From Trichosporon coremiiforme (Eukaryota > Basidiomycota > Tremellomycetes > Trichosporonales > Trichosporonaceae): a stretch of DNA of 64,000 nucleotides. This document shows, one piece after another, positions 1 to 64,000 of the stretch. A program made the translations under genes and the position numbers. The stretch is from the NCBI GenBank assembly GCA_039545355.1, contig BCJJ01000004.1, positions 868,001 through 932,000 on the forward strand, written 5' to 3'. Below the pieces are notes generated by a model. That model worked only from the letters and a program-made list of their open reading frames with translations. It did not search any database and was not told where the DNA came from. The number at the start of each line of letters is the position of its first letter. The stretch's first letter is position 1.

Positions 1-980
1 TCGTAATGAGACCGTAGAGAATGGCCGTGGTGATGATGAGATCGGCGAGCATGCTCGACACGCACCACAGGAGAATTGCTGGTGTCAGCTCTGCGGCAAC
101 GCCGAAGCAGACTCACTGATTTTGGTTTGGTGCGCATCACGCGAAGACTGCATACGTCCAAACGTTGCCTTGGTGCCCGCGCTGGCTCCGAATCCGATAA
201 GAATGAGGCACTGGATACGTTAGTTCTCCAAAACTAAGGTGGCAACTGACAATGACGGAGATGAGGATGGACCAGTTGCGCCGCGTGAGGCGGAAGGCGC
301 GGTACGCGAAGAAGAACTGCGTGAAGCCGGCTGTGATCGCTGAGGAAAGTTAGCCCTCGGAACAGTACAAAACAACTTGCCATCGAAGAGGGGGAACCAG
401 GGCCTGTGTGTTAGTTCTCTTCCCTGGGTATCAACTCACAGATACGTCGGGCTGCCACCGATGGGGGTGAACTGGCCGAATCCGGCCACAAACTGGGTGT
501 CAGCTGCAAAAGGGGAGGGTACTGCAGCTTGGAGGAGCTGCTCGGAGAAACGCACAACGGCATGGGCAAAGTTCCACAGGAAGCCTGGGTGTCAGCTGAT
601 GACGGGAGTACCACAACTTACCGGTGGTGAAGAGACTGAGGAAAGTGATCGCAATCACGATCATCTTGATCCACCAGCGGTCAGACGAGTGCACCATCCA
701 GTACCGATGCGACTGCATCAGGAAGACAGCGCTGACAGTGTTAGCTTTCACTTTCTACGAACAGCTGGCTGTGGCTGACTGCTCATCGAAGTGCAGACTC
801 AGCCTGAATAGTATAGCCAAAAGCGAGGGCCAAAGGAGATGGGTCAATGGCTTACCACAGGAACGTATCAATGATGATCATGGACATGATGCAGCCGAGC
901 GCAAACTCCTTGATTGGGCGCATGCGCGCCGCAATCTGCTCCTCCGTCATCGGCCCAAAGTCGCGCGGAACGAGCGGCAT
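1..980 (-). CDS. DUF6534-type seven-helix-like membrane protein (3' part beyond window)
   Basis: Partial gene: the start ATG is at 978-980 and the 3' end lies left of the window. Exon 1 (980-856) encodes a short hydrophilic head followed by a membrane segment (EFALGCIMSMIIIDTFL). Later exons give segments such as HRYWMVHSSDRWWIKM, WNFAHAVVRFSEQ, FTQFFFAYRAFRLTRRNW and ILLWCVSSMLADLIITTAIL. The order of aromatic membrane segments, the 'FFAYRAFRLTRRNW' stretch and the 'WCVSSMLADLIIT' segment are what basidiomycete DUF6534 proteins show; the family has no established function. Exons are separated by many 35-60 nt introns ending CTGACACCAG or similar. I am fairly sure it is a multi-pass membrane protein and moderately sure of the family. 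Confidence 0.7.
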
Positions 981-1974
981 AGTGCTTGTTCTGCAGTTTG
1001 TTGAGGTGTGCTGTGAACGAGTGGGGTGAAGGAAGGAGTGGGATCGCTGTCGAGACGAGTGGTCGTTGATGAATGGTGAAGAAGGGACTGGGAGTGTAGG
1101 TGGAGTTAAGGAGAGATGAGGAAGGTCAGACAGTGAGGAACAGAGAGGAAGGCGGGGGTGGACACACTTCGAGCGACTTAAGAAGGCGGACGTGAGGACA
1201 GTGAGTGACACGCGGAGGAAGACACAGTAGACAGGGAGTGTGTCCTGAATAGCGAGCGAGGAAGGCGGAAGAAGGCGGCATCGAGGCATCGCTGGTCGGT
1301 TGAACACCTGTGCCAATCCAGATCGCGGTGTCAGAGAGAAGAGGGTTAGTGTTGCCCGGTGAGTAGAGACAGCAGACGTTCTAGGCAGGTGGGCACAGAC
1401 ATACAGAAGAAGGATGATGTGTGGAGCGAGTTTGAGCATCGCGGATCCGCACAGAACATCAAGTCTGGAACATGCAGTTGCTGCAACGGAAGTAGCGAGC
1501 AGAGCGAGTGAACTGAATGGGTCGCTTGCCGTGTAGATATTTGACACACTGCTAAAGGTGGTGAGACACAGGAGGCTGAATCAATACGATCGCCACACGT
1601 TTCGGGCGCGTCTCACTTCAGTCACTCCAGTCACCGATCACCGCGTTAACTGCCTTCCCTCATCAGCATTCCTTCCTCGCGAGATCTCGCTGCAACCCGA
1701 GCAACCCGGCGTTCCGTTGGACCGTCCTAAACTGTCTTGACAACGGTCTCACGACCGTGTCATCCTCGTCGCCTCGTCGCCTCGTCGCCTCGTCGCTCCA
1801 GCCGCTCTTCGACCGTACACACCGCTAGAAATCCCAATGATTAGCATATAGTCTATCCGACCCTTCCCGCCAAGTTGCGCATTACAGGTCGTTTCATGAT
1901 CTCCTCTTGAGCTCTCTAGTCCTCGAATTACTGTGGCTGTAGTAGAGTAATGATCACAGATCTAAAAGCCGAGT
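981..1974. other. Intergenic: promoter of the DUF6534 gene and 3' flank of the phosphatase gene
   Basis: No conserved ORF seen. The part next to 980 is purine-rich on the + strand, so pyrimidine-rich in the sense of the leftward gene, as is usual for leaders here. The only open frames are low-complexity shadows. Confidence 0.5.
1764..1796. repeat. Short tandem repeat, CCTCGTCG units
   Basis: Four consecutive copies of the 8-mer CCTCGTCG in the intergenic region. Because 8 is not a multiple of 3 and there is no gene here, it is probably a simple slippage repeat. Confidence 0.8.
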
Positions 1975-3893
1975 TTACGGCAGGCCGTACGCGAGTTCCA
2001 GCTCGCGCGCGACAAACGGCGTCACCGTGCCGGCCACAAGGCCGATGCCGGTGTACACGACGAACTTCGTGAGCACTGGGTGTCAGCTGGAATTCTCGAT
2101 GCCATGGAAGCTGTAAGGAAGAGATACTTACCCTCGGCATCATAGCGCTTGCGGAGGCTTGCGCTGCGTCCGCGGTGACTGTTGCCCGCGACGGGGTCGA
2201 AGCGGCGCTTGAGTGTCGCCATGTCGCCGTCCTTCTGGTGCCGGTGGCGCATCTGCAGGCTGTCCTCGACGTTGAGCGGGGAGGGTGAGCGGCGGCTGCT
2301 GGCCTTCACGTCAAGGTTGACGTCCGAGTCGACATGAGCCAGCTCGCCGAAAGACGGCACGGGACGGATGGGCGCGTCCGCGCCGCCCTTGTACGTTGTG
2401 GCGGGGGCGTAGAAGGGGCGGTGGGGGAGTTCCGTGTCGAGTGCCTTGGAGACGGCACGGAAGATGACGGGGAAGACTCGGAGACAGGTCGGTTTCGCGA
2501 TCAGACGCCAGACGACGATGGCGACGAGGCCACACGCGATCTTAACGATGTTGAAGAAGAGACCCCAGAAAATGCCGAGCGACCAGACGCCCGAGCCCTT
2601 GGGCAGGGGGAAGTAGTGCTCCAGCATGTGGCCCACGGTGCAACCGAAAATGACGGAGAGGATAGCCACGGCATCCTCAAAACAGGGACAGTCATCTGGC
2701 GTCCGCGGGTGGAAGTGGATCAGGGCAAGCGTCAAAGGGAAGCCGAGGTAGATGCTCCAGAGGCTGCCTGTCTCAACCCAGTCGAGGATCGCCTTGCCTG
2801 CAATCTGGCCGACCCAGCAGAGGACGCCCAGCAGCGTGCCACCGATGACGTCGACTGGTCGTTAGCACAACTCTTCGGCTGTAAAACTCACTCGACGAGT
2901 GCATGCCGCAGTAAATGCGGCCACCGGCAACACTAAGGTAGTAGAGGAACAGCACGGTCCAGCCCAGCAGCATGAGGGGCACGCCGAACCACTCGCGGCG
3001 CTCCCACATCATCTGGCCCATGAAAAGCGCAATGCTGATCGCATTGGTCGAATGGGACGACGGGAATCCGTACTCGCGATGGTGCGTGCTGATCGCTGGG
3101 GTCAGTTCAAGTCTAGGTACACCAACTTACACAACCGGGTGACGGGCGGGGCATACGGGCGCGGCGTGCAGGCGACATCCTTGAGCACGCACGAGAAGTA
3201 GATGCCGAGTCCAACGACGAAGAGAAGGCTGTCTGTCAGCTAAGAGTCACAATCCGCGAGCTCACATTCGGCCCTCGACGGGGTATCCGAGCCAGAAGAG
3301 GACGGGGAGGAACGCAGTGAAGAACGTGTGCGCTGTTGTCAGCTAACTGCAGGTGACTTGCCAAGTGCTGTCGGGTCCGTGCTGTGCCCGTCGGGCAGCT
3401 CCGTGCTGCGATCTGCAAGCGCGCAAGCGGTGCACTCACTTCCGAAGATGGCGCTGTAGAAGAAGAAAGTGTCACGCGCCGGGGTACGGACCTTGGCCTG
3501 CCAGCGTGCGATGCGCTCGCTCTCAGGCCCAAGGCGACGGACACACCAGCGCCGGAAAGCGTCTCGCCACGGAGCCAGGCGCTCAGCGTAGACTGCGTCG
3601 GGTTGCCGTCCGGCCTCGATCTTGGGCGGCGGCGACGGGGAGCGCTTGCCCGACTCGACGTCTCCGTTCTTGCCCGCCTTGATAGGGGTGGGCTGGACGA
3701 TGTTGTTCGTCGCCGTTGCTGTTACTGTTACGCGCGGGGGAAGTGGGTTCAGGTCGTCGTGCAGCGGCTGCTTCTCGTTCAGATCGCCGTTACTGCCGGC
3801 GCCAGCGCGCTTGCCGTTGGTATGGACGCCGTTGCCGATTGCGCCGATTGCGCCGTTTGTTGACATGGCGTTGTCGTCTAGTTGGATAGCCAT
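1975..3893 (-). CDS. LCB3: Sphingoid long-chain-base-phosphate phosphatase, PAP2 superfamily
   Basis: Predicted ER enzyme removing phosphate from dihydrosphingosine- or phytosphingosine-1-phosphate. After a hydrophilic N-terminus of about 140 residues, the spliced exons give the three PAP2 motifs in order: motif 1 around KDVACTPRPYAPPVTRL (about 3190-3120), motif 2 EYGFPSSHSTNAISIA (about 3070-3025) and motif 3 GRIYCGMHSSVDVIGG (about 2915-2845). The catalytic histidines of motifs 2 and 3 are present. Several hydrophobic helices follow, then a polar Arg/Ser-rich stretch and a last exon ending ELAYGLP at the stop 1975-1977. ATG 3891-3893 is the first ATG of the open exon. The PSSHS/GMHS forms and overall plan match the LCB3/YSR3 and S1P phosphatase group rather than lipid phosphate phosphatases of the DPP1 group. 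Divergent from GYP8. Confidence 0.85.
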
Positions 3894-4409
3894 GAGTGAG
3901 TTGACGACGGCGAGGAAGGTCAGAAATTGTGCCGCCTAGTGGTCGGGCGGCCGCGAGTGGCCGGGATGGCAGAAGAAGCCGGAGAACAGGGCGCTCAGAG
4001 TGCGGCTAGGTTTGCAGGATTGTGACACAGGCGCTTGGGTGCTTGGGCTCGTCTCCCTGGCCGTAGTTGTGCTACGGTGGACTCACTGGCACACTCAACT
4101 CACGCAAAAGGGCGCCGGTCACTCAAAAACACGAACGACAGGGCGCCGCAGCCAACGGCGCACACCGCAAGCCGCAGCTTTGCACCCCTGTTGCCGCGCG
4201 TATCGGCCAAGGAACACAGGGCGACCAGGGAAGGCTTAAGGTAGGGTCCGGCTAAGCCTTCAAGGCACCCTGATCATCCACCATCCACAATCCACAACCG
4301 GAGAGTGGTCCCATGCCCGCGTGTACCTCGCTCGTACGTCAGTCCGCACCAAGATACTCCAGCATCAACAATCTCACCGTATCGACGCTCCTCACGACCT
4401 GCGCCCCAC
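3894..4409. promoter_or_regulatory. Divergent intergenic region between LCB3 and GYP8
   Basis: About 515 bp between two start codons that point away from each other, so it must hold both promoters. I see no clear TATA box or factor site. Confidence 0.5.
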
Positions 4410-6556
4410 ATGAGCGCCGTCAAGCCCGCCGAGCCACCGGCACCAGTACTTGTGGACGAGAAGGTCGCGCTCGCCACGCCTGCGCTCGACACACCATCGG
4501 ACGACAAGCCAGTCGTACGAATCACCCCAGCCTGGGAACAAGAGCGCGATGCCGAGGTCTTCAAGGCCGTAGAGGCGCACGACGAGGATGAGCTGCGACG
4601 GCTCTCTTCTCAACCAGGCGGATTCGGGTCTCGAACCGCACGCCGGGCGGCATGGTGAGCTGCTTTCTTCTCATGCGAAAGCTGACAAGCAGGCTGGAGC
4701 TTCTGCACGTGGACACGCTGGGCGAGAGCAGCCGCGCGCGAGGGAGCACACCCGACAGCGGTGCAACCGATAAGCTCGACAGCGCGAGCACCGACACGGC
4801 CAGCGCCTCTGTCGTCTTCACGCCGCATGCTGACGAAGGGCAGGTGCTCCTTGACACGAAGAGGGCTTTCGTGGCCTATCCGCGGGGCATCTCTGGCGGC
4901 TCGAAAACAGCCATGCAGGAGGACTTGCAGGCGCTCATCTGCTCGGTGCTGCAGCAACATCCGCGTCTGTCCTACTTCCAGGGATTGCACGATATCGCCA
5001 CGGTGCTCTACCTCACATTGTTACGGAGTGTGCCGTACCCCGCCCAGCCTGGAGAGGAGGAGAAAAGGGAGTGGGACACACTGACCCAGGCAACGAAGAT
5101 TGTCTGCCTGTACCGTGTCCGAGACGCTATGGGCGCGGGCCTCGGGCCGATGATGGGAATGCTCCGTCTCCTCCGCCGATTGCTAGCCAAAGCGGACCCG
5201 GAACTGTACCGATTGTCCTCGACGTGAGCTTCCATCTTTGCACGCCAGCTGACAAGACAGGATCTCCCCCGTCCCAACGCTGCCCTTCTTCGCGCTCTCG
5301 TGGATCCTCACCCTCTTCTCGCACGACATCGACACGCTCGCGCCCGTCCAGCGGATCTTCGACTTTCTCATCGCCCGCAACCCCATCAGCGCAATCTACC
5401 TCGCTGTGGCTGTGAGCTGGCCTTCCCGTACTCCAGCTAACGACAGATCCTCATGTCGAAGCGACCGCAACTGCTCAAACTCATCGCGGCACACCCCGAG
5501 GCGCACGACGATCCGTCACTCTTGCACCCTTTGTTCGCGAGACTGCCGCCACTGTACCCCGACACTCCCGATGCGCCTACCCCGCCCCCGCCGGTTCCGG
5601 CTGGCTCGCGGCCGACAAGGTCAAGCACGAGGAAGCCGAGGGGAGGCAGCCGGTCCGCGTCTCGGTCCCGATCACGATCAAGGCGGCGGGAGAAGACGAC
5701 TCCGGTTGACGAGAAGCCTGTCGATGGAGTAGAGGACGAAAAGGCGGCGGTCCGGTCCGAACTTGACCGCTCGACGACTCTCGCCCCCGACCCTCCGGCG
5801 GCTGTCGACGAGAAGATCCCCGTGGATCTAGATGGTCCCATCTTAGCCGAGCTCGAACCCCGCTCCGAGGCCATAGTGACAGACACGCTGTCCCAGATGG
5901 GCAACGAGGTGCTCGAGACCGTCGAGATTGACTTAGAGACACCTCCCGCTAGAGACGAGGAGGTCAATCCCTTCGCTCCACTGGTGTTGAGCGACGTGTT
6001 CAGACTCGCGGACGAGTTGATGGAGAAGTATCCCTTTGACGGGGAGGATGTGAGGGGGAATGAGGTGTTGGGGCAGGGGAGTGTGGTTCGGACGTGGGAC
6101 TGGGAACGATGGGGTAGACCGTCAGACTCTGATGGAGTGGAAGGGGAGGACGCGGCGGCGGCGGAGGAGGATGAGGGCGAGGAGAGCAGCAGCGACAGCG
6201 ACGGAGTTCGCACGCCGCGGCATCGAAGGACACCGTTCACGCACGCCGACGCCGAGGCGTGTATCGACACGGACGTTATTGTGCCCGGCGGCGACGAGCT
6301 CGACGACCTGGACGAAGATACGCCTGCCCAGACCGTCAAGCGTGTTCCGCGCCACTTCCTCTCGACCTTACTTCCCGGCAAATTCCGCGTCTCTAACTTC
6401 GGCACGGCGCTCGCACTAGGCATCCTTATTGTTGGACTTGGGGCTGTCATGCTTGGCTGGAGACGCAATAGCGCCTGGGCACTGTGGTGGGGACATGTCG
6501 CGCAGGGATGGCTGCGCAGGAGCCAGGTTAGTCGACTGCTTGCGTTGTTGGGATAG
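4410..6556 (+). CDS. GYP8: TBC-domain Rab GTPase-activating protein (GYP8/TBC1D20 type), tail-anchored
   Basis: Four exons (4410-4654, 4693-5223, 5261-5411, 5447-6556) sum to 2037 nt, 678 residues. The TBC domain holds both catalytic fingers: arginine in LLDTKRAF and glutamine in LSYFQGLHD. It continues through PFFALSWILTLFSHD and ends near residue 330. The second half is disordered, first Arg/Ser-rich, then acidic. A single membrane helix (GTALALGILIVGLGAVMLGW) sits close to the C-terminus, which fits the ER-anchored TBC1D20/Gyp8 subgroup acting on Rab1/Ypt1-type GTPases. Introns carry GCTGACAAGCAG-like ends. It converges on the unknown gene at 6657 with about 100 bp between stops. Confidence 0.85.
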
Positions 6557-6656
6557 AAGTAGTAGAGCGATATACATACAACCTGGGATGCTATCTGTAC
6601 AACATTTACCACAATGTCAGCAGAAGGTGGAGAGTGAAAGGCAGAATGGGGCAGAA

Positions 6657-7227
6657 TTAGAACACGATGATGGGCTTACGCTCCTCGCCCTCTCCTTCAT
6701 CGTCCAAATCCAATAAGTCGAAGTCGACAGGCTTGCGGTCCGTCGAGGTCGTGTGCTTCTTGCGCTTCTTGCTCTGTTCTCCCGCCCCGACGCGGGGACG
6801 GCTCGGTCCCGCCTCCGCCTCCGCATTTCCGACTCCATTGCTCTTCCGTTTCTTCTTGCCCGAGATAGTCGACTCAATTTTGGGTTCGATGGCGGCTCGA
6901 GGGTTGGGGAATGATGTTCTTCAACATCAAGACGGGGCGGGTCGCGTACTGTCGTCAGCTATCTTACAGAGCGCGCTAGCTCACCGTCATCTGGATCTTG
7001 TAGATGGGGATCTTGAGATCAGGGATGAAGTCGGACAGCGGCTCTAGTTCGGCGCGGCCGACGATGGTACCTCCCCTGACTGTCAGATTGATCCATCGGT
7101 GACATTGGCGACTCGCCCGACATAGCTGCTGAGCGCGAACTGGAGCTTAGCTACTACCGTGACACGCGCACACCTTCTTTGTCTTCTCGTCGATCGTATC
7201 CTGCGACGCAGCCGTGAGAGCAGGCAT
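6657..7227 (-). CDS. Unrecognised small protein with Lys-rich and acidic C-terminus; frame uncertain
   Basis: Start ATG 7225-7227 (MPALTAASQDTIDEKTKK). I place an intron after this, then a short exon FALSSYVGG, then GTIVGRAELEPLSDFIPD LKIPIYKIQM. The exon after the next intron begins YATRPVLMLKNI in one frame, but the convincing C-terminus (GKKKRKS ... KKRKKH ... FDLLDLDDEGEGEERKPIIVF, stop 6657-6659) is in another frame. The two are joined either by an intron with weak sites (GTCTTG donor, TTGAG acceptor) inside 6860-6950 or by a real or sequencing frameshift. The intron before GTIVGR appears to use a GC donor (GCGAGT). The tail suggests a nuclear protein. I do not recognise the family. Confidence 0.45.
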
Positions 7228-7571
7228 GGCCAGCTCGTCTTTAAAATAAGTGGCTAGGGGTGGCCGCTCCCAGGCGCGCTTTCAAATGCTCTGGCATGGA
7301 GTGCAAGAAGTGCGCAGGTACCTCATGTAGTTATCGGTTATTATGTACTGAGTTGGGTGGCAAAACGACTCCTCCCTGGGGGGCTGCTGTGAACGATATC
7401 AACGATGCGTCAGCACGAGCACCACCTTGGTTGCATGTGGTCTCCTGGTCGGAATGCGCAGTATTCCGTTCGCTTTCAGTCCATCGTACCGTGGCGTAAT
7501 AGTCGTTAATGCATTGCGGGATACTGTTACAGTTGCTGAAGATGATACAAGCGTCCTAGATGGTTTTAGTA
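7228..7571. other. Intergenic between two leftward genes
   Basis: About 340 bp holding the promoter of the gene starting at 7227 and the 3' end of BUB2. It is more AT-rich just downstream of the BUB2 stop. No coding signal seen. Confidence 0.5.
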
Positions 7572-8711
7572 TTAGTTGTTAGACGGCTGGAGGGGGTGCG
7601 CAACGAGCTCGCGGTACAGGTCCTCTGGGATGTCCTTGACGAGCGCGACCGTGATGCCGATGACGGCGCGCGCCTGCAGCGGCGGGAACTGGCGGAGGAC
7701 CTTCATCGGGCTGGTGTCAGTTCAGGGGGACTGTAAGCGTACTTACGAGTGCGACTCCATCAGCTCTTCGCGGATGAGGAGGAGCTGCGCGATGATGCAC
7801 AGGATGTTGAGGTGGACGCCAAACGCGAGGAGGAAGCTGAGGTTAGCTCGTTCAGTCTGCAACAGCTGGGAGGGGATAAGAGGGGCATGTACTCACTCCC
7901 AGAGCTGCAGCACCTCGTCAAGCGGCGGCGTGCACGCGCACATGGTAAGGACGGACGGGAAAGCGAACACGGTCGCCTTGAGGTCCCTACTCTCGAGGTG
8001 AGCGTGGAGATCGGGATCGACGATGCGGAGGCAGCGGTCCAGGACCTCGACGCCGCGGTGCACACCACGCAAGTCCGGCTGGACGTACTGCGGGCACCCG
8101 CGCTCCATCATGGCCGCGAAGCAGGCGAATGCCTCGAGCTCGCTCGGCATGATGTATAAGAACGGAGCGGCCAGCGCGTTCATGCCCTGCACGTAGGACT
8201 GGCGGTCGTGCACCGAGTGCTTCCACTCGTACGCGTCCAGCACCCGCACCAGCATGTCGTTCTTCACGCGGTCCTTGAACACGGCGTCGGTTCGCAGCGT
8301 GCGGAACGTGTCGTGGTTGACTGGAGTTAGCTATGGCGGAGTTCGGCAGCTCATATCACTTCGTAATGCGCCGACTTGACTCACTCTTCTCCGACGCCGG
8401 GCTGGGGCCAAGCGCCACATACCGGAGGTAGTCCTCAGCATGCAACTGCTCGACGCGGAGGAGCAACTTCCATATCCGCGGTCGAAGTGACGGGCGGCCC
8501 TCCTGTTTGTCAGCTCAAAGCGCTTTCGAAGCTTGACTCCACTCACGACCTCCGGGATTCCGTCCGTCAGGATTAATCGTCGGATACGTTTCATGCCGTC
8601 CGCAATCTCAGAAGCAGAGCGGTGCCGCGACTGTCCCTGTGACGGGGGCGACAACAGCGCCGCGAATTTGTCATACGTCGCGCGGTCGTCCTTTTCTGAT
8701 CCCCGACCCAT
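7572..8711 (-). CDS. BUB2: Mitotic-exit/spindle-position checkpoint GAP subunit Bub2 (Cdc16 in fission yeast)
   Basis: Reads MGRGSEKDDRATYDKFAALL, then SEIADGMKRIRRLILTDGIP, LRPRIWKLLLRVEQL and HDTFRTLRTDAVFKDRV. The TBC arginine finger is the R of HDTFRTL and the glutamine finger is in RQSYVQGMNALAAPFL. It ends VKDIPEDLYRELVAHPLQPSNN at the stop 7572-7574. The short N-terminus, near-minimal TBC domain and lack of extra domains match Bub2, which with Bfa1/Byr4 acts on the Tem1/Spg1 GTPase at spindle poles. Several short introns (for example CTGACACCAG acceptors near 7700) interrupt it. Divergent from MED21. Confidence 0.88.
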
Positions 8712-9329
8712 ATTGTTTAGACTACTTGGAGGCGGTGACAATGCGCGAAGCAGCGAGGACAGTGGGAGAGAGAGGAGTCGCCCGTTGGCGCCAGAGGGTT
8801 GATGGAGTGAAGTGGGGAACGCGGAAAGGATATCGAGCGAGCAGGGCTCCTGTTGTTTGTTTTGATCGCGGGGACGGCTGTCGTCGGTGTCGTCGGTAGG
8901 GTGTTTTGGAAGATGGGAGAAAAGTTGCGGCGTAACGAAGAGTGTGAGCGTGAGCGCAGAAGCAGGCGAGGGGGCGGCTGGTATCTGCAAGGCAAGGAAG
9001 AGCGTGACTCGTGACTTGAAAGATTGGGTGGTCGTCGAAAGTGCAGCCATTGTTGACAGGAGGCGCCAGCCGTCGTTAGCCTGGGCTCCTGGGAGGGTTT
9101 CAGCCCGTCACCCAGAAATTCAGGCACGGCTTCCATCCCCCTCCACTCTTCGCCGTAGCCCCTGCCTGGGCTGTTCGAGCCCAACTTCCGTGCGCCTCAG
9201 CATACGCTTCGACAGTGGAGGTCTGTCATTTATTGTTGGCCCGCAGACATTCTTGGCTTCGTGCAATCGGCCATCCTCCCCCCATCCCACTCCTTTCGCG
9301 GCGAACGCACCCCATGGCCCGGGCACGCG
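8712..9329. promoter_or_regulatory. Divergent promoter region of BUB2 and MED21
   Basis: About 620 bp between opposed start codons. Open frames on both strands here are Ser/Pro/Arg-rich shadows of pyrimidine tracts. No TATA box identified. Confidence 0.5.
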
Positions 9330-10294
9330 ATGCTCAGCGAGGAACTATCCACTGATATGGTGAGCTAAGAAGTCTTGGGACAGAAGCTGACAAGTAGGAC
9401 AGGATAACTCAGGTGCGTACTTGAGTGCTGCACTCTCATCAGCCCCTCGGCGCTTCTGAAGCAACACGGATGTCCTTTCATAAGGCAGACTAGGGGTCCT
9501 CAAAAGGGAGTCAGGTTTACAGCTCTGCTCCTGGGATCTCGAGCTAACGTCCAGCTGCAAGATGCCATATTAGATGTAAGCTTAGCGATATCTGCTGAGC
9601 TGACAGCAGCTTCTGACGATCACGTCCGCGTCCATCGAGTACATCACGCACCGCACGCAGTTCGAGCAGACGTCGGCCGCGATCCCGACCACGCTGACGA
9701 CGGCGCGCGCGGCCCGGCGGAAAGAGTACAGGAGTGAGTAGCGCTCACCCTCCCTTCCTCCTCTCGACAGCTGCCTCGGCTTCTGCGTCAGCTGGCTCGC
9801 GTCCCCGCACACTATCTGTCTCATCTTTCATGCTGCGTCGTTCTGAATCAGCGGGGATGAACAGGTACGACCTGTGCTCGCCCCGTTATGGGTGGGTCGG
9901 TCCACCTGCGATCCACCATCCACCTGGAGTCACTTTAGTACTCGTATAGCTACCCACCGTTTCGTCTTCAAGCTAACGCGCAGCCGCGATCGAGACCTTC
10001 GTCGCGGACATAGTGCGCCGCGCCAAGGACGTCGAGACGCTGATCGCCGCCCTCCCAAGCAAGAACGACAGTGCCGGTCGGGTAAGTTCCCTTTCTCCCT
10101 TCCTGCATTGACATCAGGCTGCGCGCCTGACCGAGCTGCAGGCCGAGATGGCCCAAGCCAACGCCGATTACAAGGACGCGCTCGCCGAGGCGGAGGCGCT
10201 CCTCGGCGAGCTCCGAGATACGCTCAAGGTCACGCTTGGCGACGGGACGGAGCGTAATGTGCCGAGTCTGAAGAATGCGGTTGCTGCCATGTAA
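9330..10294 (+). CDS. MED21: Mediator complex subunit 21 (Med21/Srb7)
   Basis: Six exons: 9330-9359 (30 nt), 9398-9412 (15 nt), 9555-9575 (21 nt), 9610-9733, 9984-10081 and 10118-10294; sum 465 nt, 154 residues. The start reads MLSEELSTDMDRITQLQDAI, and the DRITQLQDAI core is the Med21 signature. It continues SIEYITHRTQFEQ, then AIETFVADIVRRAKDVETLI and a C-terminal coiled coil (LTELQAEMAQANADYKDALA). Med21 pairs with Med7 in the middle module of Mediator, so it acts in nuclear RNA polymerase II initiation. Length is close to the usual 140-150 residues. The intron 9734-9983 is unusually long for this gene; a serine-rich open stretch inside it does not keep the frame if included. Converges on CLR4. 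Confidence 0.88.
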
Positions 10295-10392
10295 GACTAT
10301 TTAGATGGATGCATGCGTTGCGAGAAGACTGAGCGGCCATTGCCGAGTGTCTGAAGTGCTGAAATGAAGAAGAACGAAACGAAAATCATATG

Positions 10393-13300
10393 CTATTGTA
10401 CAACGTGGAAATGGTTAGCCGAACATCTTGCGTCGCAGTTATATGCGCCGCTGTGCGTCAGTTCATCGTCTGGCAAAGAATACCCACCATCGGCAGTGGT
10501 CGTCCTTGGCCGAGGTCTTCTTCGGACTGAAGTGCGCCTTTGCACTCGTCTTGCTCTGCTTGGACGTGGTGGGGTTTAGGGGGACGGCCCAGCTCTCTGG
10601 CTCGTCTTCGGGCTCGCCCTTGTAAGAGATACACAGCTCCTCGCCTTGTCGGATGTTGCGGCGCGCAACGATAACGAGGCACGGCCGCTCGGGATGGAAG
10701 TCCTTGAAGTACGCCTGTGTCGTGGACAGGTTCGGGTCGCACGAGTGGTTGATGAAGCGCGTGAAGTTGCCTGTGTGGAACGCATCAACCGAGTACGCGC
10801 TGTACGTGCCCGACAGTAGCCCGTCTACCGGCTTGGCGCCAGTGAGCTCGCGCTCTGCCCGTTTCGCGCGCCTTCTTGTCTCCCTCGCCGTCTTGTATAA
10901 ACGCGGATCGACAAACTCGAGCCCTTCGGGAGGGTTGCTCATGTGCCAGCCGTCGAGGTCGAAGAGGTAGGTACGTCCCAGCTTCTCGTACTCTATACCG
11001 CGGGACTCGGCCTCGGCGTCGGGGATCATCTCGCCCGCATATACGCCGATAAATTGTCCGCGCGGGATATCAGTCTTCGCTCGGACACCCCATCCCTTGT
11101 ACGCCTGAAGTCAGTCCAAGAGCTGCTGCCAAAAACTTACTGTCTTGAACAGCTCGACGGGGACCTTTCTTCCTCGCGAGATGACACGGTTCAAGCACTC
11201 AGGCGGGCACCCGCAAGTCTCGGAACACTCCCAGATCGCACAGCCCGTGTTCTTCACGCGCTCGTTCTCGTCATAAGCGAAGCCGGAGAGGCCGGAGAGG
11301 TTGTAGAAGTAGAGCTCCTGGCGCTTGACGCAGCTGCAGGTCGTCGAGTTCGGATCGCAAGGCCCTTCACAGTCGCACCCCGTTCCGAGCTCGGGGTCCG
11401 GGACGCCCTCGTGGTACAGCATCTCGTTGGAGTAGACGAACTCAAACGCTGGCGGCTTGCCGGGGTTGTCGACCTTGTTGACGACGCGAATCTCGGGCGC
11501 GAAGGGCTCGTCGTGCGCTGTCGCTTGCCCAATGTAGCCTGAGAAGACTTCGCACTGCAGCTCTGGATTGCTGGTGAGGTTGCGCATGACAATGTTATAC
11601 TCGACGATCTCGTCGCCGACCTCGCGCCGCGCTTTCCCTCGCAGTCCTTCGGGGGGTTGCTCCAGCCGTCGGGCAACGCCAGTGATAGGCACCGCCTGAC
11701 CGCCGAAGGGGACGACAACAGAAGGCTCCTTCGGAGGATCGGGCCCAAGGATGACATCGATGCTCCGCCCCGGATTATTGAGGACGTTGCTGATGTACTC
11801 CTCGGTGTCGCCCGGAGGCACCTCAATGACAGGACGCGTGACCGTGTCGTCTTCTGACTCCTCGCCATCGTCCTCGGGCGTCCGAATGACGTCCCCGTCC
11901 TCGCTCGTTGATGACAGATTGCCCTTGTGTGGGCGCAAAGCTGGGAGCTGGAAGCCGGAGGCATCGTCATCGGCCTTCTCCGCGCTCTCCTCGCTTTCTC
12001 TCTCGTCCATCTCGACGTCGAGTTGGGCAGGCGGAGGAATTCGATCTCGCTCGGGAGCTGCCTGAGCTGCTGTCGGGCTGCTCTGACCAGCGACAGCCGG
12101 TTGAACAGGTGGAGGGAGGTCGGGGGAAGGTGGATCAGGGGCTCCACTCGACATACGATCGGCCACCGACGTCTCAACTGCTCTCTGCGAAGCGAACGGA
12201 ACCAGACTCGGCAACTGCAGGTCGTCGACGGCATCGACGAAGTCGTCGTCATCATCATCCGGTAGCGCTGCTGGCGGTGACGAGGGTTGTGGTGGTGAGC
12301 CAGCGGCCATCTCGGTGTCGCCGGGGTCCGGAAAGACTGGCGCCTCGTACTCCTCCTCAACTTCCGGTGACGCTCGCGCGCTCTCCGGAGCCACTGGTGA
12401 CACGCTCGCTGGTTGTGCAGGGGATGGGGTCGGCTCGGTGTTCCAGCTTGGTCCCGCCTTCGCTGGTGACGGTACGGCTGGCGGGACGGGTGATGCCGGG
12501 GAGTCACGAGAAGATGATCGCTGAGGAGACGAAGCTGCGGACGCAGACCGCTGGGCAGCAAACGCGGCCAACATCTTCCTTCCGCCAACACTCTTGCGTG
12601 CCGTCGTCTTGGCCACGTTAGGGCGAGACTTCTTCGGCGCCGGCTTTGTCGGTGTGGGCTCCGCGTCGGAGGGGACAGAATCTTCCTTCCCTCGCTTCCT
12701 TTGTAAGGAGGGGTTGGGAATGAGAGGCTCTGGGTTGCCCCAGCCGCCGGGCGCAACGGGTGGGGGCGCAGCCTTCGGTGGCGGGTTGGTCACGATGGAC
12801 GCTGGCTTCGGCGGCTTGGCAATCAGAGGCTCGGGGTTGCCCCAGCTCCCCGGCGGTGGTCCAGACGGTCCCTTGACCTTCTCCTTCTCTGGCGCCTTGT
12901 CCTTCGTCCTCGGCTTGGCCGGAATCAGCGGTGCCGGGTTAGACCACGACCCTGCTCCGTGTGTATCCTTAAACATATCGGAGAGTTTGCGCTGCTTCGA
13001 GTCAGAGCCGGGCTTTGCCTTGGGCGTCTGTTGAGTTGAGGGGGTACGGGGCTTCTGAGACGGCGTCTGCACTGAGGGTTTTCGAGTGGACGACGGCCCT
13101 GCGGTCGGCGTCGCTGGTGACCGGACGTCATTATCAGAGTCGACCGTCAAGTCGACGGAGCCTTTCGCCGGCGATGAGGAAGACGGCTTACGCGCGCGCG
13201 CCCCTGTCGTCAGCTTCCGCGGCTAGTGTAAGCACTTACCAGTCTTGGGCGTGCCGCTCTTGGACTTGGACCGGTGAACATTCTGGCTGCTATTCAGAAT

Positions 13301-13537
13301 GTCTGTGAGCGAGATGTCCGAGTTGTTCGATCCGCGCGAAGCGTCAGAGGCATAGTCGTCTTCAGTCGCCTTCTGCTTGCCCTTCCGATTTGATGAAGGC
13401 GCCGACGGCCGACGCTGCTGAGCCGAGCGCGGGGGCGGCGGGGCTTCCTCGTCGGATGACGAGAGACAGATTGGGTCCTCCGCGTTCCCTGTTGTCAGCT
13501 TAGAGAGCAGGCCGAACACGGCTCCGAGGCCGCGCAT
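10393..13537 (-). CDS. CLR4: Histone H3K9 methyltransferase, SUV39/Clr4 family (pre-SET, SET, post-SET)
   Basis: About 1,000 residues. Exon 1 starts at ATG 13535-13537 (MRGLGAVFGLLSKL); a long second exon runs to about 11142. The first two thirds are disordered, Pro/Ser/Asp-rich and show no chromodomain. They carry three copies of a G-x-W-x-N-P-x-P-L-I motif. Then come the Cys-rich pre-SET (GTGCDCEGPCDP ... CSCVKRQ ... ETCGCPPECLNR), the SET domain (KGWGVRAKTDIPRGQFIGVY, catalytic RFINHSCDPN, ELCISYKG) and a post-SET CRCGAYNC that appears only when the last intron (GTGGGT donor, GAACTGACGCACAG end, near 10450-10480) is removed; stop 10393-10395. Expected to make heterochromatic H3K9me marks. 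Confidence 0.85.
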
Positions 13538-14012
13538 CGCGATGCTGGGGTGGTGTGGTGATTCAGGCGAGGAGGGAAGGCACACGAAAGGTGGAGGTGA
13601 TGGAAGGCGGAGTGACAACCTTGGCACTGCACTCGATTCGTGACGCGTATCGGCAGCGCGTTGCGAGGACAGGTATACGGCGGTGCGACATGCGACGGCC
13701 AAGCCCTGACTGGGCCGTTCGACTCTGGGCGATGCGCAACTCACCTTGGCTTGCGCGCATTGGGCCAGCGAACTGATGGTGCTGGGACAGGTGATCTTGC
13801 TGTTGTTGAGCAGCTCATGTAGCTAGCTCATGCACTGACACATCCTAACAGGGAGGGTGGCATAGTGCGCTCCAGTACAGTGGTATAGATGAGCTGTGAC
13901 ATGGACAGAAGGGGCTCAGGCACAAACAACCTCCACTCTCAGAAACCTGGACATGGCTAGGCCAGAAATCAGGATAATGACATTTTGACCTTTCACTCAT
14001 TACACTGGACAA
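13538..14012. promoter_or_regulatory. Divergent promoter region of CLR4 and RPR2-family gene
   Basis: About 475 bp between opposed start codons. No clear motif seen; short open frames are not protein-like. Confidence 0.45.
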
Positions 14013-14874
14013 ATGCCCAAGAAACCGCGCCCGCCCAAGCCCGACGGCCCCCCGCCGCTGAACAACAAGGACCACCTCGAGCGCGCAAATTATGCGATTC
14101 AAGCGAGCCTGCTCCTGCGCCAGCTCGGAGTGAATAGGGCAGGTCACGGCGACCAAATTTCAGCGACTTCGACCGCGAAGACTCCGAACGCATCGAACTC
14201 GCCCGCGTCCGTGCAGCAGGCGCAGAGCGCGCAGAGCGCGCAGAGCGAAGCCGGTCCCAGTCATGTGCCCATCGAATCGACTAGAATGAGGGACGAGCAG
14301 CCAACCACGGTGACGGCTGACGCCTCGCGGGGTACTGCGCCCGCACGGAAACGCAGGTCGAAGGGCGGCAATGAGTCGCTCGGCCATCTGTCCCGCGCAG
14401 AGGTCACGTCCATGCGCAAGTGGACTGTTCACAACCAGGTCAAGCTGTGAGTACCGCATCAGCTGCCGACGCCGTTTTTGCACAAGCTGACACACAGTGA
14501 CCCGACCGTGAAGCGATCGCTGTGCTCGTGCGGCACCGTCCTTGTTCCTGGGCTGACGGCGCGTGTGCGCGTTAAGCGTGAGTTTACTCCCCCCTGTAGT
14601 TAGGTCACCGTGTGTAAATAGCTGACTCGCAGCGTCGAAGCAGCACAAGCGCCGGCTGGTCACATCGTGCCTCCAGTGCGGACACAGCAATTCGGTCCCG
14701 ATGGTGAAATCGAACTGGTCGAATCGCGAACGAGCTGCGCCGATCGAACCCGTTGCGGAAGACGCTCAGCAGCAGCAAGGATCCGCTCCGGAGGAGAAGA
14801 TCGAAGGTCACGTCATGTGGGCCGGTGGGGAGCGCATCACCGGCTGGGGAGAGGTCTCAGCGGCGGCTCAGTAG
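14013..14874 (+). CDS. RPR2: RNase P/MRP protein subunit, Rpr2/Rpp21/Snm1 family
   Basis: Three exons (14013-14446, 14498-14577, 14633-14874) sum to 756 nt, 251 residues. The N-terminus is Pro/Lys-rich (MPKKPRPPKPDG), followed by the family helix HLERANYAIQASLLLRQLG and, after a Gln/Ser/Ala linker, HLSRAEVTSMRKWTVHNQVK. The zinc site has one pair in SLCSCGTVLVPG and a second in SCLQCGHSN, with the basic stretch KQHKRRLV between. This fits a nuclear subunit binding RNase P RNA for pre-tRNA 5' processing. The family also contains the MRP protein Snm1, so the exact orthologue is less sure than the family. Converges on KEX2 with about 150 bp between stops. Confidence 0.83.
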
Positions 14875-15021
14875 AGACATAGAAGCTTGCGGCAGCATGT
14901 TGTATCATAGTGTATCAAAAATTCATCGATGCCTGTCTAGTGTCCATTGCGAGTACATTCTAACGGTACAGCAGGATGCGTATCTATTGGTTCTGTGCAA
15001 GAGGGGGAAGGGGGAGAGTGC

Positions 15022-17865
15022 TTAGTCTCGTCGCACGTCGTCGGCGGCGTCTTGCCAGCTCGAGCTCGAGCCTGCGCTCTCGCCATGCGGCGTCGAGGGT
15101 CCATCGTCATCGCGGTATGCCGGGGGCTGGTCGTCGTCACGAGCCTTGTCGCTGTCCTCGTGGGAGAGCTTGCCACTCGTTCCGCTGCCAGACGCCTGAG
15201 GCTCATCGTCCTCGAGGAACGAGTCGTGATAGCGGAGGGCGGCACGCTCGTCGTCCGAGTCATCGTCGCTCGGCCCGTCACCGAAGGCATCGTACAGCTC
15301 CTTCGCCTCCTCGGCACGGCGGTCGCGGCCGATACCGAGACGCTGGCGGCTACGCTCCATGAAACCGAGAGGAACCTCCTCGGCGACAGGGGCGTAGGCG
15401 GCACGGTCGAGGCCGAGACGAGAGCGGCGGCGACGGTTGCGAACGAAGAAGAGAGCGCCGACACCGACTGCAGCGACAACAACAACAAGGAGAGCGCCGC
15501 CAACCCATCCAGGGTGCTCCTTAAGCTTGTCCATGCCGTTGAAGACGCCCTCATCGGCCTTGTTCTCGCCCGGAAGGTTGGAGGGCCTGTTGCCGCCCGA
15601 AGGAATGACTTCTCCGTGGTCGCCAGGAAGGTGATCGGTGGGCTTAGGCTTGCTAGGCTTGGGCATGTTCTCCGATCCCGTGAGCTCCTCATCGATCTCA
15701 CCCGCCTTAGCGGGCGACCATTCAGTGGCGATGCTGGGGTCCTTGACCTCACCCCAAAGCTGAAGAGCCCACGCAACGAAGCGTCCGCGGGCTCCACCCT
15801 GGTCCTTGACGGTGATGGTCCAGTTGCCAATAGGGTTTTCCTCCCAGTGCTTCAGTGTCATGAACTTCCAACCGTTGAAACCGGTTCCGGCCGCGTCGTA
15901 GCGACGGGGACGAGCCAGGACAGACTCCTTGCCGCTCGGGGATGTAAGGATGACTTCGACATCTCCGCGACGCTCGTGCTCGATCCAGACGCGGACAGTA
16001 ACGTGCTCGAGAGTCTCGAAGTTCTCGTTGTTCACCATCTCCTGGGTCACCTCGTAGGTGCTCGAGACACCCTCCTTGGTGATGAAGGAACCATTGGGCT
16101 GAGGTCCGGGCACATCGACATCGACAGTGCTGGAGGGGGTGTCGTCCGAGCTGTCCACCTCGTCATTGCCGCTCTCACCGTCACGACGGACGACCTGACC
16201 ATCGGAGGCGCCGTTGTCCTCGGCAGGAGCGGAGGGAAGGGGAGGGGCCTCGGTGAAGGGGAGCTGGATCCTGGGAGAGTCGAACCACGCCTGGGGCTTC
16301 ACGAGCTTCCAGTCGCGGCAAGCCTCAACAAAGATACCGGCATCAATCTTTCCGTAGCCGTCTGTCTGGTCAGCCTCTCCTTCTTGAAAGAAGCTTGTCA
16401 TAGAAACATACACTTGTAGGAATACTTCCTGCCGGTAGCAGTCGTGTCCCAGTCCTCGTCGTCGGGGTTGATCATGACAGCAGTGCGGATGAGAAGGTGC
16501 TGGACGTCACGCCAGCCCAGCTCCGGGCGGACCTCCAAAGCCAGAGCGAAAACACCAGCCATGAGAGGAGCGGCCGCGGAAGTGCCTCCGTGGTTGTGAG
16601 CGCACTTTCCTTGGCCACGATCGGTCGTGTGCTTAGAGTTAGCAATGCAAAGTTTTCGTGAGACTCACAATGTAGTTTAAGGAACCGGAGGAAGGCGCAA
16701 CGATCATCATGGCCGAACACATCTCGGAGTAGTAGGGGTGGTTGCCGGCATGGTCGTAGGCGCCGACAGTGACGGAGAAGATCGAGTTCGTGTATCCATC
16801 GAAGTTGCACTGGTCACCGGCGCCGCCACCGTTGCCGGCCGCGAAGACGAACAGAGAGCCCTTGCCCCCGCGACCCTTCTGGACACCGTTGACAATGGAC
16901 TTCAGGATGATACCGTTGGGAGCCTCCATGCTCTTGCCGTTGTCAGGGGGTCCCCAGGAGCAAGAGAAAATGTCGTTCTTCTGGTACTCGAAGTTGAGCG
17001 CAGCAGCCTCATCGGCATCCGTAATCGATCCAGACAGGATACGGACACCGGCGATCTTGGCGTTGTATGCGACGCCGACACCACACGCATCGTTGACACC
17101 GGCGGCAACCTCACCGGCGCAACGTGTGCCGTGCTGGTCGTCATTGAGCCGGGGGGTAGGGAGGTTGGTGTGATCGTTGAAGTCCCAAGAGCCCTCGGCA
17201 AAGAAGTTGGCCTTGAGGTCCTCGTGCTCGTGGTCGAGCCCATCGTCGACAACCACAACGGACACGTTGCGGCCCGTTATACCTTGCGTCCACAGACCGG
17301 TAACGTTCAGCTCCCATTCCTTGCTCTCGGGGTTCGCGATGTGCCATTGCTGGTTGAGCATTGGGTCTTTGAAGCCCATCTGGTTCTGCAGATACTGGAG
17401 CTCGGAAGTGTCTCGGGAGTCCTCCACCTCCCAATCCACGACGGCATCGGGGTCACCCTGATCCCGCATGTCCCAGTTCTTGAAGCTGCGAGGTCCACGT
17501 TTCAACTTCATGTGTGCCGGAGTGAGAACGCGCTTCACACGTTTTCGGGGTTCGAGGCGGGTGACTGAGGCGACATCGGGCGCTCGTCGGGAGTGGAACC
17601 GTGACTCTACCGGGTCCTGACCCATGCTGCGGACGGAGAGTCCACCAGCACGGCGGACGATCCAGTGGTCGTCAAGCTCGCCGACACGTTCGACGAGCTC
17701 GGCGCCGAGAGACCTTGCTGCCAGCGCGGCGGCCTCTTCAGTGGAGGATTGCGGGAGTTCAATGGTGTAATAAGAGTGAGTGTCGTATGTTCGCTTGTGC
17801 GGTTGAGATGAGGATGCGGCGGCGCCTAGGGCGAGCAGTGGCAGCGCCGCTGAGAGGAAGAACAT
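15022..17865 (-). CDS. KEX2: Kexin, Golgi Kex2-type proprotein-processing serine protease
   Basis: Three exons (17865-16669, 16631-16412, 16361-15022) sum to 2757 nt, 918 residues. A signal peptide ([17 protein letters not shown]) and propeptide with dibasic sites (RKRVKR, MKLKR) lead into the subtilisin-like domain. Catalytic residues are visible: Asp in [14 protein letters not shown], His in [11 protein letters not shown], oxyanion Asn in [17 protein letters not shown] and Ser in [13 protein letters not shown]. The P domain follows ([19 protein letters not shown]), then a Pro/Asp-rich stalk, one membrane helix ([20 protein letters not shown]) and an acidic cytosolic tail. The donor of intron 2 is placed after AAGT so that [10 protein letters not shown] is restored. 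It cleaves after Lys-Arg in the late Golgi, maturing secreted proteins. Confidence 0.92.
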
Positions 17866-18788
17866 GGTGAACGGGCGACGTGAGCCAGCGCAGGCTCTGT
17901 TCGTTTTAAAGAAAGGAAGAATGCGAAGGAGACGATGAAGAAGTGTGGGCAAGGGAGAAGAGTGTTGAGGGGAGTGAGATGTAGAAATCTTGGCAACGCA
18001 TGCATCGACATGGTTGTCCACTGCCTGCGGGGTCTGCGGGCTGGCTGCGGGCCACGGGCCACGGGTAGCGATGCGTGGCACGGGAGTTAATTCAGTCTGA
18101 TATGTGAACTCGTGCCTTAGATTATGGACCGGCTTTAACGAGACGATTATCTGTCGTGCACTGCTTCCCCATTGCAGCGCACTGCTGTGAAAGCTCCAAG
18201 CATGCCCGCTTCCCCTCGCAGACGATAACGCTTTATAACAGGTGACGACAGGTGAATGCGTGTCGGGCGCTGCTTGTGGAAGGCTGGCTGCCGAGGTGCT
18301 CACGCGGGCTGGGATATTTCACCGATGATTTGCGGTGCTGACCGGTGCTACGTCCACCTGAAACGCAGGCGCGGAACAACCGCTAGCATTTCAGATTTCA
18401 AGGGAAGTCACCGCAACGACAGCACTGGGCGTTTCAGCAGCACCGATTGCTAACAACATGGCATGCTCAAGAACTTTACCAAGTGCGAAATCAGGCGCGA
18501 GCGGCGTGTGTTGGACTGCTCTTCCTCGCACGCTCGCTATCTCCCAACACATGCACATGAGGATCCCTGTAAGCCCTGTAGAAGATGTTCAGGGACCACC
18601 AACGCGTCCTTTGTTTTCGTGTGACTTGCCACCCCAGCCAACAGACCGCCACTCCCGGCGATTGGCCAGACTCCGCCACGTGGAAAGTGTTGCCACTCAA
18701 GGATCTCGAAGTGCATGTCGCTTCATGCCTCGACAGACTAGTATCTTGACATCACCGCGGAGCAACCACTGCTCGTAACCAAAACATC
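17866..18788. promoter_or_regulatory. Divergent intergenic region of KEX2 and PRP45
   Basis: About 920 bp between opposed start codons. No conserved ORF found; the larger open frames are short and of mixed composition. Confidence 0.5.
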
Positions 18789-20652
18789 ATGGCCGCTCTT
18801 GCTCGGTAAGCTAGCCGTGATCTACCATCAGCTGACAATAGTGCTCTCCCGCTTCCGGTGCACACGACGGTCGAGGAGGTCGACGATACCCCACTCCTGC
18901 CCGCCGCGCCCTCGGCGAACATCCCTCCGTATGGCAAGCGCAAGGGATGGAAACCCAAGGCTGCTGCAGACTTTGGAGATGGAGGAGCGTATCCTGAAGT
19001 AAGCTTGTGAACTGTTTCCTGTAGCTGACCTTAGTGCCATGTCGCGCAGTATCCCCTGGAGATGGGACGCAAGAAGGTAAGCTACCTCAACACGATTGCG
19101 GCTAACAACAGCCCTCTGCTGGCAACACTGTTGCTCTGCAGGTAGACGCCGAGGGGAATGTGAGGTACGATGCGATTGCTCAGCAAGGAAGGGCCGCTGG
19201 AACGCGGGTTCAGTCGAGCTTCAAAGGTAAGCACACCATGGTTAGTGCGGGCTGACACGAGACCTCGTTCCGATTGCGAACAGGACCGATCTCACGGACG
19301 ACGACCGCGCGATGATCCGACCGGACGCTGCTGCCATTAACGAGGTCACGGAGAGGACGAAGGCAGCTCTTGAGAAGATTACGAATGGCAAGATCAAGGC
19401 CGCCCAGCCGAAGCACGTCCCGAAGTCGAACAACGACGCCTCGTACATCCGCTACACGCCCGCGAACGCTGGTGCGGAGGGCAAGCAGCGCATCATCAAG
19501 ATGACCGAGGTGCAGGAGGACCCGCTTGAGCCGGCGCGCTTCAAGCACAAGAAGTTGCCTCGTGGGCCGGGCTCCCCGCCGGCGCCTGTCATGCACTCGC
19601 CTCCCCGCGCCCCGACAGCCCAGGAGCAGAAGGACTGGATGATACCGCCTTGTATCTCCAACTGGAAGAACAACCACGGTTTCACCGTTCCCCTGGACAA
19701 GCGTCTCGCCGCGGACGGACGAGGACTGCAGGATGTGCACATCAACGACAACTTCGCCAAGTTCTCCGAGGCGCTGTACGTTGCCGACCGTCATGCCCGC
19801 GAGGAGGTCCGCGCTCGTTCGCAGATGCAGCAGCTGCTCGCGCAGAAGGAGAAGACTCAGAAGGAGGAGAACCTGCGCCTCATGGCCCAGCGTGCCCGCG
19901 AGGAACGGAATGGCGGTCCCTCTGGATCTGGCGGCGACCGGATCGCCGGAGGCGCCGCCCCCGCCAAACTCGGCATGGGTCTCGGTGGTTACGGCAGCGG
20001 AAGCGACTCGGACAGCGACGCCTCGGATGCTTCGGACGCCGAGTCTGACGAGGACGAGGCTGCCATCCGCGAGCGTGAGGCCGTCCGTGCTGAGAAGAGG
20101 AAGGAGCGCGAGAAAGAGCTGCGCATGTCGAACATGGGCTCGGAGCAGCGTGCGAAGATTATCGCGCGCGAGGCGAACCGTGACATCTCGGAGAAGATTG
20201 CCCTTGGCCTCGCGAAGCCGTCAGCGTCGAAGGAGACGCTCCTCGACTCGCGTCTGTTCAACCGCGAGTCCCTCTCGACCGGCTTCGGCGGCGACGACTC
20301 GTACAACGTGTACGACAAGCCGCTGTTTTCCGGCTCGTCGGCGGCTGCGGCGATCTACCGTCCCGCGACGAACAGTGGTGGCAACGACGAGGCCTTCGGT
20401 GGCGGTACCGAGGAGGGTATCCGCGCCGAGCTCGACAAGGACCGCTTCCAGCTCGGCAAGGGCAAGTTCGAGGGCGCGGACCCGACCGAGGTGCGCACCG
20501 GCCCCGTGCAGTTCGAGAAGGACGTCGTCGTGGCGCTCGACGGCGCGGCCGACCCGTTCGGTGTCGAGCAGTTCCTCGACGCTGCCAAGCGCGGAGGCAA
20601 GCGTGCGGCCGACAGCGACGAGAGCGCGCGGAAACGTGCTCGCGACGACTAA
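18789..20652 (+). CDS. PRP45: Spliceosome and transcription factor Prp45/SNW1 (SKIP)
   Basis: Start ATG 18789-18791 in a tiny first exon (MAALA); introns follow near 18806, 19014, 19077 and 19226. The spliced protein reads LPVHTTVEE, IPPYGKRKGWKP, CHVAQYPLEMGRKK, then a long exon with DLTDDDRAMIRPD. The family-naming motif is present (ISNWKNNHGFTVPLDKRLAA), as is FAKFSEALYVADRHAREEV. A charged coiled-coil part with Asp/Ser-rich patches follows, and the stop is at 20650-20652 (KRARDD). SNW proteins sit in the NineTeen-related part of the active spliceosome and link to transcription. Length and order match the family. No neighbour lies downstream for almost 14 kb. Confidence 0.92.
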
Positions 20653-21306
20653 GCGGCATCTGCTTTCTTCCGCTCCTCTATTCTCCGCTTCACATGAGGC
20701 AAGGGCATATAATTGCTGCCCTTCGCCTCGCTCTCTGTCCACGATGAAAGTGATGGGCTCCAGTAGTTCCAGATCCTCGCGGGCGCAGGTCTCTTCGCAT
20801 TCATCCTCATTATCTTAAACACATGCAACTGGCTTCTCGCCAGCTGTCTCCTTTCCGTAGGTTTTTTAGAGCATACACCAAACAAAACGTAGCAAAATTC
20901 GTCCAGCAGCGCGATGTATCACCCAGTGTACCACCTATTTGCCATCTCTTGTTCTCTCTCTGTCCTTCTTTCCCTTCTCGTATCGTGCAGCGCCATATTC
21001 CTGTTCAATCCCCATGCGGGGAAGCTTTTTGATAGTACCTCTACGCAACGCCTCCGGACAGCGACAGTACCTACCCTCGGCGCCGCGATAGTTCCTAGAC
21101 TAGGCTATTCGGCGTAGCGTCGGGCCTCGAGCCCCATCACTGTGTTAACGAGCACGAGTATCGCAGTTCGGGTTTCGCAGATAATTTTCTTAGCGGCAGC
21201 ACAATGCCAGCCACACCTTCGGCCATCCATGAGTAACGCCATAGCGTGCGCGCCAACGCCACTTAGCGCCCTTGTACTAATCACGGTGTTCCTCGAGGTC
21301 CCTCAA

Positions 21307-21355
21307 CGAGGAGACTCTGAGGAAAGGAAACGAGGAGACTCTGGGGAAAAGGAAA
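21307..21355. repeat. Two-copy tandem repeat of about 24 bp
   Basis: Two adjacent near-identical units starting CGAGGAGACTCTG and ending GGAAA (21307-21330 and 21331-21355). It lies in the gene-poor region. Confidence 0.8.
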
Positions 21356-21527
21356 GTATGCCTGATGTACAGACGGGGATCAGGATATCGGGAGGTTCAG
21401 AGCTATCAGAGGGAGGCTCGCACTAACGTCAGTTGTCTCGCTAAGAGAAGGAGGTTGGAGTCCACGAGACTCCAGGAGTGTCGGGGGTGTCAGACACTTG
21501 GTGGTCAGCGAAGCGAGTATCTTTCCC

Positions 21528-21545
21528 CTAGCGCCATGGCGCTAG
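21528..21545. repeat. Perfect 18-bp palindrome
   Basis: CTAGCGCCATGGCGCTAG reads the same on both strands. It could be a dimeric protein-binding site or chance; no gene start lies beside it. Confidence 0.85.
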
Positions 21546-22426
21546 TGTCAGTACAATTAGTGCATATTCCAGACCACCACCTATCGTTCTCGGCGTTGAC
21601 ACGCGCTGGACGCCGATGTACTGTACCGGGGTATTCGGCGATGTTTCACTGCGTACTTTGGTCGCGCTCACGGACATTGGCGAAATGGCGCTAACGCATT
21701 CTGATCTCCTGACGAGCACGCGCTCGGCGCTAAGTACTGGGAATGTGTACATCTGACGAGACGCTGTGAGATGGACGACGCCTCGTACGCCTCGTACGCC
21801 TATCATTGCGCAATTTCCGCAGCCATGGAACAGCTAGTGCAGAACCAGCCAGGAGTAGAGTCTGGAGTTCACATTGCAGGCGCAGCCTGTGGTGACCAAC
21901 CGACGCACTCGCTCGCGGACTTTGCTCCGCTGGTGGAGCCTGGAATCGGTCACTTGACCTGGATGTATGTCAGGACGCCTTCACGCCTCTGCCTTGCCCT
22001 CCATCCTGTTGTTTCCCTTTCATGCTCTTGTTCCGTGACGGAGGTCAGTTAGCATGCAGGGGATCTCGTCTCGTCTCGAAGAGATGAGGGTGGGGGTGAC
22101 GAGGAGGCGTCGAGGCCGTCGGACGCGGGCGATTCGGACGAACGTGTCCTTGCTGCACTGCTGTCCTCGTTCCCAGATCAGCACATGACATGTTCCTTCG
22201 CCGCATTTTCGGAGCTTCGGTCCGCCCTCTCCTTCCTTTGGCCCAGCCTCCCGCTCTTGCGCTTCCGCACCGCTCAAGACGGTCAGCTGTGATCCAGTTC
22301 CCAGGTCCGGACCGGCGCGATCTGCCCAGGCCCGTGGTGTGCATCGCATCAGTCAGCTGAACTCTGAACTCTGGTGCAAGGAACGACGAAGCTGCAGTGG
22401 GAAGAAAAAGGAGATGCGGAGGCAAC

Positions 22427-22440
22427 AGAGAGAGAGAGAG
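22427..22440. repeat. (AG)n microsatellite
   Basis: Seven AG dinucleotides in a row in the gene-poor region, followed by TGAGAG. Confidence 0.85.
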
Positions 22441-23900
22441 TGAGAGCATGACACACATGAGTTTATCAGGTACAATCAGCGGCGGATCTACAGGCACCTT
22501 CTTCCCCCCCGCCTGTCGTCTGTCTGCAGCCTCGGCTTTCGTGTTTGTTTACGTTTCATTCGCACACGTACTTGCAGTTTGCGGTCGATGCGGGGATACG
22601 GGCGGGCTTAAGCTTGATGCGCGGTGTGATGCAGGTGGGCAGCAGATTTGTGGCGGGTGGCGAGAGGTAGTAGGCTCCAGCGCCTGCAAGATGGGGGAAG
22701 GGGACGATGCGCGATCTGATCTGTCTCGGTTCCCAGTTCCCAGCGGATTCGTCATGAGGATTCAGTTGGAAACTGTCCGTGTGCCCGTGAACCCGCAGGC
22801 CCGCAAACTTGTAGACCCAGTGAACGCGCCAAGCTAAGCAGTCATACGCATGGTTGCAGAGTGGCGACGCGTGGCGCGAAAGCATGCAGGGGAGCATGCG
22901 GAGCACCCACAAACATGGCAGCATGCTGCGCGTAGTGCGACGCAGCTCGGTCGTCTCGGCATGTTTCGCGTTGCTCTCCCTCCCACTTTCCAGAGCCGAA
23001 TTCCGCTCGCCTGTCTCCCGAGCCCGCACGCACCCCGTCTTACAGCCCATGAGCCCGTATCCCGATCCGCAATCTGCACCTTTGGTATTGGGCGAGCGCC
23101 GATCCGTGCGGCGCAGAACGCACAGAGGGAAAAGGAGGGCGGGAGGACAGTGCACTCTATCTTTCCAGGGCAGCGTCTGCGGGAGTGTGCGCCACCTCGC
23201 CGTACCTCGCCTGCAGCGGCAAGCGTCTGTAGACGCGGCCGCGAACGCGCATGCACACATGTGGGCGCAGAACATGGGGGACCTGAGGAAGGACCTGAGG
23301 GCGTGGGGGACCTGACAGACAACAGTACGACAGTCGTTCTGGCAAAGCCTGGCTAAAGCTGGCAAAACTGGGGAACCGAAAGGGAAAGGAAAACGGCCCG
23401 ACCGGACCGAGAGCGAGAGCCCCGTGATCAACTCGAGAAGTACGCAGCGTATGCATTTGTTTAAACCCCGGTCCGCTTCGCCGTCTTCCTCGCCTGCGCA
23501 TGAGTGCGGCTAGAGAGCACATGTCGTAATGCGCCGTGCGTACCTGTGCCCCAAAGTGTTAGCCTGCGCGCGAGGCCCTTGATCTTGGCTTTCGTCGATG
23601 ACTCCTGAGGACGAGAGATCTAATGCATGACTTGTCTGGGGATGCAGGGTGGTCTGCAAATCGCCCGCGGGACGCGAGACTGCAAGGCCGCAAGACAGAG
23701 CCTTTGTACTGGGGACGGGCTTGACGAGGGATGCATAATTCCGACTTGTTCGTCTGGGCAGAAGAGCTGGACGAGCCGTATGAGCCGGTGCTCGGAATAC
23801 GGACTTCGCCGTGTTGGCTGCCTGGTCGAGATGCGCCCCAATGCATGCTAGCAGCCGCGGAAGTTTGCCACTTACGCAACGTCGCACGCATGCGAGGGTT

Positions 23901-23919
23901 GCATGCGTGCATGCGTGTA
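23901..23919. repeat. Alternating purine-pyrimidine GCATGC tract
   Basis: GCATGCGTGCATGCGTGTA, with repeated GCATGCGT. Alternating purine-pyrimidine sequence of this kind can adopt left-handed DNA; whether it does so here is unknown. Confidence 0.6.
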
Positions 23920-26020
23920 TGGAACCGCACAAGGAAGCCGCAAGGGGTGATAAGCCGGAGCAAGGGACGGACGACGCAGACGCACTCTGACAATGCAAAC
24001 TCGAGATAAACAAGGATAGCGTGGCTGCGCCGAGACCGAGGCGGACACTTTGCGACTTGGTGTCATGTTGCCTACCGTCTCGGGCCGGCGTGAGCCTCCT
24101 TTGGCCCCTGCTTGCCCTTGCATTTAGCATTGTGTGTTGCTCCCATGTTGCGGCAATGGGCCCTTATCGGTCTTCGTCTGAATCTCTTTTTAGGAACTGG
24201 AGCAACTCGAGAGGGCGAGCAAGCGAAAGGTCCGCGGGTGATTCAGAGTGTATTCTTTGCTGCCCAAGTTCGCATCGCGTCGTGCGATTCAGTCGGTGGG
24301 TCATGCGCATGCGAAGATCCCCTTGTTGATCCTGCGGGATCCTGGATCCTGTGGTCCTTTGGACCCATGGAGCTTGTTGGTTGGAGGCGAGTTTGGAGCC
24401 GACTGGGGCGTGATGGCCAGCTGTCGGAACAGGTCGCGTCACACTTTGTGTTGAAGCTTTGCTTTACACGCGCGTATTCTGGCTTCGGCCCACGGGTGAG
24501 TGAGAGCTAAGAGGCTGGGCGATCCTGGGCATGTCCTGGATTAGGATACAAGTCGTGGAGCGTGCGAAAGAGTGCCCCTCTTGTTGTAGAGCAACCCCCC
24601 AGGTGCAGACGCAAGGCGAATTAATTAAGAAATTAGGACATGCCCCCAGCGAGGGCGGAGTACGACGCCAGCTAAAGCGCACCGTTACCATCACGCTCTC
24701 GTAGTTCTCGTGATTCTCGTACACACGCGCTGAGGGGCCGCGCTCCAGAGACCCACCTGCCGCCTCATCGTGTCGTGTTTACACGTTTACAGTGCGCCGA
24801 TCTAAGCTACTGGTTGAGCGCAGAGCCACACCTTGCTGAGCCCTGTTTTGCGTCTGAATGCATCGCATGAATGAGGGTGCTCCGCTTTCGTCTAGACTCC
24901 CGGGCGGCCCTCAATCTCCCCCCGATCCTTACAGATAACGGGGTCGCAGGATGAGTAGCCGCTAGCGTGCGGCCCAGGATAGCCCGAGTCCAGGACTCAG
25001 GTGCAGTCTGCTCCTGCGTCTGCTGCAAGTATCCGAGGTACACTGCTCTGTCCATGCCACGATATTAAGGGGCCTTATCCAACTCCTGCCCTCTTCACTG
25101 CAGCTCCTGGGCGTTAACGTAATGGACGAGCTGAATGCGCCGACGGCCGTACGGACGTGCAGGCGAGCGGCTTCTCGCTGGAAGTGCATGTACGCTCGTT
25201 TGCACGCTATTGTCCGAGAGCTCTCGCAAATCACTGGTCCACTTTGCGAAACGAAGGCTATACTGGGAGCACTCCGGGAGACACGGAATGAGCGGCGGGG
25301 TCGCATCGACGAGCCAATCTTTAACCGATACAAGGGCCGAGGTACAGTACCGGTGCCCAGCCCACGTCGCAGCCGCACCACGCACATGCGGCTATATCGT
25401 CGCGACGAGGAAAGGGGCGGCAGATGCGGTTGTGTCCGCGGCCCTCGGCCCACGGGGGTACCCCTGCTGCGTGGCAGACGAACGATCGTGATCGCGATCG
25501 CTAGAGTCTCGACAGAGGTCCGCGCAATTCAGGTCGCAATGCAAGCTGGATAAGGAGGACGTCGCAGACCTGTGTCGCGACCGGTACCTCTCCGCAGCTC
25601 GCGCAGCGGTTCGTTGCGGTGCACACCGTGACTCATGAATGGGTGCTCCGTCAATGGAAGAGGGGAATGGAGGGACGGACTGGTTGACTCGTGGCATTGA
25701 ATGTAGCGAAGGGTATGAAGGACCTTCTCGTGGCAATCGCAGCGCAAGTTACCCCGGCTGGACCTGGCCTGAGTGAGCTGCGGTTTCATGAGTCAGAAAC
25801 AGGCAGAACTCTCTTTGCTCCGATGAGTGTCCCCGCAGCTTTGTTGTTGTTGGAAAACGGCGGAATCGAGCCGTATCGAGCACCGTTCGTCCTGACTTGA
25901 CTCAGATCTCTCCTGATCTGTTTTTGCCCACCTCGTCAATTCTACCGCGGGAGAGGTCCACGAATGACCAGCTCGTCAGTTGCGATTGTGCGCTGCAGAG
26001 GGGGGCTGCAGGAGCGCCAT

Positions 26021-26047
26021 GGCTGGGCTGGCTGGCTGGCTGGGCTT
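26021..26047. repeat. GGCT simple repeat
   Basis: Runs of GGCTGG/GGCT units in the gene-poor region; simple sequence only. Confidence 0.75.
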
Positions 26048-29000
26048 GCCAACGTGAGCGGCTCCAGGGGCTTAGGAGGGGAGGATGAGGGGAGGATGAA
26101 GGGAGGGAAGCGGCCATGCGGGGTCATGCTTACATCACCAGGGCGGGGGCGGCGGGGGGTTGCAACTGGCGCATGACGCTATCGTCCATGCAACTACGAT
26201 TACAGTTTATCCTCGCCAGGTCCAGCAGGCCCCTCGCCAGGCCCGCTCTCAGGTTCTCGCTCAGGTCCGGTCGTCCCTTGTGCCCGTCAGGCCCGTGAAG
26301 TCCGCGAGGTCCGCTCGCCCCCGCAGGCTGCCCAGCCGCCCCGTTGGCCCCGCCGTCCAGTCCGAACTACGACCCAAGGCAGCGTCCGCGTGGCCAGCAC
26401 CGCCAGGAACCCGGTCGTAGGGGAAGACGCTGTCCTGGGTTTCGTCAGACTGGTCTCGTCCTGAAGTGTGCCTGTGCCTAGCACTGGGCCTGACGGCCTG
26501 GCCAGGGTCGAGAGCTGGACCAAGCTACCTCGGTGCTGTTACCTGGGATCCAGGACTCTCCGCTCGTCCTCCGCTCGTCCGCTGCCCTTCATGCCTCCGA
26601 CATCGTCAGGACCAAGCCACGAGCAGCACCACGTTGCAGCGATCGTCGACGTGCGTCAGCAGGAGTACGCCGCCTTGGTGAATCCAACAGACGCAAACGA
26701 CCCACATTGTTCCACGGTATGGTCCTGTCCAGCGAGCTAGCGTGCTCCATCACGCCGAAGTCTTTGTGGGTAGCGAAACCCAACTCAATCGGGGCGCTCC
26801 GAATTGTAACTGAGCCTTTCAACTTGCAAAGTTGTCAGATCAACGCAAAGTGATCAGCCTTCAGGCGTGCAGATGAATTGTATCGAGTGTTTCAGATAGC
26901 CATGCGGTGCAGCATGAATCGCTAGCAGGCACCCCATTATCAACAGAGGTGTAACGTGCAGCGCTGCATGACGAGATGTCGGGGAGCCGTTGGCAGGAAC
27001 ATGCAGCCGCCACGGCGCACAGGTTGCGGGTTGCAGAGTGCAAGACGGCGGTTCGACGGTGCGACGGAGCCGCGAAGCAGGAAACGGCGGCTACCTGTGC
27101 CAGCTGACAGATTGCGGCAGACCGATGCCCGCCATGCTGCTGAGCCCACTGTCAGCTGCCTGGCACGACGCTGGTATCTGGCGTACCTGCCCCGCTATCG
27201 CAATTCTGGCGTCTGGCAATCCGGGGCCTGGCTCGATCTCCGATCATGCAGGATACGCAGGATATACAAGGTTGTCGCACCTTCGTACGCAGCACCAACC
27301 AATGCAGTGCACATGACGGTCGCGCTGTTCCCATAGTTCGATCGCGTCGTGCACGACGTCTACGAGTACGGGACAGCAGACGACGCACGACGCACATGAC
27401 GCACGCCACGCAACAGCAACGTGTCAATCGACGCCGGTGTGACCTCCTTTCGTGCCCTTTTTGACCCGAAGCGGGCACTGCGCTGCCGGCAACAATCCGG
27501 TACATCGGGACACCGGCACGCCGCCAGACCCGAGAACGGTCCACCCACTCTTCCCCGCGGTTGGCGCAACGACACGAGGGAAGGCAGGAGGCAGGAAATC
27601 CCACGGCAATGGCTGCACCGCGACCGGCTCGGGACCGTTACCGCCCATGTTTATCGGGAAGTACGGAACGTACCGAAAGTCAATCGCACAGAGGGTTCCT
27701 CAATGAGCCCATTCAGGCCTCAGAATGGCAAAAGAAGGAAAACAAGTGCCCCAGCTGTAGTACCCGAGAGCATGGCGTGCTGGTACTGTCGTGTTGTTGA
27801 GCAGTGGGTCGGGGACGTGGGACGAGAGAAGGTGTCTGCACGAGTGGAGGGAGGGAGGACGGCCCATGAAGGCGGCGCAGTAAGTAAGCAGTGCAGCGCT
27901 TGCAGTTCGCCGGCCGCTTACGGCGTGCAAGTGCGGCGGCGGGGAGAGCGGATCAGCGGATCAGCGGAGCAAGGGAGCAGACAACTCGAGTGCCCGTCAT
28001 GGATGCTGCGGGCGTCCAGACCAGTCTGGAGTGTTTGAGGACCGCCGATCCGCTCTGGAAAGGGTGAGCGCCGGCGAAAAGAAAGCGGTCGCGCTAAACG
28101 GCGCCCTCTGATCTGTTTTGGGTGCGTAAGGGGCTCGCAGACTCGCGCCATCATGAAATTGGTCCAGTCCATGGGCGCAAAATTGAGTGCAACTGAAACG
28201 AGAGGAGAAGGTGTGCTACAGTGTCCTGGTCTCCTGCACTTCTGCTTTACTCCTTGCGCGTTGGCCACGCGGCAAGTGTTATCATGTCGCAGGCGAGGGG
28301 CATGAGGGGATGGCTCGGAAGAAAGGCGTCAGATACATAGGAAACGCAGGACAACAGGATCTCCGATGACGGAGCATCGAGTGGTTGCAGGAGAGCCCGG
28401 AGAGCCCGGATAGCCGGCGCAAGAGCCAGGAGAGCAACGGAGCAACCGATGCCGCAAAGTGTGACACTGGGGTAGGGAGCGGTAGCGCGGTGTGTCGCAA
28501 ACGATGAGGAGGCGGTGCTGAGCAGAAACGCCCAGAGCGCCCAGACATGGCAACATGCGATGCATTGATCGAGCTCCGCTGCGGATTACGGTGTGCGGGC
28601 TGCGGCCTTGTGGCCATGAGGGCTTGCGGGATGGGATCATGCATTGCGGAGAGAAGACGAAAGCCAAAACCCGGAGGAAGGCGCGTCACAGACTGGGGAG
28701 GTCGCGTTGGCGTCGTGTCTTCCCTGTCCCCGTGACTGGGCGCTTCATGCTGTGCCGATCTTTTGTTTGAGAGTGCTTCATGCTGGCTGAAGGGAAGGCA
28801 GAGACAGCGGACCTACCGGCCAACCGGGGCACGGGGCACGAGGATACGAGGGCAAGCCCCCTGGTGGACCCGAGAGGACGAAGGTGTGCACGGGGATTCA
28901 GCTGGAAGAAGCCGCGAAGCGGCGCCAACGACTCTGGGTACACCACGAAGGTGTACTTCCAGCACGCTGCGGACTGGAGTCTCAAGAGGATCACGAGCAC

Positions 29001-30020
29001 GCAGTATCAGGGGCGTCTCGGGACCTAGCGGACCTGGGGCCTGCGGACCTCGGACCTGTGCAGCACGCGGACGAGGCTTGTCAGGCACGACCGTCGCGTC
29101 GTCCTTCTCTTGCACAAAGTAGCGGTGGTGCTGGCCTGGAACAGAGGATTGAGTCATGGTCCCAACTCTGTTCTCCTGTTCCGTAACTTTAGACGCAGAG
29201 ATACGGCAGCGTGGGGAAAGCATGGCAAACGCAGCATGCGAGCTTGGCGAAGGCGCATCTGCGCTCGATGTGCTGGAACTCGATGCCTGCGCCACGCCGA
29301 GGAGAATGCGGTACAGTTATTCGGATTCTGCGGGGTAAGAGGCACGCCCGCACCCGCATACCCAACACGACACACGCACACTGCAACAAGACGGCGCTCA
29401 GCGCCTGGCTGGGCCATGTGCCCTCAACGGCCGTGAAGGCTAGTTTGGTTTGCTGGGTCCTTCGCGACAATTTCCCCTTGCTTTCCACTGGGGCACTTGC
29501 AACGCCAAATCATGTTGTTCAGCAGCGCGAGTAAGCTGTGGTTATCGTGCTTCATGGGTGTCGGGCAAGAGCTGAGAGCGTACTGTTACGATGTTGTAAT
29601 GCCAGTGGCGACCCCCTTGCACTCGACAATACCTGAGGCCAGGGTGCCTGCTGCAAGACGGCAGGCGGCAACGGCCACTGGCCATGGATGCGTGCACGGT
29701 CCAGCCATGCAATCGGCGGATGAGGCAGTGACTAATGAGATATGCATTCTAGTCACCGTTTCAGCTGTGCGAAACCGTGACAACGACTGCTCGAATAGCT
29801 ATGCTGCAAGGGATAATGACCTGCAGCTTCCTGATCGAAACGAGGTTGTAATGTACTCTCATCACCACGAGGAGCAGACCTAGACATGACGAGACCGCAC
29901 GATGTCCCAGAGTTGGGAATCAGCCGGATATATCTTCCAGGTGAGTCGCGGGGGCCAGCCAGATGGCGGACAATGAGAGACGACAGTTCTTGTGCAGAGT
30001 TTCCTGGGGGTCGCCCGTGA

Positions 30021-30443
30021 GCGACTCGGTCTGGCCTTGCCAAGCTCGACAAAGCGGACATCGACGAGGAAGACGACTGGTCCGTCACTGGAGCCGCACT
30101 GTCGTCCGACGATGAGGCATTTATCGCCCGATTGGTGCAATACGGTGCAATCGCGAGCGGGTCTGTATCTGCTACCTATGCGGCGCAGGGATGCGCGGGA
30201 GCAGATGCGCCATACTGTTTTGCTATTGCATCGTTTGTGTCATATGACCAAGGTTCGCAGGAGGGTGGGTGGGAAACACTCGTTGACCCTGAGCTGAGGC
30301 GCCACGAGTATCAAGGGGGGTGCACTGCACCAGTAGCAAGCCAGCGAGGAAGCCAGCGAGGAAGACAAGCGCTGCCGGGCCCAACGGGACTTTGGAAGTG
30401 TGTTCGTGCTGTAAAGCACAAGAGCAGTGCTGTAGAGGCCTAG
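30021..30443 (+). pseudogene. Isolated coding-like segment, possible gene remnant or unrecognised exon
   Basis: One frame stays open from a TGA near 30019 to the stop at 30441-30443 without a suitable ATG. Its first part reads like genuine protein, acidic and well-balanced (KLDKADIDEEDDWSVTGAAL, then SSDDEAFIARLVQYG). It then turns to ordinary noncoding-looking composition (Gly/Gln/Arg-rich). A candidate upstream exon with a GTGAGT donor at about 29941 exists, but I could not join it with confidence. It may be a gene fragment left in the gene-poor region. No family recognised. Confidence 0.25.
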
Positions 30444-31198
30444 GAAGGATACTCAGAGACAGCGGCGCGAAGACCACGTCTTACCGGATGAGTGATGAAG
30501 CCTATTCATTGATCTCATCGTAGACAGGTCGCAGGACGATCCCTCCGGAAGGTCAATGAACGTCACTCTGCTCATCGCCCACCTCCGCTCGGTCATGGTG
30601 GCCGCGAGACCGCTCATTTCAGTTTGATGCGATAGCGCCTAGCATTATGCAGCTCGTTGTCCCTCGTCGTCCCTGCTCTCTTGCAAGGCGGATTCCCCAA
30701 TGCGGCACCGTCACAGACGGACGCACTTGGTATCTTGCTCACGAGTCCCTGACGGTGTGGGTGATGGTGCCTGTCCGTACCTGAAATGGGTCCTGACCTG
30801 CATCGACCCTGCTCAATTCTCAAGCGACCGTGGCCCCTCACTGTTCTCGTTGGTCTCGCTTCCTCTGCGGCCGTGCCTTGGAAAGTTGTCTCGAGGTCTT
30901 TGGCCCCTGCTCTGGGCTGTCGAGCTGTCCGACCTCGTCTCCGCCTTTGGCATTGTTGCATCACCCAGTCTCGTCAAGCTCGCTCCATCGACGGCCAGAA
31001 CGCTCCAAGCAGTGGAGTCCCGAAGCGATTTGCCACCCAACTCCCACTCCCACCCCCCAAACATCGGTGATTGAATGCATCGCTGATCCCGTGCATTGCA
31101 AAGGCTGAGAGCAGCTTGCGTGGTAGAGCAACGGCATGGGTAACCACGGGGGTAACCTGGTGGCTAGTCGCTACTTGCTGCGGGCTGTCTAGTGGTCG

Positions 31199-31211
31199 CC
31201 CCCCCCCCCCC
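31199..31211. repeat. Poly-C run of 13 followed by alternating GC
   Basis: Thirteen C in a row, then CTTGTG and TGCGCGCGC-type sequence just after. The G-rich complement lies on the - strand. Confidence 0.85.
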
Positions 31212-32386
31212 TTGTGCGCGCGCATCGACTGACCGCTGAATGAAACGGTTCAGTTGGTATTCAGGTGCAAGTGGGATAGGCTGCTTGCTACAGGCTGTAC
31301 CTGGATTGTAGATAAACATGGACGTGGAGAGATACGGAGCCGATGAGCCATGAGTTAAGGGGGCGACAGGGACGGACAAGAGAAGACATTCAGGAAAAGA
31401 TAGACAGGGGCAAACACGGCATGGCACGCGGGGTGCGGGGGGCCGAACCGCACGACACCTAGGACCTGACGATGTCTCTGCCGCCTTCCTCGTGCGCGCG
31501 TGCGACCTGTGACCTGTGACCTCTCCGACCTACGCTGGCAGACTACGGGGCCTCGGTTCTTGTGCTCTCGCTTGCTTGCTTTCGGGTCGTTTAGTCGATG
31601 CACCAATGTCGTCTTCTCCTTGTTCCCAGTCCCAGTGATCACTTCAAGCTCAGCTCGCCCGCTCCGCGGTGCTTGTTGCTCACTGCTGATCCTGCAGGCA
31701 TCCCCGCCTCTCGGGCTGTCTGCGCTGATGCGACCTGGTGTTGTTGTTGACTGCTGCTGCCCCCTGCTAAGCCCGTGCATTGCGGTGCTTCTGCGGCTGC
31801 ACTCGAGCTCTCGCCTCGCCTCGCCTGCCTTCGCCTCGCCTCGCTCCGCTCGTCCGCGTTTCGCGCTGGCGTCTGCGAACTGCGTCTGCGTCTGCGCTCT
31901 GCTGTGTATGCGAGAACTCTGCGCTTTGCGCTCCGCCGCCGCTCCGGCCCGCATTGCCACTGCACCGGGAGACATCCCGATCGACAGACTTGCTCTGGGC
32001 TCCGTCGACTCGATGCTCCCTTGTGCTGCGCAGTGCTAACCAGCTGACAGCCGGGTAGTCGGGTCACAGGCCACGGGCGCGCTCTGGCCCCAAACTCTCT
32101 CTTGACTCTCTGGCTCTGGCTTTGCCTGACCGGCTGTTTCTTGCTCGATTAGTCTCACGGATCACCTCACGGGGGCAGTACGAGAGAGATGTCACGGCGC
32201 GTTGTCTGCATTGGATGTTTGTGTATCTGCCGTATGTGGATGATCTGGGCTGGGTCTGGTTCGTTGGCTCGCTCGCATCTCGCATCTCGGATCGTGACAA
32301 GGAGACTAGGAGCGTGGTCGATTATCGATTAGCTCATTCGCGATTCCTCTGACACACCTGCGACTCCCCCTACCCCTTTTTCTGTC

Positions 32387-32429
32387 CTGGCTCCTGGCTC
32401 CTGGCACCTGGCTGTCCTGAGGCTCCTGG
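32387..32429. repeat. CTCCTGG short degenerate repeat
   Basis: Repeated CTGGCTCCTGG-type units, imperfect. A non-coding simple repeat between the gene-poor core and the leader of the zinc-finger gene. Confidence 0.6.
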
Positions 32430-32821
32430 ACGGTGGTGGTTCTGGCCAGCCCGGCCCTTGCTCCTGGCCCTCACGCGCCCTGCCTTGCCTCCCTTGCCTC
32501 CGGGGGCTCGCATCCCATCCATCACGCCGCCCAGTGTCGGTCGCATCGCACTAGGCCCATCCACGGTCCCTTGCGTACCCTATTTCCTTGGACCCTAGAC
32601 CCAGCCAACCCAAAGCTATACATCAACATCTGGCTCCTTGCACCGTGAGCTGCAGAGCATGCAGAGAGTCCTGCGTCGGTCCTAGATGTCCTGCGTCTGC
32701 CGGCAGCACGCTAGCACGCCCGCACGCCAGTTCCTGCCTAGTACCTTGATCCTCAAACCAGACTGTCAACTGCCAGTCCGCAGACCACGCTACGCCAGGT
32801 ACTCCAGCGACCGGCACCCAA

Positions 32822-32985
32822 CACTCCTACACTACATCATATCCTTCATCCACCCATTCCACCCGTTCCACCCATCCCCCTCCATTCATCCATCCGTCCT
32901 CCATCCGACACCACCACTCCTCTTCCTCCCTTTTCCACCGCACTCTATCCATTCTTCCTTTTCCTCCTTTCTCTTTTGTCCACCC
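32822..32985 (+). promoter_or_regulatory. Pyrimidine-rich tract upstream of the zinc-finger gene
   Basis: Long run of C/T with CATCCA/CCACCC units on the + strand, 1.5 kb before the gene start. Pyrimidine tracts of this kind mark promoters and leaders elsewhere in this window (for example 58100-58200). I infer a core promoter or long 5' leader for the regulator at 34530; the transcription start cannot be seen directly. Confidence 0.45.
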
Positions 32986-34529
32986 TGACAGCGACGCGCA
33001 CATCGACATCGACGCGTGCATCTACACACTCTTCCACAACCCCGCGCCCTCCTCTCGCACTTAGCCCAGGCCCCCCTTACCCATACATACACTCGGCAAC
33101 GCGCGACGTCGTCACCCGCCGACAACCCCGCCCGTGCTCAACCCTTGCAACAGCAACCAACCGCTGTTCACCGTCTCCGTCGTGCTGCTTGCCGCTCCGA
33201 CCAGCTCGCCTGCAAACACGACAGCGAGCGTGTCTCCGTGCAACACACCGTTCCTTGTAAGTTGTTATCTTTGTCTTGTAACTGGGGCCTGTCCTTAGGC
33301 TGCTTCATATCATTCTCAGGGGCGCTAGCTAGTTCTCCGGCCAACATCGACGACCAGGACCTCCCTGGTGACCAGCAGCAGTAGGCCGGTCCGCATCCAT
33401 GGTTAGCTCTCATGCTTTGGATACCCCGAGCCTTGTTTTCCACTCCGCCGCCCCATATTACGGTCTCGCGGACATACCGGATCCCCAATCCTCCATCCCT
33501 CCACCTCCCGGCCGACCGTTGTCCCCAATCCACCAGTGCTGACATATCTTCACAGGAGACGCATTTCACCACGCGGCTTTGCTTACGGGTGTTGACACCT
33601 TCCTCCTCTGCGCACTGAAGCTAGTGCTCATCTCCAAGGTGAGTTGTCTCTGTCCCCGAAGCGCGTTCCTACCACCTCCACCAAAATTGCATCATACCTT
33701 GCTGAGGTCTTCGGTGAGACCACCATCGAGTGTTCAATGGCCGCCTACAGGCGATTGCCAGGAACTTGCGTACTTGCAATACGCACATGGGCCGATTTCG
33801 AGAATGTCGAAAGTTTAACTTTCGCCGTTGCATGTTTGGATGCAGAGGCTGTGCGTAGGTCGTCGAGACCGGGACGCATCGGCCCTTGGAATCACACATG
33901 ACCAGCACAAGCGGACTTCAGCGCGCCATCCACCCTCCTTCCCACTATCGGACCAGTCGCGTCAGCAGCGGATACTGTGGCCGTTCTCGCCTTTCTCGTT
34001 GAACTCGGCCTGTGCTTTCATGCGCACTGATAGGTTGGCGTTCGCGCTTGTCTTCTGCCTTCCCGCTCCGCCAAGGCGCACCATCGTCATCGTTCGGCGC
34101 CTCTCCACCAGTGCACAGCTCCTGCTTTTGCCCACCCTTTCTGGGGCCGCAGACGGGCCAGCTTGTCCTTTTGTCATCTGCGTTCAGTCGCCCGCCTCTC
34201 CGGGGGGCGGGGCAAGACCCCACAGTGGCGGACAGTTACGGGTGCGGACCTGATCGCTCCTATCTGTTCATCAGGCGTTCCTCAGTGCTCGTTCCTTACT
34301 CATTCCTCTTCCATACACTCGGTTTCATTTCCTTCCTCCCACACATTGCGTACGCGCACACCTGCTCCCTGCTGACACCTGCTAGCATCCAGCCCATCCG
34401 GATCCTGCGTGGACACGACCACCATCGGCAGCACGCACGTTCTGGTGACAGCAGGTCCGCACGCCAGAACAGCCGGCCGCAGCCTTGACTCAGCTCGCTC
34501 GCATATAGCAACCCACCCGGGGCCCGTTC

Positions 34530-36588
34530 ATGTCTCTCACTACTACGGCACCGCTGAGCTTGCCCCCTCACGCTGATAGACACTTCCAGTCGTCCATGTC
34601 CTATCCCCCCACTGAAGACCGCGCTTACCAAGGCTACTACGGCCGTCCGAGCTCAGCACACGGCACCCAGCAACCTCCGGACGCGCCCTCTCCTCAACGA
34701 CTCCACTCTGCCGGTTCTGGTGCGACCTACCCCCGGAACGCCCCTCCTCATTCTCCCTACACTCCGCACGAGGTCGCCCCTCCCGGATCATCCCACGGTT
34801 TGCCACCGCCCGTCACTCCTGTGAATCCTTCTCCCGCTCCCTACCCTCAACAGCAGCAGACTTATCCAGCCATGCCGCCCAACCAGAGCAATCAGGAGAA
34901 CACCTCCCCCAACAACAGCCGCCCAGGCACTGCCGATTACACCCCAGACGGTGCCCCGATTGTCCCCGTCGGTATCAGCGGTGGCAAAATGTTCCGCTGC
35001 CGTGGCTTTGGAGAATGCAACAAGGTGTTCACACGCTCTGAGCACCTTGCTCGCCATGTTCGGTGAGTTCAGGATTGGAATGGAATGAGGCGCTGGCTAC
35101 CCAGTCACGAGGGAAGGGGCTCTGTGCGTCATGGACGACCAACCCCACCCTCGTGCTGTCGTCACCTCAGAGGCCCATGCTGTCCTTCCTCCTTTGTTTT
35201 CGGCACTGACACCTTTCAGCAAACACACCGGCGAGCGTCCATTCCCTTGCCACTGTGGCAAAGCTTTCTCTCGCCTGGACAACCTGCGTCAGCATGCTGC
35301 CACTGTCCATGCAGACCAAACTCAGCTGAACGAGGCCATGCTTGCGCAGCTGGCCCAGGTTCATGCTACTCTCTCGCAGCGTGCCAACCGTGAGCAGCGT
35401 CGCCGTGGCGAGGTTGTTGAGGTGCCGAAGAATGCTGTGGAGCGCCCGCGCGGCGAACGTGGGCCCAAGGGAGGTCCTCCTAACGCTGCCGCCATTCCTC
35501 CCGGACAGCATGCCTACCCGGGCAATGGAGCTCCTGGTTACAACCAGCCCCCGCACCAGTGGGGACCGCCACCTGCCGATCACGGTCGCCCTCGTACCTC
35601 TGGAAGCTGGGTTGAGTACCCCGGCTACGTTGCGGCTCCGGGTAGCGTTGGTAGCGACCAGCACCCGCCCGGTACCGCTGGCTCCGTTGGTTACGGTGAC
35701 GACGCCGGACCCAGCCGGCGTCCCATGTCGGCCACGACCGAACACGCCTATCCTACCTACTACGAGCAAGGACCTCCTGGATCGGCCCACGGTCGGCCTG
35801 CAACTGCTGCTCCACCTGGTACGTCTGGTTCTGACGACTCTGCGCAAGTCGCCCCTCCCTACCGTCCTCTGTCCTCTAGCGGAGCTGCCGGTGGTCACTA
35901 TGCGGAGACTGAACCTCCGTCTTCGGCCCACGGTCATCCTCCTCACTCGCCCATGTACCCTCCCAATGGTGCTGTACCTGGTTCACAGTCGGCTTACCCC
36001 TCAGCGGACCCCAACCTTTACCCGCAAGGACCCGTTCCCGCCGAAGGCTCGCATCCTTATCCTCCCGGACATGATCAGGGAGGCTACGGTCCCCCTCCTC
36101 CCGGATCGTCTGGATCCTACTACTACCCTGGTCAGCAGGGCGGCCATTACTACGGCCAACAGTCACCTGCGGCTCAGGCCCAGGCGACTTTCTCGTCTGT
36201 TCCTCCAGGCACTACACCGACACAGCCGTACCCTCCCGGGTACAACGGTCAGGCTGGTGACTCTCCCTTCCAGTATAAGGCCCCTGGACCGTACCCTGGT
36301 TACCCCGGGTACGACGGAGGACGGAAGCGCCGAGCTGAGGACGACGCCAATGCTGCCGATGGGCGCAAGCACCCTCGTTCCAGCGATGGTGGACCTCCTA
36401 CCGGTGAGTAAACTCGGTGTCATGGTTGGGATCCCTAGTCTGACCGGTATGCAGCCATCTCTGCACTTTTGGGATCTCCCCATCAAGACACTCGATCTCG
36501 CCCCTCAACGGGTGATGTTCCCCCTGCGCCAGTTGGGTCCAACGTTCCGTTCCGTCCCGAAGACGACAAGAAGGCGGAGCAGGCTTAG
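34530..36588 (+). CDS. C2H2 zinc-finger transcription regulator, Usv1/Rgm1 (Usv101) type
   Basis: Three exons (34530-35062, 35220-36403, 36455-36588) sum to 1851 nt, 616 residues. Two adjacent zinc fingers lie across the first intron: [20 protein letters not shown] then [15 protein letters not shown] and [19 protein letters not shown]. This finger pair matches the Usv1/Rgm1 group, including cryptococcal Usv101, a regulator of carbon and cell-surface genes; that role is known for the family and not shown here. The rest is disordered and rich in Pro, Gly, Tyr and Ser. The second finger has Cys-x-Cys spacing instead of Cys-x2-Cys. The start may instead be ATG 34596 ([13 protein letters not shown]), because sequence just before it resembles an intron end. 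The very long upstream region suggests complex control. Confidence 0.8.
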
Positions 36589-38330
36589 ACGTCGCACCGT
36601 CGTCGAGCCTTGCCGTCGCGGCACTGAGCCGCCCATCATCATCAACTGCACACCATCATTCCACCTTCCCCAAACACCCATCCCCACCCCCCACCATGCA
36701 AACAACTCCCACTCAGCCCCTCGAGGCAGCAACAACAATAACCGCATGCGCGTGAATCGCCCCCCGGCTCGGAACAGCGACTCGTCGACAGTCTGAATGT
36801 GTAGCAACCCTGCCTCATTACGCGTGCTGAGCGCGCCTGTTTAAGTTTATCTCGGAAAGCTCCTAGCATTGAGAACGAACGCAAGTGTTATCAGGACGTT
36901 TTATCAATCTCACTGGACCGCCCAGAGGTTTGTTTAGTTTTCTCTTTTGTCTCTAAGATTCGTATTTTCGCGACAGCCGGTTATAAAGTACAGCAAGAAG
37001 GTGTTAATAGCGTAGCTGCGTGAATGGCAAGCAACCCTGCTTGCCGTTCCGTAGACTTCAGTGCCTAAGCCGTCGACGTGCCCAGGTTTCGAATGCAGAT
37101 TGTGATCGTGAACAGTGAACGGTTCTGGGGTGGGTGCGGGTGCGGAACCATGCATATCCGGAGATACAAAGCTGATGGTGTCGATCGGTGCGGATCCGGT
37201 GTCTGACTGTCTGAGACGGGGAGAGCGATCCGATCGACAGTGATCAGAAGTAGTCGTCGGTACCTGGTTTAAGATATTAACGGAGATCGAGCGAGATCGC
37301 AAGAGCGGCAATGGCAATAAGGAACACACTCGAGTCGGATCGCGTGGAGCGAGGTGGAGTGGGGTGGAGCCGCCGCAAGCGAAGGAGGGGGCTCACCCTG
37401 CAGATCACGAAAGCAAGGTCCGAACCCCCGAAGGATCCGAGGGACCGAGGGGCCCGAGGGGCCCGAGGAATTAGCTCATAGACTGGGAAGTGCTGGAGCT
37501 CTGGAGGGCTGGAGGCTGGTCAAACAAGGGACCCGGGGGCGGACAGGCAAGTGGGGCCATGAGCCATGAAGAGTGGGTCGGGCCATGCTTGGGTCAGGAC
37601 GCAGCCACGGCTGTCTGCATTGCGTGTGCGTCGCTCGTGCTCGTGGCTCCCAGACTCGTGGCTCGTGGCTCCTGCCTAGCTCATGGCTCGGTCGGGTGGT
37701 GGAATGCAGACGGAGCACGGTTAGTGGGACTCCACGACTCCGCGACCCAGCAACACGGTCATAATTGAAGCATTCCGCGTAGCTTTGCTTATTGTCCGCG
37801 GAGTGGGAGAGAAGGTCCCACCCATCCCAGCATCCCCATTGTCCAACGCATTGCGCGGTTGTGTGTGGCACGGAGAGGGCATGGTGCTTGACGCCCCTGT
37901 GGCTCTCTCGCCGCGCGTGAAGTCGTGCACACACAATCAGCGGGGGCGACAAGTGAGCCAGAGCCAAGGTAGCTCAAGACATGTCCTGACCTCCAGAATG
38001 ACGAATGGAACGGCCAGAACGAACCGCTCAATGGCAAGGCACATGGAGTACGAGCCGCGCTGACCCCGATACGATGTTGGCGTGCGACGCTCAGCTTAGG
38101 GATAATGGTCGTGTCGCCTCCGGCGTTGGCATTGGCAGTAGCGAGGGTCCGTGGCAGGCCGAGGTCCACAGACAATCTCGATGCTCCACACAACCAGTGG
38201 CAGCGTCACTCCGCCTATAGTGGCCGCCCGACTCAGAGCTCCGCAACCCAAAGCCCAAACATAAAGCTACATAAACCGTGAATATAAACTGCTACAACGC
38301 CACTGCCAACTGGAAGAAGAAGCTAGCAAA
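36589..38330. other. Intergenic, 1.7 kb between convergent gene ends
   Basis: Lies between the 3' ends of the zinc-finger gene and the broken hydrolase. It includes a short GAGGGGCCC/CGAGG repeat near 37440-37470 and a GTGGAGCGAGG-type repeat near 37345. No protein-like ORF recognised. Confidence 0.5.
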
Positions 38331-39110
38331 TCAAGCAATAGTCCCCGCCTCTTTGGCAACCTGGAGCACAAACTCCTGCACGTACCGATTCAGTGCGCGC
38401 AATCCCTCCTCCTCGATAGTATAGTGCTCCGCCCCCGGGAGAGTCTTCCTCTCGGCCCTAACCCCGTCAATCTTATCAAGGAACAGTTCGCTGTACTCGA
38501 GCGGCGTCCAGCGGTCCTTCTCCGGCTGCGTCAGGAGGATGGGGCAGACATTGAAATCCTCCGGCGCGATCTTGGGCACGTAGTTGGCATATGTCGCGAG
38601 GAACTTGAGTGGCACGCTGTTGCCTACGCTCGTCGTGTCGCGGAAGAAGTCCTTGAGGGTTGGCTTGTCGTTCACGAGCGCCCACATCTTGCTCACTGCT
38701 GCCATGGGGATTCGGAGGGCGGAGAGACCAGGGGGTTGGGGTATCGGTCCAAGTGGATCTTGTGGCCGGACCAGTCCCACCATTCCTCGCTGGGCAGGAT
38801 TGCGTCGGTGAGCTGGTGTTCGGTGGGAAGGTGGGACTGGATCACTCTCCATACTTTCTGGTCCGCATAGCCGGGAGGGTCGGAGGTGTTGCCCTTCTTT
38901 CCAGATAGGGAGAGCCTGGGTGAGGGGCTGATGGGGGCAGCGGGCGGGTCGGTCGACTCGCGGGGTGGCTCGCCGACCTTCGCCTCGACGGGCGCGCCGG
39001 TGGCGGCGGACGCGCCCGCAATAAACGGCACAAGGTTTCGGAGACACTTGTTCTTCTGCGGCGGGGACGGGATGCCGGGAGGTGGCGACTGTGTGCGGGT
39101 CATTATGTTC
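38331..39110 (-). pseudogene. Broken alpha/beta-hydrolase-like gene (frameshift, catalytic half missing)
   Basis: Two frames both look genuine and follow one another. Upstream frame: MTRTQSPPPGIPSPPQ ... KVWRVIQSHLPTEHQLTDAI LPSEEWWDWSGHKIHLDRYP. Downstream frame: ALRIPMAAVSKMWALVND, then NVCPILLTQPEKDRWTPLEY and GAEHYTIEEEGLRALNRYV to the stop at 38331. The downstream part resembles the C-terminal part of an alpha/beta hydrolase, with the acid region (QPEKDRWTPL) and the catalytic-type histidine (GAEHYTIEE). The switch from LVS to ALRIP near 38725-38745 needs a shift of one or two bases, and no splice sites fit. No HG-oxyanion or G-x-S-x-G nucleophile motif occurs upstream. I infer a decayed gene; a reading error plus a very divergent N-terminus is possible. 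Confidence 0.5.
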
Positions 39111-39439
39111 CGTGATCTCGGGACGTGGGAGGGCGGAGAAGAGAGAGAGTTACACAAAAAAAAAACGATGACGAGGTTGACGAGGCGGCCCGCGGGGTTG
39201 CTCTCAATGCCGTCCGCAACGGGCTTGACACTATCTGCAAACAGTATACATAGTTGGGCATGGTATGGCATGGTGGGACATGGTGTGGCATGGTGGATGC
39301 ATGACACAGGCCGTGTCGACGTACGCCTGCTTGTGGGGCACCCGGCAACGTCCGCGGCACCTAGTGGCTAGACTACGGGCAGCTCCGCTGGATCCAACCT
39401 CGGTAGTCTTCATTTGGGTGAACTCTCATGCCGGTGAAA
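39111..39439. other. Short intergenic region with a poly-A run and a repeat
   Basis: Contains a ten-A run near 39154 and a CATGG-type repeat. The frame SVKPVADGIESNPAGRLVNL on the - strand (about 39235-39175) is protein-like and may be another remnant of the broken hydrolase locus. Confidence 0.4.
39258..39299. repeat. CATGGTRTGG short tandem repeat
   Basis: Imperfect copies of GGCATGGTATGGCATGGTGGGACATGG-type units upstream of the broken hydrolase. Confidence 0.7.
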
Positions 39440-41492
39440 CTATTGGCGGCGCCATTCTGCGTCCCAGTCCTCGTCCTCTTCCACCGGCATGGGGCGAGGC
39501 GGGAGCACAGGCTCTGCAGCCTGCTGCAGGGCACGCATGTAGCGCGGCACGTACGTGTTCTGCTGGACTGGGACTTGGCTGGTCACGCGGCTCTGCGAGA
39601 GCGGCGTCGGCTCCCACGTCGTCACCTTTGCGCCGCCGGTGTAGCTCGTGCGCCCCGGAGCCAGCGTCAGGCGCCGCTTGCCCCCGTTCGAAGGGTAGGT
39701 GGGCTTGGGCTGGTACAGTCCGATGTACGAGTGACCCGTCCTCACGCCGGGATGGGACTGGGTGAGGGGCTGAGGTTGGTCGGAGGAATGTGTGGCACGG
39801 GACTGCTGAAGCTGATGAGGTTGGATGGCACGCGGGCGGATGACTTGGGCTGGAGAGGAGAACTTCGGAGTCAGGTTCTGCGACACAGGCATAGCGGTAA
39901 AGGAGGGATGAGCCACGGAGCAGAACGGGAGGGGACCGCTGTGAGTCGGAGAGCCGGTGGAAGCGAAGGCAGGGGGAAGTGGCACACGGGCAACGGCAGC
40001 ATGGGGATGAGGTTGGCGGCTTGGAGCGGCAGCGCGTGTGAGACTGGCATTGGAATGAGATGTGGGTTGGCTTGAGAGATGAGTGCTGAGATGGTTACGA
40101 GAAGTGGTTTCGGCAGAGGCACAGCCACCTCGGAAGCGGAACTCGGCGAGACGCTTCGAGGTAGGGACTGGCGCAGGCGAAGGGTAGGAGGCATGTAGCA
40201 GCAACTCTGTCGGTTCTGCAATGTCAGCTTGAGTAACGTATGCAAGAAACTGCGCTGATACTTACCGTCGTACGCTTGCCGTCGGCTTTGGTGGTTGGAA
40301 TCGCGATGAGGTTCAGGTTCACAGTTATCCTGCTCGTGCAGACTGTATCTCTGAGGTAGCTGCGCAGCCATGTCCTCGAGCAGCTGGATGTGCTGGGGAC
40401 GTCCCTCTGGCGTGGACTCCCGTTCAACGCGCCGCACAGTGGAGGGCGTCTTCAGAGTTGTCACTGCACTGGAGGCATAACCGCTGGCACTCGGTTGCAC
40501 AAGAGGTGGGGGCGGCGTCTCAGGTGGCTGCAATGCCTCGACCTCCTCGGATTGAACGTCGTCCTGTTCGATAGGCGGCGGGCTGGACGCGGTGTACGGC
40601 CGCTCGACGACGGAGGAGGAGGGCCACGGCGACGCTGCGCGCGCGAGCCGCTGCTGTAGGGAAGGGATAGACGAGTCCGAGCTTCTGGAGGACTTTGATG
40701 AAGCATCTTGAGACTGAGACGGTCCAGCCTTGCGTGTGGTACGGATCACTCGAGCACCGTGCCCTGAGACGATGAGGTTGATGTCGGGCTCAGGCTTCTC
40801 GGCCTTGGTGGGAAGAGATCGCTGTCTGGCAAGACCCGCTATAATCGGAAAGTTTCTGCTCTCGTCCGAGTCCCGGGCTGGATGTCAGTTCGGCAAAGGC
40901 AGAGGCCCAACTCACGCAGTCGGTGGAACGAGATGTCGTCGTCAGCCTTCTTCTTCGGCGCTTTCGCAATCTTCTTCACGGTGGATGTCGAGTACTTATA
41001 CTGAGTTGTGTTTTTCAAGGAGATGTTTGCGTCACGAGACAGGCGAGTGCCGCCGATCTGCTTGCAGGTCCCATCATCGTCAGCCTTCCTTTTCGGCTTT
41101 ATAACGGGAGGGATCGATTCGCCTTTCCCATTACTCCACCCCTTCTTCCGCTCGAACACGTCCTCTGGCACGGACGCCTGCGCCTTCCTCGCACTCGCAG
41201 GGCGCACATTCCCCGCAGGTCTGATGTTGCCGCCCGCCGATGAGGTCTTCCCCTTTCTCTTCTGGGCAGCGGATCTCTTCTTCGACAGGGAAAACGGATT
41301 CGCGTCGGGCACGATGGCCGTGTCCTCGCGGGTGCTGAGGTCGAGCCGCCTGTTGAGGTTGGCAGAGCGTTGAAAGGCGGCAGCAGTGGCGTTGTCATCG
41401 TCGTCAGAGCCTGGATTGTCCCGATACACTGGACTTGACGGCGGTGAGGGGGAAGGGGAAATGAAGGACTTGGACCAATTTCGTGCCCCCAT
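39440..41492 (-). CDS. Unrecognised largely disordered protein
   Basis: Start at ATG 41490-41492 (MGARNWSKSFISPSPSPPSS), stop 39440-39442 (VEEDEDWDAEWRRQ). Two introns are visible: one near 40911-40876 (HRL to PRDSDESRNFPIIAGLARQR) and one of 50 nt ending CTGACATTGCAG near 40217. The protein is rich in Ser, Pro, Arg and Lys, with several basic clusters (SLSKKRSAAQKRKGK, VKKIAKAPKKKADDD) that could be nuclear signals. A more ordered C-terminal part includes GVRTGHSYIGLYQPKPTYP and TYVPRYMRALQQA. No membrane segment or enzyme motif. I do not recognise it; a nuclear or chromosomal protein is only a guess. Shares a divergent promoter with TAF5. Confidence 0.6.
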
Positions 41493-41895
41493 GGTGCCGC
41501 CCACAAGCGAAGGTCTAGCAGCGGTAGTGAGTGATGGAGTGACTGTGGCGGACTTACCGTGGTAGCTGCGTACTTCTGGAGACGGTGGTGATGAAGACGT
41601 GAGGTTGGAGCAGGTTGTTTATGCACTGCAAACGAGGGGCGCTCGCCAATCACCTGCACACGTATGATCGCGTCTGACGGAGCGAGGAAGACACTCTGAA
41701 GCACCACCTGTGCCACACCACCGTCGATGACCGAGTCACGTGACTTTGACCTCAACCGCGTCCACCATGCGACCGACTAAAGTGGATTGTTGTCAACTTC
41801 GATTCACACCTTTGCTGACCTCCATCCACGCTCATCAACCCGGCTCAAGAGCTGTTCATACCCTCGAGGGCGACCACTGATACGCCGAGCCCGTC
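41493..41895. promoter_or_regulatory. Divergent promoter region with an E-box-type palindrome
   Basis: About 400 bp between the opposed starts of the unknown disordered protein and TAF5. It holds the palindrome at 41735-41744. Confidence 0.5.
41735..41744. promoter_or_regulatory. GTCACGTGAC palindrome (E-box / Cbf1-type site)
   Basis: Perfect 10-bp palindrome with CACGTG core, 150 bp before the TAF5 start. In fungi this core is bound by bHLH proteins such as Cbf1. Binding here is inferred only from sequence. A second CACGTG lies at 54156-54161 upstream of the RCC1-PHD gene. Confidence 0.45.
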
Positions 41896-44540
41896 ATGTC
41901 CGACTCTCCCACCCAGCCAGCGGGCCAAAGCAGTGGGATGCCGCGTGCCGAGCCTCAGAACCTCCCGCCGGCCGTGATGGAGTTCCTGCAACAACATGGA
42001 TACGACAAGATCCTCCAGGCTCTGCAGGCCGAAATGCAGAGCCGAGGAGCCGAAGGGAAAGAGGCGGATGGCGCACCGGCCGAAGGTGCCGCTGCAGGCG
42101 AGGCTGCTCCGGCTGCTCCGGCCGCTGCTGCTGCCGCAGCTGCTCCTGGAGCGGAGGCGATCTTCAGAGCTCCCGAGCCGATCGCGCTCGACAACATGGT
42201 CAAGAGAAACATCCCCCAGGCGACAACGGTGTCTGTGTCAACGATGTCTGACAAGATCACTCCCGACTTCATCGCGCAGGCGAAGTACGTCATTGACCAG
42301 CTCCAGACGCGCCTCGAAGCTGCAAACGCGGACGAGGAAGCTGGAAAGCCTCCACAGAACCCTGGCGCTTTCATCGACCCGTCGGACCGTGTAGAGGGAT
42401 ACAAGAGGTACAGGAGATGGGTATCGGAGGGGTTGGATCTCTGGAGGGTGAGCTTTTCTCGCGGTTGATTGAGCTAACCTCAGTTTGAACTCGACAATGT
42501 CTCGTTCCCATTGTTCGCGCACACATTCCTGGACTTAATCGACTTCGGATTCACAGATGCTGGTACGTGAGAACGTGTGATATGTGGCTGACGTCTCCAG
42601 CTCTACAGTTTTTCAAGGAGCACTCGGAGCACCACAAGGTTTACCACCCCTCTGAGCTGTCGTACCTCTCTGCCATCTCTGCCCCTCACCAGGTTCTCCT
42701 CGACCCGTACTGCAAGCGACTGCGATCAGAGCGGTATCAGGTGCCCATGTCGAGGAATTCGTACGCCCTGCTTATCCAGTGGCTTTCGGGAGCCAGCTTG
42801 GACGAGGAGTGGGAAGCTGGCCTGCATAGCGTGCCCGGCCGAGCCAAGGAGGCGATTCGCGCCATTGTCAACTCGCGTATCGACATCAAGGTGTCGGACT
42901 CGTCGATGCCGCTGGACAAGATTGCGATTGCGTCGTCGAGCGGTCTTCTTGCCAGCATCCTCCCGCCCGGGCAGTCACCTGAGAAGTTCAACTCGCAGAC
43001 GTCGCTCAAGCTCGGTGCCCCTCACATGCTGGAGAAGCTGCGGGAAGAGGTCATCAGAGTCATCCGGGAAGAGGATGAGGCAGCTGAGGGCGGCGAGGGT
43101 GGGTTGGCGAACGGACACGCGAATGGAGTCGATGCCAATGGGGACGTGGAGATGGGCGACTCGCGGGAGCCTGGAGCGATGTCGCCATCGAAGAAGATCA
43201 AGATGGAGCTGGACGAGAGCCGGGATCCTGACCTTGTGCGACCAGACCCTTCAGAGACGCTTCCGCCGCAACCGACGTTCTACAAGGTTACGGACGTGAA
43301 GCGCGAGGTCGAGGCTGTGCGGGACAAGCGGAAGATGATCCGTCTAGGACCGAAGCCGGAGGAGGCGGAGGGCTCGCCGGTGCTGCCCAGTATCGTAGCG
43401 TTCACGATGTTTGACGGAGGAGAGAATGTCTCATCAGTGACGTTCTCGCCAGACTCGTCGCTCATTGCGGCTGGTTCGTCGGAGAGCTGCATCCGGCTGT
43501 GGAGTCTGAAGAACGAGAAGCTGAAGGCTAAGTCGCTGGACCCCAACACCGGCAAGCTCGTCGAGGACGAGGGACTGGCGATGCGCAAATTAATCGGCCA
43601 CTCTGGACCAGTATACGGCTTGTCGTTCGACCCGATCTCGGGCAGTGGAGGGCCACCACACGCTCTCCTGTCGTCAGCTCAGGACGGCACCGTCCGACTT
43701 TGGTCGATGGACACGTACTCCAATCTCGTCGTGTACCGAGGGCACGGACGAGAGCCAGTGTGGGATGTCGAGTGGGGACCGATGGGCGTCTACTTCGCGT
43801 CGGGAAGTCGGGACCGAACAGCGCGGCTCTGGAGCTCTGACAGGGTGACGCCGCTACGAATGTACACGGGACATCTGTCCGACGTCAACGTAAGTTACGC
43901 CTTCTGCTGTCTTAACTAACCACAGTGCGTCAAGTTTCACCCGAACTCGCTGTACCTCGCGACTGGCTCGAGTGACAACTCCTGCCGACTGTGGGACGTG
44001 CAGCGTGGCTCGTGCATCCGCCTCTTCCTTGGACACACGGATGCGGTGACGACGATGGCGATCTCGCCTGACGGACGGACGCTTGCGTCAGCCGGCCTCG
44101 ACGCGAGCATCTACCTGTGGGACCTCGGTTCGGCGCGACCAATCAAGAAGATGACGGGCCACACTGCGCCGATTGAGTCGCTTTCGTTCAGCGCCGAGTC
44201 GAGCGTCCTCGTCTCGGGCTCGCTCGACTGCACCGTGCGCTGCTGGGACGTGAAGAGCGCGGGCGGTCCCCGCTCCAGTGGCATGGATGGCCGCCGCTCG
44301 GGTGCCGACTTAACCAGCGGTGCCGCGGGTACGTTACCCATGGGTCCCGGCGAGATGAACTGGGAGGACATGAACCAGACGTAAGTTGTAGACCTGGGAA
44401 GCTTCAACTGACAATTCAGCGCCGATCTGCTCTCGACGTTCCACACCAAGCGCACGCCGATTCTCACGACGCACTACACGCCGCGCAACCTGTGCATGGT
44501 CGCGGGCTCCTTTGTGCCTCCGGCGAACAAGGCGGCGTAA
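41896..44540 (+). CDS. TAF5: TFIID/SAGA subunit TAF5 (LisH, TAF5 N-terminal domain, WD40 repeats)
   Basis: ATG 41896-41898 to TAA 44538-44540, with introns near 42448, 42562, 43889 and 44382. A LisH-like helix pair opens the protein (VMEFLQQHGYDKILQALQAE), then an Ala-rich linker. The TAF5 NTD2 domain follows (RYRRWVSEGLDLWR, FELDNVSFPLFAHTFLDLI, then ALQFFKEHSEHHKVYHPSEL). An acidic linker leads to WD40 repeats from about 43410: FSPDSSLIAAGSSESCIRLW, LSSAQDGTVRLWS, FASGSRDRTARLWS, LATGSSDNSCRLWD, LASAGLDASIYLWD and LVSGSLDCTVRCWD. This is a scaffold shared by TFIID and SAGA in RNA polymerase II initiation. Converges on RTT109, about 130 bp between stops. Confidence 0.93.
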
Positions 44541-44672
44541 CCTCCCCAACAGCAGCAGACGGCAGATGATGATCTACTAGAGTAGACTTATGCATAGTTG
44601 TACAGGTGGCTACAGATCCCCTAATTCCTTGACCCCTTTCTAAATCGTTCTTCTACTTTCTACTTTCTACTT

Positions 44673-46389
44673 CTACTTTTTCTTCTTGCGCGGCTGGAGC
44701 ATGGTCACGGTCTCCTCCTTGCGCTTCTGCTCGCGATGGACGCCCTGCTTGGCCGCCACCGAGCCGAAACACGCCTCCCACCCCTTCTCGCCGATGGCGT
44801 CCTTGACGAGCGACTTGGTCGTTTGCGACCAGAAAGTAGTGCCGCTGCTCGCCAGCTGCCGGTTGCCGAAATCCGTGTTCAGCATCGAGGTTAGGATACG
44901 CTCAACGAGCGCTGGCGGGAGTGTGTGTGCGTCCTTGCCAGAGGCCGGGGGTTTGCTGCTATCCGTGCTCTCCGGCTTGGACTCGGGCTTAGACTCGGCA
45001 GCGAGCTGCTGAGCCTCAGCGGCCGCAACGAACGAAGAGGCGTCCCCGCCCTCAGGATCCGGCACGACGAGGACGTGGAAGAAGCCCGTCACGTCGCCAC
45101 TGGCGCACTCCTGACGGAAACCCATGCGCTCCCAGAACTCGTCGGTCGGTACCTTCTCGAGCGCCGCGTACGCTTTGCGGCGCTCCTCCTCCTCAGCCTC
45201 GGTCTCGCGCTCTTTCCGCGACAGTTTTGCCTTCTCCTTCTCCTTCTCGTCCTTCGGCTCGCCATTCTCCCCCTTCTCACCCTCGGCGCCGTCCTTCGGT
45301 CCATCCGTCGAGTTATCGGCAGGCTTGACACTCGCCTGAGACGATCGCCGCCGCTCGCGCACGGAGTACGGCTCCTTGTCGAGAGCGTCGTCGACGAGTT
45401 CCTCGAGGAAGCGCGTCTTCGGGTCGTCGGGCAGAGAGGGGATGAGGGTTGCAAGCGACGTACCGGGGAGAATGCGGTGCGTGAACGGCGGCTTGTAGTC
45501 CCACTTCACGCCTGCAGGTAGGGTCGACGAGGCAGGGAGCATGCCCCGTGCCTCGGCTGCCGAATACGACGGCAGGAGATACGACAGCTCGACCTGTCTG
45601 GGCTTGACCTCCGGTCCGGTCTTGGCCTCGATAACCTTGGTCGCGGCATCTTCGAAGACGCGCTTCCACCATCCGCAAAGACCAAGGCCGCCGAGCACTC
45701 GCTTGCCGCCGCCCTCGACCGAGTTCGGGAAGAGATACTGCCCCTGCGCCCTTGCGAAGAGGGTTGCTGCAACGGTTCCAGGTCCCTCGAGGAAGTAGCC
45801 GATAAAGGTCGAGGCTAGGACGCGCGTCAGTGGGCCGCACGCCGAGGCGTATCCCGACGAGTCGACCTTGGAGATGTACACGAGTTCAGCGGCCGAGTTC
45901 GGGAGCGTGTACACATGTGCGCTGATCGCGGCTGCGAGCACTTTGCTGCCATTGTTGCTGTCCTTTGCGCCCTCGGTTCCGTTCGCACTCCACTCGCCCT
46001 CCGTGGTCGTCGCATTGGCGGTACCAGCATCGTCGGGAAGAGCGGGTAGTCCGCAGCTCACGACAACGAGGTACTCGCGGTCGACGCAGCGGACGGCAGC
46101 GCTCGGCGCATGCGGGAAGATCTCGGTTGTGCGCTTCGGGGCGGACTGGAGAACGACTAGGTCGAGGGGTACCGTGTTCGGAAGCGTCTGCAGTGCCGAG
46201 AGCAGAGTGTCGCGCAAACTGGGGTTAGCTAAACCACAAGAGGGCAGCTTGTCTCTCCCCGCCTCCCCTTGACAAGCCCTTGATCGGCAAAGGGGCGCTG
46301 TAACGAGCTGGGTAACGGGCTCCCAGATATGACCCAGAGTGCCAGAGAGCGGCAAATGGAGCAAGAAGCACTCACGAAGGCCGCGACAT
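44673..46389 (-). CDS. RTT109: Histone H3 lysine-56 acetyltransferase Rtt109
   Basis: Two exons, 46389-46376 (14 nt, MSRPS) and 46218-44673, sum to 1560 nt, 519 residues. The intron ends TTTAGCTAACCCCAG. Family landmarks: LRDTLLSALQTLP at the start; AHVYTLPNSAAELVYISKVD with DSSGYASACGP; LFARAQGQYLFPNSVEGGGK followed by the conserved LCGWWKRVFED; then a charged Lys/Glu insert; WERMGFRQECASGDVTGFFH; and a basic tail LQPRKKKK. With Vps75/Asf1, Rtt109 acetylates H3K56 on new histones in S phase. Rtt109 is fungal-specific, which supports the fungal origin of the window. Confidence 0.9.
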
Positions 46390-46773
46390 CCTGCGCTGTA
46401 TATATCTGAGTGGAACGAGGTTGGAAAGTCGGACTGAGGAACAGAGGAACGAATACACTAACGAAAACAAAGTGCACGGACGCGGTGGTCGTGAGGACGC
46501 GTCGCGAAGTCATGTTGGCGCATTACGTAAGCTTTAGTGGGGTCTCCCACGGTTGCTTTTGTTTGGTCCCTGCCCAGGCAGTCGAGGGGTAACTGGGGCA
46601 ACCCTCTGAGTTCGTGACTTCCTCGCGCACCCAAGCAACACGATGCCGACCTCTTCCTCATCCCAGGGATACAGTGGTGACATCTACGACTCGGCAACAC
46701 TAGATGGATGGCTTACAGGCCGTAGGCGACGTCGAACGTCATAAAAAGCAGACGACCATCCTCGAGCATTTCG
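46390..46773. other. Intergenic: RTT109 promoter and 3' flank of the small gene
   Basis: No complete ORF recognised. A + strand start at 46643 gives MPTSSSSQGYSGDIYDSATL and stops soon after; I think it is a shadow, because the strand that fits splicing is the opposite one. Confidence 0.4.
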
Positions 46774-47074
46774 TCATGTGGTTCGAGCAACCATCTCGGA
46801 GACCTTCCTTGAGCGTTCAATATCGTTCATGACAGGCGATACCAAGTTGACTGCAAAACAATGGATGCAGGAGTCAGCGTTGACCCCGTAAGTAGTCAAT
46901 GAAGCAACTTGCGAGTCATTAAGGTTCGTTCGAGCTATTACGGCAAGCAGCCCGTTCTGTCGCTGAAACGCGGGGGCCTAGTTCTTCTGAGCTTTTAACG
47001 TCGACAGCATCCATGAACGCCCCGCCATTCTGATTGATGATCTGGAGGCTCTCTTCGACCTGGCAGTCACTCAT
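46774..47074 (-). CDS. Possible small two-exon gene (69 residues), no family recognised
   Basis: Exon 1 (47074-46942) reads MSDCQVEESLQIINQNGGAF, then MDAVDVKSSEELGPRVSATE. Exon 2 (46850-46774) reads LNLVSPVMNDIERSRKVSEM then VARTT and stop. The 91-nt intron has a GTAATA donor and a GCTGACTCC site before TTTTGCAG. Exon lengths 133+77 give exactly 70 codons. Composition is balanced and polar, unlike chance frames nearby. There is no signal peptide or membrane segment. The donor is weak and part of the + strand is also open, so it may be a remnant of a larger gene. Confidence 0.4.
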
Positions 47075-47363
47075 GATCTACGGTTGAGCTCAACACAGCT
47101 CTGAGCTGGCTCTTAGCTTACGCCTGCCGTTGTCCTCTCTTTAGTCTCCAAAGAACGTGTCGCGCGCGTTCGGTTCACAAACGGCCTACTCGGTGATAGG
47201 GGTTGTAGCCCGGGCTGCGGGCATCGGATTCCAGTCACTCCGCCGCGCTTAACTCTACACCAAGGTTGTCTCGGGAAAGAGCACCTGTCCTATATATGGA
47301 CTCCCAGCTCGAGCGATCCCATGTTTTCCCTTTCCTCTGTCTGCGCACTACAAATCCGCAGCG
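47075..47363. promoter_or_regulatory. Divergent promoter of the small gene and the carboxylesterase
   Basis: About 290 bp between the opposed starts at 47074 and 47364, including a TATA box at 47291-47297 for the rightward gene. Confidence 0.5.
47291..47297 (+). promoter_or_regulatory. TATA box of the carboxylesterase gene
   Basis: TATATAT about 70 bp before the ATG at 47364, a normal place for a core promoter of a regulated secreted-enzyme gene. Confidence 0.55.
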
Positions 47364-49202
47364 ATGAGGATAGCCCTCTCTTTTGTTCTGGCACCTTTCG
47401 TTCTGGCTGGTCCTGCTCCCGTGACACATGTCGACATGACTGGCTCGGGCACTCTCGACACGCGCGCCGCGACAATCGCGGTCGAGACGCCCGCTGGCTC
47501 CATCGTTGGACGGCAAGACATGTTGACGGAAGACTTCAACGGGATTCCGTTTGCGGAGCCACCAGTTGGCAACCTCCGGTTACGACCACCAGTGCGCCTG
47601 AACTCGACGCTGAACAGCTTCGATGGAACGTCATATGCTCCGGCATGCCCACAGTTCATCGCGCCGACTCCGTCCGACCAATCACCCTTCTTCGAACGTG
47701 TTATGGGCTCGCTCGTCGACAGCCCGTTCGTCAAGCGTGCTCTCAAGGTCAGCGAGGACTGCCTGAACCTGAACGTGATCCGGCCACGAGGGGTCAAGGC
47801 AGGCGACAACCTGCCGGTGCTGTTCTGGATGTACGGCGGCGGGTTCTCGCTCGGTTGGAACTCGATGTACGATGCGAGCGGCATGGTCGCTGAGGCGGCG
47901 GCGGTTGGAAAACCGTACATCTTTGTTGCAGTGTGAGTTCCGGTGGTCTTCGCCATGAACTGACAATTCAGTAACTATCGCGTCGGCGCCTGGGGCTGGC
48001 TTGCGGGCAAGGAGATGATGGAGGACGGATCAACGAACCTCGGACATCTGGACCAGCGCATGGGCTTGGAGTGGGTTGTGAGTGCAGCTGAGTATGCAAC
48101 GGCCTCGAGCTGACAACAGGCGGACAACATTGCAGCCTTTGGCGGTGACCCCTCCAAGGTGACACTCTGGGGCGAGAGCGCCGGCAGCATCTCCGTCTTC
48201 CACCAGATGGCAGCCTACGACGGCGACAACACATACAAGGGCAAAACCCTGTTCCGGGCGGGAATCATGAACTCCGGGTCTATGATGCCGCTGGAGCCTG
48301 TCGACTCTCCGCGCTCTCAATCCATCTTCGATGCCGTCGTCTCGCACGCCGGCTGCTCCAGTGCCGAGGACAAGCTCGAGTGTCTCCGCGCTCTGTCGCT
48401 GGAGGACTTCACGCGCGCTGCGAACTCGCAGCCGGGACTGCTGTCCTACACCGCCGTCGCTGTGTCCTACATGCCCCGTGTGGACGGCAAGTTCTTGACA
48501 CGCACGCCGCATGAGATCGTCAAAGCTGGAGCGTATGCGCCGGTGCCCTTCATTCTGGGCGATCAGGAGGACGAGGGCACGCTCTTCTCGCTGTTCCAGA
48601 GCAACATCTCGTCCACGACCGAAGGCATTGTCGGCTACCTCTCGGACCTGTACCTCCCCGCGACGCCCATCGAGAAGGTCCGCGAGCTGGTGGAGGCGTA
48701 CCCTCAGTCGATCAGCGCCGGCTCCCCCTTCAACACGGGCATCTTCAACGAGGTCTACCCCGGCTTCAAGCGACTCGCAGCCCTCATGGGCGACTTCAGC
48801 TTTACGATCACGCGCCGCCTGTTCCTCGAGCACTGTACGGCCAACCACCCCGAAGTGCCAGCATGGTCCTACCTCGCCTCATACGCCTACGGAACACCGG
48901 TCCTTGGCTCGTTCCACGCCTCGGACCTCGTGCAGGTCTTCTTCGGCGTGCTGCCCAACTACGCCTCCGTCAATGTGAGGAAGTACTACGCCAACTTTGT
49001 GTGGAACCTCAACCCGAATGATGCGAGCGGAGGCACTGGAGGAGGCAACTCGCAAGTCAACTTCCAGTGGCCCCGCTGGACGAACAATAGCCGCGTGCTC
49101 GTCAACTTCTACAGGTTGTTCTTCAGACACATCGCCGACGACTTTAGGAGTAACGTCTTCGAAGTCATCAAGCGCAATGCGGACTACTACATGGGCGGGT
49201 GA
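47364..49202 (+). CDS. Secreted type-B carboxylesterase/lipase (Candida rugosa lipase-like)
   Basis: Three exons (47364-47932, 47972-48077, 48120-49202) sum to 1758 nt, 585 residues. An N-terminal signal peptide (MRIALSFVLAPFVLAGPAP) is followed by the family start GRQDMLTEDFNGIPFAEPPV, the oxyanion-loop region FWMYGGGFSLGW, NYRVGAWGWLAGKEM and the nucleophile elbow VTLWGESAGSISVFHQMA (Ser near 48180). Acid-region DQEDEGTLFS and the histidine in LGSFHASDLVQVFF complete the triad. Cysteines ACPQF, EDCLNL, AGCSS and LECLRA suggest the two usual disulfides. Expected to hydrolyse esters or lipids outside the cell; substrate unknown. Introns end GAACTGACAATTCAG and GAGCTGACAACAG. Confidence 0.9.
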
Positions 49203-50147
49203 GTGAACCAGCTCGCGACGGAGCGAGGTGCGAGGTCTCGGCTCTCATCACTGCCGACCCTTGACTTCACTTCACTTCGGTGAGGTGGATCTCCGTGGTG
49301 ATGTGAGCAGTGAGAGGCTATGGACGTTTGAGAAACATGAACTCTGTGTATTCCTGGGATCTTGGGGCAAATGTGATAGCAACACCTCCGAAACGCACGA
49401 TAAGACACATTGTCAGTGTTTGACTTCGACTCGGCGCGAGGGGTTAACCTAGATAGATACCGAGCCGCGGATTTAAGTTGCCGGCCGCCATTCAGCTGCG
49501 CCGGGCCTGAAAGCTAGAGTCAAGTGTTGACGTGTCCGTTTCCTGGGGTGCTTCTGGGGCTTCGCTTGGGATCTGCATGAGCGAAAGATGTTGTGAGCAA
49601 AGGACAGTTGGTGCAAAGGGGAAGAGTAGATGCGATATCCGCTGATGGGCGTTGATCGGACATGACCTGCGGCTGCCGGCTAGACTGGCATAACAGCCGG
49701 TCTCCCTGCCCGGGTCCGAGACACGGCGTATCCGCAGGTTGAGCGTGTCGGTGAGCGATGGGCGTGCTGACATGGCCCCCATGATCCAAAGTCCGTGTGG
49801 GCAATGTTCCCCGCCTCGGCCTGCGTGTCAGGGCCGTCTGTCCCAGAGTGACGGAACTCAATGGCGGACATGTGCTGGGCCGTGCGCTGAGCTGGCACTG
49901 ATGATGAACCAGGAACGAGGAACGCCCTCAACCTGGTATCCGAAACCAACCTCCGCCGTACACCGTGTCGTGTCCACATGTGTGCTGGCTAGGCATGCCT
50001 GCGTACTTCGCTTTCCGCCGAGTGCATCCCTGCACTTGCTTTCATGACCTTCCCCGACCCACCATCCGATGCACCTATAAAGCCGCCTGCTCACCCTCGT
50101 TCTGTCACCCTTCCCCCCATCCCCATCTTCAGTGCAGCAAGCGTACA
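49203..50147. promoter_or_regulatory. Intergenic between carboxylesterase and SDR, with SDR promoter
   Basis: About 945 bp. Direct CTTCACTTCACTTCGG sequence near 49264 and a TATA box close to the SDR start. No protein-like ORF. Confidence 0.5.
50076..50082 (+). promoter_or_regulatory. TATA box of the SDR gene
   Basis: TATAAAG 66 bp before the ATG at 50148, followed by a pyrimidine-rich leader. Confidence 0.6.
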
Positions 50148-51360
50148 ATGACCGACGACAGCAAGCAGAAAGACCAGGCTACGCGCGCCGCCGTCCTCAC
50201 CTCCGTCGAGGAGCGCAGCCAGGACACGACCGGCACCGGCCGCGTCAAGGGCAAGGTGTGCATCGTCACTGGTGTCGGCCCCGCGGCCGGCATTGGCGCG
50301 CAGGCCGCCCGTCTCCTCGCGCGCGAGGGCGCGGCCGCGCTCTACCTCCTCGACGTGTCCAAGGACCTGCCCGCGTTCGCGAAGAGTCTCCAGGGAACTT
50401 TCCCCAACACCAAGGTGAGTCCGTCCTTCTCTTCCCTGCTTTCCGCTGTGGTCTTCCCTCATGGTCCGAGAGCGCTAAAGCTGGTTCCGTTCTGGGGAAT
50501 AGCTGATACCAGATCGTGGCCATCACCGGCGACGCGGCCGACGACACCGTCGTCTCGTCCGCGGTCCAGCGTGCCCTGGACGAGACCTCGCGCCTCGACG
50601 TCTACTTCGCCAACGCGGGCATTTCGCACCTGAAGCCTCAGGCTCAGGAGGGCGGCCCGCCCCAGCTGATCCTCGACGTGATCTCTGGAACCAGGACAGC
50701 GCAGGACATCTCCGCGGCCGAGTTCTCAGAGGTGATGCGGATCAATGCGCTCTCCGTCTTCCTCGCGCTCAAGTACGCCGTGCCCGCCATGCAGCGTACC
50801 TCGGACTCGAAGAAGATTCCCCAAGGAAGCGTGATCAGCACCGCCTCCGTGGCCGGCGTCAACGCCAACGGCGGTCCCCTGCCCTACTCGGCCACCAAGG
50901 CTGCGGTCATCAACATGACCAAGTCGGCCGCTTACGAGGTCGCCGGCAAGAACGTGCGCATCAACTGTATCTGTCCCGGACTCATTCGGACGGATATGAC
51001 CAAGACCATCTTTGAGTTGGCCGCCATGGCGGGCGTCGACGAGAACGTCGGGCAGCTTAACCCGCTCCAGCGCCACGGTCTCCCGGAAGGTGAGTGCATG
51101 AGACCGACGGACGCAAGTCCCGAGGTCTGAGGTCTTGGACGCTATCTTGGAGTCTCTGCAGGTCTTGAAGACTCTGCAGCTGTGCCACAGGGGAATGTAA
51201 GCTGACCACCGCAGAGATTGGCCAGGCCGTGCTGTGGCTCGCGTCCGACGAGTCGTCGTACGTCAATGGACACGCGCTCGTGGTCGATGGCGGCCTCACC
51301 GCGAGCATGCCATACATCCCCGGCGCGTCTGACAAGATCAAGGAGCTCGCCAAGTTTTAA
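50148..51360 (+). CDS. Short-chain dehydrogenase/reductase (classical SDR)
   Basis: Three exons (50148-50414, 50513-51089, 51215-51360) sum to 990 nt, 329 residues. The Rossmann fold is shown by the cofactor motif [20 protein letters not shown], the acidic residue after the second strand (LYLLDVSKD, suggesting NAD preference), [13 protein letters not shown], the catalytic Ser in [24 protein letters not shown] (Tyr and Lys) and [12 protein letters not shown]. It ends with the usual [21 protein letters not shown] polar N-terminal extension of about 35 residues precedes the domain and shows no clear targeting signal. Substrate cannot be told. Converges on the CDF gene, about 180 bp between stops. 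Confidence 0.88.
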
Positions 51361-51540
51361 GTTTGACTAAGTTGTTTATGCAAGGATACACCGTATACAT
51401 TGCATCTATGTTGAAAGTAAATGAGAGGAGAGGAGAGGACCGGAGAACAGAGGAAGTGAGCGGAGAAAGGATCGAGATCGTCTATGTGTGCTTAAATGGA
51501 ATGCGAGGCAAAGGCCCAGGGCTGCGGCTCTGCAAGCTGC

Positions 51541-53166
51541 CTATTGCTTCTTGCGATGCTCCGGCTTGTGGTCCACCTCATGGTCGACGTGCACGAAGCA
51601 CCTGTCTACGTTCGGCAGCGCCTCAATCTGGTCCTGGAGATCCTGCGAGATGTCGTGCGCCTTCCATAACGGCATCTCGGGGTCACTGAGATGTCAGCTG
51701 AATCTGGGGCTCCCGTCAGCTAAGGGTACTTACAGAACAATGTCAACCTCGACGACATAGTCCGGTCCCGAGTGGTACACGCGCACAGTATCGACCTGCT
51801 TGATCTCCTCGCTGAACGTCATGGCCTTGTACGTGACCATGGACACGAACTCGCGCGGCGCAGCAATGCCGGCGAGGAACGTGAACTGCTCGTAGACTGT
51901 GCGTGCCCAGAGCCCTATCACGATGATGGCGAGCACCATGGCGCCGACGGGGTCGATCCACCACCTCAGCTTGGCGCCGCCCGCGTTCGAGAGGATGGAG
52001 AAACCGTTTGTAAACAGGTCGTTGCGGTGGTCTTCCCAGAGCACTTGGACTTGGGAGGAGGAGGAGCGGATCGCGTAGCAGTACAGGAACAGGAGGAGCT
52101 TAACCACTGGAACGTTTAGTTGAATCCGGACTCGACGTTGCTGAGAAGCAGAGGGAAGAGCCGTGAAGGAAGACAGAAGACTCACCCCACGCCACACACA
52201 CGCAGACCAGCGGGACGAGGTGGAACGCCTTCGTGTCACTGCCGTCGTGCGTGATCAGCTCCTGGAGCGATTGCACCTGGGGTTAGCTAGACGGCCGAGA
52301 GGTGAAGAGCTGTCTTCTACACTGTATGCTTCGACTCGGTGAAGGTTCTCACTCACCACAAGGATCACGTTGACCGCGCCCATGATAAAGCCGAAGACGA
52401 TATTGCCACTGATGTCAGCTATCGCCGTAGCACTCGGCTTAGGTGAACTGGAGGCTTATTCTCCTCCACTCAGTTGGGCGAAAGCAGACAGAAGAACCGG
52501 GGAAGGTGCACGTACACTGCGAGTTAGCGATGGAACAAGAACAAGGCTCACTGGTCTCGAAACGGGAGCCTCTAGCGGGCCATTTCTTCTCGTTCGCACG
52601 CTTCGAAGCACGGTGGGCACTCCACAGAATCAGGTTCGCGAAGGGGTCGACTGGATCAAGTTCAGTGCACATCTTCCTTATGATGGCAACTCACACACTG
52701 TGTCGTCAGCTTCTCCGCCCGATGTACAGCTGCTGATGGCATCATAACAGTGCCAAGGACACTTACCTGCGTCCACACAGCTCGCGAACAGGGCGAGCGA
52801 CAAGGATGAGATAGCAGCGTATAGCTGAATTGCGGCCAGACAGATATTTGCCGCAAAGCTGACGTTAACGGCGATCTTGACCTTGAGCGCTGCCGCTTCG
52901 CCGGCGTCCCGTGCTTCAGCGGTATGCACGTCCATGGGTTTGAGAAGGTTGTCGATGTGCTCGTTCTGGTTCTCGTAGAAGCTAGCGACCTTGCCCGCCT
53001 TGCGTTTGCGGAGGGTGTCGATCTCGGCCGCACTTTTCACCTTCTGCCGAAGAAGGAGGGGATCGCTCTCGCCTGCTTCGCGCGACACGACGGTGTCCAT
53101 GTTCATGAGCTCGAGGTCTACGTCGGGCGAGAGCACCGGCGCCGTCATCGTTGCTGTCGACGACAT
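51541..53166 (-). CDS. Cation diffusion facilitator, Mn-type (MTP8-11-like), with 1-nt and 3-nt exons
   Basis: Eight exons: 53166-52767, 52697-52695 (3 nt), 52650-52552, 52516 (1 nt), 52408-52357, 52276-52186, 52106-51734 and 51685-51541. They sum to 1164 nt, 387 residues. A polar N-terminus (residues 1-100) precedes TM helices (VSFAANICLAAIQLYAAISS). Across the micro-exons the text becomes CVDAVFDPFANLILW and RFETIGNIVFGFIMGAV, both conserved in CDFs. DHRNDLFTN carries the D-x3-D pair typical of Mn transporters in place of H-x3-D. WWIDPVGAMVLA and the C-terminal metal-sensing domain (DTVRVYHSGPDYVVEVDIVL) follow. It likely moves Mn2+ out of the cytosol into Golgi or vacuole; location is inferred. 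Confidence 0.85.
52516..52516 (-). other. Predicted one-nucleotide exon of the CDF gene
   Basis: Single T (sense) between an intron ending GCTAACTCGCAG (52551-52517, 35 nt) and an intron beginning GTACGTGC (52515-52409, ending GCTGACATCAG). It turns ACC-A plus T-GGC into ACC-ATT-GGC, giving the conserved ETIGNIVFG. Without it the frame hits a stop soon. Confidence 0.65.
52695..52697 (-). other. Predicted three-nucleotide exon of the CDF gene
   Basis: TGT (sense) between an intron ending GCTGACGACACAG (52766-52698) and one beginning GTGAGTTG (52694-52651). Inclusion gives DAVFDPFAN, and skipping gives DAVDPFAN; the Phe is conserved in CDF proteins. Confidence 0.6.
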
Positions 53167-54324
53167 GCTGGAAGGGAGGGAGTGGGGAAAGTGGTGGTGC
53201 TGAAATTTCCCGCAAGCAGCTGACTCGACTTTGGTTGTCTTGTGTCCCTTGCTTTGGCCTGTGCTTGCTCGGGTTGCCGCCAAGTAACCAGACCTAACAC
53301 CCGGTGGCGTCGCAGGGGCGGTGCTCCACTCGTTATCTATCGGCGTCTTTTCCGCGCTCGGACATTGCGCCCGAACCCTCGCGCTCACAAGGCGCCGCGC
53401 GCGGACACGTCGTGCTGTCGGTCTAACACGGCTGACATTATTCGGACCACACGGCCCGGCTGACGAGATGATCCCTTGAACTACGAGTCGCAGATAGACC
53501 CAAGGGCTTAGGCCAGTCACCGGCAGCTCGGTTCTGAACGTGTTGCCCGCGAGAAAGAGCCCTGGGTCGCTCATCTCGTTCCTGGGTGTCCTGGCCGACG
53601 CCGTGGCTTCCTCCCCATACCTCATCTCGAAGCAAGATTGGCCCAGCAAGCATGCACATGTCTGCACTGGAACTGAGACCGTAACGAGTCTGAAACCTAC
53701 ATTCAAAGATGCATGACTGGCTATTTCCAGTGGAACTTTGCAGGTCGTCGCTCCTCTCCCGTCGTTGGCCCGGTGGAACAACGGCCAGCCTGGATTACCC
53801 CAAGCCAACTCGCGTCCGCAGTGCACTATCCGCGACTAACGCGCCCCTCTGCGTGCTCTCCGGCATGTCTAGCGACTCTTGTCTAGCCCGGATGATGTCA
53901 GTGCAAGAGTGTTGGAAAATCTCCGGGCTTCGCACTCGGACCTCTTCCGCCTCGTTCACACTGCGACGGCACGCAGCCTCACTTCTCACCGACATCTTTC
54001 ACCTCTTCGCCATCCACCATCACTCTTACTTGCATTGTACATCCGACCACATCGCATCAAAACTACCCGCCATGCACTGCGACCAGCCCCCAACCCACTG
54101 TGCCAGGGATGTCGTCACTCCCGAGAAGGCCAGCCAAACAATGGCGTCCCTGGATCACGTGGTCCCGTAATCTCGACTCTCTCTCGACGCGTCGCGCTCG
54201 TAGAACGGGTTGTCGTTTCGAAATCTACACATCCACCCACATCCACCTTCGCTGTGTCTAGGCAGTTCTAGTCGCTCCACACAGCCGTAGCCCTGGATAT
54301 AGCAGCCTCGACACACCGCCGAAC
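53167..54324. promoter_or_regulatory. Divergent intergenic region of the CDF and RCC1-PHD genes
   Basis: About 1.16 kb between opposed starts. Open frames (for example 53709-54170 on +) are mixed-composition and rejected. A CACGTG at 54156-54161 lies 165 bp before the RCC1-PHD start. Confidence 0.45.
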
Positions 54325-56523
54325 ATGACCGCCGAGCAGACCGAGGATAACTGGGGCCGAGGTGAGTGCTTTCCGTCCCCTCCGCCAGCCCGGGTCCGAT
54401 CGTGTGATGTGATGGACGGTGTTTAGCGTCGTCCTCCGCCCTCCTCCTGGGACCTGGACACCGACCTCCTGCTGTCACCGATCACCCTCGCTTCCGCCTC
54501 GGCACGGCACGCTGCGGCACACGAGCTCTTGCTGACATTGCACAGTCCTCATTTGCGGAGGAACAGACTGGTACGTTTATCGACAAACATCGATCCGCAC
54601 ATGTTAACACACTCTAGGGCTGCAAACGGAAAAGGAAGGAAACAACAGGAGTGAGTTTGGCCTCGACAGAACAGGAACTGACATCCAGCGCCGGAGATCT
54701 CAATGAGCCTTACATCTTGCGATCGCTCTGTCATATCAAGGTCACCAAAGTTCTCTCAGGTTGCGCTGCCAACTACGGAATCGCCATCGATGGTAAGGGA
54801 TACTTTCCTCGTAGTCAAGCTGACATCAGTCGACGGCCTCGCGCACCTCTTCGGTCGTGTGTCCGGTATCGGACCGGTGTCGAAGAAGGGCATCGTTCCG
54901 CATGACGCACCGATGCACGTCTCGCCCCGCAACGTCGGCCTCGGTGACGACGTGAAGTGGGTCGGCGGCGCTGCGGGACGGAGCCACTGGTTCCTCCTGG
55001 ATTCGAAGGGAGGCGTATGGGGTTCCGGCAACAACGTCGTCGGCCAGCTTGGTCTTGTGAGTTGCTCTCTTAGGGTCTGAAACTGACGGCAGTCGACGTC
55101 TGGCGAGGTCGAGACGCTGGAGCGCATCCCCGGACCGTGGACGAGGGCAGGAGAGAAGGTCATCCAGGTCACCGCCGGACATACCTTCTCTCTCTTCCTC
55201 ACTGACGCGGGCAAGGTGTACGCTTGCGGTTCGAGTGAGCACGGTCAGCTCGGCAATGGAACAACAGGAGAGCGCCTCGTCAAGGCGGGTAAGACTTCGT
55301 ATGACGTCCAGGCTCCTCCCCGTAAGCTCAGTGGTGCGGCGTTAGCTGACGTCAGGGTTGATCGAGGACATCTTTGAGGGCAAGAAGATCGCGCAGATAT
55401 CGTCCGGAAACCAGCACTCGCTTGCGCTCGACGAGGACGGAAATGTCTACGCCTGGGGTTACGCCGGCTACGCGCGCCTCGGACTCGGCGACCAGAAGGA
55501 CCAGCTCGTGCCCACCCTGGTGCCTCAGTTCTCGGACAGCAACCCGAAGCGCCGCGCCGAGACTGTCATTTGCGGACCAACCAGTGAGTTGGCCCGGCCG
55601 TTGTTTCCTAACTCCCTCCAGACTCCGTTGTCATTGACCGCTTCAAGATGTTCCACATGGCGGGCAAGTGGAAGCTGACGGGAGATGGCTCGACCGGATC
55701 GCCTTACACGACGTTCAAGCTGCTCGACAGCCGTAAGCTGCACAGAAGATTGTCTGGCTAACTCGTTACAGTGAGCAGTTGCAAGATCCAGGTCGCGTCT
55801 CTCGGTGGCTGCACGCACTTCATCACGACGCCGACGGACGACGGAACGACGCAGACCGTCGGATTTGGTCAAGGAGCGCTTTACGGAGGTGAGTTGGACG
55901 CTCGTACGGCATGAACTGACAAACAGAACTCGGCTTCGGCCCCGACGTCGGCAAGAGCTCGACCAAACCGATAGCCATCGCTCCCCTGGCCGGCATCGAC
56001 GTCATTGAGTAAGCCTTCACGATCTGAACTAGCTGACAGTCAGCATTGCCGCCGGAGCATTCTTCACTCTCTTCCTCGCCAAGCCCAACCAGCAGCTTGA
56101 GGACCGTCCTCGGTATCCCGTTACCGTCGAGTCTGAGGACGTGTGCCTGGTTTGTCACGAGGAAGGCGACGAGAGCCTGCTCCTGGAGTGCCAAAAGGTG
56201 AGTTCTGAGCTATTTGTTGCATACCGTAAGCTGACCACCAGTGCGACGAGCCGTATCACTGCGGCTGCCTGACGCCTCCTCTGACTGAGCTGCCCGATGG
56301 CGAGTGGTTCTGCCCCGTGTGCGAGAAGGAGGGCGAGTCGATGGAGCAGCAGTGCTCCCTGATCCCAGATGAGGACGCGATCGGCGAGCCCGAGTTGCCC
56401 GAAACGCCTCTGAAGCGCAAGACCGAATCAGAGGAACGGGCGACGCCAGGTGAGTCTGATGAGCGGGGACGGATACTGACGTTGGCAACAGAAAGTGGAT
56501 ACAAGCGTCCTCGTTCTGGGTAA
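54325..56523 (+). CDS. RCC1-repeat (RCC2/TD-60-like) protein with C-terminal PHD finger
   Basis: ATG 54325-54327 (MTAEQTEDNWGR), then small exons giving VLICGGTDWAANGKGRKQQ, LNEPYILRSL and ANYGIAIDVDGLAHLFGRVS. RCC1-type repeats follow: AGRSHWFLLDSKGGVWGSGN, AGHTFSLFLTDAGKVYACGS SEHGQLGNG, SSGNQHSLALDEDGNVYAWG YAGYARLGLG, GGCTHFITT and AAGAFFTLFLAK. The C-terminus is a PHD finger with all eight ligands: CLVCHEEGDESLLLECQKCD, then EPYHCGCLTP and WFCPVC (about 56140-56315). A basic tail ends KRPRSG at the stop 56521-56523. The beta-propeller plus PHD suggests a chromatin-bound regulator, possibly reading the H3 tail. At least nine introns, most ending CTGACATCAG or CTGACAAACAG style. Confidence 0.85.
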
Positions 56524-58224
56524 AAAGTAAGCCAAGCGGCTAGTTATTGTAGAGAGACGGTGCGTCCAGAGAGCCGAGGGAGGGCACCTGCGGTACTGCG
56601 GTATGGTATGAAGGTTGTGTACCATTGCGCTTTGCAGCGGTTCCAGAAATACCAATGATGCTGGGCAGTGCGGCTCGAGTGTGCGGCACATTGTGCACGT
56701 GACGGTCACATGCGCCCGTGAAGCAGGCGTGAGCGGCAACTTGATCGCGAAACAGATGCGCGGGACATTGGCCCTCCGTGTGTGAAATGCAGCATGGAGC
56801 CGACCCGAAAGTTGCAAAGAAACGTTAGGGGTGTGCATGAGGTGCTTCTTGTGCATTGTGCACATTGTTCGGGTTGCGTCTGTCGTCAAGACTGAATAAC
56901 GTCCCGACGACGGTAGGAGCGAACGCCGAAATGGCGATACAGCTTTCGCAGAGCCAATGCGGAGCATTGTTTATCTCGCAGGCGTGAGTGCATGAGGCGT
57001 CAGAGAAGCCGAGATTAAAGGTGAGGGGCGGATAGAAAACAGCACTGCGTGATTTCTCATTGGCCCGGAGTTGGCAGATCTAGCGCAGCGCGCTATTATG
57101 GACCAGTTCCATTTTCGCAAGGCCTCCTTCATTTGCACATTCTTTTGCTCCTGTCACATCGTCCCCTTTGGTCCCCTTGGCCCTCTCTTGTTCTAAATTC
57201 TGAAGGGAGGGCAAGTGGGGTGAGCATGATCCACATTGCGTCCATCGTGTTGTCCACGGTTCTCGTGGATGAGGGACGAGTGACACGGCTGTGAATGAGG
57301 CTGTGAGGAGGGGGGACCGAGATCCATCGGCAATCGGACCGTCTGCCTTGAGTGCCCCTTGACACCTTTCTCGGTACCAAAATCGAGGTCACCCAGAATG
57401 CCGCAAAAGTGATCTACACAATGCACGATGAGGGAAGAGGGATTTTGTTCATTCGTCCGGCATATCGGCGTTCTGTCACACTCACCGGTTGTTGCGACCC
57501 CTCACCGCTCTGTCACCTGCAAGCAGCGCGTACAGCAAGGCGACACATAGCCAGGCCAGCCTGGTAAGCAGGGCTCGAGTGCACACCGGCCCCGGATGTC
57601 GCTTGGAACTAGCCTCGTCAAGCATCAGTGAATCAGCAAACTACCGAGCGACCTAGAAACCCAGAGGTGAGAGGATGGCAGCGGCAAGTTCCCCTGGTGC
57701 ATCTGATGAGGTGGCGACCTGACAGCGCAGAGACAGCCTGGCGTCACAGACATCACGCCAACATGCCAGCTCCAGCACATTGACAACTGCGCCCTTACGG
57801 CCTCGCGGATCGCGGCTTGTGGCCCACCACGCCCAACGCGCCAAACGCGACCGAATGGCCAACGGGGTGTGAGATAGAACCTAGCTGGCAACTCACTCAC
57901 GCTACACACTGATCCTCGCTTGAGCTAGCTCGCGTCCCATTCTGTCCCTTCGGGGCGTAGCCGCTTCATGGCTCATGGCTCACTCATCGCTCCCCCCTAC
58001 ATTGCACACATGCACCTAACGCCCACTCACGGGAACATACTGACCGCCGCTAGTGCTCGTATAAAGCAGACCACGGGGAGACAAAGAAGCAAGCCCACCA
58101 CCCCTCCCAAGGCTTCTTCCCTCCTCACCCCAGCTCCCAACCTCCCCCCCTCCTTATTCCCTCACCGGAACTCCCTTCGATTCCTTCAGTGGAACACCCT
58201 CCCCAACCCCCCTCATCCCTCACA
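56524..58224. promoter_or_regulatory. Intergenic, 1.7 kb, with the promoter of the P-type ATPase gene
   Basis: No protein-like ORF on either strand. The last 170 bp contain a TATA box and a pyrimidine-rich leader (58090-58220) before the ATG. Confidence 0.5.
58060..58066 (+). promoter_or_regulatory. TATA box of the P-type ATPase gene
   Basis: TATAAAG about 160 bp before the ATG at 58225, followed by a CT-rich stretch that probably forms the leader. Confidence 0.5.
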
Positions 58225-61200
58225 ATGGTTGACAAGGATAAAGAAACCAAGGACTCGATCTCTATCAAGTCGGCCAGTGCCGAGACCATTCTCCCCGAGG
58301 TCGCCTACGAGATCGACGCCGAGAAGGGCACGCATACCGGTCCCTCCGGGCAGCATCCCCAGTTCGCCATTCCCCCTTCTGTCACTATCCAGGATGACGA
58401 GAACGCGCAGCGCGAGTTGAGGTTGAGGAGGCAGAACTCGGTCGGTGCTGGCCCCAGACAGGTTGATACGACTAGCAGGCTCGTTGGTGAATTCAGGTGA
58501 GTCACTCTGCCGACTCCTACCCCCCTTCCCGTCAGCCTAGCTCGCTCAGAGCTCCATTCCGCTCCCCTCGGACTCCCTCAGACTTCGTCCTCGTTCCGTC
58601 CATGGTCGCTAACACCGCAAGGACCCTCTCGATCCATGTGACCGACTCGCTCCGCCACCCCGAGCAGACGGAGGCGAAACGCACCGCTGTGCGCGAGCTT
58701 ACGGAGCTCGAGTGGCACAAGCTGGACGACAAGGAGGTATGCCAGCGCCTGAACGTGTCTCCCAAGGCAGGTCTGGACCGGAACCAGGTGAAGCGCCGCC
58801 TCTCCTCGTCGGGATACAATGAGATGACGCCTCCGTCGAACAACGTCCTCATGAAGTGGTTCTGGTACGTGTTCGGCGGCTTTGGCACGATCCTGTTCAT
58901 CGCTTCGGTGCTGTGTTTCATCGCCTGGCGCCCGCTTGGCGACCCCAACCCCTCCGCCTCCAACCTCGCCCTCGCCGTCGTCCTCCTCATCGTCATCGTC
59001 ATCCAGACCGCATTCAACGCGTACCAGGACTGGTCGACTGGTAAGGTCATGGCGAGCATCATGAACCTCCTCCCGCAGCAGGTCACTGTGCTCCGTGACG
59101 GCGCTCAGGTCCAGATTGAGGGACGGGAGATCGTCCCAGGCGACCTGGTCTACATCTCGCTCGGGAACAAGCTCCCAGCCGACGTCCGTTTCCTCCAGGC
59201 TTCGAGCGACTTCCGCCTTGACCGCGCAGTGCTCACGGGCGAGTCGGAGCCGATTGCAGGCGTGACGCACACGACGGACGACAACTTCCTCGAGTCCAAG
59301 AACATCGGTCTGCAGGGCACGCTCTGTGTCGGCGGCAGCGGGCTTGGCGTCGTGATCCAGACTGGAGACAGTACCGTGTTCGGCCGCATCGCTACTCTGT
59401 CTGCGCAGGGCGGGCCGGCACTCACGACGCTGCAGCGTGAGATCGCGCACTTTGTCTGGATCATTGTCGGGTGCGCACTCACCATTGCGCTCATCATCAT
59501 CATCCTCTGGGCCGCGTGGCTGAACCCGAAGCATAAGGGCTTCATGAGCGCGAGTACGCTCGTCATCAACGTTGTCTCCGTCTGCGTTGCGTTCATTCCC
59601 GAAGGTCTTCCCATTTCCGTCACAGTGTCTCTGTCCGTCATCGCGCGTACACTCGCCAAGAACAAGGTGCTGTGCAAGACGCTCATGACTGTCGAAACGC
59701 TGGGCTCCGTGTCGGTGCTCTGTTCCGACAAGACGGGTACGCTCACGCAGAACCAGATGACCGTCACCTCAGTCGCCGTGTTCGAGGACGAGATGGACAG
59801 CCTCGCAGCTCGTGACCGGATCGTCGCTCAGCACGCCAGTGCCGACTCTGTGCGCCAGCTCGCCGCCGTGGCCGGAGTGTGCAACGCCGCCTCCTTCGAC
59901 GCATCGACGCTCGACCAGCCCCTAGGCCTGCGCAAGGTGCACGGCGACGCGACGGACAGCGCCATCCTCCGCTGGGCCGAGTTCCTCCGCCCCGTCTCCG
60001 AGTCCCAGAGCGAATGGACCGAGATTTTCAAGATGAACTTCTCCTCCAAGACCAAGTTCATGCTCAAGCTGCTCCGTCCCCGTTCCTCAGGCAAGTTGGC
60101 CGGCAACCCTGCGCCTGTGTCCAGGTACGAGGCTTTTGGTGACGGCGACGCGATCCTGCTCACGAAGGGAGCGCCGGATGTCCTCCTCAAGCGCTGCAGC
60201 TCCATCAACGATGCCTCCGGTGGCCCCTCTCTGCCTCTCACGGATCAGCGCCGCGCCCAACTGGTGGCTGTGCAGGAGAGGTGGGCGGCCAAGGGCCAGC
60301 GCGTCCTCCTCCTTGCCAAACGTGTTATTCCCGCCTCCCAGCTCGCTGGCTGGGATACGGCCTCAGACGAGTTCGCAGACCACGTCAACCTCTCCCTGAA
60401 CCAGGACCTCACTGTCGTCGGTCTGCTTGGCCTCGTTGACCCCCCTCGCCCCGACATTCCGGATACGATCCGCACCCTCCGCGCAGCAGGCATCAAGGTC
60501 TTCATGGTCACTGGCGACTTTGCGCTTACGGCCGTCGCAATCGCCGAGCAGTGCGGTATCGTGACTGCGCGCCGCCGCGCGACGCTCGCTGATCTCCCCC
60601 GCCAAGCTCCGGAGCTGCACGGCGAGCTCCCTGACATCGGAAAAGGTTGCGAGCCCGTCGACACGCTCAGCACGGACGACGCGGTGCTCGCGCCCGTGGA
60701 CCGCGCCCTCGTGCTCTCCGGCTCGGACCTGATGCAAATGTCAGAGGACCAGTGGGCGCAGGCGTGCGCCTATCCCGAGATCGTCTTCGCGCGCACGACG
60801 CCGGAACAGAAACTGCGCATTGTGAAGGAGTTCCAGGCCCGCGGCGCCGTGGTCGGCATGACGGGCGATGGCGTGAATGACGCACCGAGTCTGAAGGCCG
60901 CCGACGTCGGAATTGCGATGGGCGGGGGCAGCGATGTGGCCATGGAGGCGGCGGACCTGGTGCTGCTCGAGAGCTTCTCGAGCATGGTCGTTGCTGTCAC
61001 TTATGGTCGGCTTGTGTTTGACAACTTGAAGAAGACGATTCTCTACCTCCTCCCGTGAGTGCTTGCTGGTATGTGTGGCCAAGCTGACAATAGTGCCGGC
61101 TCCTTCTCCGAGCTTACGCCCATCCTTATCTGTGTCTTGTTCGGTCTGCCGCAGATGATGTCCTCGATCGACATGATTCTCGTTTGTTGCTGTGAGCATC

Positions 61201-61845
61201 AAAGGGACGTTTAGGAACACTAGCTAACGTTCAGTGACCGACGTGCTCCCCGCCGTCTCGATGTGCTTCGAGAAACCCGAGACTGGACTCTTGCTCCGCC
61301 CGCCGCGCGATATCAAGAAGGACAAGCTGGTTAACTGGAAGCTCCTCTTCCACGCTTATGCTGTACTGGGTGTGCTTGAGTCGCTGTGCGCGTTCTCCAT
61401 GGCGTTCTGGTACCTGCAGCGTGCGGGCTATCCCTTCTCCAAGATCGTGTTTGCCTTTGGCGGCCTGCCCCCCGATCTGGACGCGGACGACTTCAACGAA
61501 CAGGTGGCGCGCGCACAGAGCGTCTACTTCTTCACTCTCGTGTTCATGCAGTGGGGCAACCTGCTCGCCACCCGCACCCGCCGCCTCAGTATCTTCCAGC
61601 ACAACCCGTTCTGGGGCCCGGCGCGCAACCTCTTCGTGCCCTGCGCCATGGCGGCGAGTATCGCCTTCCTGTTCTTCTTCTCCTACGTTCCCTTCTTCCA
61701 GAAGGCGTTCGTCACGCGCGGCGTCCCCGTCGAGTACATCTTCATTCCCATCGCGTTTGCCGTGGGGCTGTTGCTCCTCGACGAGGCGAGGAAGTACTGC
61801 GTGCGCACTTGGCCCAAGGGCTTCCTCGCCAAGATTGCGTGGTAA
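58225..61845 (+). CDS. Type IIC P-type ATPase, Na+/K+ (or H+/K+) exchanging alpha-subunit-like
   Basis: Four exons (58225-58496, 58622-61054, 61094-61191, 61235-61845) sum to 3414 nt, 1137 residues. Order: polar N-terminus; ELTELEWHKLDDKEVCQRLN; TM1-2; actuator motif LTGESEP; TM4 VAFIPEGLPISVT; phosphorylation site CSDKTGTLTQNQMT; KGAPDVLLKRCS; hinge GDGVNDAPSLKAADVGIAMG; six C-terminal helices ending LLLLDEARKYCVRTWPKGFL. The RDGAQVQIEGREIVPGDLVY loop, the MQWGNLLATRTRR region before TM9 and the C-terminal ARKYCVRTWPKG match animal-type Na,K/H,K-ATPases (IIC) rather than fungal ENA (IID) or SERCA pumps. No beta-subunit gene is in the window. Probably plasma-membrane cation homeostasis. Confidence 0.87.
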
Positions 61846-62208
61846 GACACCTGGCAATGTTGGTGTGCATATGACGAACCTATAATCCCAACAACCATAG
61901 AGTGTTCCCAGCCTGTCCATAGATCGTGACGATAGAGCAACGCATGCATGACGTCTAGCGCAGTCAGACTGAGGTCAGTGGCTTCCGGGATCTCGGAAGG
62001 GGGGACCGCATAAGGTGGATACCCGCCGGTCCGCTTGCCGGCGCCAATGCCGCGCCAGGCTCGCCAGGGTGAGCAGCTGACCAGCCAGACGACACACATG
62101 TCAACCCCGCGCGCAACTCACCGCCATCTTGCAACCTGAATGTCTTCCACAAGGCGTCTTCCCTCTCTCCTCTCCACCACAGCTAGACACCTCAGCACAT
62201 CTTCCGCC
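61846..62208. promoter_or_regulatory. Intergenic between the P-type ATPase and GLO1
   Basis: About 360 bp holding the ATPase 3' end and the GLO1 promoter; pyrimidine-rich near 62150-62200. No TATA box seen. Confidence 0.5.
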
Positions 62209-63138
62209 ATGTCGACCATCAAGTCCGACCCCAAGACCTACATCTTCAACCACACCATGTAAGCTCACGCTAACCTTCAGAGCTGACGTCAGGGTACGCC
62301 TTCCTCGCACCCCGCTGCCCACCAAGAGACCGCAACACTAACACGCAGTTCCGCATCAAGGACCCCAAGGCGTCCTTGAAGGTATGCTCGACGTTTCCTG
62401 CGCAAGCTGACCCCAGTTCTACGAGGAGGTCCTCGGCATGGAGGTGAGTTGACTGGAAGACTGCTGGAACTGACGTCACAGTGCTTCCGCAAGTCGGACG
62501 GAGGCGACTTCACGAACTACTTCCTCGGCTACCCCAGCGGCTTTGGTGACAAGGCCAACGCGTCCAAGGAGGTCAAGGGCGACAACTTCACCAACCGCGA
62601 GGGCGTCCTCGAGCTCTGCCACAACTGGGGTACTGGTGAGTACGTGAGGTGTCAGGGTGATGGGCAGTAGCTGCGGAATGTGGGAGACTGTGGACGGGGG
62701 GAGGACCTCATGTCCGCCTCTGACGTATACTACGTGGATCACAGCTTGGAAAGAACCGTTCAGCTGACGATGCAGAGAACGACCCCAACTTCAAGGGTTA
62801 CGCCAGCGGAAACGAGGAGCCCGGCCGCGGCTTTGGCCACATCTGTATCGCCGTCGACGACCTCCAGGCCGCCTGCGCGCGCTTCGACGAGCTCGGCGTC
62901 AAGTTCAAGAAGCGTCCCGAGGAGGGTCGCATGCGCGTAAGTTTTAAGCAGGCCGAGCGAAGCGAGGGTTGTCAGACTGGATTCTTCTGTCAGGTTTCGC
63001 AGTCTCCGCCGTCTTCGCTCGGCCTTCCAGTTAGATGGTGCGTGACGAAGCTGACCCCAGCACATCGCGTTCATCTACGACCCCGACGGATACTGGATCG
63101 AGATCCTCTCCCGCAAGACTGGCCAGGAGGGCGCTTAA
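62209..63138 (+). CDS. GLO1: Glyoxalase I (lactoylglutathione lyase), with a 1-nt exon
   Basis: Seven exons: 62209-62258, 62293 (1 nt), 62349-62381, 62417-62443, 62482-62635, 62776-62936 and 63061-63138. They sum to 504 nt, 167 residues, a typical single-domain length. The enzyme turns the methylglyoxal-glutathione hemithioacetal into S-lactoylglutathione in the cytosol. It reads [67 protein letters not shown] and [12 protein letters not shown]. Zinc ligands can be assigned by family: Glu of LELCHN, His of GFGHI and Glu of YWIEIL, with HTM or Gln-equivalent region at the start. HTMFRIKD exists only if the single G at 62293 is an exon. Confidence 0.9.
62293..62293 (+). other. Predicted one-nucleotide exon of GLO1
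   Basis: Single G between an intron ending AGCTGACGTCAG (62259-62292, 34 nt) and one beginning GTACGCC and ending CACTAACACGCAG (62294-62348, 55 nt). It restores AT-G-TTC = Met-Phe in HTMFRIKD. The alternative acceptor TTCAG at 62280 would give a 13-nt exon and insert IADVR in the conserved motif. Confidence 0.65.
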
Positions 63139-63412
63139 GCGTGCCCTTGGAAGCGATAGACGCGATGTATGCGAGGATTGAAGCAACGGCGAGCTGCAGA
63201 CTGGAATGTTTTATTGTTTAAGTGTGGTCTTACTAACGGTGCGCAGCCGTTCCTACACAGTGTACTGAGTTTCTTTTCCTGGTCCTCGCGGTCAACCTTG
63301 TCCTCGCTACGCCGGACTTTTCTTCTGACATTCAACTGTTAACTCTCGGTACCTGTGCTTACACGCAGTACGTTGATGGATACATCTATGTCTATGCTGT
63401 TTGTACATATAT

Positions 63413-64000
63413 TCAAGCCTTAGCAGCCGGGGTCTGCTGCGGCTGCCACATCCACATGCCCCAACCCAGCGCTCCCTCGTCCTTGACGAAGATATCCTTG
63501 ATCTTGTCTCCCTTGTCGATGGCGCCGGCAGCGACAGCGAGGGGAAGCAGATGCTCCGGCGTAGGGTGCGCGGCGCGGTAGAGCGGGTGGCGGAAGAGGT
63601 TGACCGTGCCCTCGACCGGGTCGTCGCTCTTCAGCGCACCCTGGATTGCATCGATGAAGTGCTTGCCGTACTCTCCCCGGCCGCCCGTCATGTAGTCGCG
63701 CAGGTTGTGCACCGCCTGCCCCGTGCCCATGATGCCGTATCCCTTCTCCCTCAGGCTCGCCAGCGCACGACCGAGCTTGGCGCTGCTGACCGGACTGCCG
63801 TCGCCCGGGAGGGAGACCTGCACGATCGGGATGGACGTGCTGCCGTTGAAGGCGACTTTGAAGGGAACCCAGACGCCGTGGTCGAGCCCGCGCTTCGTCG
63901 TCGCAAAGTCGGTGTTCGAGTCCTTCAGCGCCGTCTTGACGTCGGACAGCAGCGCGTCGTTACCCCGCGACTCGAACTTTTGTTTGTAGTACTCGGGCGG
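63413..64000 (-). CDS. Extradiol ring-cleavage dioxygenase, class III LigB type (5' part beyond window)
   Basis: Partial: open from the right edge (PPEYYKQKFESRGNDALLSD) to the stop 63413-63415 (QTPAAKA), with no intron visible in this part. Landmarks: DFATTKRGLDHGVWVPFKVA F (the Asp-His pair near DHGVW), NGSTSIPIVQVSLPGDGSP, YGIMGTGQAVHNLRDYM and PTPEHLLPLAVAAGA (metal-region His). These match the LigB/DODA-like family that opens catechol-type rings or DOPA using a non-haem metal. The N-terminal metal-binding histidines are outside the window. The substrate is unknown; in fungi such genes may serve aromatic breakdown. Confidence 0.85.
   Translation of the reverse strand, partial: PPEYYKQKFESRGNDALLSDVKTALKDSNTDFATTKRGLDHGVWVPFKVAFNGSTSIPIVQVSLPGDGSPVSSAKLGRALASLREKGYGIMGTGQAVHNLRDYMTGGRGEYGKHFIDAIQGALKSDDPVEGTVNLFRHPLYRAAHPTPEHLLPLAVAAGAIDKGDKIKDIFVKDEGALGWGMWMWQPQQTPAAKA

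What the first reader, a model, noticed from the sequence alone, without database searches (positions are those of the whole stretch)
52409..52551. One-nucleotide exon in a CDF metal-transporter gene
Two introns, each with strong signals (GTGAGC...GCTAACTCGCAG and GTACGT...GCTGACATCAG), are separated by a single T. Including it gives the conserved ETIGNIVFG; leaving it out shifts the frame to an early stop. With this and the 3-nt exon, the gene's exons total exactly 388 codons. One-nucleotide exons are extremely rare (one is known from Arabidopsis APC11), and I know of none established in a basidiomycete yeast. An alternative acceptor at GATAG would insert TDIS and break a conserved motif.
Basis: partly seen in the sequence, partly recalled or inferred. 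Interest (0 to 1): 0.9.

Follow-up and report, generated by a model that had tools for sequence, protein, structure and literature searches.

The report
One-letter exon in metal-transporter gene
A metal-transporter gene of a basidiomycete yeast appears to carry a coding exon only one DNA letter long, which related species seem to share and which gene-finding programs tend to miss.

Summary
The CDF gene on the minus strand (53166..51541) has exons of 400, 3, 99, 1, 52, 91, 373 and 145 nt, 387 aa plus stop; the 1-nt exon is T at 52516. A diverged second copy in the genome (82% identity) keeps the same T and splice signals, although its introns have drifted to about 45% inner identity. Against a profile of 77 other relatives the 1-nt model outscores 171 single-intron alternatives here and 148 in the homeolog; skipping truncates the protein. 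Named Tremellomycete models are damaged at this motif in 33 of 36; the 77 others keep TIGN, as do 7 of 7 unnamed cDNA-like proteins. It is not alone: of 19 motif-bearing homeolog pairs examined, 5 are 1-nt exons: this gene, glyoxalase I (this window, 62293), a metacaspase, a GPC1-like gene and Ran. No RNA reads could be examined. One-nucleotide exons are known in plants and, since February 2026, Fusarium; my searches found none in print for basidiomycetes. A new member of a known kind, unusually well conserved and recurrent.

The parts
52767..53166 (-). CDF exon 1 (400 nt)
52698..52766 (-). intron 1 (69 nt)
52695..52697 (-). 3-nt exon TGT, kept in the homeolog
52651..52694 (-). intron 2 (44 nt)
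52552..52650 (-). CDF exon 3 (99 nt), ends ...GAGACCA
52517..52551 (-). intron 3 (35 nt), GTGAGC...GCTAACTCGCAG; also 35 nt in the homeolog
52516..52516 (-). one-nucleotide exon T (middle base of the Ile codon in ETIGN)
52409..52515 (-). intron 4 (107 nt; 101 in the homeolog), GTACGT...GCTGACATCAG
52357..52408 (-). CDF exon 5 (52 nt), begins TGGCAAT
52186..52276 (-). CDF exon 6 (91 nt)
51734..52106 (-). CDF exon 7 (373 nt)
51541..51685 (-). CDF exon 8 (145 nt) with stop
62209..62258 (+). glyoxalase I exon 1 (50 nt), ends ...CACACCAT
62259..62292 (+). glyoxalase I intron 1 (34 nt), GTAAGC...CTGACGTCAG
62293..62293 (+). second one-nucleotide exon in this window, G, in glyoxalase I
62294..62348 (+). 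glyoxalase I intron 2 (55 nt), GTACGC...TAACACGCAG
62349..62381 (+). glyoxalase I exon 3 (33 nt), begins TTCCGC

Best explanation
The T at 52516 is a single-nucleotide exon, most likely constitutive, of a CDF (cation diffusion facilitator) gene. Shown by sequence: two complete short introns with GT donor, CTRAC motif and CAG meet at AG-T-GT; the T restores the frame and the ETIGN motif; both homeologs keep it. Inferred: the two introns are recognised one after the other by intron definition, since sites one base apart can hardly be bound at the same time; whichever intron leaves first still leaves a usable donor or acceptor for the other, so the site works like a recursive splice site that deposits one base. 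Also inferred: it is old, because protein models of relatives in Tremellales, Trichosporonales and Filobasidiales are damaged at just this point. Several of these models fit use of the GT four bases into a GTGAGT donor (4 nt gained, 1 nt missed, one residue inserted in frame). The same genome holds at least four more exons of this anatomy.
For: Gene model and frame. Homeolog with the same eight exon lengths and the same T. 13-column identity across the T in introns with 151/338 inner identity. 1-nt model best in both copies: 593.5 and 591.2 bits against 583.7 and 581.4 for the best of 171 and 148 single-intron alternatives; skip 177.1 and 175.5. Relatives: canonical motif in 3 of 36 named Tremellomycete rows, 7 of 7 unnamed cDNA-like rows, and TIGN in 77 of 77 others (74 of 77 by the first pattern, the other 3 differ by E to T before TIGN). 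P0038, 96.8% identical to C. deuterogattii P0006, reads TIGN where closely related genome models such as P0007 read TSDGN. Four further genes with the same anatomy in both homeologs.
Against: No transcript of this species was seen. The motif itself is at chance frequency. The margin over the best single-intron alternative is 9.8 bits, real but modest. 3 of 36 named Tremellomycete models are intact (P0002, P0004, P0006) and I cannot tell whether they use the 1-nt exon or lost an intron; 9 of the 36 rows belong to the C. gattii complex, so rows are not independent. 'cDNA-like' is inferred from open frames filling much of short contigs. The alignment to solved FieF structures is gapped near the site and does not decide.
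Confidence: 0.92

Rival explanations
1. One intron only, from GTGAGC at 52551 to the ATAG acceptor 10 nt upstream of the CATCAG acceptor, giving ETTDISGN.
For: GT-AG, in frame, no stop, present in both homeologs.
Against: No CTRAC or CTNAY in the 46 and 45 nt ending there; adds three residues inside a motif that 77 of 77 other relatives keep; 11.1 bits worse in each copy (582.4 and 580.1); leaves the conserved CGCAGTGTACGTG block unexplained.
Confidence: 0.03
2. One intron with the donor shifted four bases (ETSDGN), as in 10 relatives' models.
For: In frame in both homeologs; best-scoring single-intron alternative; TSDGN occurs in 10 of 120 relatives.
Against: In both copies here the shifted donor is GC followed by CTTG or TTGA, not GT; inserts a residue; relatives' cDNA-like proteins read TIGN in 7 of 7. 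The 10 TSDGN rows are Cryptococcus models only.
Confidence: 0.02
3. The 1-nt exon exists but is included only part of the time, and skipped or unspliced forms regulate the gene.
For: PMC4674806 recounts that an artificial 1-nt exon in the potato invertase gene was skipped in 33% of transcripts (Discussion).
Against: No evidence here either way; skipped and retained forms all meet a stop.
Confidence: 0.1
4. Assembly error or decayed gene: a missing base in an exon mimics a 1-nt exon.
For: A one-base gap is also what an indel would look like.
Against: Both homeologs show the same anatomy with complete open frames; matched protein pieces are 84 to 100% identical; class-wide pattern at the same site.
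Confidence: 0.01

Closest known systems
CYP621A single-nucleotide exon of Fusarium (PMC12940212; abstract, Results and Discussion read)
   Same: One base between AG and GT, needed for frame and a conserved motif, kept among orthologues, missed by annotation.
   Different: Different gene and phylum (Ascomycota); there 18 SRA reads span the joint, here no reads were seen.
APC11 and VPS55 1-nt microexons of plants (PMC4674806: abstract and Discussion read; PMC8831610: passages read)
   Same: Single-nucleotide nuclear exons, deeply conserved, absent from reference annotations.
   Different: Unrelated genes; plants; validated by RNA-seq, RT-PCR or reporter assays.
Recursive splice sites
   Same: Acceptor and donor abut and are thought to be used in turn (recalled; discussed in PMC4674806).
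   Different: Those add no base and are described for large introns; here one coding base is added between introns of 35 and 107 nt.
Single-base exon of placozoan mitochondrial cox1 (PMC5436844; listing and start of abstract only)
   Same: One-base exon.
   Different: Mitochondrial, so not the nuclear spliceosome (recalled).

Membership tests
Nuclear single-nucleotide exon | One nucleotide flanked by two complete spliceosomal introns (GT-AG) | tested here: met
   same in the homeolog
Nuclear single-nucleotide exon | Inclusion keeps the frame and a conserved motif; omission shifts the frame | tested here: met
Nuclear single-nucleotide exon | Conserved in related genes at DNA level | tested here: met
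   homeolog only; no other orthologue DNA was available
Nuclear single-nucleotide exon | Transcripts of the gene contain the nucleotide | not testable with these tools
   no reads of this species; relatives' cDNA-like proteins are only indirect
Nuclear single-nucleotide exon | Minigene or mutation test of the flanking sites | not testable with these tools
   bench work
CDF cation transporter | Cation_efflux (PF01545) and ZT_dimer (PF16916) domains | tested here: met
   76.6 and 46.2 bits, above cut-offs
CDF cation transporter | Transports a divalent metal (some relatives are named CDF manganese transporter) | not testable with these tools
   names are annotations only

The most novel reading that the evidence does not exclude
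Single-nucleotide exons are a recurrent and ancestral feature of Tremellomycete genomes rather than a freak: at least five unrelated genes, including the P-loop of Ran (a 1-nt exon followed by a 5-nt exon), carry them in both subgenomes, and for three of them class-wide protein models bear the matching errors. Public Cryptococcus, Kwoniella and Trichosporonales proteomes would then hold systematic errors at such sites, and the lineage would be a tractable model of how a spliceosome handles AG-N-GT.
Probability: 0.82. Interest if true: 0.75.

Novelty: new member of a known kind. Interest (0 to 1): 0.66.

Why it matters
The papers found describe very few one-base exons, and none in a basidiomycete (searches, open-access library only). 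A genome with five, two of them within one 64-kb window, makes the question of how abutting splice sites are used in turn testable in a small fungus. It also gives a practical signature (donor shifted by 4 nt, one extra residue in a conserved motif) for finding and correcting wrong gene models.

Tried and rejected
Motif frequency as evidence: rejected. Hits against reversed control: 94 against 108 for donors GTRNGT, 153 against 136 for GTRNGC, 50 against 82 for GTRAGR.

Homeolog-paired screen. GTRNGT: regions of 75 of 94 hits were compared; 10 homeolog pairs kept the motif (one 23-base match between unrelated places left out). 3 are 1-nt exons (this gene, L061/L097, L063/L064); 7 are not: ordinary exon starts (L033/L045, L077/L099, L085/L100) or other motif matches (L040/L079, L047/L089, L055/L082, L060/L098). 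GTRNGC: 100 of 153 hits were listed; 6 pairs picked by eye were examined, 2 are 1-nt exons (glyoxalase I; Ran), 4 are not; a seventh, C1:579364 with C3:1807003, was seen but not fetched. GTRAGR: 3 pairs picked by eye, 0 are 1-nt exons. In all 5 of 19 pairs; not an upper bound.

Relatives, results on both sides. Metacaspase: an insertion at the site in 15 of 26 named Tremellomycete rows and in 0 of the other 94; so 11 of 26 are normal, among them Mrakia. GPC1-like: canonical in 7 of 33 named Tremellomycetes (among them Phaffia, Vanrija albida and three Cutaneotrichosporon rows), 2 of 3 unnamed (the third, P0265, does not cover the site) and 84 of 84 others. So the pattern may not reach every order of the class. 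Rows were sorted by hand from record names; six genera were checked in the taxonomy, the rest is recalled. 'Others' include unnamed rows of unknown origin. Seven divergent metacaspase hits were left out of the profile. The residue of the 3-nt exon (pattern for V/I-F-D): 8 of 36, 7 of 7 and 59 of 77, weaker because the others vary there.

The intron after the Ran 1-nt exon has its nearest CTRAC 40 nt from the end, so its branch site is atypical or unrecognised.

Species: a two-copy 42.0-Mb genome resembles hybrid Trichosporon (passages of PMC6642101); not established.

Full report
THE THING ITSELF. The gene lies on the minus strand, 53166 to 51541. Read with eight exons it gives a 387-aa protein with Cation_efflux and ZT_dimer domains above Pfam's cut-offs. 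Exon 2 is 3 nt (TGT) and exon 4 is 1 nt (T, 52516); the introns beside the T are 35 and 107 nt. A 35-nt intron is ordinary here: 41 introns of six gene models run from 33 to 207 nt, and 36 of them have CTRAC near the 3' end (one Ran boundary set right).

HOMEOLOG. The 42.0-Mb genome holds a second copy at C2:1126544-1128158, 82% identical in DNA; matched protein pieces are 84 to 100% identical. It has the same eight exon lengths, a first intron of 35 nt and a second of 101 nt. Inner intron identity, pooled over seven introns, is 151 of 338 columns, yet CGCAGTGTACGTG is identical across the T.

ALTERNATIVES. Single introns that keep the frame without a stop number 43 in the window copy and 35 in the homeolog (GT-AG, GC-AG and AT-AC, within the limits set). 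None of those printed reads ETIGN; 8 and 6 of them lose the GSRF stretch before it. Against a profile of 77 other relatives the 1-nt model ranks first in both copies (593.5 and 591.2 bits), 9.8 bits ahead of the best of 171 and 148 GT/GC-AG alternatives; skipping gives 177.1 and 175.5. The runner-up needs a GC donor; the ATAG alternative has no recognisable branch motif in either copy.

RELATIVES. The 120 best relatives (of 1968 found) were sorted into 36 named Tremellomycete rows, 7 unnamed jgi/lgn rows on short contigs that fall among them, and 77 others. The canonical motif stands in 3 of 36, 7 of 7 and 74 of 77; the remaining 3 of 77 also read TIGN, with a change before it. 9 of the 36 rows are of the Cryptococcus gattii complex (8 damaged); of the other 27, 25 are damaged. 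The damage looks like what a gene finder does when it cannot use a 1-nt exon: TSDGN in 10 rows, as expected if a donor A|GTGAGT is moved by four bases; loss of the IGNI stretch; or inserted residues. In Vanrija pseudolonga (P0003) the insertion TSEPMQGPAKLGRPSQAFANDTVGN reads to me as a retained 63-nt first intron with a GCTAAC-type end, then T, then a correctly removed second intron; this is my back-translation, not a tool result. The three intact named rows are P0002, P0004 and P0006; P0006 is named C. deuterogattii R265, and a paper on that genome's re-annotation says its reads were mapped with 'microexon search' (passage of PMC8022950). Whether the R265 model uses a 1-nt exon was not seen.

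NOT ALONE. I searched the genome for the composite motif and kept places where both homeologs hold it. The motif itself is at or near its control frequency. Of 19 homeolog pairs examined, 5 have coding sequence on both sides that a 1-nt exon joins in frame: this gene; a metacaspase (T, C8:1404585); a DUF2838, glycerophosphocholine-acyltransferase-like gene (A, C9:351714); glyoxalase I (G, window 62293); and Ran (G, C5:1805017, followed by a 5-nt exon GCAAG). Best-matching solved structures run through the joint without a gap for glyoxalase I, Ran and metacaspase. Profiles of other relatives again put the 1-nt model first for the metacaspase (442.4 against 433.6 bits, 67 alternatives) and the GPC1-like gene (524.1 against 517.7, 62 alternatives). 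Named Tremellomycete metacaspases carry an insertion at the site in 15 of 26 rows, the other rows in 0 of 94; GPC1-like proteins are canonical in 7 of 33 against 84 of 84. Many of these insertions (DDESDHE, LFGDLCY, LFGNLCY) are those that a donor shifted by four bases would cause. In the metacaspase the homeologs differ at the last base before the exon (C or T); with the T exon both codons, CTG and TTG, are leucine.

MECHANISM. With one base between AG and GT, exon definition is hard to imagine. Intron definition with the two introns removed in turn is likeliest; the same has been proposed for Arabidopsis APC11 (Discussion of PMC4674806). Which intron leaves first is unknown. This part is inference.

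LITERATURE. Searches covered the held open-access library. They show nuclear one-nucleotide exons in plants (APC11, VPS55) and in Fusarium CYP621A, and a one-base exon in placozoan mitochondrial cox1 (listing only). None concerns a basidiomycete. The Fusarium paper calls itself the first case for a fungal gene. Subscription papers and preprints were not searched.

LIMITS. No RNA was available, and no orthologue DNA outside this genome. The argument for age rests on protein models sorted by hand, whose rows are not independent. The case for a real 1-nt exon in this gene does not need it: the homeolog and the frame carry that.

Noticed in passing
window 62209-63138 (+), exon at 62293: Glyoxalase I gene in the same window with its own one-nucleotide exon (G), also in the homeolog at C2:1117725-1117741; full frame of 167 aa.
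   Followed up: yes
window 52695-52697 (-): The 3-nt exon TGT of the same CDF gene is kept in the homeolog; 28 of 36 named Tremellomycete models lack the matching V/I-F-D pattern.
   Followed up: partly
G000:C5:1805017 and 1805128-1805132 (L115): Ran gene: a 1-nt exon followed by a 5-nt exon (GCAAG) inside the P-loop GDGGTGKTT, the same in the homeolog L116.
   Followed up: partly
L104 around C8:1404585 and L105 around C9:351714: Metacaspase and GPC1-like genes with 1-nt exons; named Tremellomycete proteins carry matching one-residue insertions.
   Followed up: partly
L106 (G000:C48:75850-76600) and L104:2300-2600: Dense runs of intron-like units (CTRAC...AG followed after 0 to 8 nt by GTRNG) in stretches that look non-coding, the second just 3' of the metacaspase stop.
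   Followed up: no
window 7490-37248: This block matches the homeologous C2 region in the opposite orientation to its flanks, as an inversion between subgenomes would.
   Followed up: no
L119 and L120 (C5:695100-695500, C17:627010-627420): A gene that looks like ribosomal protein eL37 (recalled, not searched) may have a 6-nt exon GGTAAG after ATG.
   Followed up: no
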